Shown piece after piece: positions 1 through 40,333 of a stretch of 40,333 bases of DNA (its first letter is position 1; the number at the start of each line of letters is the position of its first letter). The DNA lies in contig JAJZGY010000020.1 of NCBI GenBank assembly GCA_021804785.1, positions 1 to 40,333 on the forward strand, read 5' to 3'. A program made the translations under genes and the position numbers. Below the pieces are notes generated by a model. That model saw nothing but the letters and a program-made list of their open reading frames with translations, was not told the origin of the DNA and did not search any database. The stretch comes from Pseudomonadota bacterium (GTDB taxonomy: Bacteria; Pseudomonadota; Alphaproteobacteria; Micropepsales; Micropepsaceae).

Positions 1-312
1 GGCGCGTTTCGTCGCACGTGACCCAGCTCCGCCTGCTTGATGCTGGGTTTGATTCTGGTGGGCGCCAACGTGTAGCGGAGGCTGCGCCCTGATGGGACCC
101 GCCTGGGGCGCGGAGGCCCCCAATGCAGCCCCCACTTGACGCGGGAAGAGCGCAGTCTGCTTGCTGAGACTGATTGCGCGCATCTGATCGGGTTTTTTCT
201 GGATGCCCATGCGTGGTGACGCGTTCTGACAGCTTGCCTTTGAGGGCAGTGGCCCCGGGGATTGCCCGGCCGTGGGCTAGGAGAGGGGAGCGGGGTTCGC
301 GATACTAGGGTC
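1..312. other. Left-edge region without a complete gene
   Basis: No complete gene is visible. One plus-strand frame stays open from the window edge to a TGA at 90-92 and reads as about 29 residues (ending RVAEAAP). It could be the 3' end of a gene that starts outside the window, but it is too short to identify. The rest (93-312) is GC-rich with no recognisable RNA gene. The 5' flank of the next gene contains an AGGG a few bases before its ATG at 313. Confidence 0.3.
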
Positions 313-1560
313 ATGAGATTTGCATCCGACAATGGAACCCTTGCCAAGCGTCACGCGCTCGCGCGCCGGCGACGCGTCGCCACTGGTCTTTTGCTTCTGG
401 CGGCGTGCGCCTTCATCCTTACACAGTTTCTACCCAACAGTTTTGGCGTGCGCCTGCTGGATGCTGCGTCAGAAGCCGCCCTCGTCGGCGGCCTTGCCGA
501 CTGGTTTGCGGTGACGGCGATCTTTCGTAGACCCCTCGGCCTTCCCATTCCCCACACCGCGCTCATTCCCAAACGCAAGGATGCCATCGGAGAGGCGCTC
601 GCCACCTTCGTACGCGACCGCTTTCTTGCTCCCGATCTTGTGGTGGCGCGCCTGCGTCAGAGCAATCGCGCCCGTCAGATTGCCGAGTGGCTGAGAAGTC
701 CTCCCGCAGCATCGTTCGTGGCAGAACGGGCCGCCGCGCTCCTGCCAGTTCTCCTGGAGACAAGCGATTCGCCGGCGACCCGGCGCCGTCTTCTTGCGCT
801 CGTCCAGCAGACTCTGGGCCGGATTGACGTCGCGCCGCTCTTCAGCGCGGCCATCGATGGGCTCATCGCGTCCGGGCGCCATGTGATTCTGATCGACATG
901 GGGGTTGAGCTCGCCCGCACCTCGCTTGAGACACTTGAACCCATATTTCTGGCCAACGTCGCAGCGCGGACCGGACGGTTCTTTCCGGCCTATTTTGATC
1001 GCAAGATCGCCGATGGTCTGATCTTCGGCTTGCGTCACTGGCTGGACAGGATTGCAACACCGACAAGTGAGGAACGGGCGGAGGTCGAAGCCTGGCTGCG
1101 GCGCAGCCTCGAAAACCTCAAATACGCGCCGGGCTATCCGGCTCTGATGAACGAGCTGCGCCTTGCGATCTTCGAAAACCCTGCACTTCATACCTTCTTC
1201 ACCTCCGCAGTTGATGAACTACGTCACGAGATTGAAGCCGATCTGACTGCGCATGAGCCAAAACTTCCCCTCCTGCTGGCCAGAGGCACCGAGCGCCTCG
1301 GCGCGGCGCTGGCCGAAAGTCCCGAACTGCAGGGTTATCTGAACAGCGCGCTCGAACGGCTCGTCACCGACTACATTGCTCCCTGGCGCTCGGCCATCAG
1401 CCAGTTCATCGCCGATGTGGTTGCCTCCTGGGATACGGCCACGATCGTTGAGGTCATTGAGCTGGAGGCGGGCAGTGATCTGCAGTTCGTGCGTATCAAC
1501 GGCACAGTGGTGGGCGCCTTGATTGGCATCCTTCTGTTTCTGATTGCCCGGATGCTGTGA
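313..1560 (+). CDS. DUF445 family inner-membrane protein (YjiN-like)
   Basis: A 415-residue protein of the DUF445/YjiN family, whose biochemical role is not established. An N-terminal membrane helix (about residues 20-45, rich in L/A/F) is followed by the family signature region: GGLADWFAVTAIF, then RRPLGLPIPHTALIPKR. A long alpha-helical middle part follows, and a second hydrophobic helix (VVGALIGILLFLIARML) closes the protein, so both ends are probably anchored in the inner membrane. The frame is open upstream to a TTG at 262, but the ATG at 313 has an AGGG at suitable spacing and places the hydrophobic helix normally. Its stop lies two bases from the stop of the convergent phospholipase gene. 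Family assignment is firm; function is unknown. Confidence 0.88.
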   Translation: MRFASDNGTLAKRHALARRRRVATGLLLLAACAFILTQFLPNSFGVRLLDAASEAALVGGLADWFAVTAIFRRPLGLPIPHTALIPKRKDAIGEALATFVRDRFLAPDLVVARLRQSNRARQIAEWLRSPPAASFVAERAAALLPVLLETSDSPATRRRLLALVQQTLGRIDVAPLFSAAIDGLIASGRHVILIDMGVELARTSLETLEPIFLANVAARTGRFFPAYFDRKIADGLIFGLRHWLDRIATPTSEERAEVEAWLRRSLENLKYAPGYPALMNELRLAIFENPALHTFFTSAVDELRHEIEADLTAHEPKLPLLLARGTERLGAALAESPELQGYLNSALERLVTDYIAPWRSAISQFIADVVASWDTATIVEVIELEAGSDLQFVRINGTVVGALIGILLFLIARML

Positions 1561-1562
1561 GC

Positions 1563-3050
1563 TTACAGATAGGGCAGGAGGAGACGCATCGCGGCATCGC
1601 GCAGGCGCTCGGGGAGGGGGGCATTGAGCAGAGCCTCCCGGTTGAGGGGCGTACTTGACTGTTCGATCCGCGCAAGCTTGCTGTCTATCTGCGCGGTCAA
1701 GGTGCGGTCATAGCATTCGAGCTCGAACTCGAAATTGAGTCTCAGCGAGCGCGTATCCCAATTACTGCTGCCAAAGCAGCAGAATTCACCATCGATGGTC
1801 ATCAGTTTGGCGTGCTGGAAGGGTGCAGGGGCCAGGGCGATGCAGGAAAGTCCATGCCGAAAGAAGCGCAGATGGGCCTTGATGGCCCAGTCGAGTGCTT
1901 TGTGATCGGTGTGTGCCGGTATCAGGATCTTCACGTCAGCTCCGCGCAGCTGGGCCTGATGGATGGCAAAGAGGAGGCGTTCATCAGGCAGGAAATACGG
2001 GGTTGCGATCCGCACGCGTCGCCGGGCCTGCCCCAGGGCTGCACCGAAGAGCGTCTCGGTGGTGTAAAGATCGGCGTCCGGTCCTGAGCGCACACCGCGG
2101 GCAAAGACCTCGCCCACCGGGGCGAGAGGTGGCCACCAAAGTTCGCCTTCGAGCACTTCGCCGGTGGTGAAGCTCCAGTCCCGGGCAATCGAATCCATGA
2201 TCTGATGCACTACCGGGCCTTCAACCCTGGCATGGAAGTCATCGACCCGTGCGCCGGCGTCGCTGTAGCTGGCGAGATTCTCATCGCCGATATTGAGGCC
2301 CCCGGCAAAGCCCAGATCCCCATCAATGACGAGGAGTTTCTTGTGGCTGCGCATGTTGAGAAAGGGCATGCGCCAGGGAAAATAGGTGTGCAGGAAGCGG
2401 GCCGCTGGCACGCCTGCGGCCCGCAATTGCCGCCAGGCAGGGCTACGAAAATATCCCCCGCCAATGCCATCGATGAGCACGCGCACAGCAACGCCGCGCT
2501 GTCTGGCCTGGCCCAGGGCTTCGACAAATTGCCGACCGATCCCATCGTCGCGAAAGATATAGGCGCTCAGAGCAACGCTTCGGCGGGCGGACCTGATGGC
2601 CTCCAGCATCACCGGATAGGCCTCATCCCCCCCGTGCAGAAGCGTGATCCGGTTGCCGGTGCAAAGGGGGCTGGTATTGAGGCGGCCACCAATGGCGGCA
2701 AGCTTGGCGATGGGCTCGGGCAACTGTGGTTCGGGGGGCGGTATACCGGCCGCTACCGGCTCCTGTTCCAGGCGATGTAGGCGTAAGGCCCGGCGGGTCA
2801 CGCGGTTGATGCCAAAGATGTAGTAGAGAAGCCCTCCTGCCAGGGGGACGAGCCAGGTGATGCCGATCCATCCCAGGGCCGAGCGGACGTCTGCCTTGCG
2901 CAGGAGTACGTGGCCACTGACAAAAGCCGCCGTCGCAAGGTAGATGAGGATGAGGACCAGAACTTCCGGCCGGGTCAGCCCATGAACGGGAATGAACGAC
3001 AGGAGCATCATGGCAGATCCGGCCCAGCCTTTTTTGTGTGACGACACCAT
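1563..3050 (-). CDS. cls: Cardiolipin synthase-like phospholipase D protein
   Basis: A protein of about 495 residues with two PLD domains. Two hydrophobic N-terminal helices (PEVLVLILIYLATAAFVSG and LGWIGITWLVPLAGGLLYYIFG) match the membrane anchor of bacterial cardiolipin synthases. The first HKD motif is HKKLLVID followed by GFAGGLNIGDE, and the second is HAKLMTID followed by GSSNWDTRS, so both catalytic halves look intact. Enzymes of this family condense two phosphatidylglycerol molecules, or PG with PE, into cardiolipin at the inner membrane. The frame is open to a TTG at 3080. ATGs lie at 3050 and 3011 and neither has a strong ribosome binding site, so the start is uncertain. It is divergent from the EEP-fold gene. 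A phosphatidylserine synthase-like or transphosphatidylase role is a lesser alternative. Confidence 0.88.
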   Translation of the reverse strand: MVSSHKKGWAGSAMMLLSFIPVHGLTRPEVLVLILIYLATAAFVSGHVLLRKADVRSALGWIGITWLVPLAGGLLYYIFGINRVTRRALRLHRLEQEPVAAGIPPPEPQLPEPIAKLAAIGGRLNTSPLCTGNRITLLHGGDEAYPVMLEAIRSARRSVALSAYIFRDDGIGRQFVEALGQARQRGVAVRVLIDGIGGGYFRSPAWRQLRAAGVPAARFLHTYFPWRMPFLNMRSHKKLLVIDGDLGFAGGLNIGDENLASYSDAGARVDDFHARVEGPVVHQIMDSIARDWSFTTGEVLEGELWWPPLAPVGEVFARGVRSGPDADLYTTETLFGAALGQARRRVRIATPYFLPDERLLFAIHQAQLRGADVKILIPAHTDHKALDWAIKAHLRFFRHGLSCIALAPAPFQHAKLMTIDGEFCCFGSSNWDTRSLRLNFEFELECYDRTLTAQIDSKLARIEQSSTPLNREALLNAPLPERLRDAAMRLLLPYL

Positions 3051-3163
3051 AAGCCAGCGCGGAGCTGAACCGTTGCGCAAAGTTCCGCGTTGACGCCGTG
3101 GGGTACCAACTCCATATACCGGGCATGCATGCGCGGTTGAATGGGCCTAAGCCAAGCGAGCAA

Positions 3164-3808
3164 ATGACGGTCGACGGGCCTGCCGGCGTCCCGCGGTCTG
3201 TGCTGCGGGTGGTGAGCTGGAACCTTTTGCGCCTGGTGGGCGCGGGGGTCGAGGACGTGGCCGAGCTGATTGGCCGCTACCAGCCCGACCTGATGCTGAT
3301 GCAGGAAGCGACTGCCGAAGTTGGCGCCCTGCCGGAGCTGGTAGGTGGCACCCTTCACCGCGAGCCGATGGACCGGCGGGTCTATGGCCTTGCCGCCTGG
3401 AGTTCGCGCCCCCTGCCACCGCCTTCGGCATTGCCGCTGCCGGTCTCCCGCATGCCCGGGAGGGTGCCGCCCCGCCTGTCCCAGATCATCAGTTTTGCCG
3501 GCGTTACCTTCGCCAATGTGCATTTGAGCCATGGCCAGCTTTTGAACCGGATGCAACTCCTGCGTATCGTGCGCAACATAGAGGGGCCGTTGGCCATTAT
3601 CGGTGACTATAATGCCGTGGGGCCCATTCGCATGCGCGGGTTTCGGGATATTGGCCCGCGTGAGCCCACCCACACCGCCAACATCATTCCCTTCCGTCTT
3701 GATCGCTGCATGGCCCGGGGCATCGATTGTCGGGTGGCGCAGGTCGCTGACCGCGGGCCTTCGGATCATCATCCGATTGTTCTGGATCTCGGCGTGGCCG
3801 AAGGCTGA
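3164..3808 (+). CDS. Endonuclease/exonuclease/phosphatase (EEP) family protein
   Basis: About 214 residues with the order of motifs of the EEP fold (DNase I, exonuclease III, inositol phosphatases): VVSWNLL (Asn), QPDLMLMQEA (metal-binding Glu), NVHLSHG, GDYNAVG (catalytic Asp/Asn) and SDHHPI (Asp-His pair) near the C-terminus. The catalytic set is therefore complete, although the protein is short for the family. No signal peptide is evident. Possible starts are GTG 3098, ATG 3125 and ATG 3164. The last leaves only a short lead before the first strand and is preferred, but none has a clear Shine-Dalgarno. The gene is divergent from the phospholipase D gene. Whether it acts on nucleic acid, phospholipid or another phosphoester cannot be told from sequence. 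Confidence 0.82.
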   Translation: MTVDGPAGVPRSVLRVVSWNLLRLVGAGVEDVAELIGRYQPDLMLMQEATAEVGALPELVGGTLHREPMDRRVYGLAAWSSRPLPPPSALPLPVSRMPGRVPPRLSQIISFAGVTFANVHLSHGQLLNRMQLLRIVRNIEGPLAIIGDYNAVGPIRMRGFRDIGPREPTHTANIIPFRLDRCMARGIDCRVAQVADRGPSDHHPIVLDLGVAEG

Positions 3809-4061
3809 GCACAATCTCGCGATTTAGACCTTTGGTTCGGATGCGAAATCTTTCGCCTGCGCGGCGCCCCCGCCAGCGCGAGACGTGAACTCAATGTCTG
3901 TGGTCCCTGACGTCCTGCCTGTCGTCAAAGCTGCGAGCCGTTCGCAGGCTTGCGTGAACGATTGGCGGCAACTGCGACAGGATGTGCGGGAAAAAAGAGT
4001 GAGGATAGATTTGCCGTGCTGACTGGAATAGTAGACGGGCGTTGCAATCGGAAGACACGCT

Positions 4062-4772
4062 ATGGAAAACGCACGCAAAGACCTTGGTCGGCTAAGTGAT
4101 CTGGAAGCCATCGACAAGCTTCTCACTGTGAGCGGACAGAAGCTTCTCGATGTCGGTTGCGCCTCTGGTGCGCAGGACCGTGAACTGGTAGCCCGTGGTG
4201 CAAGCGTGCTCGGGGTTGAACCTGATCCCATCCAGGCAGAGAAAAACCGCAATGCCAAGCCGCTTGCAGGACTTCAGTTCGCCGAAGCTCGCGCACAGGC
4301 GCTGCCGGCCGAAGATCGGAGCATGGACGGTGTTTTCTTCTTCCGTTCTTTGCACCACGTTCCGATGGATGCGATGGACGCCGCGTTCGCCGAAGCGGCG
4401 CGGGTTTTGAAGCCAGATGGGCTCTTGTGGATTGTTGAGCCGGGTATGACGGGAACACATTTTCCGCTGATGCGCCCCTTTCATGATGAGACCGTAGTGC
4501 GCAACGCCGCACAGGCAGCCCTGGCCCGTAACGGCAACAAGCTTTTCGAGAGCGTTGAGCTGTTCACGTACTTCGTTTATCCGCGCTTTGCGGATTTTGC
4601 GACCTTCGTGAATCAGGTCACGGGGCAGACCTTCAATAACATCCAGCGCAGCCAGGTCGAGACCGACGGCGTGCGCGCAGCCTTCGAGGCGGGTCGTACC
4701 AAAGACGGTGACTATGAATTCGAGCAGCCAATGCTCCTTAATATCTACCGTCAGCCCAAGACAGCGCGCTGA
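4062..4772 (+). CDS. Class I SAM-dependent methyltransferase
   Basis: A 236-residue methyltransferase of the Methyltransf_11 type. Motif I is LLDVGCASGAQD (about residues 28-40, the SAM-binding glycine loop), followed by the acidic end of strand 2 in VLGVEPDP. Motif post-II/III is DGVFFFRSLHHVP, and ARVLKPDGLLWIVEPG is the usual strand-5 region. The C-terminal 90 residues are less conserved. No substrate can be assigned. It stands alone: upstream is a 250-base gap and downstream the convergent end of the pilus operon. The ATG at 4062 fits the domain boundary, with only a weak purine stretch (GGAAG) upstream. Confidence 0.88.
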   Translation: MENARKDLGRLSDLEAIDKLLTVSGQKLLDVGCASGAQDRELVARGASVLGVEPDPIQAEKNRNAKPLAGLQFAEARAQALPAEDRSMDGVFFFRSLHHVPMDAMDAAFAEAARVLKPDGLLWIVEPGMTGTHFPLMRPFHDETVVRNAAQAALARNGNKLFESVELFTYFVYPRFADFATFVNQVTGQTFNNIQRSQVETDGVRAAFEAGRTKDGDYEFEQPMLLNIYRQPKTAR

Positions 4773-4864
4773 CAGGCAGTGCTGTACCCCGCTACGGGGG
4801 CATCAGATATGCCGATAAGGTCTGAGCAAGGACAGCTCGGATCCGGACCACGTCCGCGAGCGGT

Positions 4865-5242
4865 CTAATAGGTGATGGTCAGGACGGCGAGAGATCGCCC
4901 CTCGATGGTTTGATGTCGTTGCGTGGTGTGCCCGCCCAGATTGGGAACGGCTATGGCTGCCGTCCGAACAGCGATCACGGGTGAAATCCCGCTGGCACAG
5001 AACGCGACGAGCGGGGCGGAAATCGCATGCTCCACCACAGCCCTTTGAAGGAGTGTCGGCGCGATGGCGCTGGGTGCTGCGACCTCGCAGTGTGAGACGA
5101 CGTTTGCGCTGATGCCAAAGCGCGCGGTGGCTGATGAACCTGCCCGCGTCCCGGCGCGGGCGATCGATACCGGATGCACAAACCCGAGGACACTCGCTTC
5201 GACGAGTGCCGCAACGGCAAAGCAGCCAAGACCCGTGCGCAT
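4865..5242 (-). CDS. Short SCPU (spore coat U)-like pilin-like protein
   Basis: A 125-residue exported protein at the distal end of the pilus operon. A hydrophobic N-terminus (FAVAALVEASVLGFV) suggests a signal peptide. The mature part starts like a Csu-type subunit (FGISANVVSHCEV), has a second Cys in LVAFCASGISP, and ends in VLTITY, matching the terminal strand (VTATITY, VTVTY) of the two larger pilins in the same cluster. The middle of the usual SCPU domain, with the LNYALYQD and LTVYGQ strands, is missing, so it is a reduced domain. It may be a minor, terminating or periplasmic subunit. It is separated from the preceding pilin gene by 130 bases with a hairpin. Coding status is likely but homology is inferred from the ends only. 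Confidence 0.6.
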   Translation of the reverse strand: MRTGLGCFAVAALVEASVLGFVHPVSIARAGTRAGSSATARFGISANVVSHCEVAAPSAIAPTLLQRAVVEHAISAPLVAFCASGISPVIAVRTAAIAVPNLGGHTTQRHQTIEGRSLAVLTITY

Positions 5243-5298
5243 CGGATACCCCCGGTTCCTAAGCGCTATTCAATCCTGCATTGCTTACGGAGACGTTA

Positions 5299-5320
5299 GC
5301 CGGAGGATATGATCTCCGGC
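5299..5320. terminator. Hairpin between two pilin genes
   Basis: Perfect 7-bp inverted repeat, GCCGGAG and CTCCGGC, around the 8-base loop GATATGAT. It lies just after the second SCPU pilin gene and before the short pilin-like gene on the minus strand. There is no T-run, so it may be an attenuating or mRNA-stabilising stem rather than a full terminator. Confidence 0.35.
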
Positions 5321-5372
5321 GCAGGCTCCGCTGCGGATCTATCAAAAAGCCTAGTCGTGTTGCAGCTATCTT

Positions 5373-5864
5373 TCAATAGGTGACGGTAACGACTATCGAG
5401 TCCGAATAATTTCCCGCCCGGATCAATTGTTGGGGCGTAATTTGCCCGTAAACCGTCAGATCCGTGCGTTGACGTCGACGCGTGGCCTTCATGGATCCGG
5501 ACACCGTGCTGCTGCCGCCGGTGCCATCCCCCCAGACTGTCGTGTGAGCATTATCACTGTAGAGATTATAGGCAAGCTGGTCGCCTGCGCCCAGCATGAG
5601 GCGAATGCCGTAATTGCCTGAAAGACCGCTGCTCAGAGCCACTGTATAGGTCACGAGTTCTGGGCTTCCGGTGGTCCAGCAGGACAGACGCAGCTGTGAT
5701 GTCGAGCTTGTCGGCGTTGCAGAGATAGGATCAAAATTGCCGAAGCGCAGTCCGGTCGCCGATACCGAACAGATGCAGGACAGGCAGGCCGCGGACGCAG
5801 GGATGCCTGAGCCTGATGCAAGAATGAGTGCAAGTACCAGTCGCGTACGAAAATGTCCGGACAT
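5373..5864 (-). CDS. Csu-type SCPU-domain pilin, probable tip or minor subunit
   Basis: A 163-residue secreted SCPU (spore coat U) domain protein. A signal peptide (RTRLVLALILASGSGIPASA) precedes a cysteine-rich start (CLSCICSVSATGLRFGNFDP). The usual inner strands are present (LRLSCWTTGSPELVTYTVAL, LAYNLYSDNAHTTVWGD, LTVYGQ) and the protein ends SIVVTVTY. The frame is open upstream to 5966, but the ATG at 5864 shares its A with the usher stop (TGATG) and has a perfect AGGAGG nine bases ahead, so translational coupling is clear. Its place after the usher is that of the CsuE tip adhesin, but CsuE has two domains and this protein has only one. It therefore lacks an obvious receptor domain. Confidence 0.85.
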   Translation of the reverse strand: MSGHFRTRLVLALILASGSGIPASAACLSCICSVSATGLRFGNFDPISATPTSSTSQLRLSCWTTGSPELVTYTVALSSGLSGNYGIRLMLGAGDQLAYNLYSDNAHTTVWGDGTGGSSTVSGSMKATRRRQRTDLTVYGQITPQQLIRAGNYSDSIVVTVTY

Positions 5865-8197
5865 CAATGTCCTCCTATGGGTTCGCAGACAAGGGGGCCG
5901 ATCCGCGGCTGCAGAACCCCTCTTGGGAAAGTGGGGACTCGAACCCGGCAATCTCCCCCGGCCCATGTCGCTGACAGCATGCTTCCGTCGTGGACATCTT
6001 CCACATAGACATCGCCATCATACCCTGAGAATGCGGCGTCGGCACGCCCGTCGACCGTTATGGAAACACCGGCAGGGAAGGGACGGCCTCCTGGCAGCAG
6101 CAGCAAGATCACCGCACCATCAGATTTGTGAACCGGGAATTTGGCCACAACACCCGTACCGTAGGCAGGAACGAGCGTGAGCGTAGAGCGTGTCATGGTT
6201 GCCGACAGCGGCAGGTCGCGCGGATCGATCCGGATGTGATTGTTCTGGTAAGGAGCGAGCTGAGGCAGCGGCAGGCGCCCGTTCGCATCCGTCCGTCCGA
6301 CGAGCTGGTTTTCCTGATAGACACGTACATCTGGGTACCCCGGAACTGATGCCACACCGAAGGCGGAACCCAGATCGCGCGCGGCAAAGATGCTGCCGTC
6401 ACTATAGGCAAGCGAGCCATCACTCAGGAGTCTTGCCGCAAGCCCGTTCTGCGTGTCGGCGACATCCGCGGTAAGGGTGCTCACACTGTTGTGCCAGGTA
6501 AGGGTTCCGTCAGCGCGGGTATAACTGCCTGGGGTCGCGCTCAGGTCATATCCGACGCCGCTGCCGAAGGGGGCACTTTTCTGGTACTCGAGGTGCCCGC
6601 TCGTGCCCAAGGAGTTGGAATTGAATCCTGCGTCCGCGGATGCCCGGTTGCCTAGGGGCACGGTGAGCAAAAGTCCGACGGCGGTCGCAGAGCCTCCCGG
6701 ACTGCTGTGACTGAACTGCGCAAAGGCATTGACATAAACGCGATCTGAAACCGGCACGCTGTAGCTCAGTCCCACGACCTGGGTGCGGGAGTGATCAGCT
6801 GTCGCAAGCAGTGTGAAATTTGCCGCGACTTCCCCGAATCTGCCGAGTGAGAGACTGGCATAGGCTTCTCCCTGTTCCTGGTATTGCGCGGCGACAAAGG
6901 TGACACCGGTTGGAAGATAGCGTTGGCTTGCGACCTGGTAGCTGAGCGATGCGCTCCATATCCGCCCGATGTAGCTGTAGGCGGCCCGCCCCAATACGCC
7001 ATCGCCGCGTCCGCTGTGACTTCCTGCAAGCGCTGCCGAAAATTCGCCGAGGGCAGGGATGACGAAGGTCGCATCGATCCCAGCTACCTGGGTCGTCGAG
7101 CCGATGTCGACATGACCCTCGGCGGTGAGATCATTGGTAAGCCCGCGCCGATAGTTTGCGCTGGCAAGTGGCGTTGCGTAGTCGAAGCTGCGCTGGGTAT
7201 AGCCATCGCGCAGCACGCCGAGGCTCACCGAGTAGTCGTCAAGCCCGGCTTTGAGCAGATGCGATGAGGCGTAATAGGGAACGGTGATGGTCTGCTGAAC
7301 TCCGAGGACATTGGCAATGGTAAATGCGATATCGCCGGAGCCTGTCACGGCCGGGATCTGCTGGATGTCGAAGGGACCCTGTGGCACTGTACTGCTGAAG
7401 CGCAGTGCATCATTGACATAGGCCTGTACGGTTGACGGCAGTGCCGCCTGTCCGGAAAAGCTTGGCATGGGAATGTAGATGAACTGTGGCTGGAGCGTGA
7501 AGTCGGTGCCGAACTGGAGCCCGCCGAAGCGCACCGGACTTGCCCAGTCGGTTCCGCGCGAGATGGCGTCGCCCAGGGTTAGCCGCGTCATGGTGTCGGG
7601 ATCATCGTGGACGAGACTCGTGTCCAGGCGGATGAGATGGTTCGCGGTCGAACCCGTCGTACCCGTGATCGGCAGCGACATGGTGTTGGTGATAACGCCC
7701 CAACTGTCCGACAGGGCGGTATCGAGAAAGGTGCCGGCTGAGACTTGTCCCCCGGATAGCTGCGCGCTTCCTACATAATTGAGGAACACGGAGGGAGTGG
7801 CGGGAGTGATCGCGTGTTTGATCCGGGCTCCGCCAACATAGACGCTGGGCAGGCGTTGTGCCGGCGGCAGGGTGAGGACGAGGGTCTGGCTTGGCGCATC
7901 GATGCGCAAGTCCAGTTGGGGAACTGCCGACAGATCGAAATAGGCCGTGCCCGCCTCCTCGATCCGGCCCGTTGGCGGTTCGCGAATGCGCCAGGCGCGC
8001 AGCTCTCGGCTTGTAACGAAGACCCGGCCATCCTTTTGCAGTATCCGGACGACACCTTCCCTGGTGCCGTTGAGCTCCACCGAAAGCAGGAGGATCTGTG
8101 CGCCCCGCACAGGGGCTGGCGCTTGAGCCTGGGCGGTCCCGTCCATCAACAAGCCACAGCCGAGGACGAGAACGAATCTACTCAGACCCCTCAGCAT
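5864..8197 (-). CDS. csuD: Fimbrial outer-membrane usher (CsuD-like)
   Basis: A 777-residue usher of the Csu/archaic chaperone-usher class. A signal peptide ending TAQAQA is followed by the N-terminal periplasmic domain (about 30-140, VELNGTREGVVRILQKDGRVFV). A long beta-barrel region (about 150-640) holds the plug-like segment around VQAYVNDALRFSSTVPQGPFDIQQIP. C-terminal domains include GYPDVRVYQENQLVGRTDANGRLPLPQLAPYQNN, the conserved conduit-forming region. It receives chaperone-subunit complexes in the periplasm and assembles them into a surface fibre. It overlaps the chaperone gene by 20 bases and the downstream pilin by one, showing a single operon. Length is normal for the class and no frame break is seen. 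Confidence 0.93.
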   Translation of the reverse strand: MLRGLSRFVLVLGCGLLMDGTAQAQAPAPVRGAQILLLSVELNGTREGVVRILQKDGRVFVTSRELRAWRIREPPTGRIEEAGTAYFDLSAVPQLDLRIDAPSQTLVLTLPPAQRLPSVYVGGARIKHAITPATPSVFLNYVGSAQLSGGQVSAGTFLDTALSDSWGVITNTMSLPITGTTGSTANHLIRLDTSLVHDDPDTMTRLTLGDAISRGTDWASPVRFGGLQFGTDFTLQPQFIYIPMPSFSGQAALPSTVQAYVNDALRFSSTVPQGPFDIQQIPAVTGSGDIAFTIANVLGVQQTITVPYYASSHLLKAGLDDYSVSLGVLRDGYTQRSFDYATPLASANYRRGLTNDLTAEGHVDIGSTTQVAGIDATFVIPALGEFSAALAGSHSGRGDGVLGRAAYSYIGRIWSASLSYQVASQRYLPTGVTFVAAQYQEQGEAYASLSLGRFGEVAANFTLLATADHSRTQVVGLSYSVPVSDRVYVNAFAQFSHSSPGGSATAVGLLLTVPLGNRASADAGFNSNSLGTSGHLEYQKSAPFGSGVGYDLSATPGSYTRADGTLTWHNSVSTLTADVADTQNGLAARLLSDGSLAYSDGSIFAARDLGSAFGVASVPGYPDVRVYQENQLVGRTDANGRLPLPQLAPYQNNHIRIDPRDLPLSATMTRSTLTLVPAYGTGVVAKFPVHKSDGAVILLLLPGGRPFPAGVSITVDGRADAAFSGYDGDVYVEDVHDGSMLSATWAGGDCRVRVPTFPRGVLQPRIGPLVCEPIGGH

Positions 8198-8918
8198 CGC
8201 CGCCGGCGCCTACTACGAGCTTGCGCTCCACGGAGGCGCTATCCGTCTCCGCATTCAGGGTAACGGTCGTGCCGGAGGCGAGGGCCGCAGTTTCGGGCAG
8301 TGTCCAGCTGTGCCGCTGACCGGCCAGTACATAGGCCGGCTTGTCGAGTGTGACGAGGAGGTGTCCCTGCGCCCCGGTGATCCTGAGACGTCCGATTTCG
8401 ATATGGGCGGTGCCACGATTGATCGCCTGCAGCTGCAACCGCGCACCATGAACGCGGCGGAGCGACCAGAGGACGTCCGGCTTGTCGTTCGGGCTTTCGA
8501 CGAAGATCGGGACGCTGATATTCAGTACCGTCTGCACCTCTCCTGCCTGCAGAAGACGCTGTTCGGGTACCTGGGTGATCAGCACGCGATAGGTTCCCTC
8601 GCTGTTGGCGGGCGGCCGTTCCAGTCCGAAGCGCACGATCTGAGTGGCGCCGGCGGCGAGTCGGAAGCCTGGCGGGTTGGCTACGAGGTCATCTGTCGGC
8701 GAAAGCACGTCCTTGCCGTTGTCCTGCGTCCAGTGACGCAGACGTATCTGCATCAATACGCCGGTGTCGCCGCCGTTCTTTACCTCAAGAGAGGCTATGG
8801 GTGCCTTGGCAGAAAGTGTGACCCGTACCGGCGTGACGATGATATTGGCTGCCGAGGCTGGTAGGGCTGCGAGAAAAAGACCGGCCAGCATCCAGCTCCC
8901 CAATGGCCATCTGCGCAT
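8178..8918 (-). CDS. csuC: Periplasmic pilus-assembly chaperone (CsuC-like)
   Basis: A 246-residue periplasmic chaperone. The signal peptide (LAGLFLAALPASA) is followed by an immunoglobulin-like N-domain (IIVTPVRVTLSAKAPIASLEVKN, FRLAAGATQIVRFGLERPP, TYRVLITQVPE, then the alternating hydrophobic strand VQTVLNISVPIFVE). The C-domain runs from about residue 145. Such chaperones hold single pilins by donor-strand complementation and hand them to the usher. It follows the major pilin gene by 11 bases and runs 20 bases into the usher gene. The composition of the region before the G1 strand suits the archaic Csu type rather than classical FimC, an inference drawn mainly from the SCPU partners. Confidence 0.92.
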   Translation of the reverse strand: MRRWPLGSWMLAGLFLAALPASAANIIVTPVRVTLSAKAPIASLEVKNGGDTGVLMQIRLRHWTQDNGKDVLSPTDDLVANPPGFRLAAGATQIVRFGLERPPANSEGTYRVLITQVPEQRLLQAGEVQTVLNISVPIFVESPNDKPDVLWSLRRVHGARLQLQAINRGTAHIEIGRLRITGAQGHLLVTLDKPAYVLAGQRHSWTLPETAALASGTTVTLNAETDSASVERKLVVGAGGDAEGSE

Positions 8919-8929
8919 TTTCGACCGTC

Positions 8930-9430
8930 CTAATAAGTTATGGTTGCGGTGACTGTATCGGTATAGGCGCCAACCGGAACGTTCTGCAGTGCCGGAACCT
9001 GCCCATAGACGGTGAGCGTCGCGGCGGTTCCTCCTGCAGTACCTGCGAGGGTGTCGGTACCGACCGTATTGCCCCAGTTTATGGTTCGCGAACTGTCCTG
9101 GTAGAGCGCATAGTTCAGGGTGTTGGCCCCGTTCGTCATCTTGCGTGCGGTCACCGTTGCCCCTGGCGCCGAGCCCGCATTGAGCCCAACATTGTATGTG
9201 GTACCGGTGGTGCAGAGAATGGTGATGGTGCTCGTCGAATCGAGCGGTGTCCCAGCGGTGGGATCGTAATTGCCAAAACCAAGCGATGTTGCCGAGATGT
9301 TGCAGGCCTTGGTTGCGGTGGCGGTAACAGTAAATGTGGTGGTTGCTGTTGCAGCGAGAGCCGGCTCGACCATATTCGGGCAGACCATCGCTGCCATGCT
9401 CAGCAGAGTAGCGAGTTTGCGCATACGCAT
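8930..9430 (-). CDS. Major Csu-type pilin (SCPU domain, CsuA/B-like)
   Basis: A 166-residue secreted pilin. A signal peptide (MRMRKLATLLSMAAMVCPNMVEPALAA, given here only as positions 1-27) is followed by a single SCPU domain. Recognisable strands are TTFTVTATATKACNISA, LGFGNYDPTAGTPLDSTSTI, ITILCTTGTTYNVGLNAG, the strongly conserved ATVTARKMTNG, LNYALYQDSSRTINWGN and LTVYGQVPA, with the terminus YTDTVTATITY. Two cysteines (ACNIS and ILCTTG) would form the domain disulfide. The first position in the operon and close fit to CsuA/B indicate the main fibre subunit. The separate CsuA and CsuB minor subunits of the Acinetobacter operon are absent. A GGAAG lies upstream of the ATG. Confidence 0.9.
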   Translation of the reverse strand: MRMRKLATLLSMAAMVCPNMVEPALAATATTTFTVTATATKACNISATSLGFGNYDPTAGTPLDSTSTITILCTTGTTYNVGLNAGSAPGATVTARKMTNGANTLNYALYQDSSRTINWGNTVGTDTLAGTAGGTAATLTVYGQVPALQNVPVGAYTDTVTATITY

Positions 9431-9490
9431 GAAGGATCTTCCGTTTACAGAATGTGCTGCATGTCCGGGAGGATCATGCCGCTTCGACGG

Positions 9491-9518
9491 TACATATTAA
9501 ACAGAATGTCAGATTCAA
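9491..9518 (-). promoter_or_regulatory. Candidate promoter of the pilus operon
   Basis: On the minus strand TTGAAT (9518-9513) and TATGTA (9496-9491) are separated by 16 bases, and would start transcription about 55 bases before the pilin ATG. The -10 element is weak. The call rests on position and local AT-richness. Confidence 0.35.
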
Positions 9519-9524
9519 GAAACA

Positions 9525-9554
9525 TACGGACAATTACGGACAATTACGGGCGAT
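9525..9554. repeat. Three tandem 10-bp repeats upstream of the pilus operon
   Basis: Three direct repeats of 10 bp: TACGGACAAT, TACGGACAAT and TACGGGCGAT. They start seven bases upstream of the candidate -35 element of the pilus promoter. One repeat per helical turn would place identical contacts on one face of the DNA, as for binding sites of a response regulator. No regulator gene is adjacent. Confidence 0.6.
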
Positions 9555-9797
9555 GTTTTTGCGCCAGATCTATGCGCGCGAATTTGGGTATGTTTTGTAT
9601 GCGGTTAATTTCTGGAAATTGCGGGGGGGGGGACTGTCAACAACGCGAAGTGACCGAAGGACGGCACCACGATTCTGAGCGTCCAAGCCGCGCGCGATGC
9701 GGTGCGGGCAGGGTTTGCCATCCCTTCACCAACCTATGGTAGGGGCTTTGGGCGAAGCGGATGCAGAAGAGATGGACGCAATTCTCTCGGGGAGCTG

Positions 9798-9815
9798 TGC
9801 CGCCTCACGGCGGCA
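9798..9815. terminator. Hairpin at the end of a small ORF
   Basis: Perfect 7-bp stem TGCCGCC and GGCGGCA with a 4-base loop TCAC, overlapping the stop codon (9805-9807, minus strand) of the 81-codon ORF. It has no T-run, so termination is only suggested. Confidence 0.35.
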
Positions 9816-10050
9816 GGTGGATCGCGGTAGCAGCCAAAACCTTCCTTGCGATGTTCTCTGCCATGCGCCCAGCATCATCGCTTGAGGTGGCGATGATGCT
9901 GGTAAGACCTTGAACCGCGCCGATGATTTCTTCAGCGAGCCCCTTGGCCATGGAGATCAGCATCAAAACTTTGGGCGCGTGGGGGATTCTTGCGAGAGCC
10001 TCTTCCATGCGGGCTGCAATCAAATAGGCTGCGGTCACGTCTTTGCACAT
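9805..10050 (-). CDS. Small hypothetical protein
   Basis: An 81-residue reading frame that I do not recognise. The product is a mostly helical, Ala/Ile/Met-rich polypeptide (AAYLIAARMEEALARI, then MLISMAKGLAEEIIGAVQGLTSII and AENIARKVLAATAI) with amphipathic segments and no signal peptide or clear membrane span. Codon choice is compatible with real coding, with C or G often in third positions. No Shine-Dalgarno precedes the ATG at 10050. It stands alone between the pilus operon and the efflux genes, with a hairpin at its stop. It may equally be spurious. Confidence 0.4.
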   Translation of the reverse strand: MCKDVTAAYLIAARMEEALARIPHAPKVLMLISMAKGLAEEIIGAVQGLTSIIATSSDDAGRMAENIARKVLAATAIHLPP

Positions 10051-10787
10051 AAGCTTGGACGGGTAGCCGAATTGTCCGGATCATCAGAGTGAGGCGCGGA
10101 TCTGCGTTGGACGAACGTGGACTGTGCGGGTTCCAATCAGTCTCCAAGTTACTGAGGCATGGTGTGACGCAGGGGGCTCTCTGGCGGTTTGATGCGCCCA
10201 TGGCTGGTGGATTCTGAAAGAGACTGCTCTCGGCTTCGCGGGCTATGAGTAGCATCCCGTGACGGTTGGTTGTGGCCGGTCCTCTCAAACGGGCACCTCG
10301 CCCCGCCGCAACACAGGCCCGCGCGGATTTTCCTCACTCAGGCCCGCGTGAGAATAGAGAAGTGGTGGCCGGACCTTGAAGTTCGAGCGCACTGGTTGTG
10401 TGTTGACGATGAAAGTGGAGGGGAAGTCCTTGTGGTGCGCATTTTCGTGAGGAGAGGCCTTGGGGTTACGAGCCCTGCCTTTCCCTTCGGGGACTCAATT
10501 CTGCGTGACTCAGATTGCCTGCACCCTTCTCTCCTGACATGACCTGGCAGGGGACTTGGGGGCCGCGGGCCCATGTTCCAGGCATTTTCCTCAAGCTTAG
10601 CGGTATATTATCCTAAGGCCGCGCTGCTCTAAGGTCCGCGGAAGTGCTTGAGAATGCAGGAGTTGACGGGAGTAACCATAAAATTCGACACAATATTCGG
10701 GTAGAGCAGCACTTGACCGTCTAATTGCGACCGCCTACCACGCGCCCGCGACGAATGAATGGTTCGTTCTTCGGTTCAGGAGCCCTG
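10051..10787. other. Long gap before the efflux operon
   Basis: About 740 bases without a supportable gene. A plus-strand open frame at 10270-10542 contains a stretch (IEKWWPDLEVRAHWLCVDD, then GGEVLVVRIFV) that looks protein-like but has no credible start or family ending, so it may be a gene relic. An AT-rich segment at about 10600-10710, just before the efflux genes, contains CTTAG and CTAAG flanking a 12-base TA-rich core at 10599-10620. Promoter sequences for the efflux operon should lie here, but I cannot name -35/-10 boxes with confidence. Confidence 0.4.
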
Positions 10788-11978
10788 ATGCGCGCCCCGC
10801 GGAAACTTGCCTTTGCCTTGATGTTGGGTGCGCTGGCCCTCACCGGATGTGGGTCGGGTAACCAGAAGTTTGTCCCCCCTCCTCAGGACGTGGGGGTGGT
10901 GGACATCCACGCCCACAGGGTTCTGCTCACGAGCGAGCTTCCCGGGCGCACCGTGCCTTACGCGATTTCAGATGTCCGCCCCCAGGTGAGTGGCATCATC
11001 CTCAAGCGTCTTTTTGTGGAAGGCAGCGAGGTGAAGGCAGGGCAGGTTCTCTACGAGATCGATCCCAAGCCCTATCAGGCGGCCTATGACAACGCCAAGG
11101 CGGCGCTGGCCAGTGCCGTCGCCAATGCGGTAACCAAGGTCGCCGCGGCCAAGCGCTATGCGAGCCTGCTCAAGGTCAATGCCATTGCGGTGCAGACCTA
11201 TGATGATGCCAAGGCTGCGGCTGAGCAGGCCAAGGCCGCGATCGAACAGGCCAAGGCCAATCTCGAGACCGCGCGCATCAATCTCGGCTATACGCAGGTG
11301 ACGGCTCCGATCTCTGGTCGAATCGGCATCTCGACCGTCACCCCTGGCGCGCTGGTTACGGCCGATCAGAGCACCGCCCTCACCACCATCCAGACCCTTG
11401 ATCCCATCTATGTCGATATTCCGGAGTCAAGCGCACAGCTGCTGCAGTTGGAGCAGGCGGTGGCGCAAGGCCAGATGACGCCGGTCCAGAAGCTGAGCGC
11501 CAATGTCGAGCTGGTGTTGCCCGATGGCAGGGCTTATGCGCAGAAGGGCAAGCTGCAATTTGCTGATGTCACGGTGGATCCCAACACGGGCTCGGTGACG
11601 CTGCGGGCCATTTTCCCCAATCCCAACCGCGTGCTGTTGCCGGGCATGTTTGTCGAGGCCAAGGTCGCAGAGGGCGTGGATCCGCACGCCATTCTCGCGC
11701 CCCAGCAGGGTGTTGCCCACAATCCCAAAGGTCAGCCCACGGCTCTTGTGGTCGGCAAGGACAACAAGGTCGAAATGCGTGTCCTGACCGTCGGTCGTGC
11801 CATTGGCAATGCGTGGCTTGTCCATTCAGGTCTCAAGCCTGGAGACCGGCTGATTGTGGAGGGCCTGCAGAAGATCAAACCCGGACAGGTGGTCAAACCC
11901 GAAACGGTGGCGTTGCCGGTCTATCAGCCGCAATACATCAGCGCCGGCGGCACCTCGACCAAAATCGGGGGACAGTAG
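10788..11978 (+). CDS. RND efflux periplasmic adaptor lipoprotein (AcrA/MexA family)
   Basis: A 396-residue membrane-fusion protein. It begins with a lipoprotein signal (LAFALMLGALALTGC, lipobox LTGC), so it should be lipid-anchored in the inner membrane. The first lipoyl half is DVRPQVSGIILKRLFVEGSEVKAGQVLYEIDP (two stretches, about residues 60-95). An alpha-hairpin rich in Ala/Lys (about 95-160) is followed by the second lipoyl half (YTQVTAPISGRIGIS) and beta-barrel and membrane-proximal domains. The ATG at 10788 has CAGGAG eight bases upstream and gives the cleanest signal peptide; TTG 10725 and ATG 10755 are alternatives. It lies six bases before the permease gene. It bridges the pump to an outer-membrane channel, which is not encoded nearby. 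Confidence 0.93.
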   Translation: MRAPRKLAFALMLGALALTGCGSGNQKFVPPPQDVGVVDIHAHRVLLTSELPGRTVPYAISDVRPQVSGIILKRLFVEGSEVKAGQVLYEIDPKPYQAAYDNAKAALASAVANAVTKVAAAKRYASLLKVNAIAVQTYDDAKAAAEQAKAAIEQAKANLETARINLGYTQVTAPISGRIGISTVTPGALVTADQSTALTTIQTLDPIYVDIPESSAQLLQLEQAVAQGQMTPVQKLSANVELVLPDGRAYAQKGKLQFADVTVDPNTGSVTLRAIFPNPNRVLLPGMFVEAKVAEGVDPHAILAPQQGVAHNPKGQPTALVVGKDNKVEMRVLTVGRAIGNAWLVHSGLKPGDRLIVEGLQKIKPGQVVKPETVALPVYQPQYISAGGTSTKIGGQ

Positions 11979-11984
11979 CGGCGC

Positions 11985-14900
11985 ATGTCACGCTTCTTCA
12001 TCGAGCGGCCGATCTTTGCCTGGGTTATTGCCATCGCCATCATGCTGGCCGGAGCGCTCTCGATCTTCGGCCTGCCCATCGAGCAATATCCCGACATCGC
12101 GCCACCCGCGATTCAGATCCATGCCAACTATCCCGGCGCGTCGGCCGAGACAGTCGAAAACTCGGTGACCCAGGTCATCGAGCAGCAGCTTACTGGCATT
12201 GACGGGCTACTCTATTTTTCCTCGAGCAGCGACAGCTCGGGCAGTGTTGATATCACCGTGACCTTCGCACCCGGAACCGATCCCAACATCGATCAGGTGC
12301 AGGTGCAGAACAAGTTGCAGCTCGCCACTCCCTTGCTGCCCCCCGAAGTCAATGCGCTGGGCGTCACGGTCGCCAAGGCCCGCTCCAACTTCCTGATGGT
12401 GGTGGCGCTGTATGACCCAAGTGGCACCTACACCAACATCGATATCGCCAATTTCATGGCGAGCAATCTGCAGGATCCCATCGCCCGGGTTCCTGGGGTA
12501 GGCAATGTCCAGCTGTTCGGCACCGAATATGCCATGCGCATCTGGCTCAACCCGTTCAAGTTGCGCACCTACCATCTGATGCCTTCGGATGTGATCGCAG
12601 CGATCCAGGCACAGAATATCCAGGTTCCGGCCGGCTCGATTGGTGCCGCTCCTTCCATCTCCGGACAGGAACTGAACGCCACAGTGACGGCGCAATCGCG
12701 GCTTCGGACGCCGGCCCAGTTCCGCAACATCATCCTGCGTACCAGCTCCGGCGGCGCCACGGTGCGGCTCGGCGACGTGGCGCGGGTGCAGCTTGGCGCC
12801 GAGAGCTATGGCATGGTGAGCCGGCTCAATGGCCATCCCGCGGCGGGCTTTGCCATCGAGCTGGCTCCGGGGGCAAATTCCCTCAATACCGAAAGAGCGG
12901 TGATCGCACGCGCCGAGGCGCTGATGAAGTCGGTACCGCCACAGCTCAAGCTGGCGTTCCCGGTGGACTCGACCAAGTTCGTAAGACTGTCGATCCATGA
13001 TGTGATCATTACCCTCTTCGAGGCCATCGGCCTTGTCGTTGCGGTAATGTTCGTCTTCCTGCAGAACTGGCGCACCACGCTCATTCCGGCCATCACGATC
13101 CCCGTGGTGCTCCTCGGTACCTTCGGGGTGCTCGCCGCCTTCGGTTACACCATCAATACCCTCACCATGTTTGCGCTGGTTCTGGCAATCGGCCTTCTCG
13201 TCGACGACGCGATCGTTGTCGTTGAAAATGTCGAGCGCATCATGAGTGAGGAGGAACGAACGCCGCGCGATGCCACCATGCAGTCGATGGAAGAAATCCA
13301 GGGGGCGCTTATTGGCATCGCCTTGGTGCTGTCGGCTGTGTTCCTGCCTATGGCATTCATTGGCGGCTCAACAGGGGTGATCTATCGTCAGTTCTCGGTC
13401 ACCATCGTCTCTGCCATGGTGCTGTCGATCTTCGTGGCTCTCATCCTCACTCCGACGCTGTGTGCGACGCTGTTGAAGCCCATCGATAAGGGTGCTGAAG
13501 CGGCACGAAACCGTTTTGCCAGGACCTTCAACACGTGGTTCCTGCGCAGTACAGCCGCCTACCGCCGCGGTCTTGAATGGGTGATCGATCACCCGGTGCG
13601 GCCCCTCTTCCTCTATGTGGGTGTCGTTGGTCTTCTGGTTCTTCTCTTCCTCAATCTGCCAACCAGCTTTCTGCCGAACGAAGACCAGGGCTTCATCATG
13701 GTCGAGTTCATGTTGCCCCAGGGGGCAACCCAGGCGCGGACGCTTGAGGTCGGCAAGAAGATCGAGCACTTCTTCCTCGTCGACGAAAAGCGCAACGTGG
13801 AAAATCTGTTCGTCAATGCCGGCTTCAGTTTTGCGGGCAGTGGCGAGAATGCGGGCATGGCCTTTGTCCATCTGAAGGACTGGAGCAAGCGTCCGGGCTT
13901 TGCCAACAGCGCCCAGGGCATTGTTATGGCCGCCTATCGTGCGCTCTCCAAGGTACGCGATGCCCAGATCTATCCGTTGATCCCGCCATCGGTTCCCGGC
14001 CTTGGCCAAAGCCAGGGTTTTGACCTTGAGCTTGAGGATCGTGGCAATCACAGCCATGCCTGGCTGGTGAAAAAGGAGTTTGAGCTCCTGGCCATGGCGG
14101 CGAAAAGTCCAGAGCTGATGGGCGTACGACCCAATGGCATGCCGGATACCCCGCAGCTCCATGTCTCCATCAATCCGCTCAAGGCGACGTCACTGGGACT
14201 CAATCTTGCTGAAGTTGACACCACGCTGCAGGCGGCCTGGGCTGGCATCTTCGTCAACGACTTTATCAATGATGGCCGCGTCAAGCGCGTCTATGTCGAA
14301 GGAGATGCGCCCTATCGCATGCAACCGAGTGACCTTTATGACTGGGCGGTGCGCAATTCGAGCGGCACGATGGTTCCGTTCTCCGAATTTGCCACAACCT
14401 CGTGGACCAGTGGGCCGTCCTCGCTCGAGCGCTACAACGGCTTCCCGTCAATTGAAATCCAGGGCTCAGCCGCGCAAGGTGTGAGCTCTGGAACGGCCAT
14501 GCACGTGATCGAGAACCTCGTCTCCAAGCTCGGTTCGGGCATTGGCTATGAATGGACGGCACTGTCCTATCAGGAACAGCTCTCCGGCTCGCAAGCTCCA
14601 GCGCTTTATGCGATGTCGGTGCTCGTCGTCTTCCTCAGCCTGGCGGCGCTTTATGAAAGCTGGTCGCTGCCGTTCTCGGTGTTGCTCGTCATTCCCCTCG
14701 GTGTCGTGGGAGCGCTGCTGGCTGCGTTCGGTCGCGGTCTCACCGATGACGTCTTCTTCCAGGTCGGTCTGCTGACGACAATCGGGCTGTCGGCCAAGAA
14801 CGCCATTCTGATTGTCGAATTCGCGGAATTTGCGGTGCGACGCGGGGAGGAAGCCCGACGCGCGGCCATGGAAGCGGCACGGCTGCGGTTGCGGCCCATT

Positions 14901-15110
14901 CTGATGACGTCGCTGGCCTTCATCGCCGGCGTGCTGCCACTTGCGGTGGCGACCGGAGCAGGTGCGGCCAGCCAGAATGATATCGGTACCGGCGTCATCG
15001 GCGGCATGTTGAGTGCGGTGCTCCTCGGCATCTTCTTCGTGCCCCTGTTTTTCCTTATGATCCAGCGCTGGAGCGAGCGCAGGGCCCGCCGTCGCAGCGC
15101 CAGCAATTAA
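11985..15110 (+). CDS. RND multidrug efflux permease (AcrB/MexB, HAE1 family)
   Basis: A full-length 1041-residue inner-membrane pump. It starts SRFFIERPIFAWVIAI, typical of HAE1 pumps. The proton-relay residues are visible: the Asp pair in GLLVDDAIVVVENVERIM (TM4) and the Lys in IGLSAKNAILIVEFAEF (TM10). PIARVPGVGNVQLFG is a normal porter-domain segment. Twelve membrane spans and two large periplasmic loops are expected from the pattern. It exports amphipathic drugs, dyes, bile salts or solvents using the proton gradient, but the substrate cannot be predicted. It forms a two-gene operon with the adaptor. A TolC/OprM-type partner and a TetR/MarR regulator are both missing from the window, so the pump must borrow a channel from elsewhere. 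Confidence 0.95.
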   Translation: MSRFFIERPIFAWVIAIAIMLAGALSIFGLPIEQYPDIAPPAIQIHANYPGASAETVENSVTQVIEQQLTGIDGLLYFSSSSDSSGSVDITVTFAPGTDPNIDQVQVQNKLQLATPLLPPEVNALGVTVAKARSNFLMVVALYDPSGTYTNIDIANFMASNLQDPIARVPGVGNVQLFGTEYAMRIWLNPFKLRTYHLMPSDVIAAIQAQNIQVPAGSIGAAPSISGQELNATVTAQSRLRTPAQFRNIILRTSSGGATVRLGDVARVQLGAESYGMVSRLNGHPAAGFAIELAPGANSLNTERAVIARAEALMKSVPPQLKLAFPVDSTKFVRLSIHDVIITLFEAIGLVVAVMFVFLQNWRTTLIPAITIPVVLLGTFGVLAAFGYTINTLTMFALVLAIGLLVDDAIVVVENVERIMSEEERTPRDATMQSMEEIQGALIGIALVLSAVFLPMAFIGGSTGVIYRQFSVTIVSAMVLSIFVALILTPTLCATLLKPIDKGAEAARNRFARTFNTWFLRSTAAYRRGLEWVIDHPVRPLFLYVGVVGLLVLLFLNLPTSFLPNEDQGFIMVEFMLPQGATQARTLEVGKKIEHFFLVDEKRNVENLFVNAGFSFAGSGENAGMAFVHLKDWSKRPGFANSAQGIVMAAYRALSKVRDAQIYPLIPPSVPGLGQSQGFDLELEDRGNHSHAWLVKKEFELLAMAAKSPELMGVRPNGMPDTPQLHVSINPLKATSLGLNLAEVDTTLQAAWAGIFVNDFINDGRVKRVYVEGDAPYRMQPSDLYDWAVRNSSGTMVPFSEFATTSWTSGPSSLERYNGFPSIEIQGSAAQGVSSGTAMHVIENLVSKLGSGIGYEWTALSYQEQLSGSQAPALYAMSVLVVFLSLAALYESWSLPFSVLLVIPLGVVGALLAAFGRGLTDDVFFQVGLLTTIGLSAKNAILIVEFAEFAVRRGEEARRAAMEAARLRLRPILMTSLAFIAGVLPLAVATGAGAASQNDIGTGVIGGMLSAVLLGIFFVPLFFLMIQRWSERRARRRSASN

Positions 15111-15233
15111 ACGGGTGGGCAAGGCAAGAGGCGGCTTCAGCATTTGGCTGGGCGCGCGCACCTTTTCAGCCTCGGGATTCTTTGCCGCGAATGCCGAGAG
15201 TACTTTGCGCCCGGAATGGATGACGTGCGTTCG

Positions 15234-15253
15234 GCAAGGCGTGGCGGCCTTGC
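15234..15253. terminator. Hairpin between convergent efflux and NO-stress operons
   Basis: Perfect 7-bp stem GCAAGGC and GCCTTGC with loop GTGGCG, in the 194-base gap between the convergent ends of the RND permease and the CopD-like gene. No T-run follows on either strand, so the assignment is tentative. Confidence 0.35.
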
Positions 15254-15304
15254 TGTGGCCCGCTGGGGTTTCGTGAGCGCTGTGCAGCCGGCCGTGAAGG
15301 GGGG

Positions 15305-15778
15305 CTAGTAGACCCAGCCATTGGTGCCGGCAGCGGCTCCCAGCACGGTGATGACGCTGATGATGAGGGCGATCCAGTGCAGGCGCTGCAGCAGCGCGAG
15401 GGTCTGTGCAGGGGCCCTTGCGCCGCGTTCCTCCAGCCACTCCTCGACAAAGAGAGGTTCGGCGATGAAGAGGACGACGATAAAGAGCGTCCATACGAGC
15501 AGCATCGCATCAAGCCACCAGTAGGTCGGTACGAAGAAGTAGGGCCACAGCCCCAGGACCAGTACCATATAAAGTCCGCTTGCGCCGGCCAGAAGCGTCG
15601 CCGCCCGCGCGTGCCAGGCAAAGCGTCCTTCAATGCGCCGGAACATGGCGAGGCCGTCGTGCGGATTGTCCATCGCCCGGGCAGCGGGAAGCAGCACGGT
15701 CGTGACCATGGCCACGCCGCCGATCCACCAGACGATGGCGAGAATATGAAGGGCAACAGCGAGGGCGATATCGTTCAT
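15305..15778 (-). CDS. Small four-helix membrane protein (CopD-like)
   Basis: A 157-residue integral membrane protein with about four helices: IALAVALHILAIVWWIGGVAM, ATLLAGASGLYMVLVLGLW, WWLDAMLLVWTLFIVVLFIAE and LIISVITVLGAAAG. The N-terminal histidine within LHILAIVWWIGG resembles the helix-1 haem or metal site pattern of CopD-like proteins. The ATG at 15778 shares its A with the NnrS stop (TGATG), so it is co-translated with NnrS. The frame extends upstream to 15814 but that part would lie inside NnrS. Its position suggests an accessory role in NO metabolism, perhaps haem or copper handling in the membrane; this is inference only. Confidence 0.75.
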   Translation of the reverse strand: MNDIALAVALHILAIVWWIGGVAMVTTVLLPAARAMDNPHDGLAMFRRIEGRFAWHARAATLLAGASGLYMVLVLGLWPYFFVPTYWWLDAMLLVWTLFIVVLFIAEPLFVEEWLEERGARAPAQTLALLQRLHWIALIISVITVLGAAAGTNGWVY

Positions 15779-16980
15779 CAGGTCCTGAGCATGGCCTGAT
15801 CGCGCGGTCGACACAACATCGGGCCGTAGCGAAGGACGAAGAGAACGAAGGCGGTGATCCAGAAGCCCGCCGCCACGCTCAGGAGCGGCAAGGTCCAGAT
15901 CGGAGAGAAGGCGGCAATAATGCGGAAGAGCGCTGCCAGCAGCACGGCACCATAGAGGAGCGTGGTCGTGCGGTCAGCGGTGAGCTTGCGGCCAGTGTGG
16001 CCACGGGTGGCCCGTGTCATTACTCCAAGAATGGTGGTGCCGGCCGCGCCCACGGTCATGGCATGGATGCCGGCGCTCAGGGGCACGGCCGGGCTCAGGA
16101 TCGCGGCCCCGAGCAAGCCCGCACCCGCGCAGAGCCAGCCATAGCCAATGTGCAGGATAACAAGCAGGGGTTCGGCAAGGGTGCGGATGCCTTGCCAGCG
16201 TGACAGGCGCCACAGATTGGCGATGGCGCTGAAGATGAGAAGAATTCCTGCTGCCGGCAGATGCGGGAAGAACGCCCAGGCAAAGAGCCCGAGATGAAGG
16301 CTGGCAAGGGCGACGCGGTCAGCCGGTCCGGGCATGGCGGGAAGCGCGGTCACGCGGCGCTGTGACAGCCAGTTGCGGGTGAAGCCCGGAATGATGCGCC
16401 CGGCGATGACCGAGACCAGGACGAGCACCGCGCCAAGGCCAAGCCGCCAGCCGAGGCCGTTGGGAACAGCAACCCCGTTGGCCTCAAGATGCATCAGCAG
16501 ATTGGCAATCGTGAGCACGATGACCGGCATGATCATGGGAATGTTGCGCCGGTCTTTGCCGGCGATGAGTTCGCGGGCGACGATGGCGCTAAGCGCCAGC
16601 GGAAAGGAAAGATCGGCAGCGATGGCAAGCCAGGCCGGCAGCCACTGGGAGATCAGGCAGCTGACGCGCCCGAGAAGCCAGAGCGCGGCGAGGATGCCGA
16701 GCGGTGCGCCGCTGACGGGCATGCGGCGGGTCCAGTTCGGTATGGCCGTGAGCAGGAAGCCGGCCACTGCAGCCATGATGAAGCCGAAGAGCATTTCATG
16801 GATGTGCCAGGCGAGAGGATCAAAGCGGCTGGGCAGGCGCAGCTGGGTATTGAGCATGGTGATCCAGAGCGCCAGCGCTACCGCCGCCCAGATCCCGGCG
16901 GCAAGGAAGAACGGACGAAAGCCGCCGGTCAGAAGTGTCAGCGCGCGCGCCGGGCGCGCGCGCATCGCAGCCGCGCTCAT
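15778..16980 (-). CDS. nnrS: NnrS family haem-copper membrane protein
   Basis: A 400-residue, roughly 12-helix membrane protein of the NnrS family, known for haem- and copper-containing proteins that relieve NO stress. Family marks are the start (LTGGFRPFFLAAGIWAAVA), WHIHEMLFGFIMAAVAGFLLTAIPNWT with its conserved His pair, AGRIIPGFTRNWL, and GIHAMTVGAAGTTILGVMTRATRGHTGR. The ATG at 16980 overlaps the stop of the upstream globin-NorB chimera by four bases (ATGA), and the CopD-like gene follows with a one-base overlap, giving a tight three-gene operon. The first codons carry an 11-bp GC inverted repeat that could affect initiation. Intact family residues make this probably the functional member of the operon. 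Confidence 0.92.
   Translation of the reverse strand: MSAAAMRARPARALTLLTGGFRPFFLAAGIWAAVALALWITMLNTQLRLPSRFDPLAWHIHEMLFGFIMAAVAGFLLTAIPNWTRRMPVSGAPLGILAALWLLGRVSCLISQWLPAWLAIAADLSFPLALSAIVARELIAGKDRRNIPMIMPVIVLTIANLLMHLEANGVAVPNGLGWRLGLGAVLVLVSVIAGRIIPGFTRNWLSQRRVTALPAMPGPADRVALASLHLGLFAWAFFPHLPAAGILLIFSAIANLWRLSRWQGIRTLAEPLLVILHIGYGWLCAGAGLLGAAILSPAVPLSAGIHAMTVGAAGTTILGVMTRATRGHTGRKLTADRTTTLLYGAVLLAALFRIIAAFSPIWTLPLLSVAAGFWITAFVLFVLRYGPMLCRPRDQAMLRT
16941..16963. repeat. Alternating GC inverted repeat at the start of nnrS
   Basis: GCGCGCGCGCC and GGCGCGCGCGC form perfect 11-bp arms around a single G. The repeat covers codons about 6-13 of nnrS (residues RARPARA). Alternating purine-pyrimidine sequence of this kind can form Z-DNA or a very stable mRNA stem near the start codon. 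Confidence 0.6.
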
Positions 16981-17795
16981 TCGGCGGGCTCCATGACCTG
17001 ATTGACCCGATCACCTGCCGGAACGAGGACCTGCAAAAAACCAGGCACGAGGGGACGCAGCTTGACGAGGAAATCCCACGCCATCACGAGGGCCCCCAGG
17101 GCGAACACGAAGTCGCCCGGCATGCGCATCCATTGCCGGAACAATGTGGTGTTGTAGAAGGCCTGGCTGCGGGCATAGGCAAGAGCGTGATCATAGACGG
17201 CGGCAAGCTGTGACCAGCCGATCGGGAAGAAGTTGAACACGATCCACAGCAGCAGCCCGCCATTGTAGAGCCAGAAGACCCAGCGTCCGGCCCTTTCGCC
17301 GAATGGATGGGCATCGCCGGCTTCATACCGCAGGCCGAAATAGATCAGCCCGATGCCAAGCAGGCCAAAGGCACCGAACAGCGCTGTATGGGCCTGGTTG
17401 AGGGTGAGGAAAGTTGCGTGTTCATAATAGTTCACGAGCGGGGCATTGAGCAGGCCGCCGCCGAACACGCCGGCTCCGACGAAGTTCCAGAACGCGGCGC
17501 CGATCACATAAAGACAGGCAAGACCGTATTTGAAATCACCATGGACCCTGATGAGGTGATGTTGCTCGATGGCTTCGATGACGAGGAGCATGAGTGGCAG
17601 CACCTCGATGACGGAGAACATTGAGCCGATCGGCATCCACATGCCAGGTTCGACGGCCCGTTCGGCGATGGCGGAATTGAAGATGGGCCCGAGCTCTGTG
17701 TCGTTGCGGATCTTGGCGTAGAAACCGTGCCCGAGAGCGTGGATCTGCTCTTCGCTGGGAATGGTTGCGGCCCTGGATCCACCCGGCTCGGACAT
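16977..17795 (-). CDS. Chimera: truncated-haemoglobin N-terminus joined to NorB-type C-terminus
   Basis: A 272-residue product made of two unrelated parts. Residues about 12-43 (SEEQIHALGHGFYAKIRND, then ELGPIFNSAI) match the first helices of group III truncated haemoglobins. From about residue 51 (GMWMPIGSMFSVIEVLP) to the end it matches the last third of quinol-type NO reductase NorB, including VNYYEH, FWLYNGGLLLWIVFNFFPIGW and MRMPGDFVFALGALVMAWDF, with about five membrane helices. The globin haem pocket and all NorB helices bearing the haem b and FeB histidines upstream of this point are absent. In the usual NHGH haem motif the sequence is NQAH (Q134, H136). The simplest origin is an in-frame deletion fusing adjacent globin and norB genes. 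The ATG at 17795 excludes 15 upstream codons lying in the operator. The frame is open throughout, so it could be an expressed remnant. Confidence 0.82.
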   Translation of the reverse strand: MSEPGGSRAATIPSEEQIHALGHGFYAKIRNDTELGPIFNSAIAERAVEPGMWMPIGSMFSVIEVLPLMLLVIEAIEQHHLIRVHGDFKYGLACLYVIGAAFWNFVGAGVFGGGLLNAPLVNYYEHATFLTLNQAHTALFGAFGLLGIGLIYFGLRYEAGDAHPFGERAGRWVFWLYNGGLLLWIVFNFFPIGWSQLAAVYDHALAYARSQAFYNTTLFRQWMRMPGDFVFALGALVMAWDFLVKLRPLVPGFLQVLVPAGDRVNQVMEPAE

Positions 17796-17808
17796 GGAGC
17801 ACTCCCTG

Positions 17809-17833
17809 AAACAAGTATAATCAATACTTGTTT
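17809..17833. promoter_or_regulatory. 25-bp palindrome, probable NsrR operator of the leftward operon
   Basis: Perfect arms AAACAAGTAT and ATACTTGTTT around the 5-base centre AATCA. It begins 14 bases upstream of the chimera ATG (minus strand). Its placement next to an Rrf2/NsrR gene makes it a likely binding site for that regulator, covering the leftward promoter or leader. Confidence 0.7.
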
Positions 17834-17858
17834 TCAACACTATTGCCGGGAGAGGCGA

Positions 17859-17883
17859 AAAGCAATATTGTTGATATAGCTTT
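17859..17883. promoter_or_regulatory. Second 10-5-10 palindrome, probable nsrR self-operator
   Basis: Arms AAAGCAATAT and ATATAGCTTT around TGTTG, with one mismatched pair. It has the same 10-5-10 design as the palindrome centred 50 bp to the left, shares its AAA...TAT/ATA...TTT outline, and ends 19 bases before the GTG start of the regulator. This suggests autoregulation. Confidence 0.55.
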
Positions 17884-17902
17884 TATTCGGGTGCGACAAA
17901 GC

Positions 17903-18340
17903 GTGCGGCTGACCGTCTATACCGATTATGCGCTGCGGCTTCTGATGTATGTGGCGCTCAAGAACGAGGGTCTGGTCACCATCCAGGAGGTGGCCGGCGC
18001 CTATGGCATCTCGCGCAACCACCTGATGAAGGTGGCCTATGACCTTGGCCGCTTCGGCTTCCTGGAGACCGTGAGAGGCCGTGGCGGCGGGCTGCGCCTT
18101 GCCCGCGCCCCCGAAAAGATCGGCTTGGGCGAGGTGGTGCGCAGGATGGAGGAGGATTTCACGCTGGTGGAATGCTTTGCCAAGGATTCGAGCAATTGCC
18201 GCATCGAAGGGCCCTGCCGGCTCCAGCATGTGCTGGGTGATGCGCTGCATGCCTATCTTGACGTTCTGGACGGCTACAGCCTCGCAGATCTGACCGTGCG
18301 CAACGCTTCCCTCGCAAAGCGTCTTGTGGCGGTCGGATGA
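17903..18340 (+). CDS. nsrR: Rrf2-family NO-responsive regulator (NsrR-like)
   Basis: A 145-residue transcription factor. The start RLTVYTDYALRLLMYVAL and the winged-helix segment ISRNHLMKVAYDLGRFGFLETVRGRGGGLRLAR (two pieces of one region, residues 36-68) are typical of NsrR. Three cysteines at positions 91, 99 and 105 (ECFAKDSSNCRIEGPC) are placed to hold an Fe-S cluster, and Asp8 matches the non-cysteine ligand described for some NsrR proteins. NO damages the cluster and releases repression. The family almost always starts at this RLTVYTDYA position, so I use the GTG at 17903; GTG 17891 and the upstream ATG-like frame are less likely. It sits divergently from an NO-metabolism operon and four bases before the nitronate monooxygenase gene, with which it is probably co-transcribed. 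Confidence 0.9.
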   Translation: MRLTVYTDYALRLLMYVALKNEGLVTIQEVAGAYGISRNHLMKVAYDLGRFGFLETVRGRGGGLRLARAPEKIGLGEVVRRMEEDFTLVECFAKDSSNCRIEGPCRLQHVLGDALHAYLDVLDGYSLADLTVRNASLAKRLVAVG

Positions 18341-18344
18341 GACG

Positions 18345-19862
18345 ATGAACACCCCGCTCCAAACCCCGATCTGTGATGTTCTGGGTTGTGATGTCCCCAT
18401 TGTTCTCGCCGGGATGGGGGGCGTTGCCCGCTCGGATCTTGTGGCAGCAGTGAGCTCGGCCGGCGGCTTCGGCCTTCTGGGCATGGTGCGCGAAAGCCCG
18501 GAACTCATCACAGCGGAAATCGCCCGCGTGCGCGGCCTGTGCGAGCGGGAATTCGGCGTCAGCCTGATCCCGGCGGCAACACCGCCTGAGCTTTTTACCG
18601 CCGAACTCGCGGCCTGCATCGCTGCGCGTGTTTCGGCCGTGGCGCTTTTCTGGGATCTTTCCTACGAGGCGATCGCACGTTTGCGCGATGCCTCCATTCT
18701 TGTCCTCTGTCAGGTTGGCAGCACCGAGGAGGCGCACGCTGCCGTCAGGGCCGGTGCGCAGATCATCATCGCCCAGGGCGCTGAAGCCGGCGGCCATGTG
18801 CGCGGGAGCACGGCCTTGCGAACACTTCTGGCGGAGATGGCGCCGCAGCTGCGGGTTCCGCTGCTGGCCGCGGGAGGCATCGTCGACGGGCAGGGAGTGG
18901 CAGAGGTACTTGGTTTGGGCGCGCAAGGCGCGGTCATCGGCACCGCATTTCTGGCCACAGAAGAATCCTTCGCCCACGACTACCACAAGCAGCGCATCAT
19001 CACCGCGTCCGCAGGGGCACCCCTGCGCACCCGTGCCTTTCACGTCAACTGGCCGCCAGACGCCGAGGTTCGCGTATTGCCCAATTCGGTCACCGAGGGG
19101 CGGAGGGGCGATCCCTTTTCCGGCCACCGTACCGTGATCGGCGCGGAAGGCGCGCGTTCCATCTGGCTCTTCAGCACCGACTCACCCCTGCGCGATATGA
19201 CAGGTGATTTCGAGGCGATGGCGCTTTATGCCGGTGAGGGAGTAGGCGGGATCACCGCGATCGCTCCGGCCGCAGAACGTCTCCGCAGCATCTGCGCCGA
19301 GGCCGAACAACACCTTGCCATGGTGCGCAACGATGGGGCGCAAGCTGTCGCGGACAAGGATGCTGATGCCGTGCCTGCCTCCCAACTGTGCTATGCGCGA
19401 CAGGCTGATGACCTTTATGCAGGCTTTGCCACGCGCGAGGAAATCCTGGTTTTCCTCAATGAGCTGCTCGAGGCCGAGCGCGCGGGCGCGCGTATCACCG
19501 CACGCACCGCACTTGATGCGAAGGACGAAAGCCTGGCAGGCCTGATGCAGGAGATCCGCCACGATGAAGCCCGCTGGTGTGCCATGCTGCTGACGTGGAT
19601 CACGCAGCTGAACGGCACTGCAAGCCCCAGAATTGGCGATTTTTATGGCAAATGCCTTGCCATCGCGGATCTCTATGCGCGGGCACGCTTCATCAATCGA
19701 GGTCAGGGCTGGGTGGTGCGCAGGCTGAAGGAAATGTTGCCGCGAATCCGTGATGACGGCTTGCATGCCGATCTCACGGCCATGCTCCTTGGGCATGACG
19801 AGAACATCCGTCGCAGCGAGATGATGCTCGCCACTACGCCCAGTGAGGGCGCGGGGAACTGA
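18345..19862 (+). CDS. Nitronate monooxygenase fused to a DUF6306 domain
   Basis: A 505-residue two-domain protein. Residues about 1-320 form a TIM-barrel of the nitronate monooxygenase (2-nitropropane dioxygenase) family: PIVLAGMGGVARSDLVAAVS, GAQIIIAQGAEAGGHVRG (substrate/FMN His) and PLLAAGGIVDGQGVAEVLGLGAQGAVIGTAFL (two parts of the FMN phosphate site). Such enzymes oxidise alkyl nitronates with FMN. Residues about 360-495 match DUF6306 as I recall it: LVFLNELLEAERAGARI, RHDEARWCAMLL, FYGKCLAIADLYARARFINRGQGWVVR and HADLTAMLLGHDENI. The spacing of Glu, Asp and His across helices resembles a ferritin-like bundle. It lies four bases after nsrR, which puts it in the NO-stress response. Nitro compounds or nitrated metabolites are plausible substrates, by inference. 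Confidence 0.88.
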   Translation: MNTPLQTPICDVLGCDVPIVLAGMGGVARSDLVAAVSSAGGFGLLGMVRESPELITAEIARVRGLCEREFGVSLIPAATPPELFTAELAACIAARVSAVALFWDLSYEAIARLRDASILVLCQVGSTEEAHAAVRAGAQIIIAQGAEAGGHVRGSTALRTLLAEMAPQLRVPLLAAGGIVDGQGVAEVLGLGAQGAVIGTAFLATEESFAHDYHKQRIITASAGAPLRTRAFHVNWPPDAEVRVLPNSVTEGRRGDPFSGHRTVIGAEGARSIWLFSTDSPLRDMTGDFEAMALYAGEGVGGITAIAPAAERLRSICAEAEQHLAMVRNDGAQAVADKDADAVPASQLCYARQADDLYAGFATREEILVFLNELLEAERAGARITARTALDAKDESLAGLMQEIRHDEARWCAMLLTWITQLNGTASPRIGDFYGKCLAIADLYARARFINRGQGWVVRRLKEMLPRIRDDGLHADLTAMLLGHDENIRRSEMMLATTPSEGAGN

Positions 19863-19872
19863 TACTTCGCGC

Positions 19873-20223
19873 TCAGCGTGACTGCAGAAAATCGCGCAGC
19901 ACCACGGCGTGGTTTTGCTCGCGATCGCGGCTTGCATAAAGCAGCGTGACCGGGCCCTGCCGCAACAGCTGGCGTAGCTGTTCCGCACCTTGCGGCATGG
20001 TCTGGAGCTCGGCCCAGTAGCGCGCATAGAACTCGGGCCAGCGTGACGGGTCGTGAGCAAACCATTTCCTCAGGGCCGTACTGGGCGCGATCTCCTTCAA
20101 CCAGATCACATCGGCGAGCTTGTCTTTGCCGAACCCGCGTGGCCACAGTCGGTCGACGAGAACGCGCGTGCCATCACCTCTGGCGCGGGGCTCATAGACG
20201 CGCTTGAGCGAAAGCTTTGCCAT
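19873..20223 (-). CDS. DUF488 family protein (YeaO-like)
   Basis: A 116-residue protein of the DUF488/YeaO family, function unknown. Family marks are KRVYEPRARGDGTRVLVDRLWPRG (residues about 5-28, quoted as KRVYEPRARGDGTRVLVDRL), WLKEIAPSTALRKWFAHDP with the conserved His-Asp-Pro, and VTLLYASRDREQNHAVVLRDFL near the end. It is cytoplasmic, with no signal or membrane helix. The ATG at 20223 gives the standard MAKLSLKRVY start; an in-frame ATG at 20238 is possible. It converges with the nitronate monooxygenase gene, the stops being about ten bases apart, and lies downstream of the ClC gene by 114 bases, so it may share that transcript. Confidence 0.87.
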   Translation of the reverse strand: MAKLSLKRVYEPRARGDGTRVLVDRLWPRGFGKDKLADVIWLKEIAPSTALRKWFAHDPSRWPEFYARYWAELQTMPQGAEQLRQLLRQGPVTLLYASRDREQNHAVVLRDFLQSR

Positions 20224-20336
20224 GGCTTTACCTCGCATTCCGCCGCCCTCTCGGTCGCAGTAGGCGATGCCGGCCGAAAGAGCTCCTCGCGCTCTCAGTA
20301 TGGCGCAGCCACGCACCGGATGGACCCGCTGTATGC

Positions 20337-22118
20337 CTAGCCGTGAAAGCTGAGGGCGCGGGCCCGCTCTTTTTCCTCGCGCGCTGCCCGTGCACGCACC
20401 CGTAGCAGATCACGCTGCGCCACCAGTCCGACCAGCTCGCCAGTCTTCCGGTTGACGATCGGAGCCCGTCCGATATCAGCGGCCACCATCCGGTCCGCGA
20501 GCGCCCCTGCAAGTTCATCGGCATAGCCGACGAAGAGCGTCTGCCGGTTGGCGTGCTCGCGCAGTGTGTCATCCGCGTTACATCCCTCACGGGTCCAGCG
20601 CAGCACGTCCGAGCGCGACACCAGTCCGAGCACGTGATTGTCGTCATCAACGATGGGATAGCTTTTATGGCGGAGCTCTTCCGGAACCACGCTGAAGAAC
20701 GCGACCGCGTCGGAGATCTGCAGCGACGCCGCCAGGGTTTCGACTGGCTTTGCCATGATCTCCTGTACGCGCATGACCACAAACGGATCAACCGAGTACT
20801 CATAGAAGAGATGCTGTCCGCGCCGGGCCAGGCGCTCGGTAAGGATTGAGCGGCGCATCATCAGGACCGTGGTTGTGAAGGACGCCACGCAGGCCACAAG
20901 TACCGCCGGCATGACATGAAGATCGCCGGTGAGCTCAACCGCGAACACTGTGGCGGTCAGGGGCGCACGCATGGTACCGCCGAGCACGGCCGACATCGCC
21001 ACAAGTGCCCAGAAGCCGACATCGCCAAAGGGCAGAATATGGGCTTCGATTGCGCCGAGAGCGCCGCCCATCATGAGCAGTGGCGCGAGCACGCCGCCCG
21101 ACGTTCCCGAGGACAATGCCGCGATCCATACTGCGGCCTTGCCGATGAGCAGCGAGACCGCAGCTTCCATCGTGACCTGTCCTGAGATCAGGGCCTGGAT
21201 ATTGCCATAGCCGACACCAAGGACGGCAGGATCGTACCAGCCGCCAACCCCGACCACGATACCACCCAGCGCTGGCCACCACATCCAATGCACCGGCAGC
21301 CTGTGAAAGAGGTCTTCGACGGCATAAAGCGTCAGCGACATCACGACGGACTGTAGGCCGGCGATGATGCCAACCAGGGCGCAGAGTGCGAAGCCCCACC
21401 ACGGCATCAGCGGCGCGCCGGTGTGGGGAAAGAGGGGCCAGGCCCCGACCAGAAAGGGGCGCCATGCCGCTGCTACTGCCGCCGAAATCGCCACGGGTAC
21501 GAAGCTGCGCGGTTTCCATTCAAAGAGAAGAACCTCGACGGAAAGAAGTACGGCGGCCACGGGGGTTCCGAAAATCGCGGTCATGCCAGCGGCGGCGCCT
21601 GCCACGAGGAGCGTTTTACGTTCCGCCAAACTGAGATGGAAGAACTGTGCAAAGAGTGAGCCGAGTGCGCCTCCGGTCATGATGATCGGCCCTTCAGCAC
21701 CGAAGGGCCCTCCGGTGCCGATCGCGATCGCCGAGGATAGCGGCTTGAGGAACGCAACCTTGGGCGCTATGCGGCTTTCGCCGATCAGGATCGCCTCAAG
21801 CGCTTCGGGAATGCCATGCCCGCGGATCTTGTCTGAGCCATAGCGCGCCATGATTCCCACGATGAGGCCCCCGACCACCGGAATGAGGATCGACCAGGGA
21901 CCGAGTGTCATCCCTGTGAGGTCGTAAGGACCGGTCGAGAGGATGTGGGAATAGGCGAGGTTGGTGAAGACAGCGATCAGCTTCAGCAGTGCCCATGCCG
22001 ACGCGGCGCCGAAGCTGCCAGTGGCAAGTGCCATGGCCGACAGCACGAGAATGCGCGGGTCGGCGCTGAAGTCCCGGAGGCTGTCAGGTCCTCGAACGGT
22101 AAAACTGGTCTTTTTCAT
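20337..22118 (-). CDS. ClC-type chloride channel/antiporter with tandem CBS domains
   Basis: A 593-residue membrane protein. The ClC core (about 20-430) shows the selectivity motifs in order: GHGIPEAL (the usual GSGIP, here with His in place of the Ser that contacts the central ion), GGPFGAEGP (with the gating Glu), GTSGGVLAP, and RAPLTATVFAVELTGD. The cytoplasmic C-terminus carries two CBS units (from about VQEIMAKPVETLAASLQISDA, quoted by its first residues VQEIMAKPVETLA, and from LADRMVAADIGRAPIVNRKTGELVGLV, quoted as IGRAPIVNRKTGELVGLV), which often bind adenine nucleotides. It may act as a chloride channel or H+/anion exchanger in acid or ionic homeostasis. A perfect 25-bp palindrome lies 25 bases upstream of the ATG. 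Confidence 0.92.
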   Translation of the reverse strand: MKKTSFTVRGPDSLRDFSADPRILVLSAMALATGSFGAASAWALLKLIAVFTNLAYSHILSTGPYDLTGMTLGPWSILIPVVGGLIVGIMARYGSDKIRGHGIPEALEAILIGESRIAPKVAFLKPLSSAIAIGTGGPFGAEGPIIMTGGALGSLFAQFFHLSLAERKTLLVAGAAAGMTAIFGTPVAAVLLSVEVLLFEWKPRSFVPVAISAAVAAAWRPFLVGAWPLFPHTGAPLMPWWGFALCALVGIIAGLQSVVMSLTLYAVEDLFHRLPVHWMWWPALGGIVVGVGGWYDPAVLGVGYGNIQALISGQVTMEAAVSLLIGKAAVWIAALSSGTSGGVLAPLLMMGGALGAIEAHILPFGDVGFWALVAMSAVLGGTMRAPLTATVFAVELTGDLHVMPAVLVACVASFTTTVLMMRRSILTERLARRGQHLFYEYSVDPFVVMRVQEIMAKPVETLAASLQISDAVAFFSVVPEELRHKSYPIVDDDNHVLGLVSRSDVLRWTREGCNADDTLREHANRQTLFVGYADELAGALADRMVAADIGRAPIVNRKTGELVGLVAQRDLLRVRARAAREEKERARALSFHG

Positions 22119-22750
22119 GGTCGGTCGGGTGTTTGGCCGGCGTTTTATATCGTGTCACGATATAAAAGCAATGACGGCCCTCCCCTCAAGGTGGCGGCTT
22201 TTGTGGTGCTGCAAGACCGGCGCGGTCTTCTGTGCTGGGCAGTCCCTCACGACAAGTTCTACCGACCGTCCTTTTTGCGATGCCTGCGGCACACAAAGCG
22301 CTGACGCCAAGTCAAGACAGGAAGGGCCGTGCGATAGGCTGGCGGGCTCCTAAAAGCGGAGGGTCATCTTCCGCTGTCGTCCCATGCCATAGCGTCGCCT
22401 GGGTGATCTCTGCAGCCGACAGGATGCTTCGTATCTGTGGCGACGCTGCGACCGGAAGGTTCAGGAAGACCGAGTGTTTTCCGCTTATTATCCGCAACAG
22501 TTCCGCGACTGACCTGACGTCATGTCGCTATCCCGATGGCCCGTTGGAACACCCTTCAGCCGCGGCGGGCTGGCGCTTGACTGCCCATTCTAATCATTGT
22601 CGCTTTGCCGTGCCGCACCAATTGCGCGTCGCGCCGCGTTGCAGCAATCGCCCCGCCCCCCGCGACAGTTTTACCACCTCTGAATATTTCCGGACCGTGA
22701 TGAGGAATTTCAGTGCATCCTGTGCGGAACCACCCGATTGGGAGTGCACG
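22119..22750. other. Gap between ClC and a small membrane protein gene
   Basis: Apart from the palindrome at 22143-22167, about 580 bases hold nothing I can support. A plus-strand frame stays open from 22232 into the next gene, but its translation (many S, C, R and P, no domain) looks non-coding. No RNA gene or terminator with a T-run was found. Confidence 0.4.
22143..22167. promoter_or_regulatory. Perfect 25-bp palindrome upstream of the ClC gene
   Basis: Arms TTTTATATCGTG and CACGATATAAAA, each 12 bp, around a single T. It starts 25 bases before the ClC start codon on the minus strand. The size and symmetry fit an operator for a dimeric repressor or activator. No regulator gene is adjacent, and the motif differs from the NsrR-type sites. 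Confidence 0.65.
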
Positions 22751-23152
22751 ATGGATATTTACGCACGCCGGCTATTCACGATCGCAGCCGCCTATAATTT
22801 CATCTGTTCCGTGCCCGGCTTTCTCTCCACAACACCTTTTGCGGGGCGTCTGGGACTCACGCCGGCGGTTGACCCCACCGATGTGCACATTGCACTGGTT
22901 CTTGTTGTGACATTCGGCTGGGGCTACTGGAGGATTGCGCAGGATCCCGTTGTGAACAGGCCGATCATCGTCCTGGGAATTATCGGAAAAATCCTGGTTG
23001 CTCTCGTCGGTTACCTCGACTGGTTTGCGGGCCATGCCAGTGGCACTGTTGCGCTCGTCGTTAGCGGCGACGCGCTCTTCGCCGCGCTCTTCTATCAATA
23101 TCTGCGGCGGACGATGCCACGCGAAGAGAAAGTTAAAGGGATTTCGCCATGA
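22751..23152 (+). CDS. Small four-helix membrane protein, unknown function
   Basis: A 133-residue membrane protein with about four helices: FTIAAAYNFICSVPGFL, VHIALVLVVTFGWGYWRIA, IIVLGIIGKILVALVGYLDWFAG and ALVVSGDALFAALFYQYL. I do not recognise a named family. The ATG at 22751 is preceded by GGGAG and starts the recognisable membrane sequence, although the frame is open upstream to 22232. Its last four bases overlap the start of the NmrA-like gene (ATGA), so the two are translated together. It may anchor or serve the reductase-like partner; that is only suggested by the overlap. Confidence 0.7.
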   Translation: MDIYARRLFTIAAAYNFICSVPGFLSTTPFAGRLGLTPAVDPTDVHIALVLVVTFGWGYWRIAQDPVVNRPIIVLGIIGKILVALVGYLDWFAGHASGTVALVVSGDALFAALFYQYLRRTMPREEKVKGISP

Positions 23153-24108
23153 AAAAGACCATCACCGTGTTCGGCGCTACCGGCACCGCCGGTAGCGCCT
23201 GTGTGGACGAACTCCTCCTCCAGGGCGTGTTCCAGCCGCGCGTTCTGGTGCGTAAATCCGGTCAGGAGGAAAAGACGTCCGGGCTTGCCCAGAAAGCTGC
23301 AGACGAAAAACAGCGCCTTTACGACCGCTGGACGCGCCGCGGCGTTGAGATCCGGGAAGTCAACGCAACCGAGCAGACCGATCTCATTCCGGCGCTGAAG
23401 GGCACTGACTATCTGGTCTCCTGCGTCCCCTATTCGGCAACAGAATCGCAATACCCGCTGATATGGGCGGCGAAGGAGGCAGGCGTCGAACGCTTCGTAC
23501 CCTCTGAATTCGGATTTATCTATGAATGGGAACAGTTTTGGCCCACGGATACGTCCCATCGCCAGATGGCACGGCAGAAGGCCTTTATCCGCCGCGTCAT
23601 AGAACTTGCAGGTCTCGACTGGACCATCATTCCCGCGGGGCTCTGGCCCGAATACTACATGCTCGAACCGGTTTGCGTGCATGGAGACGGCAAACAGAAG
23701 GTATCATGGTCGACGGGAAAGGATGTAGGCCGCATCATTCCTCATGTGCTCGCCCATCCAGCTTCACGCAACGCCATCTGTCCCGTCGCTGCCACAGCCT
23801 ATCTGTCGTGGGACGAAATGCTCGCGGCACGGGAAAGGTTCCTGGGGCGCAGGGTCGACCGTCTGTATATGGACAGCACCACGTTCCGTGCTGCCTATGC
23901 CCAGAACAGCTCGCCACTGACCGAGGTCTTGATGGGCATCGGTGTTGCAGCGACCGAGTGTCCGGAAGGTATGCCACTGTGGGCCAACTGGAACGCCATG
24001 CATCTTCCCGACTTTCGCGGCATGGAGCTCGACGTCCTCTTTCGCGACGTGGTTGAGCCGTTCGTTGCCGCCACGATGGCTGGTGTTGCGGCCGTAGTGG
24101 GAAGCTGA
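23149..24108 (+). CDS. NmrA/isoflavone reductase-like NAD(P)-binding protein
   Basis: A 319-residue atypical short-chain dehydrogenase. The dinucleotide site GATGTAGS lies at residues 9-16 (family pattern GxxGxxG), followed by RVLVRKS, in which an Arg suits NADPH. Other marks are VSCVPYSATESQYPLIWAAKEAGVERFVPSEFGF (short pieces SCVPYSATESQYPL and VERFVPSEFGF), typical of isoflavone/phenylcoumaran reductases and related aromatic-alcohol reductases, and a Lys in RQMARQKAF where the catalytic Lys is expected. It could be a reductase or a redox-sensing NmrA-type protein; the substrate is unknown. It is coupled to the upstream membrane protein gene and converges with the acyl-CoA dehydrogenase gene. 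Confidence 0.85.
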   Translation: MKKTITVFGATGTAGSACVDELLLQGVFQPRVLVRKSGQEEKTSGLAQKAADEKQRLYDRWTRRGVEIREVNATEQTDLIPALKGTDYLVSCVPYSATESQYPLIWAAKEAGVERFVPSEFGFIYEWEQFWPTDTSHRQMARQKAFIRRVIELAGLDWTIIPAGLWPEYYMLEPVCVHGDGKQKVSWSTGKDVGRIIPHVLAHPASRNAICPVAATAYLSWDEMLAARERFLGRRVDRLYMDSTTFRAAYAQNSSPLTEVLMGIGVAATECPEGMPLWANWNAMHLPDFRGMELDVLFRDVVEPFVAATMAGVAAVVGS

Positions 24109-24146
24109 AGGCTCCGGCCGGGAGGAAGAAACACTGAGCGGTTCAG

Positions 24147-25433
24147 CTAGGCCTTGTCGGGGTCGATGAGCAGGCTGCCGGCCTTGATCGCGAGAATTTC
24201 GTTGCAGCCGTCCTCGATCAGCGCCGCTCTTGCGTCGCGCAAAAGCTTCTCGAGCGGATAGGCGCGGGTCATGCCGTTACCGCCGAACATCTGCAAGGCA
24301 TCATTGGCAACCTCGAACGCAGTCTGTGTACAGGTCACTTTCGAGCAGATCGAAGCCTGGAGCGCGCGTTTGCCCGAAACGGCATTGAAGCGCGCGACGC
24401 GGCGCGCCAGGGCGCGTGCGGCCTCGGTGCGTCGGAGCATGTGGAACAAGCGGTAGCGCACATTCTGGTGATGGATGATCGGAACGCCACCTTGACGGCG
24501 CTCATGGGCATACTCCAGCGCCAGCTCGTAGGCGGCGCGCGCCACGCCGACGAACGTCGTTCCCATGCCCGAATTGGCTTCCGTCAGGATGTCGTAGACC
24601 GCATCGGTGTACCGGTCCGGGCCAGCGGCTATGAAGCGCGTCGGAACTTCCACATTGTCGAAGAATATTTCGCCTTGTGGAACGCAGCGCTGTCCCATCT
24701 TGTCAAGCGGTTTGCCGCGGGTAACACCTTTCTGTCTGAGGTCGACAAAAATGCAGATGCCTTCGCGCCCCTGTCCGCGGTCGAACGTGGTGTAAAGGAT
24801 ACAGACGTCGGCAGTGACGCCATTTGATACCCATGCCGACTTCTGACCGTTAAGGACAACGCGATCGCCCTTCAAGGTTGCGATAAGGCTGGGGCGGTCA
24901 TAGGACCCTTGCGGGTGCCCTGCCTGCCGGTCCCAGTCCAGCATGTCGGAACCGGCGACCGGTTCGGTGATCCCCCAGCAGCCGACATAAGGCTGCGGAA
25001 ACGCGTCCAAAAGGTCGAGCCTGCCCCAGCGCATCGCCATCATCTGTGGCAGCCCGCTTGCGCCGATCGAAACGCCAAGGCCGGCATCACCCCAGCCCAG
25101 TTCCTCGCTCATCATCGATTGCAGATCGACAAGATCGCTGGGCGAGAGGTCCGATGTCAAAATTGCCTCTAGCCCCAGCGCTCGATGCTTTTCGAGAACG
25201 CTCCAATAGGATGAGCCTTTGGCAATCATCTCCTCGGCGCTGAGCCTGTCGAGCTTAATGCCTTCTGGCCGCATCACCTCCCTGGCGAAACGGCGGACGA
25301 GTTCGAGCGTCTCCTGCTTCAGGCCGCTCAGCGGTTCCTCAAATCCCGTTTCTGGCAATTCGACATACAACTCGCATTCGGGCAGTCCCGGTACGTCCGG
25401 GCACAGCGCCGTGTTGGCAACCTGCACCGCCAT
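24147..25433 (-). CDS. Acyl-CoA dehydrogenase
   Basis: A 428-residue flavoprotein that would introduce a double bond into an acyl-CoA and pass electrons to ETF. Family marks are VGCWGITEPVAGSD (FAD/substrate loop), VLNGQKSAWVSNG, FVGVARAAYELALEYAHERRQGG and the C-terminal MFGGNGMTRAYPLEKLLRD with ALIEDGCNEI. In the last motif, the position aligned with the catalytic Glu of YEGTNEI is Asp, so the base is altered or placed elsewhere. The frame stays open to 26120, but only sequence from MAVQVANTALCPDVPGLP (ATG at 25433) looks like protein, and the upstream part is low-complexity read-through. No strong ribosome site is seen. It fits with the CoA-linked genes downstream in the window. Confidence 0.9.
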   Translation of the reverse strand: MAVQVANTALCPDVPGLPECELYVELPETGFEEPLSGLKQETLELVRRFAREVMRPEGIKLDRLSAEEMIAKGSSYWSVLEKHRALGLEAILTSDLSPSDLVDLQSMMSEELGWGDAGLGVSIGASGLPQMMAMRWGRLDLLDAFPQPYVGCWGITEPVAGSDMLDWDRQAGHPQGSYDRPSLIATLKGDRVVLNGQKSAWVSNGVTADVCILYTTFDRGQGREGICIFVDLRQKGVTRGKPLDKMGQRCVPQGEIFFDNVEVPTRFIAAGPDRYTDAVYDILTEANSGMGTTFVGVARAAYELALEYAHERRQGGVPIIHHQNVRYRLFHMLRRTEAARALARRVARFNAVSGKRALQASICSKVTCTQTAFEVANDALQMFGGNGMTRAYPLEKLLRDARAALIEDGCNEILAIKAGSLLIDPDKA

Positions 25434-26097
25434 GATTTTCGCCCCGCTGGGTTTCTTGCGCCTTTTCGGTAGATCGGCTTGTCTGCGCGCTATGACGTTC
25501 TCACCGCATCTTCTTCCCAAGAATGCGGCATGACGTAGCAACGTTGACCAAGTGCGCTGCATCATGCCTTGTCGCATCAGGTGGCTGGAACGCGATTTAG
25601 CATTAAAGGGATGGTCGGGAATGCGTTTGGCTGCGCGCAAGCGCAGCATGAGTACCCTCGCGCACGAATGCGATATTGCACTGCACTTAATTCCGCGAGC
25701 TGATTTTGGCTCCAGAGCCGACGCATTTCCGCCGTCAGAGCGCGCGGCAGGGCCGGCCATAGTAGCCGCGCTGTCCTGATTGCGGCTTCCGCCTTGTGTA
25801 CTCCCCGAAGCTTTTTGAGCGTGCTGCCGGAACCAGCACAGCAACCCGGCGGCCTCAGTGCCGGAGATAGGTATGGGGCTGGCGCGTCCTTCACCCCGCG
25901 CGGTTCTGCGCTGGCAGACCGGTGCGGCTTCGGTAGATCCTGTTGCGGGAGAAGCTGGTTGCACGCTTCCGGCAGGATCTGAACGCAAGGCGCTTGCCGC
26001 AGCGCATTTTGACTGCTCAGCTGTCTGCCATACCGGTCTTTGCGTCCCGCGCCGAGCGGCGGGAGTGCGGGGTCCCGCGCGAACGCGGAGGCACGTC
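25434..26097. other. Gap upstream of acyl-CoA dehydrogenase and ABM gene
   Basis: About 660 bases between divergent genes. Several frames are open over long distances because of the high GC content, but their translations are rich in R, S, P and C, with no domain. Promoters for the acyl-CoA dehydrogenase (minus) and the ABM-like gene (plus) must lie here; none could be defined. A GGAGG seven bases before 26098 is the ribosome site of the next gene. Confidence 0.4.
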
Positions 26098-26389
26098 ATG
26101 CTGGTGATTATGGGCACCATCCGGCTTGCGGCAGAAAATCTGTCGGCGGCGCGCAGCTTGAAGGCGAGGAGGATCGCAGAGAGCCGGGCCGAGGCCGGTT
26201 GTCCTGCCTACGCCTGTGCCGAAGACGTTCTCGAAGCGGGTCTCATTCGCATCACCGGGGTGTGGGAGGATCAGGCTTCGCTCGACCGGCATCTGGCCTC
26301 GGATCATCTGGCGGGCAGCGTGGCCGACGCCCGCCATTGGCGAGCGCAATCTGGTTCTCTACGAAGCCGGCACGGCGCGACGGGTCTGA
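26098..26389 (+). pseudogene. ABM-family (quinol monooxygenase-like) gene with a frameshift
   Basis: The ATG at 26098 follows a good GGAGG. The product opens as an antibiotic-biosynthesis-monooxygenase (YgiN-like) ferredoxin-fold protein: LVIMGTIRLAAENLSAA, then ESRAEAGCPAYACAEDVLEAG, and ITGVWEDQASLDRHLASDHLA. After about position 26311 the frame turns to unlikely sequence, while the next frame reads GERNLVLYEAGTARRV and stops at 26387-26389, exactly the kind of ending expected. Removing one G from GGG at about 26312-26314 would give HLAAAWPTPAIGERNLVLYE and a protein of about 96 residues. As it stands the original frame would run to 26739, antisense to galU. Either a true one-base insertion or a sequencing error explains this. 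Confidence 0.75.
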
Positions 26390-26463
26390 GCGCGCGCCGT
26401 AGCCAGAGGCAGCAGCAGACGCGATGCCCTGTTTGCCATTGGGCGCGGTGGCGCGTTATGCGC

Positions 26464-27342
26464 TCAGCTGCGGGTAAACTGATCGATGATCTTGCGCAGG
26501 CTCGGTGCAATGTCAGGGCGGGTCAGGCCGACGGCAACATTGGCCTGCAGGAATCCGACCTTGTCGCCACAGTCGAAGCGGGCGCAGTTGGTCTTGACGC
26601 CATGGAAGGGCATGCGTCCGATCAGGCGCGCCATCGCATCGGTGAGCTGGATCTCGCCGCCAGCACCGGTTTCGTGCTTGTCGAGCTCGGCGAAGATCTC
26701 TGGCTGCAGGATATAGCGCCCGATGACGCAGAGCCGTGAGGGCGCCGCTTCCGGCTTGGGCTTTTCGATAACGCTTTTGACCTCAATGGCATCGCCCCGC
26801 ACGACTCCGGGCGTGATGACGCCGTAACGGCTGACATCTTCGAGCGGCTTTTCCTCAGCGGCGACGATCACCCCGCCCCCGACACGATGATAGGCTTCGA
26901 TCATCTGCGCCATGCAGGACGGCTCACCGATCATCAGATCATCGGGCAAAAGCACGGCAAAGGGCTCGTCGCCCACCAAATGGCGTGCCGACCATACGGC
27001 GTGGCCGAGGCCAAGCGGACGCTGCTGACGGGTGAAGCTCACCGAGCCGGTCACCGGCAGATCTTCGAGAAGTCCGTTCAGCGCTTCGGTCTTGCCCCGT
27101 TCACGGAGCAGGGCCTCGAGCTCATAGGCGTGATCGAAATGGTCTTCGATGATGTGCTTGCCCCGTCCGGTGACGAAGATGAACTGTTCGATGCCCGCTT
27201 TCATCGCCTCTTCGACGGCGTATTGCACCACAGGCTTGTCGACCACCGGGAGCATTTCCTTGGGCACCGCCTTGGTGGCGGGCAGAAAACGTGTCCCCAT
27301 GCCCGCGACGGGCAGTACGGCTTTGCGAACGGGTTTGACCAT
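26464..27342 (-). CDS. galU: UTP-glucose-1-phosphate uridylyltransferase
   Basis: A 292-residue nucleotidyltransferase that makes UDP-glucose from UTP and glucose-1-phosphate for exopolysaccharide, LPS and osmolyte synthesis. The N-terminal signature is AVLPVAGMGTRFLPATKAVPKEMLPV (quoted as VLPVAGMGTRFLPATKAV), then DKPVVQYAVEEAMKAGIE, FVTGRGKHIIEDHFD, PLGLGHAVWSARHLVGDEPFAVLLPDD (quoted as FAVLLPDD) and VIEKPKPEAAPS with the conserved EKP, all in order. Length matches bacterial GalU. The ATG at 27342 begins the standard MVKPVRKAVLPVAG; a GTG at 27372 is an alternative. It stands alone, divergent from the HMG-CoA-synthase-like gene. Confidence 0.95.
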   Translation of the reverse strand: MVKPVRKAVLPVAGMGTRFLPATKAVPKEMLPVVDKPVVQYAVEEAMKAGIEQFIFVTGRGKHIIEDHFDHAYELEALLRERGKTEALNGLLEDLPVTGSVSFTRQQRPLGLGHAVWSARHLVGDEPFAVLLPDDLMIGEPSCMAQMIEAYHRVGGGVIVAAEEKPLEDVSRYGVITPGVVRGDAIEVKSVIEKPKPEAAPSRLCVIGRYILQPEIFAELDKHETGAGGEIQLTDAMARLIGRMPFHGVKTNCARFDCGDKVGFLQANVAVGLTRPDIAPSLRKIIDQFTRS

Positions 27343-27541
27343 GAGCTCGTCTGAACGATGGGTGAAGGTCACAGACCTGTCTTAGCGGCAAAGTCTGCAC
27401 GCGTCCATGCACAGGATTCCGGCTGGCGACTAAAGGCCCTGCCACATTGGGAAATCGTCACGCAGCGTAAGGGTTCGGCGCGGATTGTCAGGGCCGTCCA
27501 AAGCTGGTTTGCTGGACAAAATTTTTGAACGAGGCAGATTC

Positions 27542-28993
27542 ATGATCGGGATTACCTCCTGGGGAGCTTATGTGCCGCGACTGCGCCTTCAGCGCAAAAG
27601 CGTGACCAGTGCCAATGCCTGGTTCGCCCCCGGTCTGGCACGGGCCAAAGGAGAACGGGCCATAGCCAATTGGGACGAGGATGCACTCACCATGGCAGTG
27701 GAGGCCGCGCGTGCCTGCCTGCCCACGCCAGATCCCCTCACCGGTCGCGCCCATATGGACGCACTCTATTTCGCATCGACCACGATGCCCTTCAGCGATC
27801 GCCTCAATGGCGGAGTGGCTGCCCGCGCGCTGGGACTTCGTGACGCGGTGTCCGCGGTTGATGTCACCGGCTCGCAGCGCGCTGGCACCTCGGCGCTGCT
27901 GTCTGCCCTTGACGGCGTGGCCGCCGGACGCGCCAGGACCGCGCTGGCGGTGGCAAGCGACAAACGCAAGGCTCGGGTGGCAAGCAGCCAGGAGCTTTCC
28001 TACGGGGATGCGGCCGGAGCCCTGGAACTTGGAGCAGACAAGGTTCACGCCCGCTTCATTGCCAGCCACACGCTCAGCATCGACTTCATCGACCATTTTC
28101 GCGGTGCTGGCGAGGAATTCGACTATGGCTGGGAGGAACGCTGGATCCGCGACGAGGGCTACAGCAAGATCGTGCCAACGGCGATCAAGGCCCTGCTGGA
28201 GAAGACTGGAGTTAACGCCAGCGACATTGCGCATGTCGTGATTCCGACCGCTTTCGCCAAGCTCGACGCCACCATCGCCAAGCAGTGTGGACTCAATCCC
28301 GAACGTCTGGTGGAGGATTTCAGCGATCGCATCGGCGACGCGGGCACGGCGCAGCCGCTCCTGATGCTGATTGCCGCGCTCGAGCGAGCCAAGCCAGGTG
28401 AAAAGATCCTTGTTGCCCAGTTTGGGAATGGCTGTGACGTGCTCCTCTTCGAGACTACCCCTTCGCTCGCAGAAGCCCAGCGTGGCACTCTCATGGCGGC
28501 CTTGTCGCGGCGCAAGGAAGAAACCAACTACATGAAGTATCTGGCCTTCAATGACTTGATCGAACTCGAAAAGGGCATGCGGGCGGAGATCGACAAAAAA
28601 ACCGCCCTCACTGTGCAGCATCGCAAATCGGATATGCTGACAAGCCTTGTGGGTGGCAAATGTGCCCGTTGTGGGACTGCCCAGTTCCCGCGCACACGGA
28701 TCTGCGTCAATCCCAATTGCAAGGCGGTGGACAGCCAGGAGCCTTACAGCTTCGCCGAGCGCGAGGGCACAGTATTATCCTGGTCGGCAGACTTCTTGAC
28801 CTATTCGATGTCGCCGCCCAACCATTATGGCATGATCACCTTCGCCGAAGGCGGGCGCTTCATGGCCGACATCACCGATGTGGATGAAGGACAGGTCGAT
28901 TCCGGAGCCCGGGTACGCATGGCCTTTCGCATCAAGGATTTTGACCCCAAACGCGGATTTATCCGTTACTTCTGGAAGGCAGTACCGCTCTGA
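27542..28993 (+). CDS. HMG-CoA synthase-like protein with C-terminal DUF35 (Zn-ribbon/OB-fold)
   Basis: A 483-residue thiolase-fold protein. Residues about 1-330 follow archaeal-type HMG-CoA synthase (ITSWGAYVPRLRL, DALTMAVEAARACL, LSYGDAAGALELG, VIPTAFAKLDATIAKQCGL, GEKILVAQFGNGCDVLLF). At the place of the nucleophilic Cys, before AGTSALL, the sequence is GSQRAGT (Gln112), so the usual acyl-enzyme cannot form. Residues about 375-483 form a DUF35 unit: a zinc ribbon with CARCG and CVNPNC, then an OB-fold (EGTVLSWSADFLTYSMSPP, YGMITFAEGGRFMADITD). Cys-less thiolase-fold proteins partnered with DUF35 are known as retro-aldolases in steroid side-chain breakdown (Ltp2 type), so a lyase role is possible. 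The ATG at 27542 is preceded by GAGG; the upstream frame start is rejected. Confidence 0.87.
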   Translation: MIGITSWGAYVPRLRLQRKSVTSANAWFAPGLARAKGERAIANWDEDALTMAVEAARACLPTPDPLTGRAHMDALYFASTTMPFSDRLNGGVAARALGLRDAVSAVDVTGSQRAGTSALLSALDGVAAGRARTALAVASDKRKARVASSQELSYGDAAGALELGADKVHARFIASHTLSIDFIDHFRGAGEEFDYGWEERWIRDEGYSKIVPTAIKALLEKTGVNASDIAHVVIPTAFAKLDATIAKQCGLNPERLVEDFSDRIGDAGTAQPLLMLIAALERAKPGEKILVAQFGNGCDVLLFETTPSLAEAQRGTLMAALSRRKEETNYMKYLAFNDLIELEKGMRAEIDKKTALTVQHRKSDMLTSLVGGKCARCGTAQFPRTRICVNPNCKAVDSQEPYSFAEREGTVLSWSADFLTYSMSPPNHYGMITFAEGGRFMADITDVDEGQVDSGARVRMAFRIKDFDPKRGFIRYFWKAVPL

Positions 28994-29226
28994 TGTCGCA
29001 GAATGCTGCAGCCGCAAATGGCCCATCGTTAAGTTCGCTTTCACCCGCAGTCCGGCTTGGCGCCGCATCCGCCCTTGGTATGTGGGCGCTGGGAGCTTGT
29101 GCCGTCGGAGCGATTGCTATCGGTTATCTGGCAGTTCGGCAGTTCGAAGTCCGACGGGCGCGGGTGCGTCGGCTCATCGTCGATGATCTTCTCATCAAGC
29201 GGTTGCGCCAGTCCGGAGAATTTTAA
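28993..29226 (+). CDS. Small single-helix membrane protein, unknown function
   Basis: A 77-residue protein whose ATG shares its A with the stop of the HMG-CoA-synthase-like gene (TGATG), so it is translationally coupled. It has one hydrophobic Ala/Gly-rich segment (LGMWALGACAVGAIAIGYLAV), followed by a basic tail (VRRARVRRLIVDDLLIKRLR). The pattern of a small glycine-rich helix then repeated Arg/Leu turns suggests a membrane-anchored peptide. I recognise no family function. A strong hairpin follows its stop. Confidence 0.65.
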   Translation: MSQNAAAANGPSLSSLSPAVRLGAASALGMWALGACAVGAIAIGYLAVRQFEVRRARVRRLIVDDLLIKRLRQSGEF

Positions 29227-29243
29227 CGCGTGCATCCGGTCAG

Positions 29244-29275
29244 GCCACGCCGGCCCTGTTCCGGGCCGGCGTGGC
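29244..29275. terminator. Bidirectional terminator-like hairpin
   Basis: Perfect 13-bp stem GCCACGCCGGCCC and GGGCCGGCGTGGC with a 6-base loop TGTTCC. It sits between the convergent small membrane protein and DUF992 genes. The stem is very stable, but no clear U-run follows on either strand. Confidence 0.65.
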
Positions 29276-29292
29276 GATGCCGAAAGAAGGGG

Positions 29293-29778
29293 CTAGTGCT
29301 CCCCGACATGATGCAAGGTGATGGCCCCGATACCGGCAGCCACGTTGAGTCCGGTGCTGCCCTCGATGCTCAGGGGCTGCAGCGTGATGGAATGTCTGAA
29401 GCCACCCACAAGGACGTTGGCACCCAGACCAACGCCGGCGGTGGCCTGCGCAGTCGCCCCGACATAATGGCCTGAAAGGGCGCCGGGACGGGCTGTGGAA
29501 GAGGGGGCAAAAACACCCCAGACGATGACGCCCGCCTGTGTGTAGCCGAGGTCGACGCCGAACTTGTTGATGGTCCCGCGATAATGTTCCACCGCGCCCT
29601 CAGGAGGCTGGAACACGCAGCGCAGATTCTTCGACGAGCCAAAGATAAATCCCCAGCCACTTGAGACGTGGCAGGTCAGCATGCCCGCCTTGACGGCTGC
29701 ATTCGCCGGGGCGGTAACGAGGAAAGCAGCGCCGGCAACTGCCAGGGCCGCTAGAAACTTCCGAGATGTTCTGTTCAC
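29293..29778 (-). CDS. DUF992 family exported protein
   Basis: A 161-residue secreted protein. The signal peptide (FLAALAVAGAAFLVTAPANA) is followed by the DUF992 pattern: GMLTCHVSSGWGFIFGSSKNLRCVF, quoted as its parts GMLTCHVSSGWGFIFGSS and NLRCVF, with two Cys that could pair in the periplasm. The rest is Gly/Ala-rich: VDLGYTQAGVIVWGVFAPS, LSGHYVGATAQATAGVGLGA and LNVAAGIGAITLHHV. The family is common in alphaproteobacteria and its function is not known; it is possibly a structural or outer-membrane-associated protein. The gene is monocistronic, with a hairpin at its 3' end and a divergent neighbour. Confidence 0.9.
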   Translation of the reverse strand: MNRTSRKFLAALAVAGAAFLVTAPANAAVKAGMLTCHVSSGWGFIFGSSKNLRCVFQPPEGAVEHYRGTINKFGVDLGYTQAGVIVWGVFAPSSTARPGALSGHYVGATAQATAGVGLGANVLVGGFRHSITLQPLSIEGSTGLNVAAGIGAITLHHVGEH

Positions 29779-29879
29779 GGTAAACGCTCCTTGCGTTCTG
29801 GACCATGCGAAGTGGGTCCCTTCACGGCCGGGGACGAAAATATAGGCATCTGTTCCCGAACCGAGTTCCCGCTATGTAA

Positions 29880-31643
29880 ATGCAGGCAAGCTCTTTAGGA
29901 TTGCGCTGCATCAAGACGGACGCTTCTTTGTTTCGCATTCGCCGTATCGCTGACGGATTTACGCCTGCCAATGCCCGTGCCCTGCGTGAGGTTGAGGCTA
30001 TTCTTGCGGCGCGCTTTTCTGCGGCCCGCAAGGAGGACATCACCGGACTTGAGGCCAGATTGGCCCGGCCGGCGCAGCAGGGGATGGCGCCGATCGTGCT
30101 GATTGCCGAAGATGCCAGCCTAAGGGTGCGGGGCTGCGTTCTGGCCTACCGTTTCGTCAGGCCGTCGTTTCTGCTTCTCGATTATCTGGCCACTCCGCCC
30201 GGACGCAGCGGTGGTGGGGTTGGTGGGGCGCTCTACCAGCGTTTGCGCGAGATCGCTGCAGGTCTTGATCTTGCCCTCTTCTTCGAGGTGCTGCCCGGTG
30301 ACGCCGCGCATTGCAAGCTTCCGGTCGCAGAGCTCGAGGAAAACCGCAGGCGCCTTGCCTTCTATGCCCGTTTTGGTGCCTATCCCATTCTGGGCACGCT
30401 CTATGAGGCGCCGCTCAGCGACACCGACAGCTGTCCACCGCACCTGATGTTTGATGGCTGTGGTGTTATTGACACCCTGAGAGCTTCCTTCTGTCGCGAG
30501 GTGGTGCGCGCCCTGCTCGAGCGCAAATATGGCACGCTCTGCCCGCCGGCCTACAACCGCAAGGTGCTGGCCTCGATCCGTGAAGATCCAGTCCAGCTTG
30601 GCCGCCCGCCGCGGCTGCGCGCGGCCCTGAAGCCTGCCGACGGCCACCGCCGTCTGGCGATGGTCGTCAATGCGGGGCATGAAATCTTTCATGTGCGCGA
30701 GCGCGGCTATGTCGAAGCCCCGGTGCGCATCTCCTCGATCCTTGAGGGGTTGGCCGGCAGCGTGGCGGTGGACCACATCGAGACCCGGCATTTTCCTGAT
30801 GCCCATGTCGCCGAGGTGCATGATCCGGCGCTGATCGCCTTTATCCGCAATCTGTCGGCCAGCATGCCTGCGGGTAAAAGTACCTATCCTTACGTTTTTC
30901 CCATTCGCAATCGCGAGAAGCCGCCCAGGGATCTGGCTCTGCTCGCCGGTTATTTCTGCATTGATACGTTCACGCCCATCAATGCCAATTGCTGGCCGGC
31001 CGCTCGTGGCGCGGTTGATTGTGCCTTGACCGCGGCCACGCTCTGTCTGGAAGAGCGCAGATTTTCCTACGCCCTGGTGCGTCCTCCCGGCCACCACGCC
31101 GAACGGCGTGCCTTTGGTGGCTTCTGCTATCTCAACAACGCAGCCATCGCGGCAAACTATCTGTCGCATTATGGCCGGGTCGCCGTGCTCGACATTGATT
31201 ATCACCATGGCAACGGTACGCAGGAGATTTTCTACGCGCGCAATGATGTGTTCACCGTCTCGATCCATGGTCATCCGAGCTTTGCCTATCCCTATTTCAG
31301 TGGCTTTGCCGACGAGACGGGCAGTGGCGCGGGCGAGACTTTCAATCTCAATCTGCCACTTGACGAACAGGCTGGGGTGGACACCTTCCTGCGTACGCTG
31401 ACCCTGGCGCTGAAGCGCATCGAGCGCTTTGCTCCACATTATCTCGTGGTCGCGCTCGGCTTTGATACCGCTGCCTCCGATCCCACCGGTTCCTGGAAAT
31501 TGCGTCCTGCGGACTTCCTCACGGTGGGCAAAGCGATCGCCGCACTTGGCCGGCCGACGGCCTTCATTCAGGAAGGAGGCTACCACACCCGCACCCTCGG
31601 CCGTAACGCTGCGTCCTTCTTTTCAGGGGTTCTTGGTGCTTGA
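29880..31643 (+). CDS. Fusion of GNAT acetyltransferase and histone-deacetylase-family amidohydrolase
   Basis: A 587-residue two-domain enzyme. Residues about 20-185 form a GNAT domain (acetyl-CoA loop RSGGGVGGALYQRLR, then LAFYARFGAYPILGTLYE). Residues about 260-587 form a histone-deacetylase/acetylpolyamine-amidohydrolase domain with LVRPPGHHAERRAFGGFCYLNNAAIA (quoted as RPPGHHAERRAFGGFCYLNN), the zinc ligands in VLDIDYHHGNGTQEIFYA, VVALGFDTAASD, and EGGYHT with the catalytic Tyr. Both active sites look complete. Such bacterial deacetylases act on acetylpolyamines, acetylated lysine or small amides. Joining an acetylating and a deacetylating unit suggests a switch or a transacetylation route; substrate unknown. 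No Shine-Dalgarno precedes 29880, and a TTG at 29931 is possible. It stands alone. Confidence 0.88.
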   Translation: MQASSLGLRCIKTDASLFRIRRIADGFTPANARALREVEAILAARFSAARKEDITGLEARLARPAQQGMAPIVLIAEDASLRVRGCVLAYRFVRPSFLLLDYLATPPGRSGGGVGGALYQRLREIAAGLDLALFFEVLPGDAAHCKLPVAELEENRRRLAFYARFGAYPILGTLYEAPLSDTDSCPPHLMFDGCGVIDTLRASFCREVVRALLERKYGTLCPPAYNRKVLASIREDPVQLGRPPRLRAALKPADGHRRLAMVVNAGHEIFHVRERGYVEAPVRISSILEGLAGSVAVDHIETRHFPDAHVAEVHDPALIAFIRNLSASMPAGKSTYPYVFPIRNREKPPRDLALLAGYFCIDTFTPINANCWPAARGAVDCALTAATLCLEERRFSYALVRPPGHHAERRAFGGFCYLNNAAIAANYLSHYGRVAVLDIDYHHGNGTQEIFYARNDVFTVSIHGHPSFAYPYFSGFADETGSGAGETFNLNLPLDEQAGVDTFLRTLTLALKRIERFAPHYLVVALGFDTAASDPTGSWKLRPADFLTVGKAIAALGRPTAFIQEGGYHTRTLGRNAASFFSGVLGA

Positions 31644-31828
31644 GCCAGTGCGTGCCGCATCCGCCATCGCACGTTGGTGACGCGCACCGCTTGAGAGTAT
31701 GGGAGCTTTAAGGAGCTACTCCAGGCGCATGCGCGCCGCGACCTGGTGCCCGCCGATGGACCTCTTATATGAACAAAGGCGCACGGAGCTTGGTATCCTG
31801 CCGTCGCCGGGAAGATTGCGCCAGTAGT

Positions 31829-31845
31829 ACTGACGTTCAGTCAGT
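31829..31845. promoter_or_regulatory. TetR-type palindrome upstream of the amidohydrolase
   Basis: Perfect 6-bp arms ACTGAC and GTCAGT around GTTCA. The TGAC-N5-GTCA core resembles operators of TetR-family repressors of acyl-CoA and aromatic catabolism. It lies about 225 bases before the amidohydrolase ATG, and no TetR gene is adjacent. Confidence 0.45.
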
Positions 31846-32008
31846 TCAAGACATGCAAAGCGTGGCTCGGTTGCGTGCAACGATGAACTCGGGTCCGAAA
31901 AGGCAGAACTATTTGCATTTCGAATGTCATCATGTCGCGTTTTATTGCATGAAACCATTATGTTTTTCCACACATCGCATTTTGTCAGCGTGCATGTTTG
32001 CGTGTCGC

Positions 32009-32036
32009 TTGCTCCCTGCAAAAGAGCCGCTAGTAT
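32009..32036 (+). promoter_or_regulatory. Candidate promoter of the amidohydrolase gene
   Basis: TTGCTC (32009-32014) and TAGTAT (32031-32036) are separated by 16 bases. Transcription would start about 25 bases before the ATG, leaving room for the GGGGAG ribosome site. A weak match, supported mainly by position. Confidence 0.35.
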
Positions 32037-32069
32037 TTAGACACCAAGGTCTGATTTGGGGAGTTGTCG

Positions 32070-33257
32070 ATGGCCTATGTCGAGGGTCGGGTCGTGCATG
32101 ATGCCGATTCCCATCTCATGGAACTTGCTGACTGTCTGGACGACTATCTCGACCCCAAATTCCGCGCTGCATATGATGCCTTGCCCAAACTGAAGGACTG
32201 GCCGCGCGACGGTGCCTGGGCAAAGCGGGCCCGCGCCCAGCATGAGGACCCCAAATTTCTTGCCGGAGCACTCACCAACATCCTGACGCGCAAGAACTAT
32301 GAAGCACTGGGTGGGTTCATCGCCGCAGAACGCCCACGGGCGCTCGACGCACTGGGCTTTGCCAGCCAGCTCGTCTTCACCACCTGGAGCCTTGGCAATT
32401 TTGACCTGGACCGCAGCGACGTGGATCTCGCCTATGCCACCGCGTCGGCCCATAACCGCATGATGGCGGATTTCTGCAGCGTCGACCGGCGCCTTCTGCC
32501 CACCGCCTATATTCCGCTAGTGGAGCCGCACCGCACCTTGTCCTGTGCCCTTGAAGCCATCGCATTTGGCTGCAAGGCACTGACCTTGCCCTCTCGCTGC
32601 CCGCCCGGCCACGCGCCCAGCCATATCGGCTTTGAACCTTTGTGGGCACTGGCAGAGGAGTCCGGTCTGCCCATCCTCTTTCACGTCGGGAGTGAAGAAA
32701 AAATCAACCCGGACTATTTCAACAACGGCTTGCCGCGGGTGAAGGATTTTCATGGCGGCGAAGAAAATTTCACCTCGCTCAGCTACATGATGATCCCCCA
32801 TTCGGTCATGCTCACGCTCGCTGCGTTGATCTTCGATGGTGTGCTCGACCGTTTTCCCAAGCTCAAATTTGGCGCCATTGAATTGGGAGCGTCCTGGCTG
32901 CCAGGCTGGATGCGCTTCATGGACGCCGGTGCCAATGCCTTCCGCAAGGGCGAGGAACGTCTCCAGCAGCTCTCTCTCAGGCCCTCCGAATTCGTCCGCC
33001 GCCAGGTTCGTGTCACGCCCTATCCGCATGAGGATGCGGGCTGGATCATTGCCAATTCGGCGCCGGAGATCTGCCTGTTCTCCTCTGACTATCCCCACGT
33101 GGAAGGGGGACGTAATCCTCTGAAGCGCTTTGGCGAAACACTGCAGAACTGCCCGCAAGAATGGCTCGACGGGTTCTATTGTGACAATTTCATCGATCTG
33201 ATGGGCCATGGCATTGCCGCCGATCTGCGGCGGCCCAAGCGGCAGGCCACAGGCTGA
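32070..33257 (+). CDS. Amidohydrolase-2 family metal-dependent hydrolase/decarboxylase
   Basis: A 395-residue TIM-barrel protein of the ACMSD/LigW-like amidohydrolase-2 family. The N-terminal metal site is in VHDADSHLMEL (D-x-H pattern). A barrel His is in LPILFHVGSE, and the C-terminal Asp in FSSDYPHVEGGRNPLKRF. Members hydrolyse or decarboxylate ring-opened or aromatic acids with one Zn or Mn. The ATG at 32070 is six bases in from an upstream TTG and has GGGGAG at a good distance. It is followed after 80 bases by a thiolase gene, suggesting a shared catabolic role acting on CoA-linked ring products. The actual substrate is not predictable. Confidence 0.88.
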   Translation: MAYVEGRVVHDADSHLMELADCLDDYLDPKFRAAYDALPKLKDWPRDGAWAKRARAQHEDPKFLAGALTNILTRKNYEALGGFIAAERPRALDALGFASQLVFTTWSLGNFDLDRSDVDLAYATASAHNRMMADFCSVDRRLLPTAYIPLVEPHRTLSCALEAIAFGCKALTLPSRCPPGHAPSHIGFEPLWALAEESGLPILFHVGSEEKINPDYFNNGLPRVKDFHGGEENFTSLSYMMIPHSVMLTLAALIFDGVLDRFPKLKFGAIELGASWLPGWMRFMDAGANAFRKGEERLQQLSLRPSEFVRRQVRVTPYPHEDAGWIIANSAPEICLFSSDYPHVEGGRNPLKRFGETLQNCPQEWLDGFYCDNFIDLMGHGIAADLRRPKRQATG

Positions 33258-33337
33258 CGTCACGGCCGCTTGAAAGGGCGCACGCGGCGGCCCACAATAG
33301 CTCCTGCGCTATTTCTGGAACAGGCGGAGGAAGGCTC

Positions 33338-34540
33338 ATGGCATCGGGAATCAAAGACAAGGTTGCCATCATCGGTATGGGGTGCTCGAAATTTGGTGAG
33401 CGCTGGGATGTCGGCGCTGAAGAGCTGATGGTGGAAGCCTATCTGGAAGCCATGCAGGATGCCGGCGTGGAGACGAGCCAGATCCAGGCTGCGTGGTTCT
33501 CCACCGCCATGGACGAAGTTAACGTGGGCAAGGGCGGCACGCCGCTCTCGGTCGCACTGCGGCTGCCCAATATTCCGGTGACCCATGTTGAGAACTTCTG
33601 CGCCAGCGGTTCGGAAGCCTTCCGTGGCGCGGTCTATGCGGTTGCTGCCGGTGCCTGCGACATTGCCCTGGCACTTGGGGTCGAAAAGCTCAAGGACACC
33701 GGTTATGGCGGCCTGCCGCAGCGTGAACAGGGCACCCTCAATCCGCTGTGGAGCGCCAATGGGTCGGCGCCAGGAAATTTCGCGCAGCTGGCGTCCGCCT
33801 ATCGCGCCAAGCACCGCGTATCCAAGGATGAGCTGAAGCGGGCCATCGCCCATGTCTCGGTCAAAAGCCATGACAACGGCACCAAAAATCCCAAGGCGCA
33901 TCTGCGCAAGGCGATCAGCGAGGAAATGTGCCTCAATGCGCCGATGATTGCCGAGCCGCTCGGGCTGTTCGATTGCTGCGGCGTTTCCGATGGTGCGGCC
34001 TGCGCGATCGTCACCACCCCGGAAATTGCCAGGGCTCTTGGCAAGAAGAACCTCATCACCGTCAAGGCGCTGCAGCTAGCGCTCTCCAATGGTCTTGAGA
34101 GCCAGCATAATTCCTGGGACGGCAGCTATTTCCATACTGCACGCATCGCCGCCAAGCGCGCCTATGATGAAGCCGGCATCAAAAACCCGCGCGAAGAAGT
34201 CTCGATGATGGAAGTCCATGACTGCTTCTCGATCACCGAACTCGTCACCATGGAAGACCTCTTCATCTCCAAGGAAGGTCAAGGCTGGAAGGACGTGATG
34301 GACGGCTTCTACGACGCCGATGGCGAAGTGCCGTGCCAGATCGATGGCGGGCTCAAATGCTTTGGCCATCCCATCGGCGCCTCCGGCCTTCGCATGCTGT
34401 ATGAAATGTATCTGCAGCTGCAAGGCCGTGCCGCCGAGCGTCAGCTCAAGGATCCCAAGATCGGCCTTACCCATAATCTTGGCGGTGCACCGATGATGAA
34501 TGTCTGCTCGGTGGCGATCATCGGCGCCCTCGGCGCCTGA
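33338..34540 (+). CDS. Thiolase family protein (SCP2/acetyl-CoA acetyltransferase type)
   Basis: A 400-residue thiolase. Unlike the HMG-CoA-synthase-like neighbour it keeps the nucleophilic Cys (Cys88 in VENFCASGSEAFRGAVYA). Other marks are ALALGVEKLKDTGYGG, the catalytic-loop HDCFSITELVTMEDL, KCFGHPIGASGLRMLYEMY (general-base His) and GLTHNLGGAPM near the end. The pattern is that of SCP2-type (lipid-transfer) thiolases, which cleave 3-oxoacyl-CoA with bulky, often cyclic or branched, chains. The ATG follows GGAGGAAGG closely. It lies 80 bases after the amidohydrolase gene in the same direction, and a 24-bp perfect palindrome after its stop marks the end of the unit. Confidence 0.92.
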   Translation: MASGIKDKVAIIGMGCSKFGERWDVGAEELMVEAYLEAMQDAGVETSQIQAAWFSTAMDEVNVGKGGTPLSVALRLPNIPVTHVENFCASGSEAFRGAVYAVAAGACDIALALGVEKLKDTGYGGLPQREQGTLNPLWSANGSAPGNFAQLASAYRAKHRVSKDELKRAIAHVSVKSHDNGTKNPKAHLRKAISEEMCLNAPMIAEPLGLFDCCGVSDGAACAIVTTPEIARALGKKNLITVKALQLALSNGLESQHNSWDGSYFHTARIAAKRAYDEAGIKNPREEVSMMEVHDCFSITELVTMEDLFISKEGQGWKDVMDGFYDADGEVPCQIDGGLKCFGHPIGASGLRMLYEMYLQLQGRAAERQLKDPKIGLTHNLGGAPMMNVCSVAIIGALGA

Positions 34541-34548
34541 TGGCAAGG

Positions 34549-34572
34549 CTGCGGCCGGCATGCCGGCCGCAG
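34549..34572. terminator. Perfect 24-bp palindromic hairpin between convergent genes
   Basis: The half-site CTGCGGCCGGCA is followed directly by its exact reverse complement TGCCGGCCGCAG. It lies between the thiolase stop (34540) and the end of the convergent membrane protein gene (34580). It probably acts as a terminator in both directions, without a U-run. Confidence 0.6.
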
Positions 34573-34579
34573 ATCCTCC

Positions 34580-34948
34580 TTAGCGCCAGGTCGGCTCTGT
34601 ACGTTCCATGCGCGCACTCAGCTTGCGTGCCGTTGGACGACGTTCCACCTTGTCGGAATGAACACCAAACAGGCTGCCAAGTGCGGTAACAGCAGTCACC
34701 ATGACCCAGACCGCCAGCATGCCTGCAGCGACGGTTCCCACCGACCATTCGGCCATCATGAGGTCAAAGCGGACATAGGCGAGACTGCCGACGCCAATCA
34801 CGGCGATCAGATCGAGTGCGAAAACACAAAAGCCAAGCAACGCGGCAGTTGCCAGCGCGCTCCGGTCGGCTTTGGTCAGGGAAGATGACGAGAACATCGC
34901 AGGGCAGGAGCTTTCCGGTTTCGAGGAACTAACCGATGGACCGGCCAT
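34580..34948 (-). CDS. Small membrane protein of unknown function
   Basis: A protein of about 122 residues with two membrane helices (ALATAALLGFCVFALDLIAVIGVGSLAYV as a long one, quoted as LLGFCVFALDLIAVIGVG, and GTVAAGMLAVWVMVTAVTALGSLFG) and a basic C-terminal tail (RRPTARKLSARMER). The N-terminal 30 residues are Ser-rich. The ATG at 34948 has GGGAAC upstream; an internal ATG at 34897 would remove the Ser-rich leader. I do not recognise the family. It is flanked by a hairpin at the 3' end and by the convergent thiolase gene, and appears to be transcribed alone. Confidence 0.6.
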   Translation of the reverse strand: MAGPSVSSSKPESSCPAMFSSSSLTKADRSALATAALLGFCVFALDLIAVIGVGSLAYVRFDLMMAEWSVGTVAAGMLAVWVMVTAVTALGSLFGVHSDKVERRPTARKLSARMERTEPTWR

Positions 34949-35091
34949 GTGGTTCCCAGCGGGGCGCGGGCAGGACGCATCGGCGCGCGCAATCTAGCCA
35001 CGCTGCTTTTACAATGCCACAGCTCTGCGCGCTGCGTCGCAAAAGTAAAATTACAGCAATGTCGCTTCCCGGATAAGCCAGAATTTTCTGT

Positions 35092-36201
35092 CTAATAGAT
35101 TACAACACTGCGAATACTTTCACCCCGATGCATCAGGTCGAAGCCCGCATTGATGTCCTCGAGCGGCATAATATGGGTGATCAGGGGGTCAATGGCGATC
35201 TTGCCGTTCATGTACCAGTCGACAATGCGCGGCACGTCGCTGCGTCCGCGCGCCCCGCCAAAGGCTGAGCCCTTCCACACCCGGCCGGTGACCAGCTGAA
35301 ATGGTCGCGTTGAAATTTCCTGACCGGCGCCGGCCACTCCGATGATGATGCTCTGGCCCCAGCCGCGGTGACAGCATTCGAGCGCCTGGCGCATGGTTGC
35401 AACATTGCCGATACATTCGAAGGAGTAGTCGGCACCGCCGTCGGTCAGTTCGATCAGATGCGCGACGAGATCGCCTTTGACGGTCTTGGGATTGACGAAA
35501 TGGGTCATCCCGAACCTGCGGGCGATGGCGACGCGGCCAGGATTGATGTCCACGCCGATGATCTTGTCGGCGCCGACCATGCGTGCGCCCTGGATCACGT
35601 TGAGTCCAATTCCACCCAGGCCGAAAACCACGACATTGGCGCCCGCTTCCACTTTGGCGGTAAAGAGCACCGCCCCGATACCCGTAGTAACGCCGCAGCC
35701 GATGTAACAGACCTTGTCGAAGGGCGCATCGCTGCGGATTTTGGCCAGCGCGATTTCCGGCATCACCGTCCAGTTCGAAAAGGTCGAGCAGCCCATATAG
35801 TGTAGTATGGGTTTGCCCTTGAAGGAGAAGCGCGAGGTGCCGTCCGGCATCACGCCCTTGCCCTGGGTAGCACGAATGGCCGTGCACAGATTGGTCTTGT
35901 GGCTGGTGCAGCTTTTGCACTGGCGACATTCCGGGGTGTAGAGCGGGATGACATGATCGCCTGGCTTCAAGGTGGTGACGCCAGCCCCCACGTCCCGCAC
36001 GACACCGGCACCCTCATGTCCCAGAATGACCGGAAAGGCGCCTTCCGGATCGGCGCCACTGCGTGTGAACTCGTCAGTATGACAGATGCCGGTCGCCATG
36101 ATTTCAACCAGCACCTCGCCAGCCTTGGGACCTTCGAGATCGACCATTTCGAGCTCAAGTGGCTTGCCGGCCTCGAAGGCAATAGCGGCGCGGGTTTTCA
36201 T
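35092..36201 (-). CDS. adhC: Class III alcohol dehydrogenase / S-(hydroxymethyl)glutathione dehydrogenase
   Basis: A 369-residue zinc-dependent dehydrogenase of the class III (FrmA/AdhC) type, which oxidises S-(hydroxymethyl)glutathione formed from formaldehyde and can reduce S-nitrosoglutathione. The catalytic zinc region [10 protein letters not shown] and GHEGAGVV is followed by the four structural cysteines in [16 protein letters not shown]. The nucleotide site is [21 protein letters not shown], with VDINPGR after it. The C-terminus [24 protein letters not shown] is typical. The ATG at 36201 is preceded by GGGAGATG. It is separated by about 145 bases from the upstream DUF6285 gene, so it may be read from its own promoter or as part of the recG transcript. 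The link to the NO-stress locus is only through known GSNO reduction. Confidence 0.94.
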
Positions 36202-36346
36202 GGGGCATCTCCCTCAGCTTTCGCCGTTTCACCTAGCAAGGAGAGCGCCCGCAAAGCAAACGGAGCGACAGCCAGGTCAGCGCGCAGGACGCGGGGGGAA
36301 GCAGGGCAGGGGCACCCTACAGCCGGGTCTTGACGCGGCCGCTCGC

Positions 36347-36715
36347 TCAGGAGCCCGCCGCTTTGCCCCCGGTATAGCCCGGTTGGTCGATGGCGATCTT
36401 GTCTGTGATTGTGGCTTCGAGATGGGCCGTAAGACGTGGATCATCGAGCGCGATCTCACCCTCACGGATCATGCGGCACAGAAGGCGATTGAGCTCCTCG
36501 CGCGAGCCTTTGCCTCCGGTCAAGGCCGTCAGCCTGGCCGCTTCGCGGTTGAAGGCCGTTGGGCCCTCGGCAAGTTCACGGGCAACGATGCCAAGCGCAT
36601 TGGCTGCAACGCGGGCGTGAAAGCGGGTATGGCCTTTGAGCTCGGGCAGGGCGCGCTGTTCCAGGAAATTGCGCACGGCCTCTACCAGTTCCAGGACCGA
36701 AGGTTGGTCCATCAT
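36347..36715 (-). CDS. DUF6285 protein, partner of the phosphotransferase
   Basis: A 122-residue helical protein resembling the DUF6285 family, which in alphaproteobacteria and actinobacteria sits next to ACAD10-like phosphotransferase genes. The sequence has ELVEAVRNFLEQRALPELKGHTRFHARVAANALGIVARELAEG (quoted as TRFHARVAANALGIVARE) and ends in LEATITDKIAIDQPGYTGG. There is no signal or membrane helix. The ATG at 36715 (or 36712) follows the phosphotransferase stop by two bases and has a GGGGAGC site inside that gene, so the two are coupled. Its role is unknown; it may be a subunit or regulator of the kinase-like partner. Confidence 0.82.
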   Translation of the reverse strand: MMDQPSVLELVEAVRNFLEQRALPELKGHTRFHARVAANALGIVARELAEGPTAFNREAARLTALTGGKGSREELNRLLCRMIREGEIALDDPRLTAHLEATITDKIAIDQPGYTGGKAAGS

Positions 36716-36717
36716 GA

Positions 36718-37704
36718 TCAAAGCTCCCCGTGCAGGATCATGCGAACCAGATCCCATTGTGTTTCAGAGGCACGCCGGCCGATCGTGGCCCGTTCCACCG
36801 AGCCATCGCTGCGGAACCCCTGGTACATCGTCATGCACATGATCCCCCATTTGAGCGAGCCGTAGACAATCCAGGGTTTGACATCTTCGATCGTGAAGGC
36901 ACGTTCGCCGCTCGTGGCATAGGCTTTGAGAAGGTCGGCGAGCTGGCCGAAACCGCCAACCGGTCGGGCTGTGACGCCAAAGCGCCAGGAGCGGGTGCAG
37001 ATCCAGCCCAAATCCTCCAGGGGATCGCCCAGATGGGTGAGCTCCCAGTCCAGTACCGCTTCAAGCCCCAGGGGTGAGATGAGAAGATTGCCATGGCGGA
37101 AATCACCATGGACGAGGGCGATCTCGGCCGGTGGCTTCAGGCGCGGCTCGAGCCAGCGAAACGCCATCTCGAATACGGGGTCAGGATGATCATAGGCGTC
37201 ATAGATGGCGCGATAGCGCGCCAGCTGGGTCGGGCCATCCACCGTCGGGAGCACTGCCGCGAGGGCCCGTGTCTCGACCCTGTGGATGCGTGCGAGCTCC
37301 TGGCCACAGGCCGCAGCAAGTTGCGGGCGGATAACGGCGAATTCGTCCTCGCGCAGGATCTTGCGGGCGATGGTCTCGCCCTCAAGACGGTCCATCACAT
37401 AGCCCTGACCGGCGCCGTCCTCTTCCTTGAGCACATAGCGCACACGCGGCACCTTGCCACCCGCCTCGCGCACCGTCTCAATGACGATGGCCTCGGTGGC
37501 AAGAGGCACCGCGGTGGGGGAGGAATGCCCGCCAGGAGCCCGGCGCAGGATGAGACGCTCCGCCGCGCCAGCGACCTCGGCATCGAGCGCCCAGGTTTCC
37601 TGGCTCGCGCCTCCCGACAGGCGCACCGCATCGGTGATCTGACTAAAACCCGGCCAGGCTCGGGCCAGTGCCCGGCTCAGGGGCTGGAAAAATTCAGCTT
37701 TCAT
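36718..37704 (-). CDS. Phosphotransferase family protein (APH-fold, ACAD10-like)
   Basis: A 328-residue aminoglycoside-phosphotransferase-fold protein of the ACAD10/FadE36-like group. The N-lobe has ITDAVRLSGGASQETWALDA (Gly-rich loop) and LILRRAPGG (Lys replaced within LRR). The catalytic loop is LVHGDFRHGNLLIS with HGD, and the metal-binding motif is AVLDWELTHLGDPLEDLGW with DWE. ACAD10-type kinases phosphorylate 4-hydroxyacyl-CoA before its dehydration, so the gene suits the CoA-linked catabolic set here. An antibiotic kinase role is less likely given the neighbours. It starts 33 bases after recG on the same strand and is coupled to the DUF6285 gene. Confidence 0.9.
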   Translation of the reverse strand: MKAEFFQPLSRALARAWPGFSQITDAVRLSGGASQETWALDAEVAGAAERLILRRAPGGHSSPTAVPLATEAIVIETVREAGGKVPRVRYVLKEEDGAGQGYVMDRLEGETIARKILREDEFAVIRPQLAAACGQELARIHRVETRALAAVLPTVDGPTQLARYRAIYDAYDHPDPVFEMAFRWLEPRLKPPAEIALVHGDFRHGNLLISPLGLEAVLDWELTHLGDPLEDLGWICTRSWRFGVTARPVGGFGQLADLLKAYATSGERAFTIEDVKPWIVYGSLKWGIMCMTMYQGFRSDGSVERATIGRRASETQWDLVRMILHGEL

Positions 37705-37736
37705 GTCGCCACCAAATCACGAACCGAGCCCGGCAT

Positions 37737-39824
37737 CTATCCTGTCGTTAGGTAACGGGCCGCTTCGTCACGACCAAAAAGATATAGTAGTACTCTGAGG
37801 GCGGTGCCGCGCGCTGATTTCAGCTGCGGGTCCTTGGCGTAGATGAGCCGTGCATCATCATGGGCCGCAGCCAGAAGCTCGCCATGGACAGGAAGCTCGG
37901 CGAGCCGGAAGTCTGCGAGTCCGCTCTGGCGGACCCCGAGGAGTTCGCCGGCACCGCGCAGGCGCAGATCTTCTTCGGCAATGACGAAGCCGTCATCGCT
38001 CTCGCGCAGCACCTTGAGGCGCTGCCGCGCGATCTCGCCTAAAGGTCCATGATAGACAAGAAGGCAGGTCGACTTACCACTGCCCCGACCCACGCGCCCA
38101 CGCAGCTGATGCAGTTGCGCAAGACCAAAACGTTCGGCGTGCTCCACTACCATGATGGTGGCCTGCGGAACATCGACACCGACTTCGATCACGGTGGTGG
38201 CGACAACGAGCTTGATCTCTCCAGATTTGAAAGCCGCCATGGTGGCGTCGCGTTCGGCTGTTTTCAGACGGCCATGGACAAGGCCAACCGTTGCAGCGCC
38301 GAGGGCGTTCTTGAGCATGGCATAGCGCGCCTCTGCGGCGGCAAGGTCGCTGTTTTCCGATTCTTCAATCAGGGGGCATACCCAGTAAGCTCGCGCACCG
38401 GCGGTGATGGCACGCCGCAGATGACTGACGACTTCATCCAGACGCTCGGCACTCAGAACGCGCGTATCGACCGGCTTTCGCCCCGGTGGCCGGCCCGTCA
38501 GCCGCGTTACATCCATGTCGCCATAGGCGGTCAGGGCAAGGGTGCGCGGAATGGGGGTTGCCGTCATCACCAGCACATCGACCGGCGCATGGCCCTTGCC
38601 CTGCAGCTGCATGCGCTGATGTACGCCGAAGCGATGCTGCTCATCGATGACCGCAAGGCCAAGATCAGCGAACGCGACCTCCTCGCTGAAGAGCGCATGG
38701 GTTCCGACCACGATGTCAATGTCCTGGCTCTTGAGCGCGGACAAAAGCGTATGGCGGGCGGCACCGCGTTCCCGGCCGGTGAGCAGGGCAAGCCGTATTC
38801 CGGCCGCCTGTGCCATTGCTGCCAGCGCACCCATGTGCTGACGGGCGAGCAGTTCGGTCGGCGCCATGAAGGCGCCCTGCATGCCGGCTTCGACCGCGCT
38901 CAGCAGCGCCAGCATCGCAATCACCGTCTTGCCCGATCCAACATCTCCCTGCAGAAGCCGCAGCATGCGTAAGGGCGAAGCCATGTCGGCGTCGATTTCG
39001 GCGGTAGCGGCCAGCTGCGCTGGCGTCAGTGAAAACGGCAGGGCCGCAACGGCCTTGCGGCGTAGCCGGCCATCACCCACCACCACCCGTCCTTTGCGAC
39101 CACGCAGCCGCTCCCGCATCATGATGAGTGCCAGCTGATTGGCGAGAAGTTCGTCATAGGCAAGCCTGGCACGTGCCGGCGTCAGCGCTGACAGCTCGGC
39201 TTCTCCCCGTGGCGCATGCAGCGCCGCGAGCGCTTCATTGAAGCTGGTCCAGCCACGCGCGCGGAGGAAATGCGCATCATTCCATTCTGGCAACTGTGGT
39301 ACGCGTTCCAGTGCAGCGCGCACGGCTCGTCCCATGATCTTTTGGGAAAGCCCTTCTGTCAGCCGATAGACAGGCTCGATCGCAGGCATCGTCGCCGCCT
39401 CGTTCACGCTCAGCACATAATCGGGATGGGCCATCTGCACCCGACCATTAAAGTGCTCAACGCGCCCGGAGATCACGCGGGTCTGGCTCGGCGGCAATTG
39501 CCGTTCGATATAGTCCTTGTGCGGATGAAAGTAGACAAGGTCAATGGTGCCGCTGTCATCAGTGCAACGCACGCGCATGGGCTGCCGGCGGTCGCGCGCG
39601 GGTAGATGGGACTGCACCGTCACAGTGAGCGTGGCGATGCGTCCAGGTTCTGCTGCGGCAATGCTAGGCCGATACCTGCGGTCGATGACACCCACCGGCG
39701 GGGCAAAGATGAGATCGACGAGACGAGGGCCGGCCGCCTTGGCGATCAGCCTTTCAAATTTGGGGCCGATGCCCGCAAGGCTGCGGGACTCGGCAAAGAG
39801 GGGAAACAGAATCGCAGGGCGCAT
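37737..39824 (-). CDS. recG: ATP-dependent DNA helicase RecG
   Basis: A 695-residue branch-migration helicase that rescues stalled forks and processes Holliday junctions. The N-terminal wedge/OB domain (about 60-150) includes VRCTDDSGTIDLVYFH. The helicase motifs follow in order: GDVGSGKT (Walker A), VIDEQHRFG (DEQH), TATPIPRTL (motif III), VVATTVIEVGVDVPQAT, and QLRGRVGRGS. The TRG region and C-terminus (EDLRLRGAGELLGVRQSGL) are intact. The ATG at 39824 is preferred over an adjacent GTG at 39827. In many alphaproteobacteria recG lies next to sdhE and mfd, but neither is visible here; instead a phosphotransferase gene follows. Confidence 0.96.
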   Translation of the reverse strand: MRPAILFPLFAESRSLAGIGPKFERLIAKAAGPRLVDLIFAPPVGVIDRRYRPSIAAAEPGRIATLTVTVQSHLPARDRRQPMRVRCTDDSGTIDLVYFHPHKDYIERQLPPSQTRVISGRVEHFNGRVQMAHPDYVLSVNEAATMPAIEPVYRLTEGLSQKIMGRAVRAALERVPQLPEWNDAHFLRARGWTSFNEALAALHAPRGEAELSALTPARARLAYDELLANQLALIMMRERLRGRKGRVVVGDGRLRRKAVAALPFSLTPAQLAATAEIDADMASPLRMLRLLQGDVGSGKTVIAMLALLSAVEAGMQGAFMAPTELLARQHMGALAAMAQAAGIRLALLTGRERGAARHTLLSALKSQDIDIVVGTHALFSEEVAFADLGLAVIDEQHRFGVHQRMQLQGKGHAPVDVLVMTATPIPRTLALTAYGDMDVTRLTGRPPGRKPVDTRVLSAERLDEVVSHLRRAITAGARAYWVCPLIEESENSDLAAAEARYAMLKNALGAATVGLVHGRLKTAERDATMAAFKSGEIKLVVATTVIEVGVDVPQATIMVVEHAERFGLAQLHQLRGRVGRGSGKSTCLLVYHGPLGEIARQRLKVLRESDDGFVIAEEDLRLRGAGELLGVRQSGLADFRLAELPVHGELLAAAHDDARLIYAKDPQLKSARGTALRVLLYLFGRDEAARYLTTG

Positions 39825-40182
39825 CACGGCCCAGAATACAGGACGAGCAATGACATCGACAATTGCGGGCTGTCAGCCGGCGGTCGTCACAAAAAGCCGC
39901 GGCATTGCCGCAGATCCGCATGGCTGTGGTGCCGTACGCTATCGCCCAGGCTATCGGCTAGCACCGTGATGGAGCAGACAACGCCATAAAGGCCACTTTA
40001 TCTGCTCGCCTCGAAATGGTTTGTGCGCGCGCTTTGACCGCCTGCCGCGTCGCGGCCTTTGCACCGTTGTGGCGGCTAAACCGGGCCGCGGGAGCACGCG
40101 TCACTGGGATCTGCTGGCTGTCGCGCCAGGGGCGCGGATGCGGGCGATGCCGGACATCGGATCAGTGTTCTGGGGGATACTG
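39825..40182. other. Gap upstream of recG
   Basis: About 360 bases with no recognisable gene on either strand. The promoter of recG should be here. The sdhE and mfd genes, often placed on the opposite strand here, are not present within the window. No RNA gene found. Confidence 0.4.
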
Positions 40183-40317
40183 ATGGACGAACCATGGCTT
40201 ACACGGCTGAGGCCGGGCGATTATTCGGGCGTTCAGGCCTGGGCCGAGGACATGCGCCAACGCGCTACTGGAATGTCAAACGCCAAATGGCTATATCGCA
40301 GCCATGAACGGCTCTGA
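40183..40317 (+). CDS. Short unidentified ORF near the right edge
   Basis: A 44-codon frame (MDEPWLTRLRPGD at the start, WAEDMRQRATGMSNAKW in the middle) within a longer open frame beginning at 40021. The acidic and aromatic residues look somewhat protein-like, but there is no family, no strong ribosome site and the window ends just after it. It may be spurious. Confidence 0.2.
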   Translation: MDEPWLTRLRPGDYSGVQAWAEDMRQRATGMSNAKWLYRSHERL

Positions 40318-40333
40318 TCTCGACGATGCGCCT

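Follow-up and report, generated by a model that had tools for sequence, protein, structure and literature searches.

What is an open reading frame (ORF) that begins as a globin and ends as an NO reductase: a new gene, or the relic of two old ones? The question is raised by a fusion ORF in the window, by which we mean the whole 40,333-nucleotide stretch of DNA that was analyzed. The ORF listing and its translation place the fusion on the minus strand, with 272 codons from 17795 to 16980 and a TGA stop at 16977–16979, as a single in-frame ORF at 16977–17795 that had been described as a globin–NorB chimera in an earlier note. A GTG start at 17840 is also possible; the ATG at 17795 was chosen because it aligned with the globin starts of two related genomes, G005 and G020.

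The first 45 codons of the fusion (17661–17795, minus strand) were 64% identical to the G005 globin and 76% identical to that of G020. The best solved relative of the G005 globin was a group III truncated haemoglobin (PDB 2ig3, E 1.4e-16), which agrees with the assignment of the 40-odd N-terminal residues made in the earlier note. Fusion residues 1–45 match the first helices of 2ig3, but everything past residue 45 of a 139-residue globin is lacking (the intact G005 gene has 139 codons counted from the matching ATG). Analyzed alone, this 45-residue part had no Pfam match. The proximal histidine of the globin haem pocket presumably sits in the part deleted from the fusion.

The remainder of the ORF was also as the earlier note had it, the C-terminal part of a quinol-type NorB. 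Residues 47–263 (17007–17657, minus strand) correspond to codons 552–768 of the 777-residue G005 NorB, including its C-terminal helices, with 85% identity, and G005 NorB groups with the quinol-type NO reductases (3ayf, E 3.4e-126). The Pfam COX1 profile matched residues 50–229 of the fusion over profile positions 268–435 of 436 (E 2.2e-18). These residues are homologous to the last part of quinol-dependent NO reductase (qNOR; PDB 3ayf, 8bgw); unlike qNOR, the fusion has neither the first ~550 codons nor the histidines that bind FeB and haem b3. The Pfam, NCBIfam and genome searches revealed no other family with the same N-terminus as the fusion, and none unrelated to globins.

Intact versions of both parental genes were present as neighbors in related genomes, as expected of a deletion-fusion pseudogene. 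The locus of G005 contains, in order, a divergent Rrf2 gene and the genes for the globin, the ferredoxin FdxA, a Crp/FtrB-like protein (other strand), NorB, NnrS, a 169-residue membrane protein and an RND pump (other strand), and that of G022 contains Rrf2, globin, FdxA, a 155-residue ORF, NorB and NnrS. The globin, FdxA, NorB and NnrS genes are each open and full length in both genomes. The outer neighbors in the window are those of G005 in the same order, with a gap that extends from globin codon 45 to norB codon 552. Approximately 3.2 kb is missing relative to G005 (3192 bp between the codons, or 3189 if the common TGG codon is counted once). This collinearity supports the earlier proposal of a deletion between neighboring globin and norB genes, intact copies of which were found in this order in G005 and G022 and not elsewhere in the window genome.

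The globin homology stops at 17661 and the NorB homology begins at 17657, inside the interval of 17646–17666 in which the junction had been placed. At the corresponding positions of G005, the sequence is GAC TGG GAT in the globin gene and TAC TGG GCA in norB, giving ACTGGG in common in the same frame, and ACTGGG is also common in frame to the G020 globin and G005 norB. With G022 norB, the common block shrinks to TGGG and one further matching A. The joint (17657–17662, minus strand) is now AACGGG, and the window reads GAA CGG GCC at residues 45–47 (17655–17663). We infer a single deletion of approximately 3 kb, probably by recombination at the 6-nt in-frame microhomology ACTGGG in globin and norB, which would have removed the final two thirds of globin, all of FdxA, whatever gene lay between and the first ~550 norB codons. 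A deletion between ACTGGG repeats would yield an in-frame product directly, and two subsequent substitutions would account for the present letters at the joint. Fusions of gene remnants left by deletions in operons are of a known general kind. The present fusion resembles them in its in-frame joint at a short repeat, its collinear intact relatives and its relaxed NorB part, and is unlike them in that the operator and the stop/start overlap with the next gene have been retained and in that a sister species has a parallel loss.

The residues that remain bear on whether the product could still reduce NO. The ligands in AxqNOR are His486, His537 and His538 for FeB, His629 for haem b3 and His631 for haem b (PMC10256718). 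When the PDB chain with those numbers is aligned with the NorB from locus L021, they correspond to His496, His547, His548, His639 and His641 of the latter. In L021 numbering all three FeB histidines lie before the joint (homology begins at codon 552) and are deleted from the fusion, and an essential glutamate (L021 Glu500) and the N-terminal cytochrome c-like domain PF22085 (L021 NorB residues 48–219) are likewise absent. The haem b3 histidine is Gln134 in the fusion, by alignment to AxqNOR, and the haem b ligand, His136, is kept. Judged from these residues, the fusion cannot work as a qNOR enzyme, and the earlier statement that it is not a normal NO reductase was upheld. The ligand claim behind that statement was correct as to NQAH in the window and the lost FeB histidines; the motif it had expected, NHGH, occurred in one of 17 related rows, with NHAH in 15 and NHSH in one.

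Searches of the window genome (96.3% complete, 171 contigs) identified no second globin, with no match to PF01152 at E 0.001 or to PF00042 at E 0.01. No second NO reductase of the haem-copper type was found in that genome, flavodiiron NO reductases being outside the search. Besides the remnant, PF00115 matched two COX1-type genes of full length, with open frames of 571 and 679 residues, which were taken as ordinary oxidases because a full NorB query matched the remnant alone.

The fusion, with its junction, was found in one genome only among those examined. It was not identified in any of 68 other genomes of the genus (E up to 0.001), in any of 384 other genomes of a class sample (E up to 1e-10; four are genus genomes) or in any of 46 GTDB loci, which come partly from the same genomes as the genus set and may leave out records very near the window's own. 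A search of plasmids matched 53 records, two of which cover at least 80% of the query; among the 15 matches listed, these two begin at residues 49 and 50. A globin–NorB protein family was considered as the identity of the ORF and rejected, a second member being absent from the searches made. In the literature, we found no report of a globin–NOR fusion or of operon coupling with pseudogenes.

Across 34 distinct intact NorBs, 99 columns are invariant. The NorB part of the fusion breaks seven of these (G48V, which is beside the joint, F62V, H134Q, C154G, A173V, G204A and W220R), and the maximum for any intact NorB in a leave-one-out comparison was three. This set consisted of frames longer than 450 residues containing NFFPIG, a motif that includes none of the seven broken columns. 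It comprised 40 loci with 34 distinct segments, the duplicates L036, L037, L066 and L073 being removed, and the motif and length filter left out L023, L031, L034, L067, L072, L075, L079, L080 and L081. Without the motif filter there were 52 loci (42 distinct), or 50 loci (40 distinct) at an identity of at least 55%, with duplicates collapsed and L079 missing. The window breaks 6 of 81 columns among the latter 40 NorBs, where the most distant member (56%) alone breaks more, nine. When two homologues of 35–37% identity were added, the window breaks 3 of 43 columns, compared with 10 and 7 in the added pair.

Polarized amino-acid changes in the NorB part numbered 20 for the window versus 5 for G005 (7 unresolved, chi-square 9.0), or 18 versus 7 with G022 (L022) as the sole outgroup (chi-square 4.84). 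The corresponding ratios for control genes were 27:31 against G005 (42 unresolved) and 12:20 against G020 for nnrS, 9:5 against G005 and 7:7 against G020 for Rrf2, and 23:27 against G020 for the RND pump.

In codon models run with our own script, whose omega values call for caution because some branches are long and synonymous sites may be saturated, the dN/dS comparison proposed in the earlier note gave an omega for the NorB part of 0.120 on the window branch versus 0.045 in the background (LRT 6.93). Relaxed selection was thus detected in this part, with a whole-branch omega that is still below 1 (omega = 1 rejected, LRT 14.38). Some post-deletion constraint on the NorB part is possible, because part of the window branch predates the deletion; assuming normal constraint up to the deletion and none after it, the values imply a post-deletion share of approximately 8% of the branch. 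No relaxation was detectable in the 45-codon globin stub (omega 0.146 versus 0.117, LRT 0.03), for which omega = 1 was not rejected (LRT 0.88). There was no significant difference for Rrf2 (0.217 versus 0.131, LRT 0.87), the 169-residue protein (0.246 versus 0.104, LRT 1.63) or the RND pump (0.026 versus 0.036, LRT 1.46), and nnrS had an omega of 0.057 on the window branch versus 0.115 elsewhere. By these measures of sequence change, the NorB part of the fusion is decaying. We consider it very probable that the fusion is a real, young and decaying deletion scar of an ordinary kind. Its product is in all likelihood a dead remnant, whose sole present effect would be to keep ribosomes moving on into nnrS. 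Within the limits of these data, the earlier note was thus right about the origin of the fusion as well as about the observation.

The scar appears to have kept the upstream signals of the globin gene. The leader contains a putative palindromic operator, AAACAAGTAT-N5-ATACTTGTTT (17809–17833), whose 10-bp arms are perfect inverted copies separated by 5 bp, which accords with the operator that had been claimed for the fusion's own leader. Only 18 of 5000 base shuffles gave arms of at least 9 with spacers of 0–10. The arms are identical in G020; the site aligns in G005 and G022 but is imperfect there, and in those leaders the best perfect arms lie at different sites and have 5 and 6 bases. The palindrome resembles the NsrR consensus gATGyAT-N5-ATrCATc (PMC1274295) in its N5 spacing and its core. 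The divergent gene at 17903–18340 (plus strand; GTG start picked by eye) encodes an Rrf2-family regulator of the NsrR/RirA-like type (PF02082, E 1.5e-34). Its NCBIfam scores were 135.1 bits for RirA (cut-off 193) and 125.7 bits for NsrR (cut-off 182). The regulator falls below both cut-offs and scores higher for RirA than for NsrR, and the NsrR control proposed in the earlier note is therefore likely rather than proven. A TATTGC-N15-GCAATA block (17841–17867) was found in six of six aligned leader regions and, by eye, is possibly part of overlapping divergent promoters. The fused frame would still depend on the promoter, operator and start of the globin gene, and is presumably transcribed and translated.

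At its other end, the fused frame would terminate in the former norB stop codon, and there the ATGA overlap reported in the earlier note is present: the start codon of nnrS (15778–16980, minus strand; PF05940, E 2.8e-109) overlaps the fusion's stop. The end of nnrS is in turn overlapped by the gene for the 169-residue membrane protein (15305–15814, minus strand), which is kept in G005 and G020 and scored above cut-off against no family in Pfam or NCBIfam. Relatives of this protein with 44–45% identity were observed near norB in L038 and L063.

The same overlap was found in G020, a closer relative of the window than G005 (nnrS 87.1% versus 74.5%, Rrf2 86.0 versus 80.5, RND pump 94.3 versus 91.7). 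This sister genome has full-length globin and FdxA genes, and norB is absent. Its FdxA frame (L028:8049-8423) ends in GGC GAA TGA, versus GCC GAA TGA at the end of norB, and overlaps nnrS as ATGA, and it looks like a frame that now ends on the apparent last norB codon. The window retains a norB remnant; therefore, the common ancestor of the window and G020 most simply had norB, and on the gene identities the two losses would be separate events.

These observations bear on an alternative in which selection maintains the fused frame as a coupling leader: nnrS would be translated by ribosomes coming off the ORF before it, with only those in-frame deletions that keep ATGA surviving. It would refine the deletion-scar reading and does not exclude it. 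Of 13 norB/nnrS loci examined, L065 was set aside as having another ORF between the genes, and in 9 of the remaining 12, where norB lies directly before nnrS, the two genes overlap by NTGA in frame with nnrS, NTG being the putative nnrS start codon. The overlap persists in the window and also, between fdxA and nnrS, in G020, where norB was lost separately. This hints at selection for coupling to nnrS, and nnrS remains constrained. Against this, two in-frame events are weak evidence, each having one chance in three of arising by chance, the overlap is missing in 3 of the 12 loci, and the other nine may not be independent cases. In addition, simulations of neutral decay of the NorB part (substitutions only, indels not modeled) reproduced the 14–17 amino-acid changes with approximately 20–25 substitutions and were free of stops in 46–51% of runs, and therefore the surviving frame needs no selection. 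On balance we hold selection for a coupling leader to be possible yet doubtful, and to that extent the earlier suggestion of a relic kept for translational coupling to nnrS may still be right.

A broader proposal is that norB is lost repeatedly in sister species and that in the surviving deletions some ORF still terminates at the start of nnrS. The fusion would then have been selected for coupling, or might even partner NnrS in the membrane, in an organism of nirK type that lacks NO reductase; this we regard as rather improbable. If coupling to nnrS does matter, it may act as a filter on which deletions survive, and the locus would offer a natural case for selection on translational coupling to nnrS.

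A new function for the chimera as a membrane protein, perhaps as a partner of NnrS, we consider very unlikely. The open frame, the inherited leader and operator, five hydrophobic stretches and the whole-branch omega below 1 are in its favor; its faster change, its broken invariant residues and its occurrence in a single genome among those examined speak against it. An AlphaFold2 model of the fusion had a mean pLDDT of 61.2, with all but one of residues 1–60, including the globin stub, below 50. The model does not support a stable new fold, and it is weak evidence either way because the alignment was shallow (18 rows). The remaining alternative, that the assembler wrongly connected two genes that are intact in this strain or in a related one, would fit an assembly of 171 contigs but was rejected as highly improbable, since the donors have only six common bases at the joint, below the usual k-mer join, the NorB part is altered at columns invariant in the 34 distinct intact NorBs, including that of a haem ligand, and no leftover intact pieces were found in the 96.3% complete genome.

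Under the preferred reading, that of a decaying deletion scar, the locus shows the loss of NO reductase in progress, with a fresh in-frame scar in the window, a clean loss in the sister genome and intact genes in other relatives. The full NorB query matched 18 of 60 sampled genus genomes, including the remnants of the window and of G021, in which only norB fragments were found. The G021 locus (L035:6860-7843) has an Rrf2 gene beside scattered norB fragments and is a further decayed NO reductase in the genus.

A NirK-like fragment (the last 58 residues; 36.5 bits, below cut-off) was observed at a contig edge (L112:2-178; C158:2-169 of G000). This fragment of C158, the sole nirK match of the window genome, suggests a nitrite reductase in the organism, and G020 has a nirK match above cut-off. 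In one survey, 35% of nirK organisms were without a canonical nor gene (PMC4250227). The fusion locus would represent one route by which nirK organisms come to lack nor.

Outside the genus, the norB loci L053–L061, from nine Acetobacter and Gluconobacter species, each had 67.4–67.7% identity to the L021 NorB, and similar genes sit on Acetobacter plasmids. The near-equal identities together with the plasmid copies hint at recent transfer.
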